A DNA stretch of 50,691 nt, taken from positions 1 through 50,691 of the forward strand of contig CAJBVW010000360.1 of assembly GCA_903959175.1 (NCBI GenBank). Direction: 5' to 3'. The notes beneath the pieces were generated by a model. That model did not search any database, had not been told where the DNA came from, and saw nothing but the letters and a program-made list of their open reading frames with translations. This document shows, piece after piece, positions 1 to 50,691 of the stretch. The position numbers and the translations under genes were made by a program. The DNA comes from an uncultured Pseudomonadota bacterium. Its GTDB lineage: Bacteria; Myxococcota_A; UBA796; SXON01. Numbering within the stretch: position 1 is the first letter of the stretch; every line of letters begins with the position of its first letter.

Positions 1-424
1 CTTCCTCGGGTACGTCTTCTCGGTGGACCGCCCCATCACCGTCACCGAGCTCGGCACGCTCGACTACGGGCTCAACGGCCTCGCGTACGCCTCCCAGGTC
101 GTCCTCTACGACGCCGCCACCTCCGGCATCGTCGCGCGCACGACCGTCCCGGCGCTCGCGTCCGCGCCGACCGCCCCCTGGGGCGCGTGGCGCTACGCCG
201 CCATCGAGCCGGTCGATCTCGAGCCCGGGAGCTACATCCTCGCCTCGCAGGTCTACTACGGCTCGGAGGACCTCTACATCTACGAGGCCGGCATCACCGC
301 AGCGGACGGCTTCACCTGGGTCGAGGGACGCCACAAGGACTACGCCTCCGTCGGGCTGCCCACCTACGTCAGCACGCTCACGGCGAACTGGTTCGGGCCG
401 AACCTGCTTTTCCTGGAGCGGTAG
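1..424 (+). CDS. Secreted protein, C-terminal part (DUF4082-like beta domain), 5' end outside window
   Basis: The reading frame is open from base 2 and stops with TAG at 422-424, so only the last 140 residues are present. The visible part has the pattern of extracellular beta-sandwich domains that follow a sorting or anchor region: a motif SVDRPITVTELGTLD, then GLNGLAYASQVVLYD and a later GSYILASQVYYG. These resemble DUF4082/PEP-CTERM-type secreted proteins, a family match made by eye only. No catalytic residues are evident. The stop codon lies inside a 15-bp tandem repeat. Function unknown; probably an exported structural or adhesive protein. Confidence 0.6.
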   Translation, partial: FLGYVFSVDRPITVTELGTLDYGLNGLAYASQVVLYDAATSGIVARTTVPALASAPTAPWGAWRYAAIEPVDLEPGSYILASQVYYGSEDLYIYEAGITAADGFTWVEGRHKDYASVGLPTYVSTLTANWFGPNLLFLER

Positions 425-459
425 GCGATGGAGCGGTCGGCGGTGGAGCGGTCGGCGGT
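415..459. repeat. 15-bp tandem repeat, three copies
   Basis: Two perfect copies of GGAGCGGTCGGCGGT (430-444 and 445-459) follow a degenerate copy at 415-429. The period is five codons. The degenerate copy has A where the others have C, and that base creates the TAG stop of the upstream gene; with C the frame would read on through repeated Glu-Arg-Ser-Ala-Val units. The array fills the gap between two convergent genes. Confidence 0.85.
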
Positions 460-470
460 CGTCCGGTCGC

Positions 471-1301
471 TCAGCCCCGGCGCATCCGGGCTTCGCGCGC
501 GGCGGCCTCGATCTCGCGCAGCACGGCGGTGGTGTCGGCGCGGCGGTTGGACCCGCGCCACCGCCCGGTGAGCGGGGAGTCGGGCGTGAGCTGCGCGCGC
601 TCGTAGAGGCCCCAGATCTCCTGGCCGAAGCGGGTCTCGGCGAGGTCGGGCGCGAACCGGGCGAGGAAGCCGGTGAGGTTGTCGACGTCGCGGATCAGCA
701 GGTTGCGCGCCTGTTGATTGTGGGCGGCGTCGATCGCCTGGGGGAGGTCGATGATGACCGGGCCCTCTGCCCCGAGGAGGATGTTGTACTCGGACAGGTC
801 GCCGTGGATGAGGCCGGCGCACAACATGCCGACCACCTGCCGCACCACGAACTGGTGGGTGTTCCAGGCCTGCTCGGGCGAGAAGTCGCAGTCGCACAGG
901 CGGGGCGCGGGCTGGCCGTCGGGATCGAGCACGATCTCCATCAGGAGCACGCCCTCGGAGAAGGCGTAGACCTTCGGGACGCGCACGCCCGCGGTGGCCA
1001 GCTTGGCGAGGGCGTCGACCTCGGCGGTCTGCCACGCGGCCTCTTGCTGCTCCTTTCCGTACTTGGACCCCTTCTCCATCGCGCGCCGTTGGCGCGAATT
1101 GCGCACCTGGCGCCCTTCCGTGTACGCGGTGCGCTGGCGGAAGCTGCGGTGCTCGGCGTCCTTGTACACCTTGGCGACGCAGTACTTTTCGCCGTTGTGC
1201 ACGATGTACACCGCGGCTTCCTTGCCGCTCATGAGCGGCCGGACCACCTCGTGGATCAGGCCTTCCTCGAGCAGCGGGCGGAGACGGTCAGGGATCTTCA
1301 T
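471..1301 (-). CDS. RIO1-family atypical serine/threonine protein kinase
   Basis: A 276-residue protein with the RIO kinase signature. It has an ATP-binding segment MSGKEAAVY near residue 24, a lysine in CVAKVYKD near 43, the catalytic loop HGDLSEYN near 167, and the metal-binding motif IIDLPQAID near 183. RIO1 kinases act in ribosome maturation in archaea and eukaryotes; bacterial members are less well understood, so the substrate is unknown. Length fits a single RIO domain with a short basic C-terminus. It is transcribed alone, convergent with the upstream gene and divergent from the lipoprotein at 1403. All key residues look intact, so it is probably active. Confidence 0.88.
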   Translation of the reverse strand: MKIPDRLRPLLEEGLIHEVVRPLMSGKEAAVYIVHNGEKYCVAKVYKDAEHRSFRQRTAYTEGRQVRNSRQRRAMEKGSKYGKEQQEAAWQTAEVDALAKLATAGVRVPKVYAFSEGVLLMEIVLDPDGQPAPRLCDCDFSPEQAWNTHQFVVRQVVGMLCAGLIHGDLSEYNILLGAEGPVIIDLPQAIDAAHNQQARNLLIRDVDNLTGFLARFAPDLAETRFGQEIWGLYERAQLTPDSPLTGRWRGSNRRADTTAVLREIEAAAREARMRRG

Positions 1302-1402
1302 CGCTACGCGTCATTATCGCGAGCGTGGGGACGCCGTCGAGACCTTGTGCACCGTTGACGAACGAGCGGTAGCGGGACACCCTGCTTCGCGGAGTCCACC
1401 CC

Positions 1403-1981
1403 ATGCGCGCCACGTCCCTCCCGCTCCTCCTCGCCCTCCTCACCTCCGCTGGTTGCACCTCGCCCAAGTCGGAGGAGACGGGCGACACCTCGAGCGGGGA
1501 CGCCGACTCCGACGTCGACACCGACGTCGAGGACACCGACACCGATACCGACCCGATGAACGACACCATCGAGATGCCAGAGAGCCCGTTGCCGCTCACG
1601 CTCGCGATCGGGGGCGCCGCGGACGAGTCGACCACGTTCGACACGATCATCTGCTCGCACCCGCCCAGCAACCAGCTCCAGCTCACCTACTCGGACGGCG
1701 CGAGCGAGTTCACCTGGAACCTCCGCGTGTTCGTCCGCGAGCCCTTCGTCGGCCGCGGGACGTACAACACGACGGTCCAGGTCCAGCTCCTCGAGAACTT
1801 CAGCGGCGGGCGGTACTTCGCGGCGAGCAGCGCCGACGTCGCGGTGGAGGTCGTCGTGGAGGACTTCGGCGTCAACGGCGCGTACGGCACCATCACCACC
1901 GACGCGCTGACGGGCGACGCCGGGGACGTGACCCTCTCCCCCCAGCCCATCCCCTTCTGGTGCGCCGCCATCGACGACTGA
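1403..1981 (+). CDS. Lipoprotein with Asp/Thr-rich linker, unknown function
   Basis: A 192-residue predicted lipoprotein. A signal sequence runs to a lipobox LTSAGC with the acylated cysteine at residue 18. It is followed by about 30 residues rich in Asp, Glu, Ser and Thr with DTDTDTD runs, which probably hold the folded part away from the membrane. The remaining 140 residues are beta-rich with two cysteines (CSHPPS and FWCAAIDD) that could form a disulfide linking the ends of one domain. I do not recognise the fold. A TTGACG hexamer at 1355-1360 could be a -35 element, but no convincing -10 follows. Confidence 0.75.
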   Translation: MRATSLPLLLALLTSAGCTSPKSEETGDTSSGDADSDVDTDVEDTDTDTDPMNDTIEMPESPLPLTLAIGGAADESTTFDTIICSHPPSNQLQLTYSDGASEFTWNLRVFVREPFVGRGTYNTTVQVQLLENFSGGRYFAASSADVAVEVVVEDFGVNGAYGTITTDALTGDAGDVTLSPQPIPFWCAAIDD

Positions 1982-2021
1982 CGCAACGGCGCGTGCCGCC
2001 GCGCGCCCGACGGAGCCCCCG

Positions 2022-2207
2022 ATGGACCTCGCCGCCCTCCTCCGCACCCCCTCCCCGAGCCTCGACGCCGTCCGGGACGGGCCCGTCGCGGTCTACGACG
2101 GTACGCGCGACTTCATGCGGCGCGTGTCGCGACACAGGAGCGTCGGGAAGCCGTGGGGTCGCCTCGGCTCTCTGCCGTTCTGCTTTGTGTTGGTCCGCCG
2201 CGCCTAA
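2022..2207 (+). pseudogene. Truncated gene start (5' stub), unknown family
   Basis: An ATG at 2022 has a good Shine-Dalgarno GGAG at 2012-2015. The first 36 codons look coding: all but one end in G or C. After about 2130 the bias weakens and rare codons (CGA, AGG, TTT, TTG) appear before the stop at 2205-2207. This suggests the first third or less of a real gene joined to unrelated DNA. The change point falls in a perfect 12-bp palindrome at 2124-2135. The 61-residue product matches nothing I recognise. It could instead be a genuine short gene or leader. Confidence 0.35.
2124..2135. promoter_or_regulatory. 12-bp perfect palindrome GTGTCGCGACAC
   Basis: A perfect dyad about 110 bp upstream of the first cyclic-nucleotide-binding gene. 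It could be an operator for the operon starting at 2245, or simply the deletion joint of the stub gene. No regulator is assigned and no confident -10/-35 pair is visible next to it. Confidence 0.3.
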
Positions 2208-2244
2208 CGTTGCCGTGCCTGGGGCGACCGGCTACCCGACGTCC

Positions 2245-2862
2245 ATGTCCGACCTCGATTCTCCTGGCGCGATCGCCGCAGCGCTCCACCGCCTCGAGCC
2301 GCTGCGTGACGTGCCGGCGGACGCGATCGCCGAGCTCGTCCAGATCACCAGCGTCGCGCGGTTCGGTGTCAACGAGGCCGTCTTCCGCCAGGGAGAGGCC
2401 GTCGGATCGGTCGCGTGGCTCCTCCTGTCCGGGCGCATGTCCGTGCGCGTGGCCACCGGGCCCCAGCAACGCATCATGACGGACGTGTGGCCGGGCGAGA
2501 TCGTCGGCGAGGCCGCGCTGTACGCCAAGGGCCCCACCCGCTCTGCCACCGTCCTGACCACCGCGCCGGCCGTCGCGCTGACGATCCCCCGGAGCGCGCT
2601 GTTTGATCACCCGGATCAACCTGCATTGATCGCGCTCGAGATGCACCTGTTGGAGACGATGGCGAAGCGCCTCCGCTCCACCAACAACGTGCTCCAATGC
2701 GTCGTCAACGAGCAGCGCGCGCACGTCGCCGAGCCCCCGCGGCCCGCTTCCTCTCCCGCCGACGCGCCCCGCGCCGCGGCCCCGCGTCCGGCCCGGCCCG
2801 AGCCCCCCGAGCGCCTCTCCCTCGCCCAGCGCCTCGCGCGCTGGTTCGACACGGCGGACTGA
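2245..2862 (+). CDS. Cyclic nucleotide-binding domain protein, ligand-competent copy
   Basis: A 205-residue protein that is essentially one cyclic-nucleotide-binding (CNB) beta-roll, residues about 15-135, plus a Pro/Ala-rich tail and a short amphipathic C-terminus. The phosphate-binding cassette reads GEIVGEAALYAKGPTRSATV. It keeps both the ribose-contacting Glu and the phosphate-contacting Arg, so cAMP or cGMP binding is plausible. There is no helix-turn-helix, kinase or channel part, so the output is unclear; it may act through a partner. The ATG at 2245 is chosen because the domain begins just after it and the upstream in-frame sequence is not protein-like. A second CNB gene follows after 2 bp. 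Confidence 0.85.
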   Translation: MSDLDSPGAIAAALHRLEPLRDVPADAIAELVQITSVARFGVNEAVFRQGEAVGSVAWLLLSGRMSVRVATGPQQRIMTDVWPGEIVGEAALYAKGPTRSATVLTTAPAVALTIPRSALFDHPDQPALIALEMHLLETMAKRLRSTNNVLQCVVNEQRAHVAEPPRPASSPADAPRAAAPRPARPEPPERLSLAQRLARWFDTAD

Positions 2863-2864
2863 AC

Positions 2865-3419
2865 ATGAGCCCCATCCTCGACCTCGTCACCATTGGCGAG
2901 CGCTTCCGCACTGTCTACGCGCTCCCGCCCGCCGCCGCCGCGTCCGTCGCGAGCCTCCTCTCTGTGTGTGACGTCAGCTCCCTGGAGGACGGTGAGGTGC
3001 TCTTCACCGAGCGGGAGCAGGGATTCACCGCCTACTTTCTTCTCTCCGGGAAGATCGGCGTCTCCAGGCGGGATGCCGTCGGCTACGTCCTCGACATCTC
3101 CACGCTCTCCGCCCCGACCCTCCTCGGCCACATGAGCCTCGTGGACGACTCGCCCCGCAGCGCGACATGCACAGCGATCGGCCCCTGCGTCGTCGCCGCG
3201 ATGGACCGCGCGCGCTTCCAGGCCCTCGTCGCTGCGGACGGCCCCCGCGGCTCGGTGCTCCGCCGCCTGCTCATCGCGGCCATGAGCGAGCAGCTCGCCG
3301 GCGCAAACGGTCGGATCCTCGCCCTCATCGACCCGCCGCCAGACTTCCCTGCGGACGACGAGACGACCGAGCACGGCATCGAAGAGGCCGCGCACGTCCT
3401 CGACGGGTGGAAGGGCTGA
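2865..3419 (+). CDS. Cyclic nucleotide-binding domain protein, divergent copy
   Basis: A 184-residue protein with one CNB beta-roll at about residues 15-140 and a short acidic C-terminus. The phosphate-binding cassette reads LLGHMSLVDDSPRSATC. The Arg is kept, but the Glu that contacts the cyclic-nucleotide ribose is His, so ligand binding may be altered or lost. It lies 2 bp after the first CNB gene and overlaps the next gene by 13 bp, so the pair is co-translated with an EEP-family lipoprotein. The pair may be an ancient duplication in which one copy senses and the other scaffolds; that is inference. Confidence 0.82.
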   Translation: MSPILDLVTIGERFRTVYALPPAAAASVASLLSVCDVSSLEDGEVLFTEREQGFTAYFLLSGKIGVSRRDAVGYVLDISTLSAPTLLGHMSLVDDSPRSATCTAIGPCVVAAMDRARFQALVAADGPRGSVLRRLLIAAMSEQLAGANGRILALIDPPPDFPADDETTEHGIEEAAHVLDGWKG

Positions 3420-4198
3420 TCGCGCGGTTCGCGATCCGGCGCCCCGCCCTCGCGCTCCTCGTCGGCTGCGCCGCTGTGCCCGCGCCCGCCCCGATCCCGT
3501 CGGGCCCGCGCCTCACCGTGCTGACGTACAACGTCAACTTCGAGCAGTACGACCCGGCGACCGTGGCCGCGATCGCCGCCGCCGACGCCGACCTCGTCGT
3601 GCTCCAGGAGACGAACGCCCGGTGGGAGGCCGAGGTTCGGCGGGCCCTCGCGGATCGCTACCCGACGATCCGCTTCGAGGACCACGAACCCGACGGCGGC
3701 ATGGGCGTGCTCAGCCGCTTCCCCGTCACCCCCATCGCGTGGCGCCCCTCCCCCGTCGGCAAGTTCCCGGCATGGTGCCTCGCGGTGGAGACGCCGCACG
3801 GCCCGCTGAACGTGCTCGCGTTGCACCTCCACCCCCCGCTCGACGAAGAAGGCAGCCTCCTCGCTGGGTACTTCACCACAAGCGGGGCCCGCCTCACCGA
3901 GCTGACCGACCACCTCGGGTGCTTCGCCGGCCCGCCGGACCTCGCCCTCGGGGACCTCAACGAGGGCGAGGGCGACGCCGTCGATCTGCTCGTCGCGCGC
4001 GGCCTCAGCGACGCCGCCGAGGCGTTCCCTCCGGCGGTGCGCACCTGGCGCTGGGACACCCCGCTCATCGAGCTGCAGGGCCGCCCCGACCACGTGTTCC
4101 ACGGCCCCGGCTGGGTGCCGGCCGCGGTGGACGTGCTGGAGCTCGGTGCCTCCGACCACCGGCCGCTGCGCGTGACGCTCGCGCGCGTCGCCCCGTGA
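3407..4198 (+). CDS. Endonuclease/exonuclease/phosphatase (EEP) family lipoprotein
   Basis: Starting at GTG 3407 gives a 263-residue protein with an N-terminal signal and lipobox LLVGC at about residue 21. This supports the start although it overlaps the previous gene by 13 bp. The EEP fold is complete: LTYNVNF (Asn), VVLQETN (metal-binding Glu), LALGDLNEG (Asp/Asn pair) and a final ASDHRPL (catalytic His). Such enzymes cut phosphodiester bonds in nucleic acids, phosphoinositides or sphingomyelin. A lipid-anchored extracytoplasmic form could act on lipid or extracellular DNA, but the substrate cannot be read from sequence. The stop overlaps the next start in a GTGA. Confidence 0.85.
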   Translation: MEGLIARFAIRRPALALLVGCAAVPAPAPIPSGPRLTVLTYNVNFEQYDPATVAAIAAADADLVVLQETNARWEAEVRRALADRYPTIRFEDHEPDGGMGVLSRFPVTPIAWRPSPVGKFPAWCLAVETPHGPLNVLALHLHPPLDEEGSLLAGYFTTSGARLTELTDHLGCFAGPPDLALGDLNEGEGDAVDLLVARGLSDAAEAFPPAVRTWRWDTPLIELQGRPDHVFHGPGWVPAAVDVLELGASDHRPLRVTLARVAP

Positions 4199-4707
4199 GG
4201 TCGTCCGTCGGGAGCCTGATCCGCACGGTCAGCGGGATCCTCGGCGGTATCAGCCTCCTGATCTCGCTCGCCGTCACCCACCTCCCCGCGCCCACCGGGG
4301 TCGGCACGTCCGAGGCCGACACCTCGCGCCGGGTGGTCCGCGGCGTCTGGCACACGGCCGGGGAGCTCGCCCACGGCCTCGCGGATCGCGGCTTCGGCGC
4401 CCCGGACTTCCTCGATCCGCTGCTCTCCGACAAGACGATCCACGTCGCGATCTTCCTCGGCCCCGGCTTCTTCTGGGCGCTCGCCCTCGGGGATCGCGTT
4501 CGAAGCCGCGCCGCCGTCTGGCTCCTGCTCGCCCTCGCGCTCTGGGGCGCCGCCGACGAGGGCTCCCAACACCTGCTCGCGCGCGAAGGCGAGCTCGGCG
4601 ACTGGGTAGCGAACGTGTCTGGTGCAACCCTGGGGATCGCGCTCGGGGCCGCGGTGTGGACGGCGGCCCGGCGCATTCGCCCGATCGGCGGTACGCCTCA
4701 GCGGTAG
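4195..4707 (+). CDS. VanZ-like family membrane protein
   Basis: A 170-residue protein with four predicted membrane segments and the VanZ-family pattern: DKTIHVAIFLG near residue 80, then a membrane helix, an ADEGSQ motif, and GDWVANVSGATLG before the last helix. VanZ proteins are small membrane proteins; the founding member gives modest teicoplanin resistance, but most members have no known role. The GTG start at 4195 overlaps the stop of the EEP gene, so it is the last member of the CNB-CNB-EEP-VanZ unit. Its 3' end overlaps the convergent malate synthase-like gene by 10 bp. Confidence 0.8.
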   Translation: MRSSVGSLIRTVSGILGGISLLISLAVTHLPAPTGVGTSEADTSRRVVRGVWHTAGELAHGLADRGFGAPDFLDPLLSDKTIHVAIFLGPGFFWALALGDRVRSRAAVWLLLALALWGAADEGSQHLLAREGELGDWVANVSGATLGIALGAAVWTAARRIRPIGGTPQR

Positions 4708-6734
4708 CGCCCCGGGCAGAGCGCGGCGGCGGCGGCGGCGGGGTCGGCGGCGGCGCGCACCACGTCGAAGGTGAACGGCAGGATGAGCTCCGTCACGAAT
4801 TCGGGCGGCTCGGGGTCGGTCACGAGCTGGCGCAGGATGCGTCCGGCGAGCGGGTACCAGCGCGCGGCCTCGCCCTCCCAGCGCACCTGGACGCGCTTGT
4901 CGGCGGTGTCCACGCCCGCACGCACAAAGTCCAGCTCATCCGCCAGGATCTGGTCGAAGAGCGCGACGCTGACGCGCCCGTGGTGGAGCTCGGCCCAGAG
5001 CTCCCAGCGCGAGCGCTCGGTGGTCGCGAGGTCGTCCATGATGCGGACGTTCACGACCTCGCCGCGGGCGTTCCGCATCGTGGCGGGCAGCGCGACGCAG
5101 CCGTTCCCGCACAACCAGTCCGCGAGGTACTGCACCGCCTGGAACACGTTGTAGCGGACCTCCGCGGGGTCGTCGTTCGCGATGACGGAGGATCCGCCGA
5201 GCTCCGCGGCGAGCACGGCGCGGGTGTAGCGGGGGTCGTCCTGAGCGAGGCCGGGCGCGTCGGGGCCCGCCACGAAGGCGAGGAGCGGGGCCTGCTCGAC
5301 CGGGTCGGGCACGAGCGCACGCACCAGGCGTACGAGGGTGTCGTCGCCGGTGGCCTCCTGCCGACGCCAGGCCTCGACCAACGCGATGCCGATGCGGACG
5401 AAGTCGGGGTGGGCGACCCAGTACCCGTCGAGGCCACGCTTCATCTGCGTCACGACGTCGCGGATGAAGCCGACCATGCTCACCGAGAAGGACGCGGGAT
5501 CGTCGTCCGTGAACAACACCCCGTACATCCCGCCGATCTTGAGCGCGCCCATCCCGGAGAGGTCGCGCACGAGGATGTGGTGGGACTCGCGGATGTGGCG
5601 GATGACGATGTTGGGGTCGGCCTTGACCGGGATGCGGTAGCCGGGGTCGTGGCGGAACAAGCGGGCGGTGGAGGCGAGGAAGTCGTGCCAGCCGAGGCTG
5701 CCGCCGAGGAACCACGGGGCGAGCGCGGCGGCCATCTCGCGGATGCGGAAGATGGCGCGGGGGTTCTCGAACACGAGGATGACGCGCACGGTGCCGGCGG
5801 CGTAGCCGGGGTGGCGCGCGGCGACGGCGGACTCGGTCGCGCGGAGGAGCGACGCGATGTAGGCGGCTTCTTCCTCGTTCTCCAGCTTCGGCAGGTAGAA
5901 GACGAGGGCCTCGGGCCGCTCGCGGTGGCGCCACACGTGCTGGACCAGCTCGACGAGGTGGAGCGGGAGCGGGCTGCCGTCGAGGAGGTGGTGCCCGTCC
6001 GGCAGGGCGAGCCCGGCGACGCGCTTGATGGGGAGGGCGCGGCCGGTGTCCGCGAGGGCGTAGACCTTGCCGGTGCGGGCGTCCTCGACGCGGAGGGTGC
6101 CGTCGAAGCAGCCGGCGAGGTTCTCGCTCGCGGTGAGCAGGTCGCGCATGCGCGGGGTCTTGCTGTCCTCACTGTCGGCGCCCCAACGCGGGACCTGTCC
6201 CGACGCTTCGACCAGCTCGCGCACCAGCTCCGGCTCGTCCGCGCGGCGGCGATGCAGCGCGTTCATCGCGTTGATCGAGAGCTTCGCGGAGTCCGGGGGC
6301 CCGAAGAGCGTCACCTGGTGCCCGCGCATGAAGGCAGGGACGGACACCCGCGGCGGGTCGATCGGGGCGCCCGAGGGGCCCACGACCACGCGCCCGGCGG
6401 CGTCGCGGCGGCCTACGACGGTCTCGTAGGCGGGGTCGGTCACGGCGCGGCCGGCGTTGCGGGCGACGCAGGCGCGGGTCTCGGCGTCGACGAAGGCGCG
6501 GTCGGTCACGCGGCGCGCGAGGACCTCGCCCAGCTCCCCGCGGACGGCCCGGTAGACCTCGCACACGAGCGCGAGGACGTCCGGGCTCTCGAGGCGCGGG
6601 AACTCGGCCTGGAGGCCCGCGGCGACGCGCAGGCCGGGCACGCCGGGCACGGGCTCCGCGGACGCGGCGAGGGCGGCGAGGAGCGGGGCCGGCAGGAAGG
6701 CGAGGTAGGCGGGGAGGTCGACCGTGGGTGCCAT
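4698..6734 (-). CDS. Divergent malate synthase A superfamily protein
   Basis: A 678-residue protein that aligns by eye with malate synthase A. Conserved landmarks are FYLPKLENEEEA, VILVFENPRA near 321 (metal-binding Glu), LGWHDF (metal-binding Asp), a GGM loop, GLDGYWVAHPD, LCGNGCVALP and RIMDDLAT near 564 (catalytic-base Asp). Malate synthase condenses glyoxylate with acetyl-CoA. The family loop RGWHL, which carries the active-site Arg, appears here as VAGLAL near 238, so that Arg seems missing, with a Lys-Arg pair just before it. The protein is also longer than the usual 530 residues of type A. No isocitrate lyase is nearby. It may use another oxo-acid or acyl-CoA; true malate synthase activity is unproven. 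Confidence 0.72.
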   Translation of the reverse strand: MAPTVDLPAYLAFLPAPLLAALAASAEPVPGVPGLRVAAGLQAEFPRLESPDVLALVCEVYRAVRGELGEVLARRVTDRAFVDAETRACVARNAGRAVTDPAYETVVGRRDAAGRVVVGPSGAPIDPPRVSVPAFMRGHQVTLFGPPDSAKLSINAMNALHRRRADEPELVRELVEASGQVPRWGADSEDSKTPRMRDLLTASENLAGCFDGTLRVEDARTGKVYALADTGRALPIKRVAGLALPDGHHLLDGSPLPLHLVELVQHVWRHRERPEALVFYLPKLENEEEAAYIASLLRATESAVAARHPGYAAGTVRVILVFENPRAIFRIREMAAALAPWFLGGSLGWHDFLASTARLFRHDPGYRIPVKADPNIVIRHIRESHHILVRDLSGMGALKIGGMYGVLFTDDDPASFSVSMVGFIRDVVTQMKRGLDGYWVAHPDFVRIGIALVEAWRRQEATGDDTLVRLVRALVPDPVEQAPLLAFVAGPDAPGLAQDDPRYTRAVLAAELGGSSVIANDDPAEVRYNVFQAVQYLADWLCGNGCVALPATMRNARGEVVNVRIMDDLATTERSRWELWAELHHGRVSVALFDQILADELDFVRAGVDTADKRVQVRWEGEAARWYPLAGRILRQLVTDPEPPEFVTELILPFTFDVVRAAADPAAAAAALCPGRYR

Positions 6735-6789
6735 GGGCTCCTTCTACGGGTCCGTGCTGGGGAGAGCGCGAGGTTTGGGCGGGCGAAGT

Positions 6790-7893
6790 CTACGCGGACT
6801 CGGCCGAGCGGGGGGTCAGCCATTCCTCGTACACGAAGGCGCAGTCCCGCCGGATGCGATCCGCGTCGAGGCCGTACTTTTCAAGCTTGTAGGTGTGCTT
6901 GCTGGTGTAGGCGCGCTGCTCGGCGGCGGTGGTGCGGATGGCCGCGAGCTGGGCCTCCGTCGGGTGCATGTCGAAGAACGGGATCATCTCGGCCATCAGG
7001 CCATCGAAGTCCTTCATCATGCGGTCGTAGGAGACGACCATGACGCGGCTGCGGTCGATCGTCCCGGAGGTCCAGTCCGCGTGGAAGCGCCGGAAGAGGT
7101 CGACCAACGCCAGGTACAGGCGCTCGTTGTAGCGGCCGCGCACGTCGTCGGGGAGGGTCGAGTAGCCGAAGGCCTTGTCGAGCACGCCGGTGACGAGGCT
7201 GAAGGTGGACGGGATGACCTCCACCGGGTCGCGGACCATGTAGAGGATGTGCGCGTCGGGAAAACGCTTGAGGAAGGCGGGTGTCCGCGGGCCGGTCGAG
7301 AATAGCTTCGCGACGATGCGGTCGGAGCCCTGGGCGACGAGGCTCCGCTTCCAGGCCGCCTCGAGCCAGTCGAAGTCGCGGCCGGTCGTGTCGCGGACGC
7401 TCGGATCGAACAGCGGCATCCGATCCGTGTCGTCCCACGCGAGGAAGAAGCCGTAGAGGAAGAAGCCGTCGAAGTAGCGGAAGAAGACGCTCACGTCGTC
7501 GGTCTCGACGGACGAGAGGTTGGTCTCGTGGGCGGCGGACTGGTGGAAGCGGGCGGGGCTCACCTTCTCCAGGAGCGGCAGGAAGGGGCGGAGCACCTTC
7601 TGGAGCAGGATCGAGGGGTACAAGCTCCGATACAGGTGCATGCCCGAGCCAAAGTCGTTCTCCACGAGGAAGCGGTGGAGGAAGGTCGTGCCGGTGCGCG
7701 GATTGCCGACGATGACGATGGGGCGGGCCACCTTGGTCGTGCGGAGCTTCGGGAAGGCCACGTTGTCGAGCGCCTGGGCGACCCACACGGCGATCCGCAG
7801 GTTCGCGTAGAGGAACGCGAGCACGAAGGGGACGAAGCGGACCTTGAACGTCCCCGCGAGGACCCCGTAGGCGAGCGAGAGGCGGTTGAGCAT
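6790..7893 (-). CDS. Sulfotransferase family protein
   Basis: A 367-residue protein of the PAPS-dependent sulfotransferase superfamily. The 5'-phosphosulfate loop is GNPRTGTTFLHRFL near residue 57 and the 3'-phosphate site is VRDPVEVIPSTFS near 210. The ATG at 7893 is chosen because family similarity starts there; an N-terminal hydrophobic stretch could anchor it to the membrane. Acceptors of this branch (Sulfotransfer_3-like) may be lipids, glycans or small molecules and cannot be told from sequence. It is divergent from uvrA across 76 bp and lies 55 bp upstream of the malate synthase-like gene on the same strand, so the two may share a transcript. Confidence 0.85.
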   Translation of the reverse strand: MLNRLSLAYGVLAGTFKVRFVPFVLAFLYANLRIAVWVAQALDNVAFPKLRTTKVARPIVIVGNPRTGTTFLHRFLVENDFGSGMHLYRSLYPSILLQKVLRPFLPLLEKVSPARFHQSAAHETNLSSVETDDVSVFFRYFDGFFLYGFFLAWDDTDRMPLFDPSVRDTTGRDFDWLEAAWKRSLVAQGSDRIVAKLFSTGPRTPAFLKRFPDAHILYMVRDPVEVIPSTFSLVTGVLDKAFGYSTLPDDVRGRYNERLYLALVDLFRRFHADWTSGTIDRSRVMVVSYDRMMKDFDGLMAEMIPFFDMHPTEAQLAAIRTTAAEQRAYTSKHTYKLEKYGLDADRIRRDCAFVYEEWLTPRSAESA

Positions 7894-7969
7894 GGCGTCG
7901 GGACTAACTACCCGGCCCGTCAGCCGCCCTTCCCCCCGATCCCCGCCGTCGCGATTACGTTCGTGCGCC

Positions 7970-10690
<2,721 letters not shown>

Positions 10691-10694
<4 letters not shown>

Positions 10695-11422
10695 GCGTCG
10701 AGATCGCCCTCCTCCAGCGCTTCGTCACCAGCCCCTTCACGCGGCGGCGGTTCTGGGAGGAGCGCCCGGCCATCGGCCTCGTCGCCGGGCACCTCGCGTG
10801 GGTCCTGCGCGATCGGGGCCTGCACGCGGCGGACGATCGCCCCGTGGACGGCGTGATCCGCTGCTCCGCGGACGATCTCGCCGCGATGGCAGCCGGCCGC
10901 GCCCCCGCCGGGGAGGTGTCCTCCGCCCTCGGCGCCCGCCCCGGCGCTGATCGCCGCAAGCAGGCGCGGCTCGTCCTCGCCCTCGCCGCGCTCGGCTGGT
11001 GCGGCCCGTGGCCCGATCCCGCCGCCGATCCCGAGCAGATCCGCATGGTGCGGAGCGCGCACTACGCCCTCGGCATCGGCGCGGCGGACGGCGCGGCGGA
11101 CCTCTTCCCCGAGGGCGGCCCCTTGCCCGGCGTCCGCGTGCGTCTCACGCACGGCGCGCCCGGCGTCGAGCTGGTCACTGAGGGCCTCGCCGATGTGGTC
11201 GGTCGCCCCGAGCTCACGACGATTGTGCGCGGCCGAGGGGACCCGCGCCTCGGCTTCCCCGCGCTCCGCGCCGCCGCCCTCGCCGCCGCGGAGGGAGCCC
11301 TCGCGCCGCGCCTCCCCGTCGGCCCGCGCACCCTCCTCGCCGCCCCGCACCCGCGCTTCCCCGACGGCCTCGCCCTCCCGAACCAGCACACCTGGCTGCT
11401 CCGCGTGAGCTGGGCGACGTAG
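10691..11422 (+). CDS. Hypothetical protein coupled to uvrA
   Basis: A GTG at 10691 overlaps the uvrA stop as GTGA and gives 243 residues. The protein is Ala/Arg/Pro-rich and soluble, with no signal peptide or membrane segment. The N-terminal half looks helical, including RRRFWEERPAIGL and a DLAAMAAGRAP stretch; the C-terminal half is beta-rich and ends HTWLLRVSWAT. I do not recognise a family. Because of the uvrA frameshift it lies in the same open frame as the UvrA N-terminus, so automated callers may fuse the two. Its coupling to uvrA hints at a role with DNA repair, but that is only context. Confidence 0.6.
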
Positions 11423-11483
11423 CGGCCACCCGGCGCGCCCCCGCACGGCGCGGCCCACTGCCGCCGTGCTACAGCCCGCATCC

Positions 11484-12662
11484 ATGTCGGCCCCCTCGCG
11501 CCTCCAGCTCCTCGCCGCCGTCGTCGTGCTCGAGGCCGCGTCGGGCCTGCCCTTCGGGGTGGTCAACGAGCTGGTGCCCGTGTGGCTCAAGGTCCACGGC
11601 GTCGACACCGCCGCCATCGGCGCGATGACCCTCGTGGGCCTCCCGTGGACGCTCAAGGCGCTCTGGGCCCCCGCGGTCGACCGCGTGGGCACCTACAAGG
11701 GCTGGATCGCCTTCGCCCTCTGCGGCGCGGTCTCCGCCATCGCCCTCCTCCCCCTCCTCGGCCCCGTCCCGTCGCTCCTCGTCCCCGCGCTCGTCGCCCT
11801 CGCGGTCGCCAGCGCCACCCAGGACATCGCGATCGACGGCTGGCTCGTCTCCGCCGTCCCCGCCGACGAGCAGGGCCGCGCCACCGGCATCCGGGTCGCC
11901 GCCTACCGTGGCGCCATGGCCCTCGCTGGCGGCGGCGCCGTCGTGATCGGAGACAAGCTCGATTGGAGCTGGGCGTTCTTCGCCGTCGCCGCCGCGCTCC
12001 TCGCCTCCCTCGTCGTCATCCTCCGCCTCCCGCGCGTCGCGCCCCCGCCGCCCTCGTCTACGGTCGACTGGCTCGCCCTCCTCCGCGACTGGGCGATTCA
12101 GCCGGGCTCGCTCGCGCTGTTCGCGTTCGTCCTGCTCTACAAGCTCGGCGACAGCGCGATGGGCCCCATGGTCAAGCCCTTCCTGCTCGACGCGGGCCTC
12201 TCCGCCACGGAGGTCGGCCTCCTCTCCACCACCGTGGGCGCCGTGCTCGTGTCGGTCGGCGCCATCACCGGGGGCGACATCGTCTCCCGCTTCGGCATGG
12301 TCCGCGGCGTGCTCACCCTCGGGGCGTTCCAGGCGGTCTCCAACCTCGTCTACGCGGGCGCCGCGGTCGTTGGCACGCGCCCCGCCGCCTACCTGGCCAG
12401 CATGTTCGAGAGCCTCACCGCGGGCCTCGGCACCGCCGCGCTCCTCGCGCTCGCGATGCGCGCCGCCACCGGCCCGCAGGCCGCCACCCGCTTCGCGCTC
12501 CTCTCCGCGATCGTCGGCTTGACTCGTACGCTGGCCGGCTCGATCTCCGGCTTTGCCGTCGCGGAGATCGGCTACCCTTCCTGGTTCGCGTTCACCTTCC
12601 TCCTCGCGCTTCCGGCCCTCGGGCTGGTCCCGCGCGTGTCCCACCAGGCAGCGCCAGCATGA
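11484..12662 (+). CDS. AmpG-like major facilitator superfamily permease
   Basis: A 392-residue MFS transporter with about 12 membrane segments. The segment PWTLKALWAPAVDRV near residue 53 and SATQDIAIDGWLVSAV near 112 match the AmpG/PAT branch (AmpG has a WAP-DR motif and SQDI.DAW). AmpG imports anhydromuropeptides from the periplasm for cell-wall recycling; other members of the branch carry acetyl-CoA. The ATG at 11484 is preferred over an upstream GTG because the hydrophobic part begins soon after. The 3' end lies in a 17-bp tandem duplication shared with the next gene. Substrate is uncertain; muropeptide transport fits the penicillin-binding protein in the same window. Confidence 0.78.
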   Translation: MSAPSRLQLLAAVVVLEAASGLPFGVVNELVPVWLKVHGVDTAAIGAMTLVGLPWTLKALWAPAVDRVGTYKGWIAFALCGAVSAIALLPLLGPVPSLLVPALVALAVASATQDIAIDGWLVSAVPADEQGRATGIRVAAYRGAMALAGGGAVVIGDKLDWSWAFFAVAAALLASLVVILRLPRVAPPPPSSTVDWLALLRDWAIQPGSLALFAFVLLYKLGDSAMGPMVKPFLLDAGLSATEVGLLSTTVGAVLVSVGAITGGDIVSRFGMVRGVLTLGAFQAVSNLVYAGAAVVGTRPAAYLASMFESLTAGLGTAALLALAMRAATGPQAATRFALLSAIVGLTRTLAGSISGFAVAEIGYPSWFAFTFLLALPALGLVPRVSHQAAPA

Positions 12663-12690
12663 CCATCCCCGCCGCATGACCATCCCCGCC
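12657..12690. repeat. 17-bp perfect tandem duplication over a start codon
   Basis: GCATGACCATCCCCGCC occurs twice, at 12657-12673 and 12674-12690, with no gap. Each copy carries an ATG in a good ATGA context. The first ATG (12659) overlaps the stop of the permease but reads only six codons, Met-Thr-Ile-Pro-Ala-Ala, before TGA. The second ATG (12676) opens the DUF5522 gene. Because 17 is not a multiple of three, the copy upstream became a mini-ORF. Confidence 0.9.
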
Positions 12691-12876
12691 GAAGCCCAAC
12701 GCCGCCACGACGCCGCTGACGCCCTCGGTCGGGACGGCTACATGGACCCCGCCACCGGCTACTTCGTCCTGACGGCGCACTTCCTGAAGAAGCGAGGGAG
12801 CTGCTGCGGAAACGGGTGCCGGCACTGTCCGTGGCCGCCCGCCGAGCAGAAGCGCGCAGGGCGCCGGGGGAGCTGA
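12676..12876 (+). CDS. DUF5522-family small Cys-rich protein
   Basis: A 66-residue protein with the DUF5522 signature: YMDPATGYFVLTAHFLKKRG followed by SCCGNGCRHCPW. The four cysteines and the His in CCGNGCRHC look like a metal site, so zinc or iron-sulfur binding is likely, but the family has no established function. It starts at 12676 because the ATG at 12659 runs into a stop after six codons. It follows the AmpG-like gene in what was probably a direct ATGA coupling before the tandem duplication separated them. Confidence 0.85.
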   Translation: MTIPAEAQRRHDAADALGRDGYMDPATGYFVLTAHFLKKRGSCCGNGCRHCPWPPAEQKRAGRRGS

Positions 12877-12913
12877 TCCCGCCGACGCCCATCTTGCCGG
12901 CCCGACAGCCGAT

Positions 12914-13378
12914 CTACGAGGCCGGCTGGGCCTTCTCGATGAGGTCCTTGAGCTCGCCGCTCTCGTGGAGCTGCTTGAGGATGTCGGCGCCGCCGACGAA
13001 CTCGCCGCCCACGAACACCTGGGGGATGGTCGGCCAGCTCGTGTAGCTCTTGACGCCCTCGCGCACGTCGGGGTCGGCGAGCACGTTCACCGTGGCGTAG
13101 GGCTTGCCGTAGCTGGTGAGGATGCCGCTCGCGCCGGCGGAGAAGCCGCACTGCGGGGACTGCGGGTTGCCCTTCATGAAGAGCACGACCGGGTTGCCCT
13201 TGACGACCTCGTCGATGTAGTCGGCCACCGACTTGTTGCCGCGGGGGGAGGCCTCTTCGCGCTCCTCGTCCTCTTCCACGCGGGTCGGCGCGAGCGTCAC
13301 CTTGCGGACGGGGGTCGGCGTGGGCGCCGGAGTGTTGAGGATGGGGAGACGGCGCTTGATCCGATCGATGATGCCCAT
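12914..13378 (-). CDS. grxD: Monothiol glutaredoxin, Grx4/GrxD type, with N-terminal extension
   Basis: A 154-residue protein. The glutaredoxin domain spans about residues 48-150, with the monothiol active site CGFS at 77-80 preceded by VVLFMKGNPQSPQ. A TIP cis-proline motif (WPTIPQVFVGGEFVGG) and a GGADIL glutathione-binding segment follow. CGFS glutaredoxins bind a [2Fe-2S] cluster with glutathione and deliver clusters to apo-proteins; haem and radical-SAM enzymes such as HemN in this window are typical clients of the wider pathway. The extra 47 residues are Pro/Glu-rich and probably disordered. The gene stands alone, convergent with the DUF5522 gene. Confidence 0.92.
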   Translation of the reverse strand: MGIIDRIKRRLPILNTPAPTPTPVRKVTLAPTRVEEDEEREEASPRGNKSVADYIDEVVKGNPVVLFMKGNPQSPQCGFSAGASGILTSYGKPYATVNVLADPDVREGVKSYTSWPTIPQVFVGGEFVGGADILKQLHESGELKDLIEKAQPAS

Positions 13379-13481
13379 GGGGAAACCTCTTCGCGCATGT
13401 GTAGCGCACCCGCGGCGGGCGCGCGGTGGCCGGCCTCACCGGACGTCCAGGTGGTAGGCTTGCGCCGCCGCCCGAGCCTCG

Positions 13482-14471
13482 ATGTCCATCGTCCTCTCCC
13501 TGCTCTCCGTCTTCTGCGCGACCGTCCCGATGCTCACGTTCCTCGGGATCGTGTGGTGGATGGATCGGCACGATCGCGAGCCCCTGTGGCTCTTCGGCCT
13601 CACCTTCCTCTGGGGTGCCATCGGCTCGGTGTTCCTGGCGCTGATGGGGAACGAGCTGCTCATGCTGCCGCTCGGGTGGGTGCTCGGCGCGGACGGGGCG
13701 GACCAGTACGCGGCCGTCGTCATCGCGCCCCTCGTGGAGGAGCCGACCAAGGCGCTCATCCTCTTCGCGGTCATGTTCTCCCGCCACTTCGACAACGCCT
13801 CCGACGGCTTCGTCTACGGCGCGGCCGCCGGGCTCGGCTTCGGGATGACCGAGAACTTCCTCTACTTCCTGAACCTCGCCTCCACCGGCGACATGATGGC
13901 GTGGATGCAGACCGTCGTGATCCGCACCCTGTTCTCCGCGGTCATGCACGCCTGCGCCACCTCCTGGGTGGGCGCCGCGCTCGGCTTCGCGCGCTTCCGC
14001 GGCTGGGGGTGGAAGCTCCTCGCGCTGCCGGTCGGCTTCGGGGGCGCGATGGGCATGCACGCGCTGTGGAACGGCCTGCTCACCGCGGGGGAGGTCCTGG
14101 GCTCGGGCCTCTACGTCACCGCCAACTTCGCGATCCTGCCGTTGGAATTCCTGACCCTCTTCGGCATCTTCCAGCTCGCCCTCTGGGAAGAGCGCGCCAC
14201 CCTCCGCCGCGAGCTCGCGGACGAGGTGCAGCAGGGCCTGCTCCCCCTCCCCCACGCGCGCGCCATCGCCAGCTACTTCCAGCGGAGCAACCCGCGCTGG
14301 GTGCCGCCCGGCGTGCCGCAGTGGCCGTACATTCGTGCTGTCACGACGCTCGCCATGCGGAAGCACCAGTGCCGCAACGCCTCCCGCCGCGCCTACCGCT
14401 TCTACACGGACGAGGTGCTCCGCCTGCGCCGCGAGGTCCAGGGGCTGCTCAAGCTGGCGAAGGCGTCGTAG
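13482..14471 (+). CDS. PrsW-family intramembrane metalloprotease
   Basis: A 329-residue membrane protein with about eight hydrophobic segments in the first 240 residues. It carries the PrsW/CAAX-like motifs in order: LVEEPTKAL near residue 86 (EExxK), GFGMTENFLYF near 121, a His in VMHACATSWVG near 154 and HALWNGL near 191. These Glu and His residues form the presumed metal site within the membrane. In Bacillus, PrsW cleaves the anti-sigma factor RsiW; the substrate here is unknown. The last 90 residues are a basic cytoplasmic tail with several Arg/Lys and two Cys, absent from minimal members, and may bind a partner. No adjacent sigma or anti-sigma gene is seen. Confidence 0.85.
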   Translation: MSIVLSLLSVFCATVPMLTFLGIVWWMDRHDREPLWLFGLTFLWGAIGSVFLALMGNELLMLPLGWVLGADGADQYAAVVIAPLVEEPTKALILFAVMFSRHFDNASDGFVYGAAAGLGFGMTENFLYFLNLASTGDMMAWMQTVVIRTLFSAVMHACATSWVGAALGFARFRGWGWKLLALPVGFGGAMGMHALWNGLLTAGEVLGSGLYVTANFAILPLEFLTLFGIFQLALWEERATLRRELADEVQQGLLPLPHARAIASYFQRSNPRWVPPGVPQWPYIRAVTTLAMRKHQCRNASRRAYRFYTDEVLRLRREVQGLLKLAKAS

Positions 14472-14758
14472 GGGCGACACGCGGGTGACGGACGCGCCAT
14501 GGGACGCGCGCTTCCGTCACGAAACCGGGGGCGCCATGCGCAGAACGTGCGCCACGCGTCACCGAGCCGGAGAGGCCCGACCGGACGAGATCGAGCGGGA
14601 ACGCCAGTTTTTTGTCCAGAGCGGCGCTCGTGCCGGCGAGCGCGAACTCGGCCCGAGGCCGTCACGCACACTTCCCCGCGCCGAAACAGGCCCCCCGTAC
14701 ATTCGGCGGCCTCGGACAGCGGCGTGACCGCTCCTCCTCCGAGGAAACGGGTCCCTCG
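14472..14758. other. Intergenic region upstream of beta-helix lipoprotein
   Basis: This 287-bp stretch holds no gene I can support. A T6 run at 14608-14613 has no convincing stem before it. A TACATT hexamer near 14699 could be a -10 for the lipoprotein but lacks a clear -35. No cobalamin-type box or other riboswitch core is visible despite the downstream TonB-dependent receptor. Confidence 0.5.
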
Positions 14759-16141
14759 ATGCGTTCCCTGGTTGCCTTCCTCTTCGTCTCCTCGTTCGTC
14801 GCTTGCACCCCGAAGGATGAGACCACCGACACCTCCGTCACCGACACGGCCGACGCCGACACCGATACGGACACCGACGCCGACACGGACACGGACACCG
14901 ACACCGACACCGACACCGACGTCCCCACCGAGTGCGTCGAGGAGGGCGGCGCCTGCATCCTCACGGGCGTCTACACCGAGGACCTCTACCTCACCGCCGA
15001 CAAGCCCTGGTTGCTCCGCAGCCTCGTCCAGATCGGCGACGACACCAGCGCCACCACGCTGAAGATCCAGCCGGGCACGAAGGTGTACGGCGAGTCCGCC
15101 ACGAACGGCCTCCTCGTCATCGCCCGCGGCGCCCAGATCGACGCCGAGGGCACCGCGTCGGCGCCCATCGTCTTCACCTCCGACCAGCCCGTCGGCTCCC
15201 GCGCCCGCGGCGACTGGGGCGGCCTCACCATCAACGGCCGCGGCGTCATCAACGCCTGCGCCGAGGGCACCGACCTCTGCGAGGCGACCGGCGAGGGCGG
15301 CACCGGCACCTACGGCGGCAACGACAACACCGACTCGAGCGGCATCCTCAAGTACGTCGTCATCCAGTTCGGCGGCACCGAAGTGAGCACCGACAACGAG
15401 GTCAACGGCCTCGGGCTCCAGGGCGTCGGCAGCGGCACGGTCATCGACTTCGTCCAGATCCACCGCAACCTCGACGACGGGATGGAGATCTTCGGCGGCG
15501 CGCCGAACGTCCGCCACCTCGTCTCCTCCGAGGCCGGCGACGACAACATCGACTGGACGATGGGCTACCAGGGCAACATCCAGTTCGCGCTGGTCGTGCA
15601 GGCGAGCGACGCCGGGAACCACGGCTTCGAGCTTGATAACAACGAGGACGACTACTCGGCCCTGCCGCTCACCGGCGGCATCGTCTCCAACGTCACCCTC
15701 ATCGGATCCCCCGCGATCGAAGAGGATAACTTCGCCCTCCTCGCGCGCCGCGGCACCTCCGGCCAGTTCTGGAACATCGCGGCGACCGGCTTCTCCGCCG
15801 GCTGCCTCGCGCTCCGCAACGAGGAGACCTACGGCAACTTCGTCGGTGGCACCGGCGCCATCGCGTACTCCGCGCTCGCGTGCGACGTGAACTTCGAGGT
15901 CGAGGCCGCGGGCTCCGAGGACGTGGGCGGCACCGAGGACGCGGTGTTCGCGGCCGGCATGGGCAACATGGAGGTCTCCGACCTGATGCTCGGCGCCGAT
16001 CACGCGCCGACCGCGGGCTCGCCCCTCCTCGGCGCGGGCATGGCGCCGACCGGGAGCTTCTTCACCGCCGCGACCTACATCGGCGCGTTCGACGGGACGA
16101 CCGACTGGACGGCGGGCTGGACCGAGTACCCCGCCAACTAG
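14759..16141 (+). CDS. Lipoprotein with Asp/Thr linker and beta-helix-like domain, partner of TonB-dependent receptor
   Basis: A 460-residue predicted lipoprotein. The lipobox FVAC puts the acylated Cys at residue 16. A 35-residue linker of alternating Asp and Thr follows, then a long repetitive beta domain with motifs such as IQPGTKVYGE, ARGDWGGLTING, GSGTVIDFVQIHRN and DWTMGYQGNIQFA. Similar proteins, known to me mainly from Bacteroidota and Proteobacteria, sit beside TonB-dependent receptors with a carboxypeptidase-like N-terminal domain, as here (24 bp to the next gene). A surface-exposed substrate-binding role is therefore likely but unproven. ATG 14759 is chosen because it opens the signal peptide. 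Confidence 0.78.
   Translation: MRSLVAFLFVSSFVACTPKDETTDTSVTDTADADTDTDTDADTDTDTDTDTDTDVPTECVEEGGACILTGVYTEDLYLTADKPWLLRSLVQIGDDTSATTLKIQPGTKVYGESATNGLLVIARGAQIDAEGTASAPIVFTSDQPVGSRARGDWGGLTINGRGVINACAEGTDLCEATGEGGTGTYGGNDNTDSSGILKYVVIQFGGTEVSTDNEVNGLGLQGVGSGTVIDFVQIHRNLDDGMEIFGGAPNVRHLVSSEAGDDNIDWTMGYQGNIQFALVVQASDAGNHGFELDNNEDDYSALPLTGGIVSNVTLIGSPAIEEDNFALLARRGTSGQFWNIAATGFSAGCLALRNEETYGNFVGGTGAIAYSALACDVNFEVEAAGSEDVGGTEDAVFAAGMGNMEVSDLMLGADHAPTAGSPLLGAGMAPTGSFFTAATYIGAFDGTTDWTAGWTEYPAN
14851..14920 (+). repeat. GACACC-type hexanucleotide microsatellite encoding Asp-Thr linker
   Basis: About 70 bp of near-perfect six-base units of the GACACC/GACGCC type encode the (Asp-Thr)n linker of the lipoprotein. 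Changes in unit number keep the reading frame and only change linker length. A shorter, more degenerate version lies at about 1499-1556 in the lipoprotein at 1403. Confidence 0.85.
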
Positions 16142-16165
16142 CTCGGTGATCCGGGGGGCGGGCGC

Positions 16166-19030
16166 GTGGCCGCCCCCCCTCTCCCTCGACGAACGCTCGC
16201 GTCTTCCCGCCGGAGCTCCGCCATGCTCACGCTGCTCGCCCTCGCCTCGTTCGCCGGCGCGGAGACGCCCTCCCCTCCCACCGAGACTCGCGCCCCGGAG
16301 CCCGCCGCCCACGCCGCCTTCTCCGGCATCGTCTACGACGAGACGGGCCTCCCCATCGTCGGCGTCTCCCTCGTCGTCGCCGGCCAACCCGGCGAGGCGA
16401 CCACCGACGAGAACGGCGCCTTCACCCTCGACGCGCCGGTCGGCCTGCTCGACCTCGTCGTGTCGCGCGCCGGCTTCACCCCCTACACCATGACCGCGGT
16501 GGACGTGCCCGCCGAGGGCCTCACCGGCGTCGAGATCATCCTCGCCCTCGAGCGAGCCTCCGAAGAGCTCACGATCTCCGCCGCCTCCAAGGCGGGCGGC
16601 ACCGCCACCCTCCTCCGCGAGCGCAAGGCGTCCGCCGCCGTGACCGACGGCGTCGGCGCCGAGCAGATGAGCCGCAGCGGCGACTCCGACGCGGCCTCCG
16701 CGCTCAAGCGGGTCAACGGCCTCACCGTGATCGGCGGCAAGTACGTGTACGTCCGGGGCCTCGGCGACCGCTACTCCTCCACCCTTCTCAACGGCTCCAC
16801 GCTCCCGAGCCCCGAGCCGGAGAAGCGCGTCGTCCCCCTCGACCTGTTCCCCACCTCGCTCCTCGACTCCGTCGTCATCCAAAAGACGTTCTCTCCCGAC
16901 ATGCCGGCCGAATTCGGAGGCGGCGTCGTCGAGATCCGCACGCGCCGCATCCCCGAGACGCCGATCTTCAGCGCCACGGTCTCGGGCACCTGGGCCGGCG
17001 GCACCACGCTCCAGGAGGCGGACGTCGCCGCGAGCGGCCCGACGGACTTCCTCGGCTTCGGCAAGGAGTGGCGCGCGCTCCCGACGGTCATCACCGACGC
17101 CGCCGACCGCGGACCGCTCAAGGCGGGCGGCATCTTCTCGGAGGACGGCTTCACCGCGGAAGAGATGGAGACGTTCGGCGAGTCCATCGAGAATCGCTGG
17201 TCCCTCACTCCGCGCACGCTCCCTCCAGAATTCGGCCTCAATGTGTCGGGTGGGCGCCGCTGGAAGCTCGGCGGCGTCGAGCTCGGCGCGCTCGCGGGCC
17301 TCGTGTTCTCCAACGGCTGGGACGTCGAGGACGGCACGCAGACCCTCTACAGCAGCGGCGACGCGGGACTCGAGGCTCGCCGCATCACGACGTTCGTCGA
17401 GACCACCAACCGGATCCGCCTCGGCGGGATGGCCTCCCTCGGCCTCGCGTGGGGCGAGGAGGGCAGCCTCACCTCCACCACGCTCCTGAATCGCAACAGC
17501 GCCGCGACCTCGCTCACTTACGACGCCGACGACCCCGCCGGCAGCAACGACACGCGGAGCACCCGCCTCGCCTGGGAGGAGCAGCAGCTCTTCGTCGAGC
17601 AGGTCGAGGCCATCGTGCCCATCGGCCCCGTGAAGCTCGAAGGGCGCTACGCCCTCGCCCTCGCAGACCAGGCCGAGCCAGATCGCCGCGAGTACACCTA
17701 CCTCGCGACGGACGACGGCTACGTCCTGTCCCAGCGCGGCTCGTGGAGCGACATCTACTACGGCGGTCTGGCCGACACGAACCACGATGGCGGCCTCGAC
17801 GCGACGTGGCGGATCGCGCGCGACGCGGGCGACATCTCGCTCAAGGTGGGCGGCAAGGCGCTGGTACGCGAGCGCACCTCCAGCGTGCGGCGCTTCAACT
17901 ACCAGTTCAAGGGCAGCGAGGGCATCGACATCACCGCGCCGATCGAGGAGGTCATCGTCCCCGAGAACATCGGGAAGGAGGACGACAACGACCTCGGCTA
18001 CCTCGAGATCGAGGAGAACACGACGCGCGCGGACGACTACGTCGCCGGGCAGACGATCCTCGCGGGGTACCTGATGGGCGACGTCCCGTGGACACAACGC
18101 GTCCGTATGCTCGCCGGCGCGCGCGTCGAGCAGAGCCGCCAGTCCGTCGAGACCTACGAGATCTTCAGCGCCGACACCGCGCCGATCCTCGCCGACGTCG
18201 AGAACGTCGACGTGCTACCGGCCGCCACGTTCACCTTCGGCGTCGGCCCCAACGCCATCCCGGACGCGATGCAGATCCGCGTCGGCTACGGCCGCACGCT
18301 CTCCCGCCCCGAGCTCCGCGAGCTCTCCGAGGTCGCCTACTACGACTATCGGAGCGGCCGCCTCCTCTACGGAAATCCCGAGCTCTCCCGTGCCACGATC
18401 GAGAACGTGGACGCGCGGTGGGAGTGGTACCCGAGCGCCGGCGAGACCCTCTCCGCGGGCGCCTTCTTCAAGTACTTCGACAGCCCGATCGAGTCGGTCG
18501 TGGCAGTCAGCGCCGTCTCCGGCAGCGTCGGCACCTTCGCGAACGCGACGAGCGCCACGAACTTCGGCGGCGAGGTCGACCTGCGCAAGCGCCTCGACTT
18601 CATCAACTCCAACCTCTACGATTTCTACGTGGCGGGCAACGTCTCGGTGATCGCCTCCCAGGTCGACCTCTCGGAGACGGACGGCAACCAGACCTCCTCC
18701 GAGCGCCCGCTCCAGGGTCAGTCGCCGTGGGTGGTCAACGCGCAGCTCTCGTACGAGAACCCGGATTGGCGCACGAACATCGCGGTGCTCTACAACGTGT
18801 TCGGGCCGCGGATCGTGCAGGTCGGCACCGCGGGCATCCCCGACGTGTACGAGCTGCCGGTCCACCGCCTCGATCTCGTCGTCACCCAGGGCCTAAGCGC
18901 GCACTGGTCCGTCCGCGCGAAGGGCACGAACCTGCTCGCCTGGCCCTCCCGCGAGCGCACGGGTGACCTCATCAGCAAGGAGACCCGCGACGACGTGTCC
19001 GCGGGCCTCTCCGTGACGTGGACGCCCTGA
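16166..19030 (+). CDS. TonB-dependent receptor with carboxypeptidase-regulatory-like N-terminal domain
   Basis: A 954-residue outer-membrane receptor. After a signal peptide ending about ASFAGA comes a CarboxypepD_reg-like beta-sandwich (FSGIVYDETGLPIVGV to about residue 130). The plug domain contains YVYVRGLGDRYSSTLLNG and MPAEFGGGVVEIRTR, and the rest is a 22-strand barrel with alternating aromatic residues, ending VTWTP. Such receptors import large or scarce ligands using TonB energy. The GTG at 16166 is chosen because it gives a signal peptide with a basic n-region; ATG 16223 has a better Shine-Dalgarno (GGAG) but leaves a very short signal. It forms a pair with the beta-helix lipoprotein upstream. 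Ligand unknown. Confidence 0.88.
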   Translation: MAAPPLPRRTLASSRRSSAMLTLLALASFAGAETPSPPTETRAPEPAAHAAFSGIVYDETGLPIVGVSLVVAGQPGEATTDENGAFTLDAPVGLLDLVVSRAGFTPYTMTAVDVPAEGLTGVEIILALERASEELTISAASKAGGTATLLRERKASAAVTDGVGAEQMSRSGDSDAASALKRVNGLTVIGGKYVYVRGLGDRYSSTLLNGSTLPSPEPEKRVVPLDLFPTSLLDSVVIQKTFSPDMPAEFGGGVVEIRTRRIPETPIFSATVSGTWAGGTTLQEADVAASGPTDFLGFGKEWRALPTVITDAADRGPLKAGGIFSEDGFTAEEMETFGESIENRWSLTPRTLPPEFGLNVSGGRRWKLGGVELGALAGLVFSNGWDVEDGTQTLYSSGDAGLEARRITTFVETTNRIRLGGMASLGLAWGEEGSLTSTTLLNRNSAATSLTYDADDPAGSNDTRSTRLAWEEQQLFVEQVEAIVPIGPVKLEGRYALALADQAEPDRREYTYLATDDGYVLSQRGSWSDIYYGGLADTNHDGGLDATWRIARDAGDISLKVGGKALVRERTSSVRRFNYQFKGSEGIDITAPIEEVIVPENIGKEDDNDLGYLEIEENTTRADDYVAGQTILAGYLMGDVPWTQRVRMLAGARVEQSRQSVETYEIFSADTAPILADVENVDVLPAATFTFGVGPNAIPDAMQIRVGYGRTLSRPELRELSEVAYYDYRSGRLLYGNPELSRATIENVDARWEWYPSAGETLSAGAFFKYFDSPIESVVAVSAVSGSVGTFANATSATNFGGEVDLRKRLDFINSNLYDFYVAGNVSVIASQVDLSETDGNQTSSERPLQGQSPWVVNAQLSYENPDWRTNIAVLYNVFGPRIVQVGTAGIPDVYELPVHRLDLVVTQGLSAHWSVRAKGTNLLAWPSRERTGDLISKETRDDVSAGLSVTWTP

Positions 19031-19057
19031 GCGCGCCCGTAGCGGCGGGGGCGTCGA

Positions 19058-21958
19058 CTACGGGATCGCCTTCGTCTCGACCGGGGTGACCGCCGCCTTG
19101 GCGACGGGCGGGCGGTACACATCGAGCGCGCGGGTCGAGGTCAGGCCGTTCGTGTCGCGCACCAGCACGACGATGAGGTTGTTGCCCGGCTCGAGGGTCG
19201 CCGTCGCGGTGAAGGGCACCGAGGCGAGCGGGGTCCCGGCGCCGCCGCCGGCGTACGCGATCTTCTGGGTGCCGTGGTACACGATCACGTCGCGCACGCC
19301 CACGTCGTCGGTCGCGAGGCCCGAGAGGGTGACCTCCGCGCCGTCCGACGTGAGGCCCGGCGAGCGGGACAACGTGATGCCGGGCGGCTCGCGCTTCCCA
19401 GCGGGGGCGACGCCGCCCACGGGGAAGGTGAAGGCCTCGGTCTGCGTGTAGTAGGTGTAGAACTCGCCCTTGATGATCGAGGCGTAGTCGTAGCGCTCGG
19501 CGTCCCGCACCCGCAGCTCGAGGCCGATGGGCAGGCCCTCGTCGGGGGGGCGCGTCACGAGGAACGAGAGCTTGCCCGTCGCGCGGGCGCCCGCCGCGAG
19601 GCGCGGGAGGCTGAAGCTGCCGCCCTTGATCTCGATCGCCTTGCCCATCGTCGCGTCGCGCTTGAGCTCGAACCGGGCCACGCCGCCCGCGCCCGCGCCG
19701 ACGTTCATCACGTCCACGTTCATGTCGATGGTCTCGCCGACCTCGACCGCGCCGTCGCCGTCGCCACCGGCGGCGTCGGAGAAGGTCCAGCTCCAGGCGT
19801 AGCGGGGCAGGTCGATCCCCTGCGTCTTGACCGGGAGGCTCTCGGCGGCGAGCGGCTTGCGCGAGGCGTCCATCAGCGAGACGTCCATCCCCGAGATCTC
19901 GGTGGGGTAGCCGTCGGTCAGGCGCACCTTGGTCTCGTAGCTCCGCGACTCCCCGGCGGGGATCTTGCCGAAGTAGAACTCGACGCCGTCGAGCGCGTCG
20001 TTCCCGCTCTTCGACACCGCCGCCACCTGGCAGAGGGGCTTGGCCTCGAGGTTGGTGACGGTGAGCTTCACCACCTCGAGCACGCCGGCGTCCAGCACCC
20101 CGTCAGCGCCGAGCTGGAGGTCCATCTTGACGTTGGCGGTGTCGGGGTTGGCGCAGCTCGCCCAGTCGATGCCGACGCGGTCGGAGAAGGCCTTCTCGAT
20201 GCGCGCGCTCTCCTGCTTGGTGCGCGCGGCGACAACGGACGCGGCGTCCCGGACGACGTCGGCCCGGCGCGACCCGTGGGCGGCGAGGAGCACGTCCCGG
20301 GCGAACATGACCTGGAAGTCCTTCTTCGGGTCGCGGCGATCGGTGCGTTGCTCGCCCTCTTCCGGGAGCGGCGCGAGGTAGCGCAGGCCGTAGACCGAGG
20401 GGGTCTCGAGGTTGATGTTGTTGACGAGGTGGCCCTCGAGGTCGGCCTCGCGCGTGACGCGGTCGCGGGAGAAGAGCGAGACGCGGGGGCCGCTCATCTC
20501 CTTGCGCTTGACGCCGCCCTCCTCGATGTCGATCTCGCGCGGCGGCATGAGCACCGCGCCCTCGACGAGGATGTCGGGCGGGATGCCGACGCTCTGGATC
20601 GAGTGGTCGCCGGGGGTCAGGTAGCGGGCGACGGTCAGCTTGAGCTTGGACCCGTCGGTGAAGGAGTAGAGGTTCTGGACCGACCCCTTCCCGAAGCTGC
20701 GCTCACCGATGATGATGGCGCGCTCCTCGTTCTTGAGCGCGCCCGCCACGATCTCCGCGGCGGAGGCGGAGTTTCCGCTCATCAGCACGGCCATCGGGTA
20801 GTTCGGCTCGGTGCCGGAGCTGGTCGCGTTCCGCTGGTCGCGGTTCTTGCCGTTGCGCTCGACGGTCGAGACGATCGTGCCCTTGTCGAGGAACTTGTCC
20901 GAGACGGCGATGGCCTGGTGGAGGAAGCCACCGGGGTTGTCGCGCATGTCGAGGATGACGCCCTTGAGCCCCGCGGGGCCGGCCTCCCGCGCGAGCCGCG
21001 CGAGCACTTCCTCGAGCTGGGACTCGACCTGGATGTGGAACTGGTTGATGTAGACCCACGCGACGCCGCCCTCGAGGAGCTCGCCCTTGACGCGGCTGGC
21101 CTTGATCTTGTCGCGCACGATGGTGAAGTCCCGCGGGGTGTCCCACGCGTCGCGCTCGACGGTGATCGTGACCGGCGACCCCGGGGGCCCGCGCATCTTC
21201 GACACGGCCTCCTCGAGGTCCATGTTGATGGTGCTCTCGCCCTCGATGCGGGTGATGCGGTCTTGCGCGCGCAGGCCAGCGCGGTCGGCGGGGGTCTCCT
21301 CGAGCGGGTACTCGATGGTGAGCTGGCCTTCCACCTGCACGATCGTGATGCCGAGGCCGCCGAACTCGCCCTCGTTGTCCTCCTCCATCTTCTTGGAGTT
21401 GTCGGGTTGGAGGAAGACGGAGTGCGGATCCAGCGTCTGCAGGATGCCGTTGATCATCGCGGACTCGACGTCCTCGTGGGGGATGTCCTTCTTGTCGAGG
21501 TTCTCCTCCAGGATGAGCGCGACGCGCTTGAGCTCGGCCTCCATCGCGGAGACGCTGGTGAGCTCTTGCACGGTGAGCACCGTCGTATAGTTTCCGACCG
21601 CGACATGGAGGCGGCGATCGCCGTTCTCCAAGCGTAGGAGCACCTGCGGGACACGACGCTCCACGGCGTCGAGCGCGGAGCGGTACATCCCGGGGTAGTC
21701 GATGCGCTCGGGGTCGACGTAGTTCTGGACGATGTAGTCGTCCCCGAACTGGAGGTTCTTCAGCGCGGAGAGGCGGTATCCGCCACCGAGCGCGGCCATC
21801 TGCCGCAACATCTCCGCGACGCCCCCCCCGGAGACCTCGTCCCCGCCCGCCCCGGTGGAGGCGAGCCGCGGCGCCGCGCCGGCGGCGAAGTGGTAGCTGG
21901 TCAGGATGGCGGCGCCGACGGCCCCGAGGATGGCCACCCGGCCGAATGCGTACTTCAT
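19058..21958 (-). CDS. S41-family C-terminal processing protease with PDZ domain and long C-terminal extension
   Basis: A 966-residue exported protease. The N-terminal hydrophobic segment (residues 8-28) is a signal or anchor. A helical region, a PDZ domain near 200-280 (GEFGGLGITIV to SKMRGPPGSPV) and the S41 catalytic domain follow. The nucleophile lies in GNSASAAEI near 394 and the general-base Lys in GERSFGKGSVQ. Typical C-terminal proteases end near residue 450; this one adds over 450 residues with CARDB/Ig-like beta domains and a DGDGAVEVGE calcium-loop-like segment. It probably trims periplasmic or outer-membrane substrates. It is divergent from the penicillin-binding protein; in other bacteria such proteases process cell-wall hydrolases and PBPs, so a link is possible. 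Confidence 0.88.
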   Translation of the reverse strand: MKYAFGRVAILGAVGAAILTSYHFAAGAAPRLASTGAGGDEVSGGGVAEMLRQMAALGGGYRLSALKNLQFGDDYIVQNYVDPERIDYPGMYRSALDAVERRVPQVLLRLENGDRRLHVAVGNYTTVLTVQELTSVSAMEAELKRVALILEENLDKKDIPHEDVESAMINGILQTLDPHSVFLQPDNSKKMEEDNEGEFGGLGITIVQVEGQLTIEYPLEETPADRAGLRAQDRITRIEGESTINMDLEEAVSKMRGPPGSPVTITVERDAWDTPRDFTIVRDKIKASRVKGELLEGGVAWVYINQFHIQVESQLEEVLARLAREAGPAGLKGVILDMRDNPGGFLHQAIAVSDKFLDKGTIVSTVERNGKNRDQRNATSSGTEPNYPMAVLMSGNSASAAEIVAGALKNEERAIIIGERSFGKGSVQNLYSFTDGSKLKLTVARYLTPGDHSIQSVGIPPDILVEGAVLMPPREIDIEEGGVKRKEMSGPRVSLFSRDRVTREADLEGHLVNNINLETPSVYGLRYLAPLPEEGEQRTDRRDPKKDFQVMFARDVLLAAHGSRRADVVRDAASVVAARTKQESARIEKAFSDRVGIDWASCANPDTANVKMDLQLGADGVLDAGVLEVVKLTVTNLEAKPLCQVAAVSKSGNDALDGVEFYFGKIPAGESRSYETKVRLTDGYPTEISGMDVSLMDASRKPLAAESLPVKTQGIDLPRYAWSWTFSDAAGGDGDGAVEVGETIDMNVDVMNVGAGAGGVARFELKRDATMGKAIEIKGGSFSLPRLAAGARATGKLSFLVTRPPDEGLPIGLELRVRDAERYDYASIIKGEFYTYYTQTEAFTFPVGGVAPAGKREPPGITLSRSPGLTSDGAEVTLSGLATDDVGVRDVIVYHGTQKIAYAGGGAGTPLASVPFTATATLEPGNNLIVVLVRDTNGLTSTRALDVYRPPVAKAAVTPVETKAIP

Positions 21959-22228
21959 CGAAGCTCCGCTCGTGGGACGGAGCCATGCGTTCGCTTCGAT
22001 GGCATCCGGGTGATCGGAAGATAGGCGCGCCCGAAGGCACGCGCAAGGTGGGTGTCCGGTCGGCCGCGGGCGCGTTCCCGCGCTGGCAGGCCGTCGAAAG
22101 AGCCCCGAAAAGGCGTCATATAGTGCCCATTTAGTAAGGATTCCGAAGGTTTGGGTCGAAAGATCGCACCAAGCCCCCGCTTGCAGCCCACCTGCACTGG
22201 AGGTAGTAGCTCCCGCGATTGCTCAACC
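21959..22228. other. Divergent promoter region between S41 protease and penicillin-binding protein
   Basis: This 270-bp region separates two divergent genes. An A/T-rich patch at 22108-22150 contains TATAGT at 22119-22124, a candidate plus-strand -10, and the same bases read TATATG on the minus strand. No clear -35 is seen for either. A GGAGG near 22199 is too far from the ATG at 22229 to serve as its ribosome-binding site. The plus-strand leader would be about 100 bases. Confidence 0.4.
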
Positions 22229-25200
22229 ATGGCACTGAAGATCACCTGTCCCCACTGCGGCAATCCCATCCGGCTGGAGGAACCGTATCCTTTGCCGGGT
22301 TCGGAGCGTCAGTGCGGCTGCGGTCGCGCATTGATGATCACCTATCCGATGGGCCGGATGGAGACGCTGCGCCGCGAGGGCCGTCGCTTCGCGAGTGAGG
22401 AGCCCGAGCTCCCCGCGGCCCGGCCGCCCCCCCGCACCGCCGCCGCGATCCCCGCCGCGCCCCTCGGTTATTCCGATCCGAACCCCACGCCGAAGCTCCC
22501 GCCTCGTCCGGCCGCGGGCGCCACGCGCCCCCCGATGACCGCGGCCGAGCGCGCGGACGTCCTCCTCGCGCCGACGGTGTTCGATCCGCCGACCGTAAAG
22601 GAACGTCACGACGCCGAGCACGACCAGACCGAGGTGGTCGGCCGCAACCACTGGGGCCCCAACGAGCTGGACGGGGACGCCGGCGCCATGCTCGACGGCA
22701 CCGGCTACCCGACCGGCGCCGGGGCGCAGACCCGCTCCGACCGCCCCACCGTCGCCGCGGATCGCCCCGCGACCCACGCCGTGATCCCGCGTGCGGCCGC
22801 CGCGCCCGTCGCCCTCCCGAGCCCCGCGCGCGTCGCGCCCCCCGTGCGCTCCCCCTCCGCCGCCAAGGGCGCTCCTCCTCCTCCGACCACCGCCTCCTCC
22901 CGCGGGGGCTCGCCGCCGGGCAAGGGCCCTGGGAAGACCGCCCCGAAGGCCGCGCCCCGTCGCCGTCGTCCCAGCTGGATCCCCGGCATCCTCTTCGGCG
23001 GCTTCGGCCTCGCGCTCGCGGGCGCCGTGCTCGCCGCCGCGGGTGTGTTCGGCGTAGGCTGGTACTACTCGCAGGACCTCCCCACGGTCGAGGCCCTGGC
23101 CGTCTACCGCCCGCCCACGGTCACGGTCGTGTACGACCAGAAGGGTAGGTTGATGGGCGAGATCTACGAGAAGCGGCGCTACGTCGTCGAGCTCGACGCC
23201 ATCCCGCAGAACGTGAAGGACGCCTTCCTCTCCGCTGAGGACGCCGCCTTCAACGAGCACGACGGCGTCGACTACATGGGCATCGTGCGCGCCGTGCTCC
23301 GCAACGCGGCGAAGGGCCGGAAGGCGCAGGGCGCCTCGACCATCACGCAGCAGGTCGCGCGCAACTTCCTCCTCTCGAACGAGAAGACCTACGCCCGAAA
23401 GATCAAGGAGGTCCTGCTCGCCTGGCGCATCGAGGACACGTTCGAGAAGGACCACATCCTCTACCTCTACCTGAACCAGATCTACCTGGGCTCGGGCGCC
23501 TACGGGGTCGAGGCCGCCGCGCGCGTCTACTTCGGCAAGCACGTCGGCGAGCTCGACGTCGCCGAGGCGGCAATGATCGCCGGCCTGCCGCAGCGCCCCA
23601 GCGACTACTCGCCGCACCGCCACTTCGACAAGGCGAAGGCCCGCCAGCAGTACGTGCTCGACCAGATGGTCGACAACGGCAAGCTCACCCGCGCCGAGGC
23701 CGACGCCGCCTACGCCCAGCCCGTCGAGATCGTCGAGCGCACCAACGAATTCCTGCTCACCGCTCCGTGGTTCACCGAGCATGTGCGGCGCTACCTGGTG
23801 GACACCTACGGCTCCGACAAGGTCCTCAACGAGGGCCTCGTCGTCGAGACCACCTGCGACCTCGACCTGCAGAAGAAGGCACAGCAGGCCGTCACCGACG
23901 GCGTCACCGGCACCGACGAGAAGGTCGGCTGGCGCGGCGCGGCGGAGACCCTCGAGGAGGGCGCCATCGCCGCCCGGATCGCCGAGCTCGCGAACACGAA
24001 CACGACCGTCGCGGAGGGCGCACGCTACGCGGGCGTCGTCCTCTCGGTGGACAAGAAGTACGCGGTCGTCGGCCTCGGCGAGGCCGAGGCGATCATCCCC
24101 CTCGCGTGGACGGAGTGGGCCTACAAGCCGGACTCCGGCCGCAACAGCAAGTACCGCAAGCAGGACGACCTCACGCGCGCCCTCAAGCGCGGCGACGTGG
24201 TCAAGGTCGCCATCACGAACCGCGACTTCCGCTCCGCCAAGCCCTTCGCGGACGCCGCATGGGACGGCAAGGGGCCGTACGCCGCCGCGGAGCTGTACCA
24301 GGCGCCCGAGGTGCAGGGCGCGCTCTACAGCTACCGCCTGACGGACGGCGCCGTGCTCGCGATGGTCGGCGGCGTCGACTTCGAGGCGACGGAGTTCAAC
24401 CGGGCCACGCAGGCCTCGCGCCAGGTCGGGAGCACCTTCAAGCCCATCGTCTACGCGGCCGCGATCCAGTCGAAGAAGTTCACGACCGGCACCATCGTGC
24501 AGGACGCGCCGATCGTCTTCAACACGCTCAAGTCCCAGCTCTGGAAGCCGGAGAACTTCGGCGAGGACTACCTCGGCGACATCACCCTCCGGAGCGCCCT
24601 CGCCCAGTCGCGCAACGTCGTGACCATCCGCGTGCTCGACGTGATCGGCATCGACGCCGTGTACCAGCTCGCGCGCAAGCTCGGCATCGAGAGCCCGATG
24701 GAGCTCGACCTCTCGATGGGCCTCGGCTCCGCCTCGCTCACCATGCCCGAGATCGCGCGCGCCTACTCGGCCTTCGCCACGCTCGGCAAGAAGATCGAGC
24801 CGCACACCATCCAGAAGGTGGCGGACCGCGAGGGCACCGTGCTGGAGTCCTTCACGCCCGTCCCCTTCGAGCAGGTGCTCGACCCCAACGTCGCGGGCGT
24901 GACGAGCTGGCTCCTGCAGGAGGTCGCCTCCAGCGGCACCGCCGCGAAGGCGCAGCGCCTCGGCCTGCACGTGGCGGGTAAGACCGGCACCACCAACGAC
25001 TTCCACGACGCGTGGTTCGTCGGCTACACCGCGCAGGTGCTCACGGCCGTGTGGGTCGGCTACGACCAGCCGAAGTCCCTCGGGTCCTCCTCCACGGGCG
25101 GCTACACCTCGCTGCCGATCTGGATGGACTACATGGCCACCGCGGTGCCGAAGTCCGCGGACAAGCCGTTTCCGGTCGCCCCGAACCTCAACTGGGTCTC

Positions 25201-25333
25201 CATCGACGAGAAGACGGGCCGTCCGATGCAGGGCGGCCGCTCGATGCCGTTCCTCGCCGGCACCGCCCCGTCGGGCGTCGCCGCCGCCGCCGGGCAGAAG
25301 ACCTCCGAAGACCTCCTCACCTCCGAGTTCTGA
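22229..25333 (+). CDS. Class A penicillin-binding protein (PBP1A-like) with N-terminal zinc ribbon
   Basis: A 1034-residue bifunctional peptidoglycan synthase. A cytoplasmic zinc-ribbon-like module comes first (C7-x2-C10-x18-C29-x-C31), then a 200-residue Pro/Ala-rich linker and one membrane helix near 251-274. The GT51 transglycosylase has SAEDAAFNEHDGVD (catalytic Glu), GASTITQQVARNF and LNQIYLGSGAYG. The transpeptidase has the nucleophile in GSTFKP at Ser735, SRN, and AGKTGT with Lys918. It polymerises lipid II and cross-links the wall. The zinc ribbon is unusual for this family and may bind a partner or sense metal. The stop overlaps the next start as TGATG. Confidence 0.93.
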   Translation: MALKITCPHCGNPIRLEEPYPLPGSERQCGCGRALMITYPMGRMETLRREGRRFASEEPELPAARPPPRTAAAIPAAPLGYSDPNPTPKLPPRPAAGATRPPMTAAERADVLLAPTVFDPPTVKERHDAEHDQTEVVGRNHWGPNELDGDAGAMLDGTGYPTGAGAQTRSDRPTVAADRPATHAVIPRAAAAPVALPSPARVAPPVRSPSAAKGAPPPPTTASSRGGSPPGKGPGKTAPKAAPRRRRPSWIPGILFGGFGLALAGAVLAAAGVFGVGWYYSQDLPTVEALAVYRPPTVTVVYDQKGRLMGEIYEKRRYVVELDAIPQNVKDAFLSAEDAAFNEHDGVDYMGIVRAVLRNAAKGRKAQGASTITQQVARNFLLSNEKTYARKIKEVLLAWRIEDTFEKDHILYLYLNQIYLGSGAYGVEAAARVYFGKHVGELDVAEAAMIAGLPQRPSDYSPHRHFDKAKARQQYVLDQMVDNGKLTRAEADAAYAQPVEIVERTNEFLLTAPWFTEHVRRYLVDTYGSDKVLNEGLVVETTCDLDLQKKAQQAVTDGVTGTDEKVGWRGAAETLEEGAIAARIAELANTNTTVAEGARYAGVVLSVDKKYAVVGLGEAEAIIPLAWTEWAYKPDSGRNSKYRKQDDLTRALKRGDVVKVAITNRDFRSAKPFADAAWDGKGPYAAAELYQAPEVQGALYSYRLTDGAVLAMVGGVDFEATEFNRATQASRQVGSTFKPIVYAAAIQSKKFTTGTIVQDAPIVFNTLKSQLWKPENFGEDYLGDITLRSALAQSRNVVTIRVLDVIGIDAVYQLARKLGIESPMELDLSMGLGSASLTMPEIARAYSAFATLGKKIEPHTIQKVADREGTVLESFTPVPFEQVLDPNVAGVTSWLLQEVASSGTAAKAQRLGLHVAGKTGTTNDFHDAWFVGYTAQVLTAVWVGYDQPKSLGSSSTGGYTSLPIWMDYMATAVPKSADKPFPVAPNLNWVSIDEKTGRPMQGGRSMPFLAGTAPSGVAAAAGQKTSEDLLTSEF

Positions 25334-25758
25334 TGCTGCTGTCTCTCCTGTTGGCGGTAGCGTGCGACACCGCCTCGTCCTCCTCCGAGGACGCCACCTG
25401 CGCCCTTGACGTGCCGACGCTCGCCCCCGCCAGCGCCGCCCCGGGCGCCCAGGTGGTCGTCACCGCGCACCCCCTCACCGACGTGTGGGACACCGCCGTG
25501 ACCGTCGGCCCGACGCGCGCCGAGCTCGTCGACCTCGACCGCTCCACCTGCGACACCTGCGACGACTGCCGCGACACCGGCGAGTGCTCCTCGTGCGACG
25601 TGTGCGACGTGTGCGCCACGGACTGCGAGGGCTGCGTGGAGACCGTCACCTTCGTCGTGCCGGACCTCGCGCCGGGCGAGTGGCCCGTCGAGGTCGTGAA
25701 CCGCCACGGGCGCACCCAGACCGTGACGCTCACCGTCCTGGCGGCCGAGGCGCCCTGA
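25333..25758 (+). CDS. Small lipoprotein, IPT/TIG-like domain with nine-Cys insertion
   Basis: A 141-residue protein whose ATG overlaps the penicillin-binding-protein stop (TGATG), so it is translationally coupled. A short uncharged signal MLLSLLLAVA precedes a candidate lipobox Cys at residue 11. The mature part looks like one IPT/TIG Ig-like domain: PTLAPASAAPGAQVVVTA at the start, VTFVVPDLAPGEWPVEVVN and a final strand VTLTVL. A loop in the middle holds nine cysteines in about 30 residues, mostly spaced by two. This could bind metal or form a disulfide knot. Its coupling to the PBP suggests an envelope role. I know no family with this insert. Confidence 0.72.
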   Translation: MLLSLLLAVACDTASSSSEDATCALDVPTLAPASAAPGAQVVVTAHPLTDVWDTAVTVGPTRAELVDLDRSTCDTCDDCRDTGECSSCDVCDVCATDCEGCVETVTFVVPDLAPGEWPVEVVNRHGRTQTVTLTVLAAEAP

Positions 25759-25811
25759 CCCCGCGCGCCGCGCGGCCGCGCCGAGCAGGGCGCCCAGCGG
25801 GCACGCACGCA

Positions 25812-25848
25812 CAAAAACACGTCGGGGCGCCCCGAAGGACGCCCCGAC
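25812..25848 (-). terminator. Intrinsic terminator of the HU gene
   Basis: On the minus strand a perfect 9-bp stem (GTCGGGGCG with CGCCCCGAC, 25840-25848 and 25821-25829) extends inward by about three further pairs to a TTCG tetraloop. It is followed by GTGTTTTTGTGC. It lies 45 bp after the HU stop codon. On the plus strand no T-run follows, so it acts mainly for HU. Confidence 0.88.
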
Positions 25849-25892
25849 CCGCTCCGCGCCGACGCAGCCGCCGTCAGCGGAGGGTGTGCTCG

Positions 25893-26186
25893 CTACTTGG
25901 CGACCCGCTCGCGGAGGGTCTTGCCTGGCTTGAAGAAGGCGTACTTCTTCGCGCCGATCGCGATCTTGCTGCCGTTCGCCGGGTTGGTGCCGGTGCGCGC
26001 CGCGCGGCTCTTGGTGCCGAACGTGCCGAAGCCGGGGATCGTGACCTTGTGGCCAGCGTCGAGCTCGACGGCGAAGATGCCCTTGCCGCTGTCGGCGTCG
26101 AAGAGGGCGTTGAGGACCTCGCCCGCCTTCGCCTGGGACAGGCCGGTGGTCTTGGCGAGCTTCGCGATGAGTTCCTTCTTGTTCAT
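25893..26186 (-). CDS. HU-family DNA-binding protein
   Basis: A 97-residue histone-like protein. It begins MNKKELIAKLAKTTGLS and has the HU/IHF dimerisation helices, the motif GFGTFGTKSRAARTGTNP that forms the DNA-binding arm with its intercalating Pro, and the basic C-terminus KKYAFFKPGKTLRERV. It bends DNA and compacts the nucleoid. A strong Shine-Dalgarno GGAGG (26194-26198 on the complement) sits 7 bp before the ATG. It is monocistronic, with an extended -10 promoter about 70 bp upstream and a strong terminator downstream. Whether it is HU or an IHF-like subunit cannot be decided. Confidence 0.95.
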   Translation of the reverse strand: MNKKELIAKLAKTTGLSQAKAGEVLNALFDADSGKGIFAVELDAGHKVTIPGFGTFGTKSRAARTGTNPANGSKIAIGAKKYAFFKPGKTLRERVAK

Positions 26187-26253
26187 GAAAATCCCTCCGG
26201 TGGATCTGGTTGGCTGTTCGTGCACGAAGCTGAGGCTCCGCGACGACGCCGTT

Positions 26254-26262
26254 TGTATATCA
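26254..26262 (-). promoter_or_regulatory. Extended -10 promoter element for HU
   Basis: Read on the minus strand the bases are TGATATACA: a TG, one base, then a TATACA hexamer, matching the extended -10 form TGnTATAAT. It lies about 70 bp upstream of the HU start. No good -35 is seen, which is common with extended -10 promoters. Confidence 0.5.
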
Positions 26263-26271
26263 GAATTGCTT

Positions 26272-26283
26272 CGCGGATCCGCG
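26272..26283. promoter_or_regulatory. 12-bp palindrome CGCGGATCCGCG upstream of HU promoter
   Basis: A perfect 12-bp dyad ten base pairs upstream of the HU extended -10, overlapping where a -35 or activator site would sit. It could be an operator. Palindromes of this size do arise by chance in GC-rich DNA. Confidence 0.3.
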
Positions 26284-26544
26284 TGCACCGCCATGCCGAA
26301 AAACCGCATCCCAGCGCGATCCGCGGCCGATCGACGGCGTGACGTGCGCTTTCAATTTATCGAAAATCACGCAATTTCAGCACCTTACGGCACTTAGCCC
26401 GCGAGAACGCCGTGTCCGCGCGGGTCGGAGCCTTTTTTGACGGCGGGGACCACGGCCGGCGCGGCTCCGGCGCGCAGCCCGAAGCGCGGCAGCACAAACT
26501 ACCGAACTGCCCCAGGGGGACGCGAACCAAGAAGGCCGCGCGGG

Positions 26545-26574
26545 TTGCGCTGCACCCCCTACTTGGTGTATCAG
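26545..26574 (+). promoter_or_regulatory. Candidate sigma-70-type promoter for the outer-membrane protein gene
   Basis: TTGCGC at 26545-26550 and TATCAG at 26569-26574 are separated by 18 bp, each matching four of six consensus bases. The start codon lies about 29 bp after the -10, with GGAG at 26588-26591 as ribosome-binding site. Confidence 0.4.
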
Positions 26575-26602
26575 TTCGCGATCCTCCGGAGACCGTCGCT
26601 CG

Positions 26603-27196
26603 ATGCGTCCCATCTGTCTGCCCGCATTCCTCGCCCTCGCCTCCCTCACCCTCTTCGCAGGGCCCGTCTACGCGGGTGGCATCGGCCTCGTCACCACCGC
26701 CGGCTTGCACGGCGACCGCGTCTACTCGTACGAAGTAGACGTGAACGGGGTCTCTACCCAGATGGCCCCCGAGAACCAGATGAATCCCGACCTGGGGGGC
26801 GGTCTCGAGATCGTCCTCGGGGACAAGGATCTGAAGGTGATGGGCATCTTCCGCGGGTACTACCTGCAGGATCAGCCCCAGCAGGAGCCCCAGAACGGCC
26901 CCGTCTTCAACATCCGCGACACCACGCGCGACCTCGGCGTCATCACCGCCGGCCTGCAGTGGGGCGTCCTCGGCGAGCCCGACGCGCTGCAGTTGACGGT
27001 CGTCGGTACGCTCGGCTCGGGCGTCTTCACGGACGACTTCACGGGGTACGCCCTCGGCGAAGCCGGCGTCGGCGGCACCTGGATGGCGGCGCGTCGCGTG
27101 CAGGTCGCGGCCTCCGTGGTCGGCGGCATCCGCTACCGCAAGCGCGTCTTCCCGACGACCAACGCCTACCTCGGCATCCGCTACCTGTTCGACTGA
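26603..27196 (+). CDS. Small outer-membrane beta-barrel-like protein
   Basis: A 197-residue exported protein. A classical signal peptide ends at PVYA, near residue 24. The mature 170 residues alternate polar and hydrophobic positions, have repeated Gly and aromatic residues, and end TNAYLGIRYLFD, a C-terminal strand closing with an aromatic and an acidic residue. This suggests an eight-stranded outer-membrane barrel. I recognise no specific family. A large lipoprotein gene begins 2 bp after its stop, so the two are surely co-transcribed and may work together in the outer membrane. Confidence 0.7.
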   Translation: MRPICLPAFLALASLTLFAGPVYAGGIGLVTTAGLHGDRVYSYEVDVNGVSTQMAPENQMNPDLGGGLEIVLGDKDLKVMGIFRGYYLQDQPQQEPQNGPVFNIRDTTRDLGVITAGLQWGVLGEPDALQLTVVGTLGSGVFTDDFTGYALGEAGVGGTWMAARRVQVAASVVGGIRYRKRVFPTTNAYLGIRYLFD

Positions 27197-27198
27197 GC

Positions 27199-29148
27199 AT
27201 GCGCCGCGCCGTCCTCTCCGCTCCGCTCCTCGCAGTGGGGCTCGGAGGCTGCTCCTTCGCCGAATCGGGTGAGGGATGGCGCGCGCAGCTCGAGCCGGGC
27301 GGTCCCTGCTACGAGGCCAACCTCCTCGATGGGCTCGACACGAGCTCCACAGAGGAGGCGCACGCCGTTTTCGCCTGCCTCAACGGCACCGGCGCGCTCG
27401 ACGGCTACGCGCCGCTCGACCGCGCGCTGGACGGTGCGACGCGCGGGGACGTCGCCGGGATCGAGCTCGCCCGCTGGTTGGCCGACCTCCCGACGGAGGA
27501 CGTGTCGCCCGGAGCCCTCCTCGACGGCGCACGCGACCTCCTGGCCGCCCCCTCCGGCCTCTACGACGTGCTCCACCTCGGCTTCGAGCTCGTGTACGCC
27601 ACGCCCTGGCCACGCCTCGGCGCGAGCGTCCCCTTGAACAGCCAGTCCTCGCTGGACGGCGGGCTGCTCCTCCCCGCGCTCCCGGTGGTCGGGCTCGTGG
27701 CCGGGAGCGTCCTCGACGAGGGCCTCGCCCCCCTCGCCCCCGTCGCCAGCGCGCTGCGTTCCGACACCACGCGCCGCCTGCTGTGGACGCTCGCGAGCAT
27801 CGGCGCCTCCTCGGACGCGACCCTCTCCCGCGTCGCGGAGGACTGGCCCGACCACGTCTCCGACACGCTCGCGCGCGTGGCGGACGGCGACAACGACCGA
27901 TGGAGCGGCGCGACCGGCCACTCCGTGCGCGACCTCGCGACCACGCTCTTCACCCGCGAGAGCGACGGCCGGCTCACGCTCGACCACCTCGCCGAGCCCC
28001 TCGCGCCGCTGCTCGCGGACACGCGCCTGCGCGACGCCCTGGAGCGCGTGCTGGCGGACGCGCTCGACGCCGGGCGCATCGACGCGCTGCCGGCGCAGGT
28101 GCTCTACCTCGCCAGCGTCGACACCCGCGGCGGCACGTTGAGCGCCGACGAGGACAGCGCCCTCGTCGCCCTGCTCCGCCTGCTGCACGACGCGAACACC
28201 GACGTCGACTGCACGATCGACCTCGGCTTCTTCGACGTCGACATCGCGCTCGGCAACCTCTCCGTCTCGCTCCTCCAGCTCCTTGCCCGGCAGGATCCCT
28301 CCACGGTGGACACCGGGGTCGGCCTCCTCGGCGACCTCCTCGGCGTCTCGCTCACGGACGACGTGCTCGGCGCCGTCGCGGACAGCGGCGTGTGCCCGGT
28401 CATCGACGACCAGCTCGTGTCCGACCTCCACGCCCTCGACCGCCTCGCCGACCCGCAGACGGACGAGCTCCTCTACGTGCTGCTGGACGTGCTCTCCACC
28501 GCGGACGACCGCGGGCAGCTCCCCGCCCTGGTCGACACCATCGGCGAGGCCCACGCCCTCGGGCTCGTCCCGCCGGTCGAGGAGCTCCTCCGCGACACCG
28601 CGGCCACCGCGCTCGTCGGCGACCTCGTGGATCTGTTGCCGACGCTCCTCGAGCCCCTCGACTACCACGACGCCGCCTACTTCCCCGCGGGCATCCAGCC
28701 GCTGGACCTCACGCTCGCCTGGGACACGCTCGCCGTGCTCCTGACCGCGGACGGCACCGGGGAGACACCCCTCACCGGCGTCGCGGGGCCCGTGCGCACG
28801 GCCCTGAACCAGTCCGGGACCTGGGCCGCCCTCGGCACCCTCGGCGGCCTCCTCGGCGAGCCCGACGCCCTCACGCGCGGCGCGTTGGGCCAGCTCGGCG
28901 CGCTCTGCGGGGCGGACCCCGCCCTCGACGCCCTCGACACCCTCGCGGACACCCTCGAGGACGACGCCATCGTGCGCCCCCTCCTCGTCGTCGTCGAGGC
29001 CGACGCCCTGCGCGACGCCCTCGCGCACACCGAGATCGCGCAGGAGGGGCCCGTACCCTTCACCGCGCGCCTGGTCCACGGCGGCACCCTCGCGGTGCTC
29101 CTGGACACCCTTGACCTGCTCACCACCCTGCTTTCCGAGGACGCATGA
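27199..29148 (+). CDS. Large helical lipoprotein, unknown function
   Basis: A 649-residue predicted lipoprotein with the lipobox GLGGC and acylated Cys at residue 18. The mature part is rich in Leu, Ala and Asp, and mostly predicted helical, with repeated patterns of the kind LLxxLxxxLxD. A few cysteines (CYEAN, FACLNG, VDCTID, GVCPVI, GALCGAD) may pair. Length and style resemble poorly described myxobacterial surface lipoproteins, but I cannot name a family. Its ATG is 2 bp after the barrel-like gene, and its stop overlaps the start of upp as ATGA. The gene is therefore wedged between an outer-membrane protein and a cytosolic salvage enzyme. Confidence 0.72.
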   Translation: MRRAVLSAPLLAVGLGGCSFAESGEGWRAQLEPGGPCYEANLLDGLDTSSTEEAHAVFACLNGTGALDGYAPLDRALDGATRGDVAGIELARWLADLPTEDVSPGALLDGARDLLAAPSGLYDVLHLGFELVYATPWPRLGASVPLNSQSSLDGGLLLPALPVVGLVAGSVLDEGLAPLAPVASALRSDTTRRLLWTLASIGASSDATLSRVAEDWPDHVSDTLARVADGDNDRWSGATGHSVRDLATTLFTRESDGRLTLDHLAEPLAPLLADTRLRDALERVLADALDAGRIDALPAQVLYLASVDTRGGTLSADEDSALVALLRLLHDANTDVDCTIDLGFFDVDIALGNLSVSLLQLLARQDPSTVDTGVGLLGDLLGVSLTDDVLGAVADSGVCPVIDDQLVSDLHALDRLADPQTDELLYVLLDVLSTADDRGQLPALVDTIGEAHALGLVPPVEELLRDTAATALVGDLVDLLPTLLEPLDYHDAAYFPAGIQPLDLTLAWDTLAVLLTADGTGETPLTGVAGPVRTALNQSGTWAALGTLGGLLGEPDALTRGALGQLGALCGADPALDALDTLADTLEDDAIVRPLLVVVEADALRDALAHTEIAQEGPVPFTARLVHGGTLAVLLDTLDLLTTLLSEDA

Positions 29149-29960
29149 GGGACATCGCCCACAACACCCGGGTGACCGCGAGCGCCGGCACGCCGCACGC
29201 CTACGGCCCCAACCTCCACCTGCACGGCACGCCCCTCGCGCTGTCGATGCTCGCGCGCCTCGGCCACCCCGACACGCACCAGCCCGAGGTCGGCCGCCTC
29301 GCCGGGCGCCTCTTCGAGTTCCTCTTCACGGAGGTCGCGAACACCGTGCTCCCCGTCGAGACCGCGCGCATCCCCACGCGCATGACGGCGAAGCACCCCG
29401 ACGAAGCCTACGAGGGCATCGTGGTGGACCGCACCCAGCGCGTCGTCGTCGTCGACGTGGCGCGGGCCGGCATCCTCTCCGCCCAGCTCTTCTACGACCG
29501 CTTCAACGAGGCCCTCGAGCCCGCCGGGGTGCGTCAGGACCACATGTTCGTGAGCCGCGTCACGGGCAAGGACGGCGAGGTCACCGGCGCCTCCATCACC
29601 GCCGCGAAGATCGGCGGGCCCGTCGAGGGCGCGATCCTCGTCATCCCGGACCCCATGGGGGCCACCGGCGGCTCGCTCTGCCATGTGCTCGACCACTACA
29701 AGGCGATCGGCGCCGGCACGCCCGCGCGCATCGTGTTCGTGCACCTCGTCGTCACGCCGGAGTACGTCCGGCGCGTCCATGGCGCCTTCCCCGACGTGGT
29801 CATCCACGCCATCCGCCTCGACCGCGGCTTCTCCAGCCCCGCTGCCCTCGAGCAGCCCCCGGGCACGCTGGCCGGCGAAGAGCGCGGCCTCGACGAACAT
29901 CAGTACATCGTCCCCGGCGCCGGCGGCCTGGGCGAGGTCCTCAACAACTCATGGGTGTGA
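29145..29960 (+). CDS. upp: Uracil phosphoribosyltransferase
   Basis: A 271-residue phosphoribosyltransferase of the UPRT type. The PRPP-binding loop is VIPDPMGATGGS near residue 168. The C-terminus ends DEHQYIVPGAGGLGEVL, matching the uracil-binding YIVPGLGDAGD segment of UPRT. It would convert uracil and PRPP to UMP in the cytoplasm. It is about 60 residues longer than the usual 208, mostly from an N-terminal extension and a loop before the C-terminal motif, so substrate choice could differ. The start overlaps the stop of the lipoprotein gene (ATGA), and hpt follows one base after its stop. Confidence 0.85.
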   Translation: MRDIAHNTRVTASAGTPHAYGPNLHLHGTPLALSMLARLGHPDTHQPEVGRLAGRLFEFLFTEVANTVLPVETARIPTRMTAKHPDEAYEGIVVDRTQRVVVVDVARAGILSAQLFYDRFNEALEPAGVRQDHMFVSRVTGKDGEVTGASITAAKIGGPVEGAILVIPDPMGATGGSLCHVLDHYKAIGAGTPARIVFVHLVVTPEYVRRVHGAFPDVVIHAIRLDRGFSSPAALEQPPGTLAGEERGLDEHQYIVPGAGGLGEVLNNSWV

Positions 29961-29961
29961 C

Positions 29962-30483
29962 ATGACCGGTTCGATTCGTACGCTGATCTCCCAGGAGCAG
30001 ATCCAGGCCCGCGTGGCCGAGCTGGGCGCGCAGATCCGCGCCGAGTTCGGCGAAGAGCCGGTCACGCTCGTCGCGGTGCTCAAGGGCTCCTTCCTCTTCG
30101 TCGCCGACCTCGTCCGGGCGATCCCCGGCGAAGTCCGCGTCGAGTTCCTCGGCGTCGCCAGCTACCACGGCGGCACCTCCTCCACGGGCGTCGTCCAGCT
30201 CACGCTCGACCTGCGCCACGGGATCGAGGACCAGAACGTGATCCTCGTCGAGGACATCGTCGATACCGGGTTGACCATCGACTACCTCGTACGCATGCTC
30301 AAGGTCCGCGGCCCGCGGGCGCTCCGCGTCGCAACGCTCCTCGACAAGCCCGACAACCGAGAGGTTGAGGTCGAGCTGGACTACGTCGGCTTCACCATCC
30401 CGGACGAGTTCGTGGTCGGCTACGGCCTCGACCTCGGCGAGCTCTACCGGAACCTCCCCTACGTCGCGGTGTACGCGCCCTGA
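29962..30483 (+). CDS. hpt: Hypoxanthine phosphoribosyltransferase
   Basis: A 173-residue type I phosphoribosyltransferase of normal length. The N-terminal VAVLKGSFLFVADL near residue 38, the flexible-loop SYHGGTSSTG near 72 and the PRPP loop VILVEDIVDTGLT near 95 are all standard for HPRT. DYVGFTIPDEFVVGYGLD near 140 is the purine-binding end. It salvages hypoxanthine and probably guanine to IMP and GMP. It starts one base after upp, so pyrimidine and purine salvage are expressed together; ridA follows 34 bp later. Confidence 0.95.
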   Translation: MTGSIRTLISQEQIQARVAELGAQIRAEFGEEPVTLVAVLKGSFLFVADLVRAIPGEVRVEFLGVASYHGGTSSTGVVQLTLDLRHGIEDQNVILVEDIVDTGLTIDYLVRMLKVRGPRALRVATLLDKPDNREVEVELDYVGFTIPDEFVVGYGLDLGELYRNLPYVAVYAP

Positions 30484-30517
30484 TCCGCCCCCGGTTCGGA
30501 AAACAGCTGGAGACCGC

Positions 30518-30895
30518 ATGACCCTCGTCGCCACGCCCAACGCCCCCGCCGCCATCGGCCCCTACTCCCAGGCGGTCGTGCACGGCGGGATCGTCTACTG
30601 CTCCGGCCAGATCCCGCTCGACCCCGAGACCGGCGCGATGATCGACGGCGACGTCGGTCAGCAGACACGGCAGGTGCTCAAGAACCTCGACGCCGTGCTG
30701 CACGCCGCGGGCACGGGGCGCAGCCGCGTGATCCGCACCACGGTGTACCTGCGGGACATGGCGGACTTCACCGCCATGAACCTCATCTACGCCGAGTTCT
30801 TCGGGGACGCGCGGCCCGCCCGGGCCACCGTCGCCGTCGCCGGGCTGCCCCGGGACGCGCGGGTCGAGATCGACTGCATCGCCTCGCTCTCCTGA
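30518..30895 (+). CDS. ridA: RidA-family enamine/imine deaminase
   Basis: A 125-residue Rid protein. It has the N-terminal APAAIGPYSQAV, the central YCSGQIPLDPETG, and the C-terminal block ARATVAVAGLPRDARVEID. The Arg before ATVAVAGLP and the Glu in VEID are the residues that bind and activate the imine acid. RidA hydrolyses reactive 2-aminoacrylate and related enamines made by PLP enzymes, protecting them from inactivation. A GGAG ribosome-binding site lies 8 bp before the ATG. It closes the lipoprotein-upp-hpt unit; no direct nucleotide-salvage role is known. Confidence 0.93.
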   Translation: MTLVATPNAPAAIGPYSQAVVHGGIVYCSGQIPLDPETGAMIDGDVGQQTRQVLKNLDAVLHAAGTGRSRVIRTTVYLRDMADFTAMNLIYAEFFGDARPARATVAVAGLPRDARVEIDCIASLS

Positions 30896-30960
30896 AGCTC
30901 CGCCGGATTCCGGTCCCCTCGAACATTGTCCGCGCCGCGGCGCCGGACTAATGGCCCCGG

Positions 30961-32235
30961 ATGTTCGGTGACACCCCCCTCGTCATGGTCGAGAGCGACG
31001 CCGCACTGCGCGACGCTGTCGACCGCCTGCGGAAGGCGACCGTACTCGGCATCGACACCGAGTCCGACAGCTTCCACCACTACCAGGAGAAGGTCTGCCT
31101 CGTGCAGATCTCCGATGACGAAGCCGACTTCGTCATCGATCCCTTGTCGATCGACGACATGTCCCCCCTCGGGGACCTCATGGCCGACCCCAACACCGTG
31201 AAGATCTTCCACGGCGCCGACTACGACGTCGTGAGCCTGAAGCGGGACTACGGGTACCGCTTCTCGAACCTCTTCGACACGATGATCGCCAGCCAGTTCC
31301 TCGGCTTGCCGCGGATCGGCCTCGCCGACCTCATCGGGCAGTACTTCGGCCACGTCATCGACAAGCGCTACCAGCGCCACGACTGGGCCGCGCGCCCGCT
31401 CGAGTTCGAGCACCTCGAATACGCCCGCGGCGACACCCACTGGCTGCCCGCCCTGCGCGAGATCCTCTCGAGCAAGCTCCAGCGCGCGGGGCGCCTGCGC
31501 CCGGTGCTGGAGGAGTGCAAGATGATGGAGGGCCGTGAGTGGCAGGGCCGCGTGCACGACCCCGCCGACTTCCTCCGCGTCAAGGGCTCTCGTCAGCTAG
31601 ACGAGCCCGGCCAGCGCGTGCTCCGTGCGCTCTACGCCTACCGGGACCAGGAGGCCGCGTCGATGGACCGGCCCGCCTTCAAGGTCATCCCCGACCCCGT
31701 CCTGCTCGACATCGCGCGCACCCGCCCGACCACGATGGACGGCGTCGCCGCCATGATGCGCCGCGGCTCCGGCCTCGTGCGCCGCCACGGCTCGCGCCTC
31801 GCCGACACCGTCATCGCGGGCCTCGCCGACGAGACGCCCATCGCCGGCCCCGCCGCGCGCGAGCACGTCCCGAGCGGCGGCCCGACGATGCTGCGCGGGC
31901 GGGACGCCGAGCGCCTGCTGAACCGCCTCAAGGAGTGGCGCAACGACATCGTGGGCCGCGGCAGCAACGTCGCGCCGATCACGATCGCCGCGAACGGCCT
32001 CCTCAAGGAGATCACGCGTCGCGCGCCCCGGACCCTCGAGGAGCTGGCCGCGGTCCCCGAGATCCGCGACTGGCAGCTCGAGACGCACGGCGCCGCGCTG
32101 GTCAAGCTCGTGAACGAGGTGCTCGACTCCTCCGCCACGGCCGCGCCCGCCGGGGACGGCCCCGCCAAGAAGAAGCGCCGCCGTCGCGGCCGCCGCCCCT
32201 CCGAGTCCGCGGGCGCCGGCGAAGCCTCCGAGTAA
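30961..32235 (+). CDS. rnd: Ribonuclease D
   Basis: A 424-residue 3'-5' exoribonuclease of the DEDDy type. The three exonuclease motifs are GIDTES near residue 30, HGADYDV near 85, and YARGDTHWL near 155. The first HRDC domain lies at about 210-285 and a second at about 315-390. The C-terminus ends in a strongly basic tail KKKRRRRGRRP that probably binds RNA and is longer than in E. coli RNase D (375 residues). It trims the 3' ends of tRNA precursors and other stable RNAs. Transcribed 65 bp after ridA, perhaps from its own promoter. Confidence 0.93.
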   Translation: MFGDTPLVMVESDAALRDAVDRLRKATVLGIDTESDSFHHYQEKVCLVQISDDEADFVIDPLSIDDMSPLGDLMADPNTVKIFHGADYDVVSLKRDYGYRFSNLFDTMIASQFLGLPRIGLADLIGQYFGHVIDKRYQRHDWAARPLEFEHLEYARGDTHWLPALREILSSKLQRAGRLRPVLEECKMMEGREWQGRVHDPADFLRVKGSRQLDEPGQRVLRALYAYRDQEAASMDRPAFKVIPDPVLLDIARTRPTTMDGVAAMMRRGSGLVRRHGSRLADTVIAGLADETPIAGPAAREHVPSGGPTMLRGRDAERLLNRLKEWRNDIVGRGSNVAPITIAANGLLKEITRRAPRTLEELAAVPEIRDWQLETHGAALVKLVNEVLDSSATAAPAGDGPAKKKRRRRGRRPSESAGAGEASE

Positions 32236-32244
32236 CCCCGGGGC

Positions 32245-32667
32245 CTAGCCCTTCTCGCCGCGCCGGATCGCGGCGAGGACGACCTCCGGGTCGAAGCCCT
32301 CGGGCAGGAACGCGCGCACGGTCGAGTGACGCTCGTCGCCCTGGGTGTTGGCGCACACGACGAACGCGTCGGCGCCGAACTCGTGGAGCACCTGCCGGCA
32401 CGACCCGCACGGGGACGCCGGCGGGAGCGTGTCGGTCACGATCGCGATGCCGACGATCTCGCGCTCGCCCTCGGACACGGCCTTGAACACCGCGGTGCGC
32501 TCGGCGCAACAGGTGTGCGAGTAGCTGGCGTTCTCGACGTTGCAGCCGGTGAAGACGCGACCGCTCGCGGTGACGAGCGCCGCGCCGACCTTGAAGCGGG
32601 AGTAGGGCGCGTAGGCGTGCTCGCGGGCGGCGAGCGCGAGGGCGACGAGCTCGGTGCGGGTCACCAT
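32245..32667 (-). CDS. cdd: Cytidine deaminase
   Basis: A 140-residue homotetrameric-type cytidine deaminase. The substrate-binding CNVENASYSHT and the zinc site TCCAERTAV (Cys and catalytic Glu) near residue 54 and PCGSCRQVL near 88 are intact. It converts cytidine and deoxycytidine to uridine and deoxyuridine. It starts with MVTRTEL at 32667; its ATG overlaps the end of punA by 7 bp (32661-32667), so the pair is translationally coupled. It is convergent with rnd, 9 bp apart. Confidence 0.95.
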   Translation of the reverse strand: MVTRTELVALALAAREHAYAPYSRFKVGAALVTASGRVFTGCNVENASYSHTCCAERTAVFKAVSEGEREIVGIAIVTDTLPPASPCGSCRQVLHEFGADAFVVCANTQGDERHSTVRAFLPEGFDPEVVLAAIRRGEKG

Positions 32668-33461
32668 GCGGCCACCACGTCGCGCACGAGGGTGGTGAAG
32701 CGGCTGGCGGCGGCGTTGACCGCGGCGGTCACGTCGGCGTGCGCGAGGACCTCGGTCGTGAGGCCGGCGGCGGCGTTGGCGACCACCGAGATGGCGAGCA
32801 CCTCCATCCCGGCGTGCGCGGCCGCGATCGACTCGGGGATGAGGCTCATCCCGACCACGTCGGCGCCCAGGATGCGGAGCATGCGGACCTCGGCGGGGGT
32901 CTCGTAGGAGGGGCCGGGCATGGCGGCGTAGACGCCTTCGCGCAGGGGCCGCGCGGAGAGCGACTGCGCCAGGGCCCGGAGGCGCGGCGTGTAGACGTGC
33001 GACAGGTCGGGGAAGCGCGGGCCGAGGCCGTCGAGGTTGGGGCCGCGGAGCGGGTTGGCGCCCAGGAAGTTGATGTGGTCGGAGACGAGGAGGAGCTCGC
33101 CGGTGCCGAGCGTGGGGTCGACCCCGCCGACCGCGCTGGAGAGCACCACGCCCTTGACGCCCCACCGGGCGAGGGCGCGGATGCCGAGGGCCGCCGTCGC
33201 GGCGTCGTGCCCCTCGTAGACGTGGAGGCGGCCGGAGAAGCAGGCCACGCGGCGCCCGCCGATGCCGCCCACGACGAGCTCTCCGGCGTGGCCGGGAACG
33301 TTGGAGCTGGGCAGGCCGAGCGCGGGGTACGAAGCGCGCTCTTGCGCCTCCAGCGCGGCGGAGAAGGCGCCGAGGCCGCTGCCGAGCACCACCCCCACGT
33401 CGGGCGGTGCACCGAACCGCTCCCTCAACCCGCGCGCCACTGTGTCGATCCGATCGAGCAT
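32661..33461 (-). CDS. punA: Purine nucleoside phosphorylase, trimeric type
   Basis: A 266-residue PNP of the low-molecular-mass trimeric class. Motifs are VVLGSGLG near 24 (phosphate site), GRLHVYEGH near 77, LSSAVGGVDP near 105, DHINFLGANPLRGPN near 127, and MPGPSYETPAEVRML near 183. The purine-binding Glu is in PSYETPAE and the Asn in VVANAAAG. It cleaves inosine and guanosine by phosphorolysis, feeding free base to Hpt encoded nearby. The family segment GMSTVPE is GMSLIPE here, a minor change. It is the first gene of a punA-cdd operon, divergent from the CoaB-like gene. Confidence 0.93.
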   Translation of the reverse strand: MLDRIDTVARGLRERFGAPPDVGVVLGSGLGAFSAALEAQERASYPALGLPSSNVPGHAGELVVGGIGGRRVACFSGRLHVYEGHDAATAALGIRALARWGVKGVVLSSAVGGVDPTLGTGELLLVSDHINFLGANPLRGPNLDGLGPRFPDLSHVYTPRLRALAQSLSARPLREGVYAAMPGPSYETPAEVRMLRILGADVVGMSLIPESIAAAHAGMEVLAISVVANAAAGLTTEVLAHADVTAAVNAAASRFTTLVRDVVAAW

Positions 33462-33530
33462 CCGTATGTTTCCTTTCCGGCCATTCTAATCCAATCGGCG
33501 ATCGAGCGGGATCCCCGATAGGAGACCGAC

Positions 33531-34163
33531 GTGACTCCCCTCCTCCTGACCGCCGGCGCGACCCGGAACCCGATCGACGCCATCCGGTACCTCTCCGCGC
33601 ACGCCACGGGGCGCACCGGCGTCGACCTCGCGGCGCGCCTCGCCCCGACCCACACCGTGCACCTCCTCGGGAGCGCCGAGGCCTGCCTGCGCGCCCCCGC
33701 TGCCCTCCAGGCGATGCCCGGCTTCGCCCTTGAGGAGTTCATGGGCACGCGGGACCTGATGGCGCGCATGGAGCGCTGGATCACGGCCCACCCGCGCGGC
33801 GTGGTCATCCACTCCGCGGCCGTGGGCGACTACGAGGCGGACGCCGTCGCGAGCAAGATCCCCAGCGGCGCGAAGGAGCTCGTCCTGCGGTTCCACCCGG
33901 CGCCCAAGATCGTCGACCAGGTGCGCACCTGGGCGCCCGACGCCTTCCTGGTCAGCTTCAAGGCCGGCGCGCCCGAGCTCACGGCGGACGCGCTGGAGGC
34001 CATCGCGCGGGCCCAGCTCGCGCGCACCGGCAGCGACATCGTGTTCGCCAACGTGCTCGGCGCCATCGAGACGACCGTGCTGCTGGTGACGCGCGGCGGG
34101 ACCACGGCCTACCCCAAGCGAACCGACGCGCTCACGGCGTTGTGCGCGCGCCTGCCCGGCTGA
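33531..34163 (+). CDS. Standalone CoaB-like (phosphopantothenoylcysteine synthetase) domain protein
   Basis: A 210-residue protein resembling only the second half of Dfp/CoaBC. It has TAGATRNPIDAIRYLSAHATG at the N-terminus (CoaB has GGTREPIDPVRYISN), HSAAVGDYEA near residue 87, KIPSGAKELVLRFHPAPKIV near 105 and SDIVFANVLG near 165. CoaB joins 4'-phosphopantothenate to cysteine in coenzyme A synthesis. The flavin CoaC domain is absent, and the basic residues near the end of the CoaB site (RKNLDLICAND in E. coli) read ARTGSDIVFANV, so activity may differ. The GTG start has a GGAG ribosome-binding site 8 bp upstream. A separate coaBC elsewhere is possible. Confidence 0.78.
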   Translation: MTPLLLTAGATRNPIDAIRYLSAHATGRTGVDLAARLAPTHTVHLLGSAEACLRAPAALQAMPGFALEEFMGTRDLMARMERWITAHPRGVVIHSAAVGDYEADAVASKIPSGAKELVLRFHPAPKIVDQVRTWAPDAFLVSFKAGAPELTADALEAIARAQLARTGSDIVFANVLGAIETTVLLVTRGGTTAYPKRTDALTALCARLPG

Positions 34164-34181
34164 ACCGCGGATCCGCCAGGA

Positions 34182-34790
34182 TCAGACGGCCTTGATGTAG
34201 CCCTTCTCTTCGAGGAACTTGATGAGGGCGAGGGCGCTCTCGTCCACCGTCTGGGAGCCGGTCTCGAGGACGAGCTCGGGAGTGAGGGGCTCCTCGTAGG
34301 GGGCGGAGATGCCCGTGAACTCGGGGATCTGGCCGGCGCGCGCCTTCTTGTAGAGGCCCTTGGGGTCGCGGGCTTCACACGTCTCGACGGAGGCGGAGAC
34401 GTAGCACTCGATGAACGTGTCGGCGGGCATGAGCGCGCGGACGGCGTCACGGTCGGCGCGGTAGGGCGAGATGAAGGCGGTGAGGGTCACGACGCAGGCG
34501 TCCGCGAAGAGCTTCGCGACTTCGCCGATGCGGCGGATGTTCTCGGTGCGGTCCGCGGGGGAGAACCCGAGGTCCTTGTTGAGGCCGAAGCGGATGTTGT
34601 CGCCGTCGAGCACGTAGACGATGGCGCCCCGCTCGAGGAGGAGCTGCTCGGCGCGGCGGGCGAGGGTGCTCTTGCCCGAGGCCGAGAGGCCCGTGAGCCA
34701 CACCACGGCGCCCTTCTGACCGACGACCTGCTGCCGCTCGGCGGGGTCAACAATCGCGCCGTGCCAGGTGATGTTCGTGCTCTTCTGCAT
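34182..34790 (-). CDS. cysC: Adenylyl-sulfate kinase
   Basis: A 202-residue APS kinase of normal size. The P-loop is GLSASGKST near residue 34; [27 protein letters not shown] and [13 protein letters not shown] (with the loop Ser) follow. The C-terminal [13 protein letters not shown] and [11 protein letters not shown] are also family-specific. It phosphorylates adenylyl sulfate to PAPS, the donor for sulfotransferases such as the one at 6790-7893. No cysD/cysN (ATP sulfurylase) gene lies beside it. It is convergent with the CoaB-like gene and has its own 54-bp upstream spacer. Confidence 0.95.
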
Positions 34791-34844
34791 GGGAGGCTCC
34801 TCAAAGGGGGGCCGAAGGTAGCGTTGCGGCCGCCTCCCAGCAAG

Positions 34845-36338
34845 TCAGGAGACCTGCACATGCTTGCCGATGGTGAGCCCGAGCGCCATCACGGTCACCT
34901 GGGGGTTCACGCCGAGGGACGTGGGGAACACGCTCGCGTCGGCCACGTGGAGGTTGCGCCACCCCCACACGCGGCCGTCGGGATCGACCACGGAGCGCGC
35001 GGGATCGTCCCCCATGCGGCAGGTGCCCATCGGGTGGCTCGCGTACAGGCCGATGGCGTGGGCGGGGATGTCGTCCGTCAGCAGCTCGTCGATCTCGCCC
35101 ACGGTGCGGATGCGGCCGACGCCGTGGACGCCCGGCACGACCTCGGTCGCCCCCGCCGCGAAGAACACCCGCGCCGTCGCCCGGAGCCCCGCGAGGATCC
35201 GCGTGCGGTCGAGGTCTCCGAGGTCGTAGACGAGCGAGCTCTCCGTCACCTCGCCGCGCGAGTCCTCGTCGTGCACGACCACGCCCGCGGAGGCGTAGTG
35301 CCGCAGATCCCGCATGAACGCCAACATGTCGTCCCCCACGAGCGGGAAGGACAGGAAGTACTGGTCCGGCGGCATCGAGAAGGTCTGGAGGAGGTAGCCC
35401 GAGGACCAACAGTCCACGTAGTAGCCCTGGGTCACGCCCTCCCAGGCCACGATCTCCTGGTCGAAGCGCGCCGCGACGCCCGCGGTGGGGTGGATGTGGA
35501 GATTCTGGCCGACGGGCCCGTCGGAGAGGCCGTTGGCGAGCAGGAATCGGGGCGAACCGATCGGACCCGCGCTCACGACGAAGGCCCTGGCGCGCACGCG
35601 GAACGCGCCGTCCTCCACGTAGTCGCCCGGGCGGACGGTGCGGCCGGTGACGGCGACCACGCGGTCCCCCTCGGTCTCGACGCCCACCACCTTGCAGTCG
35701 GCGTAGACCCCCACGTTTCCCGACGCGACGGCCTCGGCGAGGAAGGTGCGGTCGACCGAGAGCTTGCCTCCCGTGGAGCAGCCCTGTTGGCAGGTGCCGC
35801 AGCCCTGGCAGCCCGGGGCCGAGCGCGCCATCCACGCCCCGGCGAGCCCGAGGGCCTCGGCGCCCGCGCGGAAGATGTGGTTGTTGTTCCGCTGGACCTC
35901 CGGCGGGTTGACCGTGACGCCGATGGTCCGCCAGATGCGGTCGAAGCAGGCGCCCATCCACGCGTCCGTCAGGTGGTGGCAGCCGAAGCGGGTGCGCCAG
36001 TCCTCCAGCACGGCCTCGGGCGTGCGGAAGCAGATCGCGCTGTTGACGAGCGTGCTGCCGCCGACGCCGCGGCCGCCGGGCATGGGGATGATGCAGTTCC
36101 CGCGCGTGGCCCGGGTGCCGCGCCCCGCGTAGAGGTGCTTGAACGCCCAGGGTGCGCGCCCCTGGAACTGCTCGGGGAGCCAGCGCCGGCCCTCCTCCAC
36201 GACGACGACGGACAGCCCGCGCTCCGCCAGGGCCGCGGCCGTGGCGCTCCCGCCCGCGCCGGAGCCGATCACGCACACGTCGGCCTCGAGGTCGAGGTGG
36301 GCGGGGTAGCCCTCGAAGCCGTGGTGGCCGGCCCTCAC
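34845..36338 (-). CDS. GMC-family FAD oxidoreductase
   Basis: A 497-residue flavoprotein. The FAD-binding GSGAGGSATAAALAERG is near residue 20, the GMC signature GRGVGGSTLVNSAICF near 75, and a Cys-rich segment CQGCGTCQQGCSTGGKLS near 165 seen in related membrane-bound dehydrogenases. The active-site region near the end holds SHPMGTCRMG and VNPQVTVMALG. It oxidises an alcohol or sugar alcohol; the substrate is unknown. GTG 36338 is chosen because it overlaps the small-subunit stop as GTGA and opens directly on the FAD domain. It has no signal peptide and probably travels with its Tat-tagged partner. The usual third subunit, a cytochrome c, is not next to it. Confidence 0.88.
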   Translation of the reverse strand: MRAGHHGFEGYPAHLDLEADVCVIGSGAGGSATAAALAERGLSVVVVEEGRRWLPEQFQGRAPWAFKHLYAGRGTRATRGNCIIPMPGGRGVGGSTLVNSAICFRTPEAVLEDWRTRFGCHHLTDAWMGACFDRIWRTIGVTVNPPEVQRNNNHIFRAGAEALGLAGAWMARSAPGCQGCGTCQQGCSTGGKLSVDRTFLAEAVASGNVGVYADCKVVGVETEGDRVVAVTGRTVRPGDYVEDGAFRVRARAFVVSAGPIGSPRFLLANGLSDGPVGQNLHIHPTAGVAARFDQEIVAWEGVTQGYYVDCWSSGYLLQTFSMPPDQYFLSFPLVGDDMLAFMRDLRHYASAGVVVHDEDSRGEVTESSLVYDLGDLDRTRILAGLRATARVFFAAGATEVVPGVHGVGRIRTVGEIDELLTDDIPAHAIGLYASHPMGTCRMGDDPARSVVDPDGRVWGWRNLHVADASVFPTSLGVNPQVTVMALGLTIGKHVQVS

Positions 36339-36838
36339 GACGCGGCCCGGTGGCAGGTGGGGCTCCACCCCAAGCGATCCATGACCGCAGGGGCGTTGAA
36401 GAAGGCCATCCCGAGCACGCTCTTGAGCCCGTCGTACGCGAGGCGGCGAGGGAGGATGCCGGGGTCCGACCAGGTGGAGAGCACGTCCCGCTGCTCCTCG
36501 AGGGAGAGGGACGTGAAGGTGGCGCCGCGCGAGGCGAGCGTGCCGGCCTCGACCGCGCGGAGGAGGTAGCGGAACACGGGCTGCACGACGGGATCGAGCT
36601 CCTCGGCGAGGAGCGTGTCGACGAGGAGGGGGAGGTCGACGTCGGCCGCGGACACACCCATGCTGCTCCCCGGCGGGAAAAACGCGCCCCCGATCGCGAC
36701 GACCAGCGCGATCTCGCCCGCGGAGAGCAGACGGAAGCCCGGCGCCGCGCCCGGCAGCACCGAGATCGGCACGCCGAGGGCGGTGAGGCTCGCGGCGGCA
36801 GTGCCGGAGAGCAGAAGCGAGCGTCGGCTGAACATCAT
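36335..36838 (-). CDS. Tat-exported small subunit, gluconate 2-dehydrogenase subunit 3-like
   Basis: A 167-residue protein that starts MMFSRRSLLLSG, a twin-arginine signal followed by a hydrophobic stretch. The mature part (LLSAGEIALVVAIGGAFFPPG) fits the gluconate 2-dehydrogenase subunit 3 family, which accompanies GMC flavoprotein subunits. In known FAD-dependent dehydrogenases this small subunit carries the Tat signal and escorts the folded catalytic subunit to the periplasm. Its stop overlaps the GMC start as GTGA, ensuring equal synthesis. The two genes form a minus-strand operon facing the ILVBL-like gene. Confidence 0.83.
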   Translation of the reverse strand: MMFSRRSLLLSGTAAASLTALGVPISVLPGAAPGFRLLSAGEIALVVAIGGAFFPPGSSMGVSAADVDLPLLVDTLLAEELDPVVQPVFRYLLRAVEAGTLASRGATFTSLSLEEQRDVLSTWSDPGILPRRLAYDGLKSVLGMAFFNAPAVMDRLGWSPTCHRAAS

Positions 36839-36891
36839 CCGTGGAGACGATAGCCGCGGAACCCCAAACCGACCAGAGGGTCGATTCCGAA

Positions 36892-36911
36892 GTGCGTATT
36901 ATTTTACGCAC
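36892..36911. promoter_or_regulatory. Operator-like inverted repeat GTGCGTA-N6-TACGCAC
   Basis: A 7-bp perfect inverted repeat with a six-base A/T spacer lies between the divergent GMC operon and the ILVBL-like gene. It overlaps TATTAT (36897-36902), a plus-strand -10 candidate, and ATTTTA (36901-36906), which reads TAAAAT as a minus-strand -10. A dimeric regulator bound here could switch both sides. No regulator gene is adjacent. Confidence 0.5.
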
Positions 36912-37017
36912 CCGTCGGGACCGACGGACGCGCGTTTTTCGGAGGGGTGCGAAAGGATCTACGCATGCTCGGCACCGCGTGACGGTCGGGTTAGAAGCCG
37001 GGGAATCCGGAGCACCC

Positions 37018-38640
37018 GTGCCGTACGTCCATGGTGGGAACCTCGTCGCCCAGGCCCTCGCGCGGGAGGGCGTCTCCCACGTCTTCACCCTCTGCGGCGG
37101 GCACATCCAGCACATCTACGACGGCTGCCTGGACGAGGGGATCCGCGTCGTCGACCTCCGGCACGAGCAGGCCGCCGGCCACTGCGCCGAGGGCTGGGCG
37201 CGCGCCACCGGGCAGACGGGCGTCGCCCTCGTCACCGCCGGTCCCGGCCTGACCGACGCGGTGACCGCCGCCGCCAACGCCCACCGCGGCGGCGTGCCGA
37301 TGATCCTCATCGGCGGCCAGGGCCCGCGCTTCTTCTCCGGGATGGGCAGCCTCCAGGAGATGGACCACGTCACGCTGATGCGGAGCATCACGAAGTGGAG
37401 CGTGCAGGTCCCCGAGACGCGGCGGATCCCCGACTTCCTCGCCACCGCCTTCCGCAAGGCGAACTCCGGCGTCCCCGGTCCGGTGTTCCTCGAGATGCCG
37501 CTCGACGTGCTCATGAACATGGAGGACACCGCCGGCCTCTCCATCCCGACCGACTACCGCACCCGTCACGTCCCGGGCGGCGACCCGGCGGGCATCCAGG
37601 CCGCGGCGGACGTGCTCTCGAAGGCCGAGCGCCCGGTCGCCGTCGTCGGCACCCAGTGGTGGTTCAGCCCGTACCGGGCCGCGATCCAGGAGTTCCTGGC
37701 CGCGTACGACCTCCCCGTCTTCCTCAACGGCGGCGCGCGCGGCGCGGTGCGCCCGGACGACCCCCGCTTCTTCCGCCTCTGCCGCGGCAAGGCCCTCCAG
37801 AACGCCGACGCCATCGTGATCTTCGGCACCCCGTGGGACTTCCGGCTCGGCTACGGGCAGGACATCGCGCCGGGCACGAAGGTCGTCCAGGTCGACCTCG
37901 ATCCGGACGTGATCGGCCACAACCGCGGCGCCCAGGTCGGCATCGTGGGGGACACGGGGCTCGTCATGCAGCAGCTCGCCCAGGCGGGCCGTCGCTCCGG
38001 CGAGGGCTGGATCAAGCAGGTGCGCGCCATGGAAGACGTGCGCGCGGCGAAAATGCAGGGCGAGATGAACAGCACCGACGTGCCGATCAACCCGCTCCGC
38101 TTCTCCAAGGAGCTCGCGCGCTCGATCACCGAGACCACCACCGTCGTCTGTGACGGCGGGGACATCGTCGGCACCGCGGCCAAGGTGGTGGACGTGTGGC
38201 GCCCCGGCCACTGGATGGATCCGGGCCCGCTCGGCACCCTCGGCGTCGGCCCCAGCTTCGCCATCGCGGCCAAGCTCGCGCGCCCCGCGGACCCCGCCAT
38301 CATCATCTACGGAGACGGCTCCTTCGGCCTCAACGGCATGGAATTCGAGGCCGCCGCCCGCCAGGGCATCCCCATCGTCGGCGTGATGGGGAACGACGCC
38401 GCGTGGACGCAGATCCGGCGCGGGCAGGTCCAGCTCTTCGGGGACCGCGCGCCGGCCACCAAGCTCGACTACACCCGCTACGACAAGATGGTCGAGGCCC
38501 TCGGCGGCCACGGCGAGTACGTCGAGCAGCCCGAGGACATCCACCCCGCGATCCAGCGCGCGCTCGACAGCGGAAAGCCGGCGCTGGTGAACGTGAAGAT
38601 CGGCAGCTCGTCCTTCCGCGAGGGCGCGATCAGCGTCTGA
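37018..38640 (+). CDS. Thiamine-diphosphate enzyme, ILVBL/2-hydroxyacyl-CoA lyase-like
   Basis: A 540-residue ThDP enzyme of the acetolactate synthase fold. Its N-terminus (GGNLVAQALAREGVSHVFTL, then CGGHIQHIYDG) and the catalytic-Glu region DLRHEQAAGHCAEG near 48 resemble human ILVBL and 2-hydroxyacyl-CoA lyases. The ThDP-Mg site is GDGSFGLNGMEFEAA near residue 438 with VMGNDAAW after it. These lyases cleave 2-hydroxyacyl-CoA to formyl-CoA and an aldehyde; the acetolactate synthase route is less likely because no small subunit follows. GTG 37018 is chosen for its GGAG six bases upstream; GTG 36979, coupled to a five-codon mini-ORF, is an alternative. It is divergent from the GMC operon. Confidence 0.82.
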   Translation: MPYVHGGNLVAQALAREGVSHVFTLCGGHIQHIYDGCLDEGIRVVDLRHEQAAGHCAEGWARATGQTGVALVTAGPGLTDAVTAAANAHRGGVPMILIGGQGPRFFSGMGSLQEMDHVTLMRSITKWSVQVPETRRIPDFLATAFRKANSGVPGPVFLEMPLDVLMNMEDTAGLSIPTDYRTRHVPGGDPAGIQAAADVLSKAERPVAVVGTQWWFSPYRAAIQEFLAAYDLPVFLNGGARGAVRPDDPRFFRLCRGKALQNADAIVIFGTPWDFRLGYGQDIAPGTKVVQVDLDPDVIGHNRGAQVGIVGDTGLVMQQLAQAGRRSGEGWIKQVRAMEDVRAAKMQGEMNSTDVPINPLRFSKELARSITETTTVVCDGGDIVGTAAKVVDVWRPGHWMDPGPLGTLGVGPSFAIAAKLARPADPAIIIYGDGSFGLNGMEFEAAARQGIPIVGVMGNDAAWTQIRRGQVQLFGDRAPATKLDYTRYDKMVEALGGHGEYVEQPEDIHPAIQRALDSGKPALVNVKIGSSSFREGAISV

Positions 38641-38708
38641 CCGTGCGGGGCGCATCTCGCTTTTCCGTGAGCCCGGCGCGCTTCCGTGTACCAATCCGTC
38701 GCTACTCC

Positions 38709-38736
38709 TTTACGCCCGCGTCCGGGTGGCTACACT
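38709..38736 (+). promoter_or_regulatory. Candidate promoter for the Bax-inhibitor-1 gene
   Basis: TTTACG at 38709-38714 and TACACT at 38731-38736 are 16 bp apart, each matching four of six consensus bases. The start codon is 28 bp after the -10 with an AAGGAA ribosome-binding site between. It would drive the Bax-inhibitor, MoxR and VWA genes together. Confidence 0.4.
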
Positions 38737-38763
38737 TCGACCTCGAACCCCAAGGAACCGTCC

Positions 38764-39477
38764 ATGGCCTTCCCTTCCATGAGCGTCCCGGTCGCCCGGG
38801 CCTCCGAGGCCGACCGCCTCACCTACCTCCAGAAGACCCTCGGCCTCACCGTCGCGGGGCTCGGCATCGCCAGCGTCACCGGCATCGCGACCTCCATCGG
38901 GCTCGCGCTCGTGCCGGGGATGTTGTCCGGCTACGTACCGATGGTCGTCATCCTCGGCATGTGGGCCGTGAGCAACTTCGTCGCCCAGCCGATGGTGTTC
39001 CGCGGCCCGAAGGCCGTGGGCTTCGTGCTCGGCACGGCCGCGCAGGGCGTCGCGATGGGGTTCCTGCTCCTCATGGCCGCCTTCGTGTCCTCCGCGGCGC
39101 TCGGCAGCCCGTTCACGCTCATCGGCCTCGCGATCGGGCTCACGGGCTTCACCGGCCTCGGCATGGCCTCCTACGTCTGGAGCGGCCCGAAGAACTTCTC
39201 GCTCATCGGCGCTGGCCTCTCGGCCATGTCGATCCCGATGCTCGTCCTCATGGCGGTGAGCTTCGCGTTCCCCGGCCTGTTCGGTGGCACGCTCGGCATC
39301 GTGATGAGCGCGGTGTTCGTCGTCATCTCGGCCGCGGGCCTCGTGTACCAGCTGAACAAGGTGATCCACGAGTACGACACCGACATGCACATCGAGGGCG
39401 CCTACACGATCTCGATGGGCCTGCTGGTGCTGTTCTGGAACATCCTGTCTCTCCTCATGCGACTCACGCGCCGCTAG
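38764..39477 (+). CDS. Bax inhibitor-1/YccA family membrane protein
   Basis: A 237-residue membrane protein with seven predicted helices, beginning with a cytoplasmic YLQKTLGLTVAGLGIA. The family pattern includes TGFTGLGMASYVWSGPKNFSL near residue 125 and a C-terminal part with LNKVIHEYDTDMHIEGAYTISM, whose Asp residues form the pH-sensing pair in characterised bacterial members such as YetJ, a calcium-leak channel. YccA of E. coli instead modulates FtsH. The ATG at 38764 has an AAGGAA ribosome-binding site. It lies 7 bp before moxR and probably shares its transcript. Confidence 0.88.
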   Translation: MAFPSMSVPVARASEADRLTYLQKTLGLTVAGLGIASVTGIATSIGLALVPGMLSGYVPMVVILGMWAVSNFVAQPMVFRGPKAVGFVLGTAAQGVAMGFLLLMAAFVSSAALGSPFTLIGLAIGLTGFTGLGMASYVWSGPKNFSLIGAGLSAMSIPMLVLMAVSFAFPGLFGGTLGIVMSAVFVVISAAGLVYQLNKVIHEYDTDMHIEGAYTISMGLLVLFWNILSLLMRLTRR

Positions 39478-39484
39478 GCTCGGA

Positions 39485-40297
39485 GTGTCCTCCCCGCCGA
39501 TCGTCGGCCGCCAGGCCGAGACCGAGGCCCTGCACGCCTGCCTGGACGCGGGGAGGCATGTTCTGCTCGAAGGGCCCGTCGGCGTGGGAAAGACCGCCTT
39601 GGCCCATGCGATCTGCCGATCGCTGGGCCGCGGCTTCGTGCGGGTGGACGGAGACGGTCGCTACACCGAGGCCCGCCTCGTCGGCGCCTTCGACCCGCCT
39701 GCGGTGCTCGCCTCCGGCTACCGGCCGGAGCACTTCATCGCCGGGCCGCTCGTGCGCGCCATGCGCGAGGGCGCCGTCCTCTTCGTGAACGAGCTGAACC
39801 GGATGCCCGAGGGCGTCCAGAACGTGCTCCTCCCGGCGATGGACGAGGGGCGCGTGGTCGTCCCCCAGCTCGGCGAGGTGACCGCCGCGCCGGGCTTCGC
39901 CGTCGTCGCGACGCAGAACCCCGCGGAGTTCGTCGCCACCGCCGCGTTGTCCGAGGCACTCCTGGATCGTTTCGAGCTCGTCCGGCTGGACTACCAGTCC
40001 GAGGCCGAGGAGCTCGCCATCGTGACGCAGGACACGCGGTGCAGCCCCGGCGCGGCCCTCGTGGCGCAGGCCGTCGCCCTCACCCGCGCGACCCGCACCG
40101 ACCCCCGCTTCCGCCGCGGCGCCTCGGTGCGCGCCGCCATCGCCATCGCCGACATCGCCGCCCGCCTCGGCGGGGACGTGACGCGCGCCGCCGCCATCGC
40201 GCTCCCCACGCGGGTCGAGCTGTTGGACCCGCAGGGCACCTCCCTCCCCGACCTGCTCGCGGACCTCAAAAAAAAACTAGCGATCGCCGCCCCCTGA
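39485..40297 (+). CDS. MoxR-family AAA+ ATPase
   Basis: A 270-residue AAA+ protein of the MoxR group. Walker A is GPVGVGKTA near residue 30, Walker B is VLFVNELNRMP near 98, and sensor 1 is VVATQNPAEF near 140. MoxR ATPases pair with a von Willebrand A protein to insert metals or remodel complexes; the VWA gene follows at once. It begins at GTG 39485, 7 bp after the Bax-inhibitor gene. The last codons run through an A9 tract (Lys-Lys-Lys) and stop at TGA 40295-40297. A -1 shift on the tract would continue straight into the VWA reading frame. Confidence 0.9.
   Translation: MSSPPIVGRQAETEALHACLDAGRHVLLEGPVGVGKTALAHAICRSLGRGFVRVDGDGRYTEARLVGAFDPPAVLASGYRPEHFIAGPLVRAMREGAVLFVNELNRMPEGVQNVLLPAMDEGRVVVPQLGEVTAAPGFAVVATQNPAEFVATAALSEALLDRFELVRLDYQSEAEELAIVTQDTRCSPGAALVAQAVALTRATRTDPRFRRGASVRAAIAIADIAARLGGDVTRAAAIALPTRVELLDPQGTSLPDLLADLKKKLAIAAP
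40268..40276 (+). promoter_or_regulatory. A9 homopolymer, potential frameshift or transcript-slippage site
   Basis: Nine adenines in an otherwise GC-rich region lie 18 bp before the moxR stop. The in-frame reading is AAA AAA AAA. One added A in the transcript or a -1 ribosome slip moves into the VWA frame, which is open from here to 41169 with no stop. An 8-bp palindrome GCGATCGC follows at 40280-40287. A sequencing error in run length is the main alternative. Confidence 0.5.
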
Positions 40298-40405
40298 TCG
40301 ACGGCCCCGAGGCCCCGGCACCCTCCGAGCTGACGCCCTTCGGCAGCAACGAGGCCCCCGCGCTCACGACGGGTGGCGAGCCGATCTCCACGCTCCCGAG
40401 CGGCT

Positions 40406-40411
40406 GGGAGG
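40406..40411 (+). promoter_or_regulatory. Shine-Dalgarno GGGAGG before GTG 40417
   Basis: GGGAGG lies five bases before the first canonical start codon (GTG) in the VWA frame. It supports independent initiation at 40417, although the same bases also encode Trp-Glu-Ala in the upstream coding-like stretch. Confidence 0.5.
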
Positions 40412-40416
40412 CGGCC

Positions 40417-41169
40417 GTGAGCTGGCAACGCGCGCGCAAGGAGCTGCCCCCGGGCCTCTACCGCCAGCAGGTGCTCGACCGCGCGATCGACGGCATCCTC
40501 GCCCACGCCCGGCGCCTCCTCCGCCACGCCGCGCGCCCGCACCGCAGCGTCGAGGTCGCGTGGCCCGAGGACGGCGAGCTCGACCTCGAGAGCACCCTCG
40601 AGCAGCCGCGCCCCTGGGGCCCCGCGGACGTGCGCCTGACGCGCATCGTGCCCCGCGAGGTCGACGTCGTCGCGGTCCTGGACATGTCGCTCTCGATGAC
40701 CGGCGAGAAGATCGCGCTCGTCGCCGTGGCCGCGGCGATCCTGCGGCTGCGGCTCGACAACGTCGCGGTGGTCGCCTTCGACACCCACCCCCACGTCCTC
40801 GTGCGGGTCGGCGAGGAGGTCTCCCCGCGGGACCTCGTGCGCCGCGTGCTCTCCGTGCCCGCGCAGGGCTACACCAACATCGAGGGCGGGCTCGGCGCGG
40901 CGTCGGAGCAGCTCCGGCGCTCCTCCCGTCGGGAGCGCGTGGGCCTGCTCCTCACCGACGGCGTCGCGAACGTGGGCCGCGATCCCGTGGTGGCGGCGGG
41001 GCGCTTCCCGCGCCTGCACGTCGTCCACCTCGGGGACCACCACCCCCAGGGCGCGCGCGCGTGCCGCGGCATGGCGCAGGCGGGCCGGGGCCGCATCTAC
41101 CGGGCGCGCACCTACGCCGACCTCCCGGACGTCGTCCGGCGGGCGGTTCGCGAGCTCTTTCGAGGCTGA
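40417..41169 (+). CDS. Von Willebrand factor A domain protein, MoxR partner
   Basis: From GTG 40417 the protein is 250 residues. A helical N-terminal part (QQVLDRAIDGILAHARRLLR) precedes a VWA domain with the metal site DMSLSMTGEK near residue 90, a Thr-containing turn QGYTNIEGG and LLTDGVANVG near 180. MoxR ATPases and such proteins act together in cofactor insertion, as in CoxD/CoxE or NorQ/NorD. The frame is open and strongly coding-like upstream to 40277: 43 of 47 codons from 40276 to 40416 end in G or C. No ATG, GTG or TTG occurs there, only CTG at 40294. The true N-terminus may therefore be a fusion with MoxR. Confidence 0.82.
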   Translation: MSWQRARKELPPGLYRQQVLDRAIDGILAHARRLLRHAARPHRSVEVAWPEDGELDLESTLEQPRPWGPADVRLTRIVPREVDVVAVLDMSLSMTGEKIALVAVAAAILRLRLDNVAVVAFDTHPHVLVRVGEEVSPRDLVRRVLSVPAQGYTNIEGGLGAASEQLRRSSRRERVGLLLTDGVANVGRDPVVAAGRFPRLHVVHLGDHHPQGARACRGMAQAGRGRIYRARTYADLPDVVRRAVRELFRG

Positions 41170-41178
41170 TCGCCCGAA

Positions 41179-41733
41179 TCAGGCCTCGCCGCGCTCCTGG
41201 GCGGGCGGGGGCTGGGAGACCACCTCGACGAGGGCCTCCAGCTCGTCGTCGAACGGCCACTTGCGACGGGCCTGGGCGAGCCGCGCGCGGGCCTCGGCGT
41301 CCATCCCGGTGCCGAGCAGGCGCTCGACGAGGAGGGCGGCCTCGGCCGAGGTGCCCGGGAGCGGAGGTTCGAGCTCGCGTTCGAGGCGGCGGAGGTCCGG
41401 GAGACGCTTCTTCGTGGCGCGGAGCTTGTCGACCGCGCGCGCGGCCAGCTCCTTGCGGCCCTGCTCGACGGCGGTCTTCGCGATCATCACCAGGCCGTCC
41501 GGGCCGTTCCCCACCATGTCGAGCGCCTTCGTCTCGAGGCGGACGCGCTCCTCGCCCCGCTCGCGCGCGGCCTGGACCATCAGCTTCCGGGCGTCTCCCG
41601 TGCGGATGTTGACGCTGATCCACGGCCAGAACAACACCCCCGCGACGAGGAGCGCCACGGGCCCCATCCACGGGGCGAGGCTCAGGCCGGTGATCGACGT
41701 GAACAGACGGACGAGCTGAACGATGCCACCCAC
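41179..41733 (-). CDS. Small membrane protein with TPR-like helical domain
   Basis: A 184-residue protein. One membrane helix at about residues 20-40 (WMGPVALLVAGVLFWPWISV) is followed by a cytoplasmic helical region of paired helices rich in Ala, Arg and Leu, such as LMVQAARERGEERVRLETKALDM cut by short turns. The spacing suggests two or three TPR-like units. The family is unknown to me. It starts 3 bp after the response-regulator stop, so it belongs to the same transcript. It might be a membrane scaffold for the two-component system or the haem enzymes, but that is a guess. Confidence 0.65.
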   Translation of the reverse strand: MGGIVQLVRLFTSITGLSLAPWMGPVALLVAGVLFWPWISVNIRTGDARKLMVQAARERGEERVRLETKALDMVGNGPDGLVMIAKTAVEQGRKELAARAVDKLRATKKRLPDLRRLERELEPPLPGTSAEAALLVERLLGTGMDAEARARLAQARRKWPFDDELEALVEVVSQPPPAQERGEA

Positions 41734-41736
41734 GCG

Positions 41737-42429
41737 CTACTCCCTCACGAACCGATAGCCGCGCCCACGCACGGTCTGCAAGTAGATCGGCTCCTCCGGA
41801 TCGGGCTCGAAGAGCTTCCGGAGGCGCAACACGTAGTTGTCCACGGTGCGGGCGGTCGGGAACCGATCCATCCCCCACACGTTCTCGAGGATGTCGGTGC
41901 GGGGGAGGAGCTCCCCTTCCCGGCCGGCGAGGTACTCGAGGAGCGCGCACTCCCGCTCGGTGAGGGTGACGCGGCCCTCGTTCGTGACGGCCTCCCGCGT
42001 GTCGAAGTGCACGCGGTAGACGCCGAAGCGCAGCTCGCGGGACGAGGGCACGCCGCGCGCCGCCGTGTGCCGGCGGATGAGGGCCCGGACGCGCGCCAGG
42101 AGCTCGGGCATGGCGAAGGGCTTGGTGAGGTAGTCGTCCGCGCCGGCGTCGAAGCCCGCGACCTTGGCGGGGGTGTCTCCGCGGGCGGTGAGCATGAGCA
42201 CGGGCGTGAGCACCCCGGCGGCGCGCGCGCGGCGGGCGATCTCGAAGCCGTCGATGCCGGGGAGCATCACGTCGAGCAGGGCGAGGTCGTAGGCGTGGCT
42301 CGCCAGCCGCTCCAGGCCCTCGGACCCGGTGGTCACGGCGTCGACCCGGAAACCGGCATGCTCGAGGTTCAGGCGGACCATGTCCGCGACCAACGCCTCG
42401 TCTTCGACCAGGAGGATGCGTTCGCTCAT
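41737..42429 (-). CDS. OmpR/PhoB-family response regulator
   Basis: A 230-residue response regulator. The receiver domain (residues 1-118) has acidic pocket Glu9/Asp10, phosphoacceptor Asp53 in LLDVMLPG, LMLTARG, and the Lys of YLTKPF. The C-terminal winged helix (about 130-228) ends LQTVRGRGYRFVRE, the typical OmpR/PhoB DNA-binding end. The cognate histidine kinase lies 64 bp upstream on the same strand. Both are at the end of the haem operon, so the pair may regulate haem synthesis or respond to its state. No target site is identified, but a dyad lies upstream of hemE. Confidence 0.94.
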   Translation of the reverse strand: MSERILLVEDEALVADMVRLNLEHAGFRVDAVTTGSEGLERLASHAYDLALLDVMLPGIDGFEIARRARAAGVLTPVLMLTARGDTPAKVAGFDAGADDYLTKPFAMPELLARVRALIRRHTAARGVPSSRELRFGVYRVHFDTREAVTNEGRVTLTERECALLEYLAGREGELLPRTDILENVWGMDRFPTARTVDNYVLRLRKLFEPDPEEPIYLQTVRGRGYRFVRE

Positions 42430-42493
42430 CGGCGCGCCCCTAACCCACCCGGGGCGCCCGGCACGAAGCGCGCGGCACGGGTGACCGGGGCAC

Positions 42494-43444
42494 TCACGCC
42501 CGTCGCAACCACAGCGTGAACGTCGATCCCCTCCCCTCGCCTGCGCTCTCCGCGCGGAGGTCTCCCTCGACGCTCCGCGCGAGCGTCCGCGCGATGTAGA
42601 GCCCGAGCCCCGTGCCGTGGCGCCGCTCCGCCCCGCCGCCGCGCTGGTAGGGCTCGAAGATCGCGACGGCGTCCTCAGGGGCAAACCCGAGGCCGTCGTC
42701 GATGATGTCGAGGCCGACGCGGTCACCGTCGACGCGGGCGCGGAGCCGCACGCCGCCGTTCTTCCCGTACTTGCGGGCGTTGTCGAGGAGGTTCTCGAGA
42801 ATGACGCGGAAGGGATCGGCCGCGGCGCGCACGGGGACATCCGCCGCGGGGCCGAGGGCGCAGTCGAGCCCGGTCCCGCCGACGTGCGCGAGGTGGTCGT
42901 CGAGGACGGAGGAGACCCACGCCCCGAGCGGGCGCGCCTCGAGCTCCGACGTGCGCCGGGCGACGGCCACCTGGTACGCGAGGATGCTCTCGACGAGGTG
43001 CTCCAGGCGATCCGCCGAGGCGAGCCCCTTGTCCAGGTAGGGAGCCATCTTCCCGGGCGGGAGAACCCCGGTACGCAGGGACTCCAGCAGGGCCTTGATG
43101 CCGGCGATGGGCGTCTTGAGCTCGTGGGTGCTCGCCGCGAGCACGCCCTCCAGCCTCTGGATCTGGGCGCGCTCCTGCCGCGCGTAGCGCATGACGAAGC
43201 CCGCCAGCGCCACCGTGAGGAAGGTGAGCGTGACGCTCTCGCCGATGAGCATCAGCCGTTTCCGGCCGTACTCCGCCATGACCTCGGCGGTCGGCCCCCA
43301 GAGGGCGAGGGAGAGCTCGTGGTTCTCGTCGACCAGGCGGGCGATGAGCACCGTCCACCAGCTCCCCAGCAACGCGAGCAGGAACAACGTCACCGCGTAG
43401 GCGATGTTGGTCCACCGCGCGTGGCGCTCAAACGACGTGCGCAC
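42494..43444 (-). CDS. Sensor histidine kinase
   Basis: A 316-residue membrane kinase. Two helices (about 15-36 and 63-85) flank an extracytoplasmic loop of roughly 26 residues, too short for a large sensor domain. The HisKA box is AASTHELKTP with phosphorylated His107. The ATPase domain has NLLDNARKYG near 218, DDGLGFAPED and GTGLGLYIARTLA. The GTG start at 43444 overlaps hemL by 17 bp, which ties expression to the haem genes. The response regulator follows after 64 bp. The stimulus is unknown; with so small a loop, membrane or redox state, or a partner protein, is likely. Confidence 0.9.
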   Translation of the reverse strand: MRTSFERHARWTNIAYAVTLFLLALLGSWWTVLIARLVDENHELSLALWGPTAEVMAEYGRKRLMLIGESVTLTFLTVALAGFVMRYARQERAQIQRLEGVLAASTHELKTPIAGIKALLESLRTGVLPPGKMAPYLDKGLASADRLEHLVESILAYQVAVARRTSELEARPLGAWVSSVLDDHLAHVGGTGLDCALGPAADVPVRAAADPFRVILENLLDNARKYGKNGGVRLRARVDGDRVGLDIIDDGLGFAPEDAVAIFEPYQRGGGAERRHGTGLGLYIARTLARSVEGDLRAESAGEGRGSTFTLWLRRA

Positions 43445-44681
43445 GCTCCGCGACCTCCACGAGGTGGTCGAGGTCGGCCGTCGTGTGCGCGGCGCACAGG
43501 AACGCGACCTCGAAGGCGGAAGGCGGGAAGTAGATCCCCGCGTATAGCCACGCGGCGTGCATCGCGCCGAACGGAGCGCGCACGGAGGACGGGATGGCGG
43601 CGTCGGTGCGCGGCGGGGCGCCCTCGCCGAGCCACGGCCAGAGGATCGGGCCCTGACGCACCCAGGGCATGCGCTTGGGGATGGCGTCGAAGTGGCGGCC
43701 GAGGGCGTCGAGGTGCGCGTAGACCTCCCCCTTGGCGAGCACGTCGAGCGTCGCGATGCCGGCGGCGACGCACACGGGGTTCCCCGCCATGGTTCCGGCC
43801 TGGTAGACCGGGCCCTTCGGCGCGAGGAGGTCCATCTCGGCGGCGCTTCCGACGACCGCCGCGACGGGGAGCCCGCCGCCCACGATCTTGCCGAGCGTCG
43901 TGAGGTCGGCGCGCACGTCCGCGACGCGCTCGTAGCCGTGGTAGCCGAAGCGGAAGCCGGTGATGACCTCGTCGAGGATCAACAACGCGCCGTGCTTCGT
44001 GCACATCTCGCGGAGGTGCCGCAGCCACTCGGGGCGCTGGACGAGCAGCCCGTTGTTGGCCGGGAGCGGCTCGACGATGGCGGCCGCGATGTCGTGGCCC
44101 CACTGGGCGAAGGCCTCGTCCATCGCGGCCTCGTCGTCGAGGGGCACCACGACGGTGTCGGCCGCGACGGTGGGCGGGATGCCGCCGCTGTCGCCGACGC
44201 CGAGGGTCACGAGGCCGCTGCCCGCCTTGACGAGCATGCCGTCGACGTGGCCGTGGTAGCAGCCGCCGAACTTGAGGACCTTGCCGCGGCCGGTCGCGCC
44301 GCGCGCGATGCGGAGCGCGGTCATGACGGCCTCGGTGCCGGTGCAGACGAGGCGCACGCGGTCACGGCCGGGGAAGGCCGCGAGGATGCGCTCGCCGAGC
44401 TCGATCTCGCCCTGGTTCACCGTGCCGAACGCCATGCCGTCCCGCGCGGCGCGCGTGACGGCCTCGACGACGGCGGGGTGGGCGTGCCCGAGGATCAGCG
44501 GGCCCCAGGCGAGGCAGAAGTCCGTCCAACGCTCGCCCTCGACGCCGACGAGCGTAGCGCCCTCGCCGCGCGCGATGTAGCGCGGGTGGCCGCCGACCGA
44601 CTTGAAGGCGCGGACGGGGCTCGAGACGCCGCCGGGGAGCACGCCCTGGGCGCGCGCAAAGAGGGTTTCGTGCTTATCCAT
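43428..44681 (-). CDS. hemL: Glutamate-1-semialdehyde 2,1-aminomutase
   Basis: A 417-residue PLP aminotransferase-fold enzyme. It has LPGGVSSPVRAFKSVGG at the N-terminus, FGGCYHGHVDGML near 140, the Asp in LILDEVITGFR, the PLP-binding Lys in TTLGKIVGGGLPV near 262 and the GPVYQAGTMAGNPV gating segment. It converts glutamate-1-semialdehyde to 5-aminolevulinate, the step after HemA in the C5 pathway. Its ATG overlaps hemC by 8 bp and its stop overlaps the histidine kinase by 17 bp. Length and motifs are normal. Confidence 0.95.
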   Translation of the reverse strand: MDKHETLFARAQGVLPGGVSSPVRAFKSVGGHPRYIARGEGATLVGVEGERWTDFCLAWGPLILGHAHPAVVEAVTRAARDGMAFGTVNQGEIELGERILAAFPGRDRVRLVCTGTEAVMTALRIARGATGRGKVLKFGGCYHGHVDGMLVKAGSGLVTLGVGDSGGIPPTVAADTVVVPLDDEAAMDEAFAQWGHDIAAAIVEPLPANNGLLVQRPEWLRHLREMCTKHGALLILDEVITGFRFGYHGYERVADVRADLTTLGKIVGGGLPVAAVVGSAAEMDLLAPKGPVYQAGTMAGNPVCVAAGIATLDVLAKGEVYAHLDALGRHFDAIPKRMPWVRQGPILWPWLGEGAPPRTDAAIPSSVRAPFGAMHAAWLYAGIYFPPSAFEVAFLCAAHTTADLDHLVEVAERAHVV

Positions 44682-45582
44682 TCCAGGTCTCCCAGATGGG
44701 CCCCGCCCACCCCTCGCCGGGCTCACCCGCGAGGAGCGCGCGCAGCGCCTCGTCTCCGTCCGCCAAGGCCACGCCCCGCCGGATGCGGAACGCGCCGTCC
44801 TTCATGAGGCCGATCGCCCAGCCGCCGTCCCACACCGCCGCGCCGAAGGGCACGGAGCAGCCGCCGCCGAGCGCGCCGAGCCAGCCGCGCTCCCGCTCGA
44901 CGGCCGCGGCGGTGGCGGGGTCGTTCAGGGGGGCCAACCGAGCGCGCGTCACGATGTCGTCCGCGCGGCACTGGATGGCGAGAGCGCCCTGCCCGGCCGC
45001 GTTGGGCCACTGGGCGGGGAGGAGACGCGCGACGCGGAGCCCTTCGAGCGAGAGGCCGAGGCGGTGCACGCCGGCCTCGGCGAGCACGATGGCGTCGTAC
45101 AGGCCGTCCCGGAGGCGCGCGACGCGCGTGGGGACGTTGCCGCGGAGGAAGGCGGGATCGCAGTCGGGGCGCAGCGTGCGGAGCAGCCACTGACGACGTT
45201 CGGACGCGGCCCCGACCTTGGCGCCGGCGCGGAGCGGCAGCATCGGGGCGGAGGCGTCCCACGCCTCTTCGCGGACGAGCAGGAGGTCCGCCAGGGATTC
45301 ACGCGGGGGGATCGCGGCGAGCACGAGCCCGTCGGGCTGCTGGAGGGGGAGGTCCTTGAGCGAGTGGACCGCGAGGTCGAGCGTGCCCGCGCGCAGGCCG
45401 CTCTCCAGCGCCTCGGTGAAGAAGCCCTTGGAGAGCGCGCCGCCCTGGAGCGGAACATCGACGAGGCGGTCGCCCTCCGTCGTGACGCCGACCAGCTCGA
45501 CATCGGGGCCGATGGCGCGCGCCATCATGCCGCTCTGCGTGAGCGCGAGCTCGCTTTTCCGTGTGCCGAGCCGTAGGCTCAT
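44674..45582 (-). CDS. hemC: Hydroxymethylbilane synthase (porphobilinogen deaminase)
   Basis: A 302-residue enzyme. It opens LRLGTRKSELALTQSG, followed by FTEALESGLRAGTLDLAVHSLKD cut at about residue 80, RGNVPTRVARL near 146 and NAAGQGALAIQCR. The dipyrromethane cofactor would attach to the Cys of GGGCSVPFGA near 244. It polymerises four porphobilinogens. HemB, which makes porphobilinogen, and HemD, which closes the ring, are not in this window. The start overlaps the hemA stop as ATGA. The protein is slightly short after the cofactor domain, which is common. Confidence 0.95.
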   Translation of the reverse strand: MSLRLGTRKSELALTQSGMMARAIGPDVELVGVTTEGDRLVDVPLQGGALSKGFFTEALESGLRAGTLDLAVHSLKDLPLQQPDGLVLAAIPPRESLADLLLVREEAWDASAPMLPLRAGAKVGAASERRQWLLRTLRPDCDPAFLRGNVPTRVARLRDGLYDAIVLAEAGVHRLGLSLEGLRVARLLPAQWPNAAGQGALAIQCRADDIVTRARLAPLNDPATAAAVERERGWLGALGGGCSVPFGAAVWDGGWAIGLMKDGAFRIRRGVALADGDEALRALLAGEPGEGWAGPIWETWNG

Positions 45583-46700
45583 CCGTTCTCCTCGGGGACC
45601 GCGAGCTCGTGCTTGATCCACGTCAACATGCGGTGGCTGTAGTGGCGGACGGCCCCGCGGGCCGCGTGGCGGACCTTGCGCTGCTGGTCCTCCGAGAGGG
45701 CGCCGAGCGCCTCCGCGAAGAAAACGTCGAGCTCGTGGTCGAGGAACTGGTCGCGCAGGCTGGAGGCGCCGGCGAGGCTGCGCTGCCAGTGGATCGTGCG
45801 CACGCGCGCGAGCAGGCCGCCGATCTCGCGCTCCACGGCGTCCTCGGCGGCGCGGAGGCGGTCCTCCGGGAGGCGGAGGGGATCCCCGGCGAGGAGCGCG
45901 TCGAGGCCGAGCACATTGGGCCCGGCGACGACCTGGGCGGGCTGGCCGAGGTCGATGACGGTGGCCAGCTCGGGCCCCGGCTGGAACCAGCGCCACGGCG
46001 CGGCGGTGCAGACGACGGCGGCGACGTGGCCGCCCTCCCCCACGGTGTCGAGCGGGCGCGTGTCGGCGCGGGGGGTGCGGTTGTAGACCACGGGGGGGGC
46101 GGCGCCGGCGCGGCGGAGCGAGGCGGCGACGCGCGCGCCGATGGCCCCCGCCCCGAGGATCGCGACGGGCACGGAGAGATCGACGCCGCGCTCGAGCAGC
46201 GCCGCGACGGCGAGCTGGCCGAGGCCGCGGTTGGGGCGGACGAAGCCGGCGTCGCGGCCCTCGGCGAGGAGGCGCGCCGCGGACTGGTGGAGGAGGTTGA
46301 GCGCGACGGCGCTGTGGCCGTCGGCGCGCGCGCCGTCGAACGCGGCGAGGAACTGGCCGCCGATGTCGGACTCGCCCTGGACGTAGGAGTCGAGGCCGAC
46401 GGCGACGCGCAGGGCGTGGCGGGCGGCGGCGGTGCCCTCGTGGATGACGGGGAGGGCCTCGCCGCCGATGCGCGCGGCGATGCTGGACTGGAGCAGCGCG
46501 CCGACCCAGGGGGCCTGCGGGGTGGCGGCGAGCCACATCGAGCGCGCGCAGGTGTGGAGCTCGACGAGGCCCTCGACGCCGTGGGCCCGAAGCCCCTCGT
46601 AGAGCGAGGCGCCGACGGGCTCGCTGGCCCGACCGCGCGCGGCGCTGGAGGCCTCGCGCCAGGTCAGGGAGACGGCGACGAGCGGCGTGTCACTGGACAT
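45579..46700 (-). CDS. hemA: Glutamyl-tRNA reductase, divergent
   Basis: A 373-residue HemA homologue. The catalytic-Cys motif is LHTCARS near residue 50 (usual STCNR), and the family motif LDSLVLGEPQILGQ reads LDSYVQGESDIGGQ near 104. The NADPH-binding loop is AILGAGAIGARVA near 172. It would reduce glutamyl-tRNA to glutamate-1-semialdehyde, the first committed step of haem synthesis and a usual control point. It is shorter than the 415-420 residue norm. Operon position beside hemC and hemL supports the assignment, and the Cys, the Arg of TCxR and the NADPH loop are kept. It overlaps hemY by 11 bp and hemC by 4. Confidence 0.87.
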   Translation of the reverse strand: MSSDTPLVAVSLTWREASSAARGRASEPVGASLYEGLRAHGVEGLVELHTCARSMWLAATPQAPWVGALLQSSIAARIGGEALPVIHEGTAAARHALRVAVGLDSYVQGESDIGGQFLAAFDGARADGHSAVALNLLHQSAARLLAEGRDAGFVRPNRGLGQLAVAALLERGVDLSVPVAILGAGAIGARVAASLRRAGAAPPVVYNRTPRADTRPLDTVGEGGHVAAVVCTAAPWRWFQPGPELATVIDLGQPAQVVAGPNVLGLDALLAGDPLRLPEDRLRAAEDAVEREIGGLLARVRTIHWQRSLAGASSLRDQFLDHELDVFFAEALGALSEDQQRKVRHAARGAVRHYSHRMLTWIKHELAVPEENG

Positions 46701-48111
46701 CGGACACCACGGGATCCTGGGGGGCGTTGCGGGGGGCCTTCCCCCCGCCCCAAGAGGCGTCCGAGCCGACCGATGTAGCGGCGTCCCGCCCCGAGCGGAT
46801 GGCGTCGTCCATCGCGCCCGCGCCGCACCATGCGCCGGCCACGAAGATGCCACCGGGCAGGCCTGCGTGGATGCGCGCGAGGCGATCGGCGTGGCCGAGG
46901 AGCGGCGGGGCGACGGCGGTGGTGTGGCGGACGAGGTGGAGGCCCGCCACGGTGACCGGGCGGCCGGTGAGGGCGAGATGTTCGGCCTCGATCCTACGCT
47001 GGGCCTCGGCGGGGTCGATCGCTACGTCCTCCGCGTGGCGGGCGCCGCCGATCATCGTCGCGAAGGAGCGATGGCCGGCGGGGGCGCGCTCGGGGAACAG
47101 GTCGGAGACGAAGATCGTACCGAGCACAGGCCGATGCTCCGCGTGGGGGGTCAGGTAGCCGAAGCCACGCGGATACGCCGCGTTTGCCGCGTGCCAATGC
47201 GCGACCGCGAGGGGAGCGTAACGCACCTCCCGAAGCCCGGCCGCCGCGTCGGGGGCGAGGGCCGCGAGCAGGTCGGCGGAGACGGGGGCCTCGGCCGCGA
47301 CGACGATGCGCGCGACGCGATCGGCGCCGCGGGCGTGGTGGAGGGTGTAGGCGCCGGGGGTGCCGGTGATGCGCGTGACGGCCTCGGGGACGAAGCAGCC
47401 CTCTCCGAGGAAGCCTCGGGCGGCGGCCGCGATCTCGCCCATGCCACCCGGGAGGCCCCAGGTGCCGGCGGTGCGCGCCGCACCGGCCTCGCGCAGCACC
47501 GTCGTCATGCGTCGCAGCTCGCGCATCGCGCGGAACACGGTGCCCTCGCTGCGGACGAGGTCGGTGACGGTGGGGAACGCCACGTCCATGTCGATGGTGG
47601 CGGGGTCGCTCGCCCAGATGCCGGTCATCATCGCGTCGAGCGGGCCGGCGGCGAAGGCCTCGCCGAAGCGGCGGGCGACCCAGGCGCGGACGCTCTCGCC
47701 GGGCACGTCGGTGACGCGACGGAAGAGGCCGCGGAGCAGGCCGAGGGCCTCGCCGAGGCGGATGGCCCCACCGAAGGGCGCGCTCCGGAGCTTGCCCCCG
47801 CGGACGAGGAAGCGGGTGCCGGCGGCGGCGCCGAGGCGCACGGGGCGGTCGCCGATGCCGAGCACGTCGGCGAGCTCGAAGAGGGCGTAGGCGCGGCTGG
47901 TGAAGGAGTGCGGCCCCCACTCGATGCGCCACCCGGGCGTGGGCTCGAGCGTGACGGCCTTGCCGCCGGCGGGCGCGGGGTCGTAGATCCGCACGTCGAA
48001 CCCGGCACGACGCAGGTAGACCGCCGCGGAGAGCCCGGCGAGCCCGGCTCCGACGACGCCCACGGTGCCCGCTCGGGGCGTGGCGTCTCCGGCAGGGTGC
48101 GGGGCGCTCAT
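46690..48111 (-). CDS. hemY: Protoporphyrinogen oxidase, HemY type
   Basis: A 473-residue FAD enzyme. The dinucleotide-binding GVVGAGLAGLSAAVYLRRAG is near residue 18, GWRIEWGPHSF near 60, and the C-terminal FAD motif GGIFVAGAWCGAGAMDDAI near 430. The family is oxygen-dependent and oxidises protoporphyrinogen IX, or coproporphyrinogen III in some lineages. The order and sequence suggest the classical route, but the terminal steps are not visible. It overlaps hemN by ATGA and hemA by 11 bp. The last 20 residues after the FAD motif are low-complexity. Confidence 0.9.
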   Translation of the reverse strand: MSAPHPAGDATPRAGTVGVVGAGLAGLSAAVYLRRAGFDVRIYDPAPAGGKAVTLEPTPGWRIEWGPHSFTSRAYALFELADVLGIGDRPVRLGAAAGTRFLVRGGKLRSAPFGGAIRLGEALGLLRGLFRRVTDVPGESVRAWVARRFGEAFAAGPLDAMMTGIWASDPATIDMDVAFPTVTDLVRSEGTVFRAMRELRRMTTVLREAGAARTAGTWGLPGGMGEIAAAARGFLGEGCFVPEAVTRITGTPGAYTLHHARGADRVARIVVAAEAPVSADLLAALAPDAAAGLREVRYAPLAVAHWHAANAAYPRGFGYLTPHAEHRPVLGTIFVSDLFPERAPAGHRSFATMIGGARHAEDVAIDPAEAQRRIEAEHLALTGRPVTVAGLHLVRHTTAVAPPLLGHADRLARIHAGLPGGIFVAGAWCGAGAMDDAIRSGRDAATSVGSDASWGGGKAPRNAPQDPVVSDVQ

Positions 48112-49448
48112 GCGGTGTGCGAGTAGCGGCGCGCGCCGGCGTCCGCCTCGAGGTAACGGTCGAACACGGCGCACACGTTGCGGATGAAGTGGCGACCCAA
48201 CGGAGTGACGGTCACGGTGTCAGCGTCCAGCACGACGAAGCCGTCCGCGAGCATCGGCGCGAGGCGGGCGCGTTCGTCGGGGAATTCCCCGGGTGCGAGG
48301 ACGACCTGGAAGTTGCAGAACAGCTCCATGATCACGGAGCGCCGCCGCGTGTCGTCCGCCGAGAGCACGAAGCCGCGCTCGATGGGGAGCTCGCCGGCGG
48401 TGACGCGGGCGGTCCACGCCTCGCGGTCCTTCAGATCCTGGGCGTAGACCCCGCCGAAGCTGCCGATGGCGCTCACGCCGAGGCCGATCTGGTCGAGGCC
48501 GGCGCGCGTGGTGTAGCCCATGAAGTTGCGTTGGAGCGTTCCGCTGGCCTGGGCGGCGAGCAACGCGTCTCCCGGGAGGGCGAAGTGGTCCATCCCGATG
48601 GTCTCGTAGCCGGCGGCGCCGAGCACCTCGTTTGCGAGCACGAAGAGGCGGGAGCGGAGCGCGGCGTCGGGGATCCCGTGCTTCTCGACCAGCTTCTGCG
48701 CGGGCTTCATCCACGGGACGTGCGCGTAGAGGAAGAGCGCGATGCGCGTCGGCCGCATGGCGACGACCACGTCGAGCGTGGTGCGGAAGGACTCCGGCGT
48801 CTGGTGCGGGAGGCCGTACATCAGGTCGAAGTTGAGGTCGAAGTTGCCGCGTTCGCGGAGGGTCCGGACGGCGGAGAGCGTCAGATCGGCCGGTTGGGCG
48901 CGGTGGACGGCCTCGAGCACGGCGGCGTCGAAGTCCTGGACGCCGAAGGAGTAGCGGCCGAAGCCGATGTCCACGAGGCGGTCGAGATAGGCGGCGTCGA
49001 TCGTGCGAGGATCGACCTCGATCGAGATGTCGGCGGTCGGGGTGAAGGGCCACCGCGCGCGCAGGCCGTCGACGAGGCGGGCCATGTCGTCCGGCTCGAG
49101 GAAGGTGGGCGTGCCGCCGCCAAGCGCCAGTTGGTCGAGCTGGCGGCCGGGCTGGAGCCGGGCGGCGACGAGGTCGGCCTCGGCGAGGACGGTGTCGACG
49201 TAGCCGGCGCCGACGCTGCGGCGGGCGTGGATCTCGACGTGGCAGCCGCAGTAGTGACACAGCGACTTGCAGAACGGGATGTGGACGTAGGCCGAGAGCG
49301 GGCCGTCGTTGCGGCCGAGCGCGGCGGCGACGGCGCCCTCGGGGAGCGGGCCGAATTGGGGGGCGGTGGGGTAGCTGGTGTACCGGGGCGCGCGGGTGCG
49401 GTAGCGCGCCACCAGCTCCTCGGAGACCTCCAATACGGGGGTGCTCAT
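48108..49448 (-). CDS. hemN: Oxygen-independent coproporphyrinogen III oxidase, HemN
   Basis: A 446-residue radical-SAM enzyme. The iron-sulfur site is HIPFCKSLCHYCGC near 53, a CxxxCxxCxC typical of true HemN rather than HemW. ALGGGTPTFL near 110, EVDPRTID, FGVQDFD and MYGLPHQTPESF follow, and the C-terminal HemN domain contains SVIMELFCNF. It decarboxylates coproporphyrinogen III to protoporphyrinogen IX without oxygen. It overlaps hemE and hemY by ATGA on either side. An oxygen-dependent HemF is not seen here. Confidence 0.95.
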   Translation of the reverse strand: MSTPVLEVSEELVARYRTRAPRYTSYPTAPQFGPLPEGAVAAALGRNDGPLSAYVHIPFCKSLCHYCGCHVEIHARRSVGAGYVDTVLAEADLVAARLQPGRQLDQLALGGGTPTFLEPDDMARLVDGLRARWPFTPTADISIEVDPRTIDAAYLDRLVDIGFGRYSFGVQDFDAAVLEAVHRAQPADLTLSAVRTLRERGNFDLNFDLMYGLPHQTPESFRTTLDVVVAMRPTRIALFLYAHVPWMKPAQKLVEKHGIPDAALRSRLFVLANEVLGAAGYETIGMDHFALPGDALLAAQASGTLQRNFMGYTTRAGLDQIGLGVSAIGSFGGVYAQDLKDREAWTARVTAGELPIERGFVLSADDTRRRSVIMELFCNFQVVLAPGEFPDERARLAPMLADGFVVLDADTVTVTPLGRHFIRNVCAVFDRYLEADAGARRYSHTA

Positions 49449-50473
49449 TGGATCTTCCGGACCTCGTCCACGAGCCAGGACACGGCGTCCGGCGGGGTGG
49501 ACGGCAGGATGCCGTGGCCGAGGTTCATGATGTGGTTGCGACGGCCGCCGAGGGCCGCGCCGATGCGCGCGACCCCCTCCGCGACGGACTCGCGCCCGCC
49601 GAGGAGCCGCGTGTTGTCGAGGTTCCCCTGGGTGGGGAGGTCGGAGATGGAGGCGAGGTCGACCGTGCTGTCGACCGAGAGGCCGGTGAAGCCGAGGCCG
49701 CGTGTCAGGTCGACGAGGTGGGCGCCGGCGCGCACGTAGAGGATCGAGGGGATGCCCTCGGCGCGGAGGCGGGCGGTGATGCGGCGGAGGCCGGGAGCGG
49801 CGATCGCGGCGTAATCGGCGGCGGGGAGGAGGCCGCCCCAGGTGTCGAACACCTGCACCACGTCGGCGCCGGCGCGCGCCTGGCGGACGAGGTGCTCGGC
49901 GACGACGTCCGCGAGCTGGTCGAGCACGCGGCGCGAGCGCTCGGGGTGGGCCCACAACGCCGCACGGGCGGAGGCGAACTCCCCTCCCCCCTGGCCCTGG
50001 GTGAGGTAGCAGAAGAGGGTCCACGGGGAGCCCGCGAAGCCGAAGAGCGCGTGCGACGGGGCGGCGGCGCGCAGCTCGCGGACGGCGGCGTACACGTAGT
50101 CGAGGCGGTCGCACACGTTGTGCCAGTCCAACGCGTCGACCGCGGCGTCCGTCACCAGGGGGCGCTCGATCTTCGGCCCGTCCCGCTTCTCGAAGGAGAG
50201 GCCGGCGCCGAGGGCGTCCGGGATGACGAGGATGTCGGAGAACACGATGGTGGCGTCGAGATCGAAGCGGCGCAGCGGCTGCAACGCGACCTCGGTGCAG
50301 AGCGCGGGGGACCGCACCACGTCGAGGAAGGGCACGTCCGCGCGCACGGCCCGGTACTCGGGCAGGAAGCGGCCGGCCTGGCGCATGAGCCAGAGGGGGA
50401 GGCGATCGGGGCGGTGGCCACCGAGGACCGCGAGGACGCGGGCTCGGCCGTCGAACGTTGACATGGCCCCCAT
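49445..50473 (-). CDS. hemE: Uroporphyrinogen decarboxylase
   Basis: A 342-residue enzyme of normal length. The signature LWLMRQAGRFLPEYR near residue 28 holds the substrate-binding Arg residues, and FSDILVIPDALG near 78 the catalytic Asp. FAGSPWTLFCYL near 145 and GFTGLSVDSTVDL are also family-typical; the C-terminal GHGILPSTPPD is intact. It removes four carboxyls from uroporphyrinogen III. It is the first gene of the haem operon. Two possible starts, 50473 and 50464, lie three codons apart. A dyad at 50512-50528 is 39 bp upstream. Confidence 0.96.
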   Translation of the reverse strand: MGAMSTFDGRARVLAVLGGHRPDRLPLWLMRQAGRFLPEYRAVRADVPFLDVVRSPALCTEVALQPLRRFDLDATIVFSDILVIPDALGAGLSFEKRDGPKIERPLVTDAAVDALDWHNVCDRLDYVYAAVRELRAAAPSHALFGFAGSPWTLFCYLTQGQGGGEFASARAALWAHPERSRRVLDQLADVVAEHLVRQARAGADVVQVFDTWGGLLPAADYAAIAAPGLRRITARLRAEGIPSILYVRAGAHLVDLTRGLGFTGLSVDSTVDLASISDLPTQGNLDNTRLLGGRESVAEGVARIGAALGGRRNHIMNLGHGILPSTPPDAVSWLVDEVRKIQ

Positions 50474-50682
50474 GTAGCGACCCCGCTCCGCTGGAAGGTC
50501 AACGCTGGGTCACGAACCGGCGGTTCGTTTCCGCACGGCTGGAGCGCCGCCCGCGAGACGCCGGGGCCGCGCCTGGGAGGTAAGTGCGACGTAAGCGATT
50601 CGGAGGGTTCGCCGAGTCCCCTTCCGCGGGACGAAAGCGCGGGCAAATGGCCTTCCCGTACGGGTTCGCGTAGCCTGCTTCC
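50474..50682. other. Divergent region upstream of the haem operon
   Basis: This 209-bp region separates hemE from a gene that probably starts at 50683. It holds a perfect inverted repeat at 50512-50528. TTGACC on the minus strand (50498-50503) looks like a -35 but would put a -10 on the hemE start, so it is not convincing. No tRNA or riboswitch is seen. Confidence 0.45.
50512..50528. promoter_or_regulatory. Inverted repeat ACGAACCG-G-CGGTTCGT upstream of hemE
   Basis: An 8-bp perfect inverted repeat with one central base, 39 bp before the hemE start and about 155 bp before the divergent gene. It has the form of a dimer-binding operator and could control the haem operon. The response regulator at the end of that operon is one candidate binder. 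It is too symmetric and compact to act as a terminator, and no T-run follows. Confidence 0.5.
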
Positions 50683-50691
50683 ATGACCGAA
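50683..50691 (+). CDS. Possible start of a divergent gene, truncated by window end
   Basis: ATG ACC GAA are the last nine bases. They follow a region of non-coding character and are divergent from hemE, so a gene may begin here. Nothing else can be said. Confidence 0.25.

Follow-up and report, generated by a model that had tools for sequence, protein, structure and literature searches.

At the end of a moxR-like gene in the 50,691-nucleotide stretch of DNA analyzed here (the window), nine adenines stand at the entrance to an open reading frame for a VWA protein, which raises the question of whether the two frames are separate genes or one gene whose second half is reached by a slip at the adenines. 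The moxR-like AAA+ ATPase gene (39485..40297, + strand) has a zero-frame product of 270 aa and 28.4 kDa, and the A9 tract (40268..40276, +), the putative slip site, reads AAA AAA AAA in the moxR frame and contains an in-phase A_AAA_AAA heptamer at 40270-40276. An earlier note, made from the letters of the window, had placed the moxR stop 18 bp (six codons) beyond this tract, and this was confirmed: the gene ends in ...DLKKK-LAIAAP-stop, with LAIAAP and the stop codon (40295-40297) forming the zero-frame tail of the short product (40277..40297, +). Across relatives, the zero-frame tail past the slip heptamer amounts to 0-12 codons. The VWA frame that would be read after the slip (40276..41169, +) is, as the note had claimed, open from the tract to 41169 and lies at -1 relative to moxR; furthermore, our recount agreed that the 47-codon stretch leading from the tract up to GTG 40417 has G/C at the end of 43 codons and lacks ATG, GTG and TTG altogether. 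The openness of the frame is weak evidence, since the GC content is 73% and the VWA frame is also open for about 264 codons upstream of the A9. The tract itself occurs once in the whole 7,209,435-base (7.2 Mb) metagenome-assembled genome (MAG), both strands included, and no run of eight A arose in 100 shuffles of the window; the window's A9 is not a chance run. In loci of at least 65% GC, lysine codons outside the tract are AAG in 165 of 202 cases.

Relatives were sought at the levels of the host's family, order, class and phylum, among named genome contigs, and in the phylum to which a Bacteriovoracaceae MAG (G379), filed by NCBI under Bdellovibrionota, belongs. Sixty loci with both genes, including the window, were compared, and four others were left out, having no moxR on the stretch examined; the 60 loci are related by descent, and several of the genomes are incomplete MAGs. 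A full-length relative on plasmids was not found. Two loci (L080 and L082) come from public MAGs titled Bifidobacterium breve and Klebsiella pneumoniae, respectively, whose contigs group with the Myxococcota family and are probably mislabelled.

The comparison of homologous loci proposed in the earlier note revealed a split arrangement in 60/60, with the VWA frame at -1 to moxR in Myxococcota and in the phylum of G379 alike, and with a run of adenines at the moxR end, namely A9 (26 loci), A7 (16), A10 (16), A11 (one) or A6G (one), A8 being represented by none. An in-phase A_AAA_AA[A/G] heptamer is present in every one of the 60 loci, and VWA identity among the relatives goes down to about 30%. 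In-frame moxR-VWA fusions were absent from all 60, though a single added A would be enough to bring the two frames together at any locus. On the tree, the run changed between the short and the long class about six times, three of these changes being forced by well-supported branches, and the -1 frame was retained through all of them. A frame kept at -1 with no locus fused implies a need for both products, short and long. Moreover, a tryptophan is kept in 60/60 loci (W46 of P0001, codon 40405..40407, +), upstream of GTG 40417, and a PTLNLT/PTLDLT motif follows directly after the slip site in several Myxococcota loci; a downstream frame at -1, with a conserved W ahead of any usable start, is the arrangement of a programmed -1 frameshift. 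The proposal that the A9 is a slip site joining the MoxR ATPase to its VWA partner is supported by this conservation. From the sequence comparison, we consider it very probable that the two frames are one recoded moxR-VWA unit, which would produce a short ATPase and, via a -1 slip, a minority of a long ATPase-linker-VWA protein. The family (60/60 loci, two phyla) would thereby be added to the short list of well-supported bacterial cellular frameshift genes.

The long product would be the same whether made by a -1 slip or by one extra A in the RNA, as the earlier note had held for the joining of both proteins: either route predicts a protein of 561 aa, with a computed mass of 60.3 kDa instead of the roughly 56 kDa given there. 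In its ATPase half, Pfam matches are AAA_5 (83 bits) and AAA_3 (64 bits), the best NCBIfam match is GvpN (97 bits, below the cut-off of 266.8), and the top PDB sequence matches are midasin (140 bits), NorQ (63) and CbbQ (45); by these matches the ATPase is MoxR-like (MoxR/NorQ/GvpN/midasin-like). The midasin match, to a eukaryotic AAA domain, stands well above those to NorQ and CbbQ. A predicted flexible, acidic and proline-rich linker (40276..40377, +) leads from the ATPase to the VWA fold, with residues 1-36 of P0001 scoring less than 50 in AF2 pLDDT (mean pLDDT of the model, 85.8), a calculated pI of 4.1 and seven prolines in 40 residues. The VWA domain (40663..41136, +) is matched by Pfam VWA (37 bits) and VWA_CoxE (42 bits) and has an intact MIDAS motif, DMSLS (40681-40695), of which residues D138, S140 and S142 are invariant in alignments of 28 and 17 rows. 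Among solved structures, NorD of the NorQD complexes is the top fold match to the VWA model (E 9e-9), and a MoxR-like AAA+ ATPase adjoining a VWA protein with a MIDAS motif is the arrangement of the MoxR AAA+/VWA pairs of CbbQ/NorQ type.

If the locus is one recoded gene, most transcripts or ribosomes would yield the 270-aa MoxR ATPase, and a fraction would slip by -1 at the A-run, either by re-pairing of the ribosome on A_AAA_AAA or by RNA polymerase adding one A, and so give the 561-aa ATPase-linker-VWA protein. The slip site would then set the ratio of short to long subunits in a mixed AAA+ ring (hexamer), probably with few VWA heads, and these heads may pick the target to be remodelled by the ring. 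Such a scheme would provide a simple account of how an asymmetric AAA+/VWA complex is built in a fixed ratio.

The closest precedent is the frameshifting of chlD, which moxR-VWA would resemble in its way of working and not as a member of the same family. In chlD or "magnesium chelatase" genes, a -1 shift at A_AAA_AAA/G, or at a longer A-run, links AAA+ to VWA, and one gene yields two products, a short ATPase and a longer protein with both ATPase and VWA, as is predicted here (PMC3711429, PMC9227772); however, the genera named for the chlD cluster do not include the present hosts, and MoxR is unmentioned in both papers. Membership in the chelatase family was rejected (BchD-ChlD 41.6 bits against a cut-off of 499.55), as was membership among cobaltochelatases (Cob-chelat-sub 33.5 bits against 779.45), and CobN/ChlH was found in 0/26 genomes, with control genomes positive. 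As for MoxR and frameshifting together, the open-licence papers searched contained nothing describing a moxR-VWA gene.

CbbQO and NorQD also combine a MoxR-type ATPase with a VWA partner (PMC4660213, PMC13036017), but these are two separate proteins, whereas the present locus would be one recoded gene with a tethering linker. In CbbQO, one VWA protein is bound per hexamer, an arrangement that the authors of that study expect to be a general theme (PMC4660213); by analogy, we infer that slipping may supply, from one gene, ATPase subunits in large number and a smaller share to which a VWA head is tethered. Regarding dnaX, that of Thermus thermophilus is alike in its A9 polymerase-slippage run, a naked A9 occurring in moxR-VWA loci, and that of Escherichia coli (A_AAA_AAG, hairpin, Shine-Dalgarno-like stimulator) is alike in the layout of a distant locus (L137), which has A_AAA_AAG preceded by GGGAGG and closely followed by a GC-rich inverted repeat, this repeat being read by eye at a place where the computed fold favours a longer pairing. 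Unlike dnaX, where the slip shortens the product, here it would lengthen it. Midasin (Rea1/MDN1), the closest PDB sequence match of the ATPase, likewise has AAA and VWA/MIDAS on one chain, but with six AAA domains in a single eukaryotic chain. Midasin is not known to be recoded.

Regarding how the slip is made, run length, phase and RNA folding divide the loci. The short runs (A7, A6G) stand in the single phase that gives a complete heptamer (16/16 for A7), and runs of at least nine vary in phase (0, 1, 2). A strong hairpin (z < -1.5) lies a short distance downstream, by a few bases, of 12 of the 17 short runs versus 3 of the 43 runs of at least nine (Fisher p 1.5e-6, a value that ignores shared descent); after the A9 of the window, no hairpin is seen (z -0.3). 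In one genus-level clade, nine A7 loci share a 12-pair stem with compensatory changes at six pairs; its 13 double-changed paired cells compare with 4.3 in shuffles, 0/500 of which were as high, a test that likewise ignores shared descent, and with at most three in slid controls. A short run with such a stem has the build of a ribosomal -1 frameshift site. The presence of hairpins after short runs, and mostly not after long ones, points to ribosomal -1 frameshifting for short runs; for runs of at least nine, the window included, it points to frameshifting or to slippage by RNA polymerase. In E. coli, cassettes of a similar AAA-VWA gene (chlD) with A7, A9 and A11 gave 10, 40 and 63% frameshifting, respectively (PMC3711429), which fits the hairpin being needed to raise A7.

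For the window itself, we give about equal weight to the ribosome and to a slip made by RNA polymerase, with A9 becoming A10 in the RNA as in T. thermophilus dnaX. The variable phase of the long runs and their general lack of a hairpin would suit the polymerase, as would the two-humped distribution of lengths (seven with a hairpin, nine or more without, and no A8 in 60 loci), and slippage by bacterial RNA polymerase is highly efficient on a run as long as A9 (PMC5009743). An A/T run of about nine or more, as expected for transcriptional slippage, is found in the window, and the run is at least nine long in 43/60 loci. However, an in-phase A_AAA_AAA lies within each of the long runs too, and the -1 frame of all 60 loci is the sole direction of this ribosomal slip, which inheritance would explain too. 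The family offers natural pairs of close relatives where ribosomal and transcriptional slipping may have replaced each other, with the demand constant. The absence of A8 between A7 (16 loci) and A9 (26) is perhaps a gap between two slip mechanisms.

Far less probable is that these are two separate genes, the VWA protein being made from GTG 40417 or by ribosomes that reinitiate once past the moxR stop, with the A-run incidental. This rival internal start (40417..40419, +) would give a 250-aa protein, and the GGGAGG that the earlier note reported ahead of it is present (40406-40411), five bases off; but the start is without conservation, being absent even from relatives of the same genus. Homologues starting at the equivalent of this GTG, an outcome that the same note had allowed for, were not found in the homologous loci. 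GTG 40417 stands four codons past the conserved W, inside the folded portion of the confident AF2 model and at the end of its first helix (45-50), and by that model a product begun there would be cut inside the helix. Moreover, 17/60 loci have no start codon between the tract and the conserved W, and a Shine-Dalgarno-like match there or in the 60 nt upstream occurs in 8/60 loci only. Two separate genes would also leave the A-run, the frame and the hairpin without explanation. Beside a fusion made from one recoded gene, the GGGAGG-GTG start could serve for some free VWA protein. Gene callers will split these genes, naming the VWA half from a false start.

A homopolymer miscount, the true gene being a plain A10 fusion, can be practically discounted: the window comes from a MAG and homopolymers are error-prone, but the -1 arrangement is present in 60/60 loci, drawn from many assemblies that include contigs as long as 843-909 kb, which refutes this worry of the earlier note at the level of the family, and A7 runs, where miscounts are rare, share the arrangement, with a covarying hairpin. 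We give just as little credit to a phase-variable contingency locus switched between A9 and A10 by slippage in replication. Poly-A runs readily acquire indels, but such a locus should show in-frame copies alongside out-of-frame ones, where 60/60 are -1, and A7 with a hairpin is not a contingency repeat. That none of the 60 is fused, when one extra A suffices, makes either explanation very unlikely.

With one recoded gene as the preferred reading, leads to its function come from the neighbours. In the phylum of G379, lysine 5,6-aminomutase alpha (kamD, PF09043) is over the cut-off in 56 of 291 genomes and is present in 40 of the 57 genomes with this VWA (co-occurrence, Fisher p 7e-23, which ignores descent). 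VWA and kamD lie at most 6 kb apart in 35 of the 40 genomes with both, and the order kdd-kamD-kamE-moxR/VWA was found in six loci compared gene by gene (L172-L176, L179). Recombinant KamDE undergoes suicide inactivation (PMC3958899), which makes a reactivase role plausible in that phylum, and the moxR-VWA beside kamDE is a candidate B12-enzyme reactivase there. Three genomes (G413, G426 and G524) have two VWA copies each; in G413, one copy is beside kamD and the other is not, which hints at two target classes. As the target in the window, lysine 5,6-aminomutase was rejected: PF09043 is present in 0/71 genomes of the window's class, and kamDE reactivation therefore cannot be the role there.

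A broader account, which we regard as conceivable and rather doubtful when taken as a whole, would be that of an AAA+/VWA machine of ancient origin, made by recoding, with the number of ring subunits bearing VWA heads determined by the slip rate. Its two designs, A7 with a hairpin (ribosome) and naked A9-A11 (polymerase), would be interchangeable, and it would act as an ATP-driven reactivase of lysine 5,6-aminomutase in the phylum of G379 and would serve another enzyme in the window's lineage. Among Myxococcota, no conserved neighbour naming the target was found; the recurrence of a GMC oxidoreductase and a TPP enzyme beside the pair is confined to the window's family and a few others. In the window, positions 34845-38640 hold a TPP-dependent enzyme and a GMC oxidoreductase whose partner is gluconate 2-dehydrogenase subunit 3-like, and these recur beside the pair in some relatives of the family.
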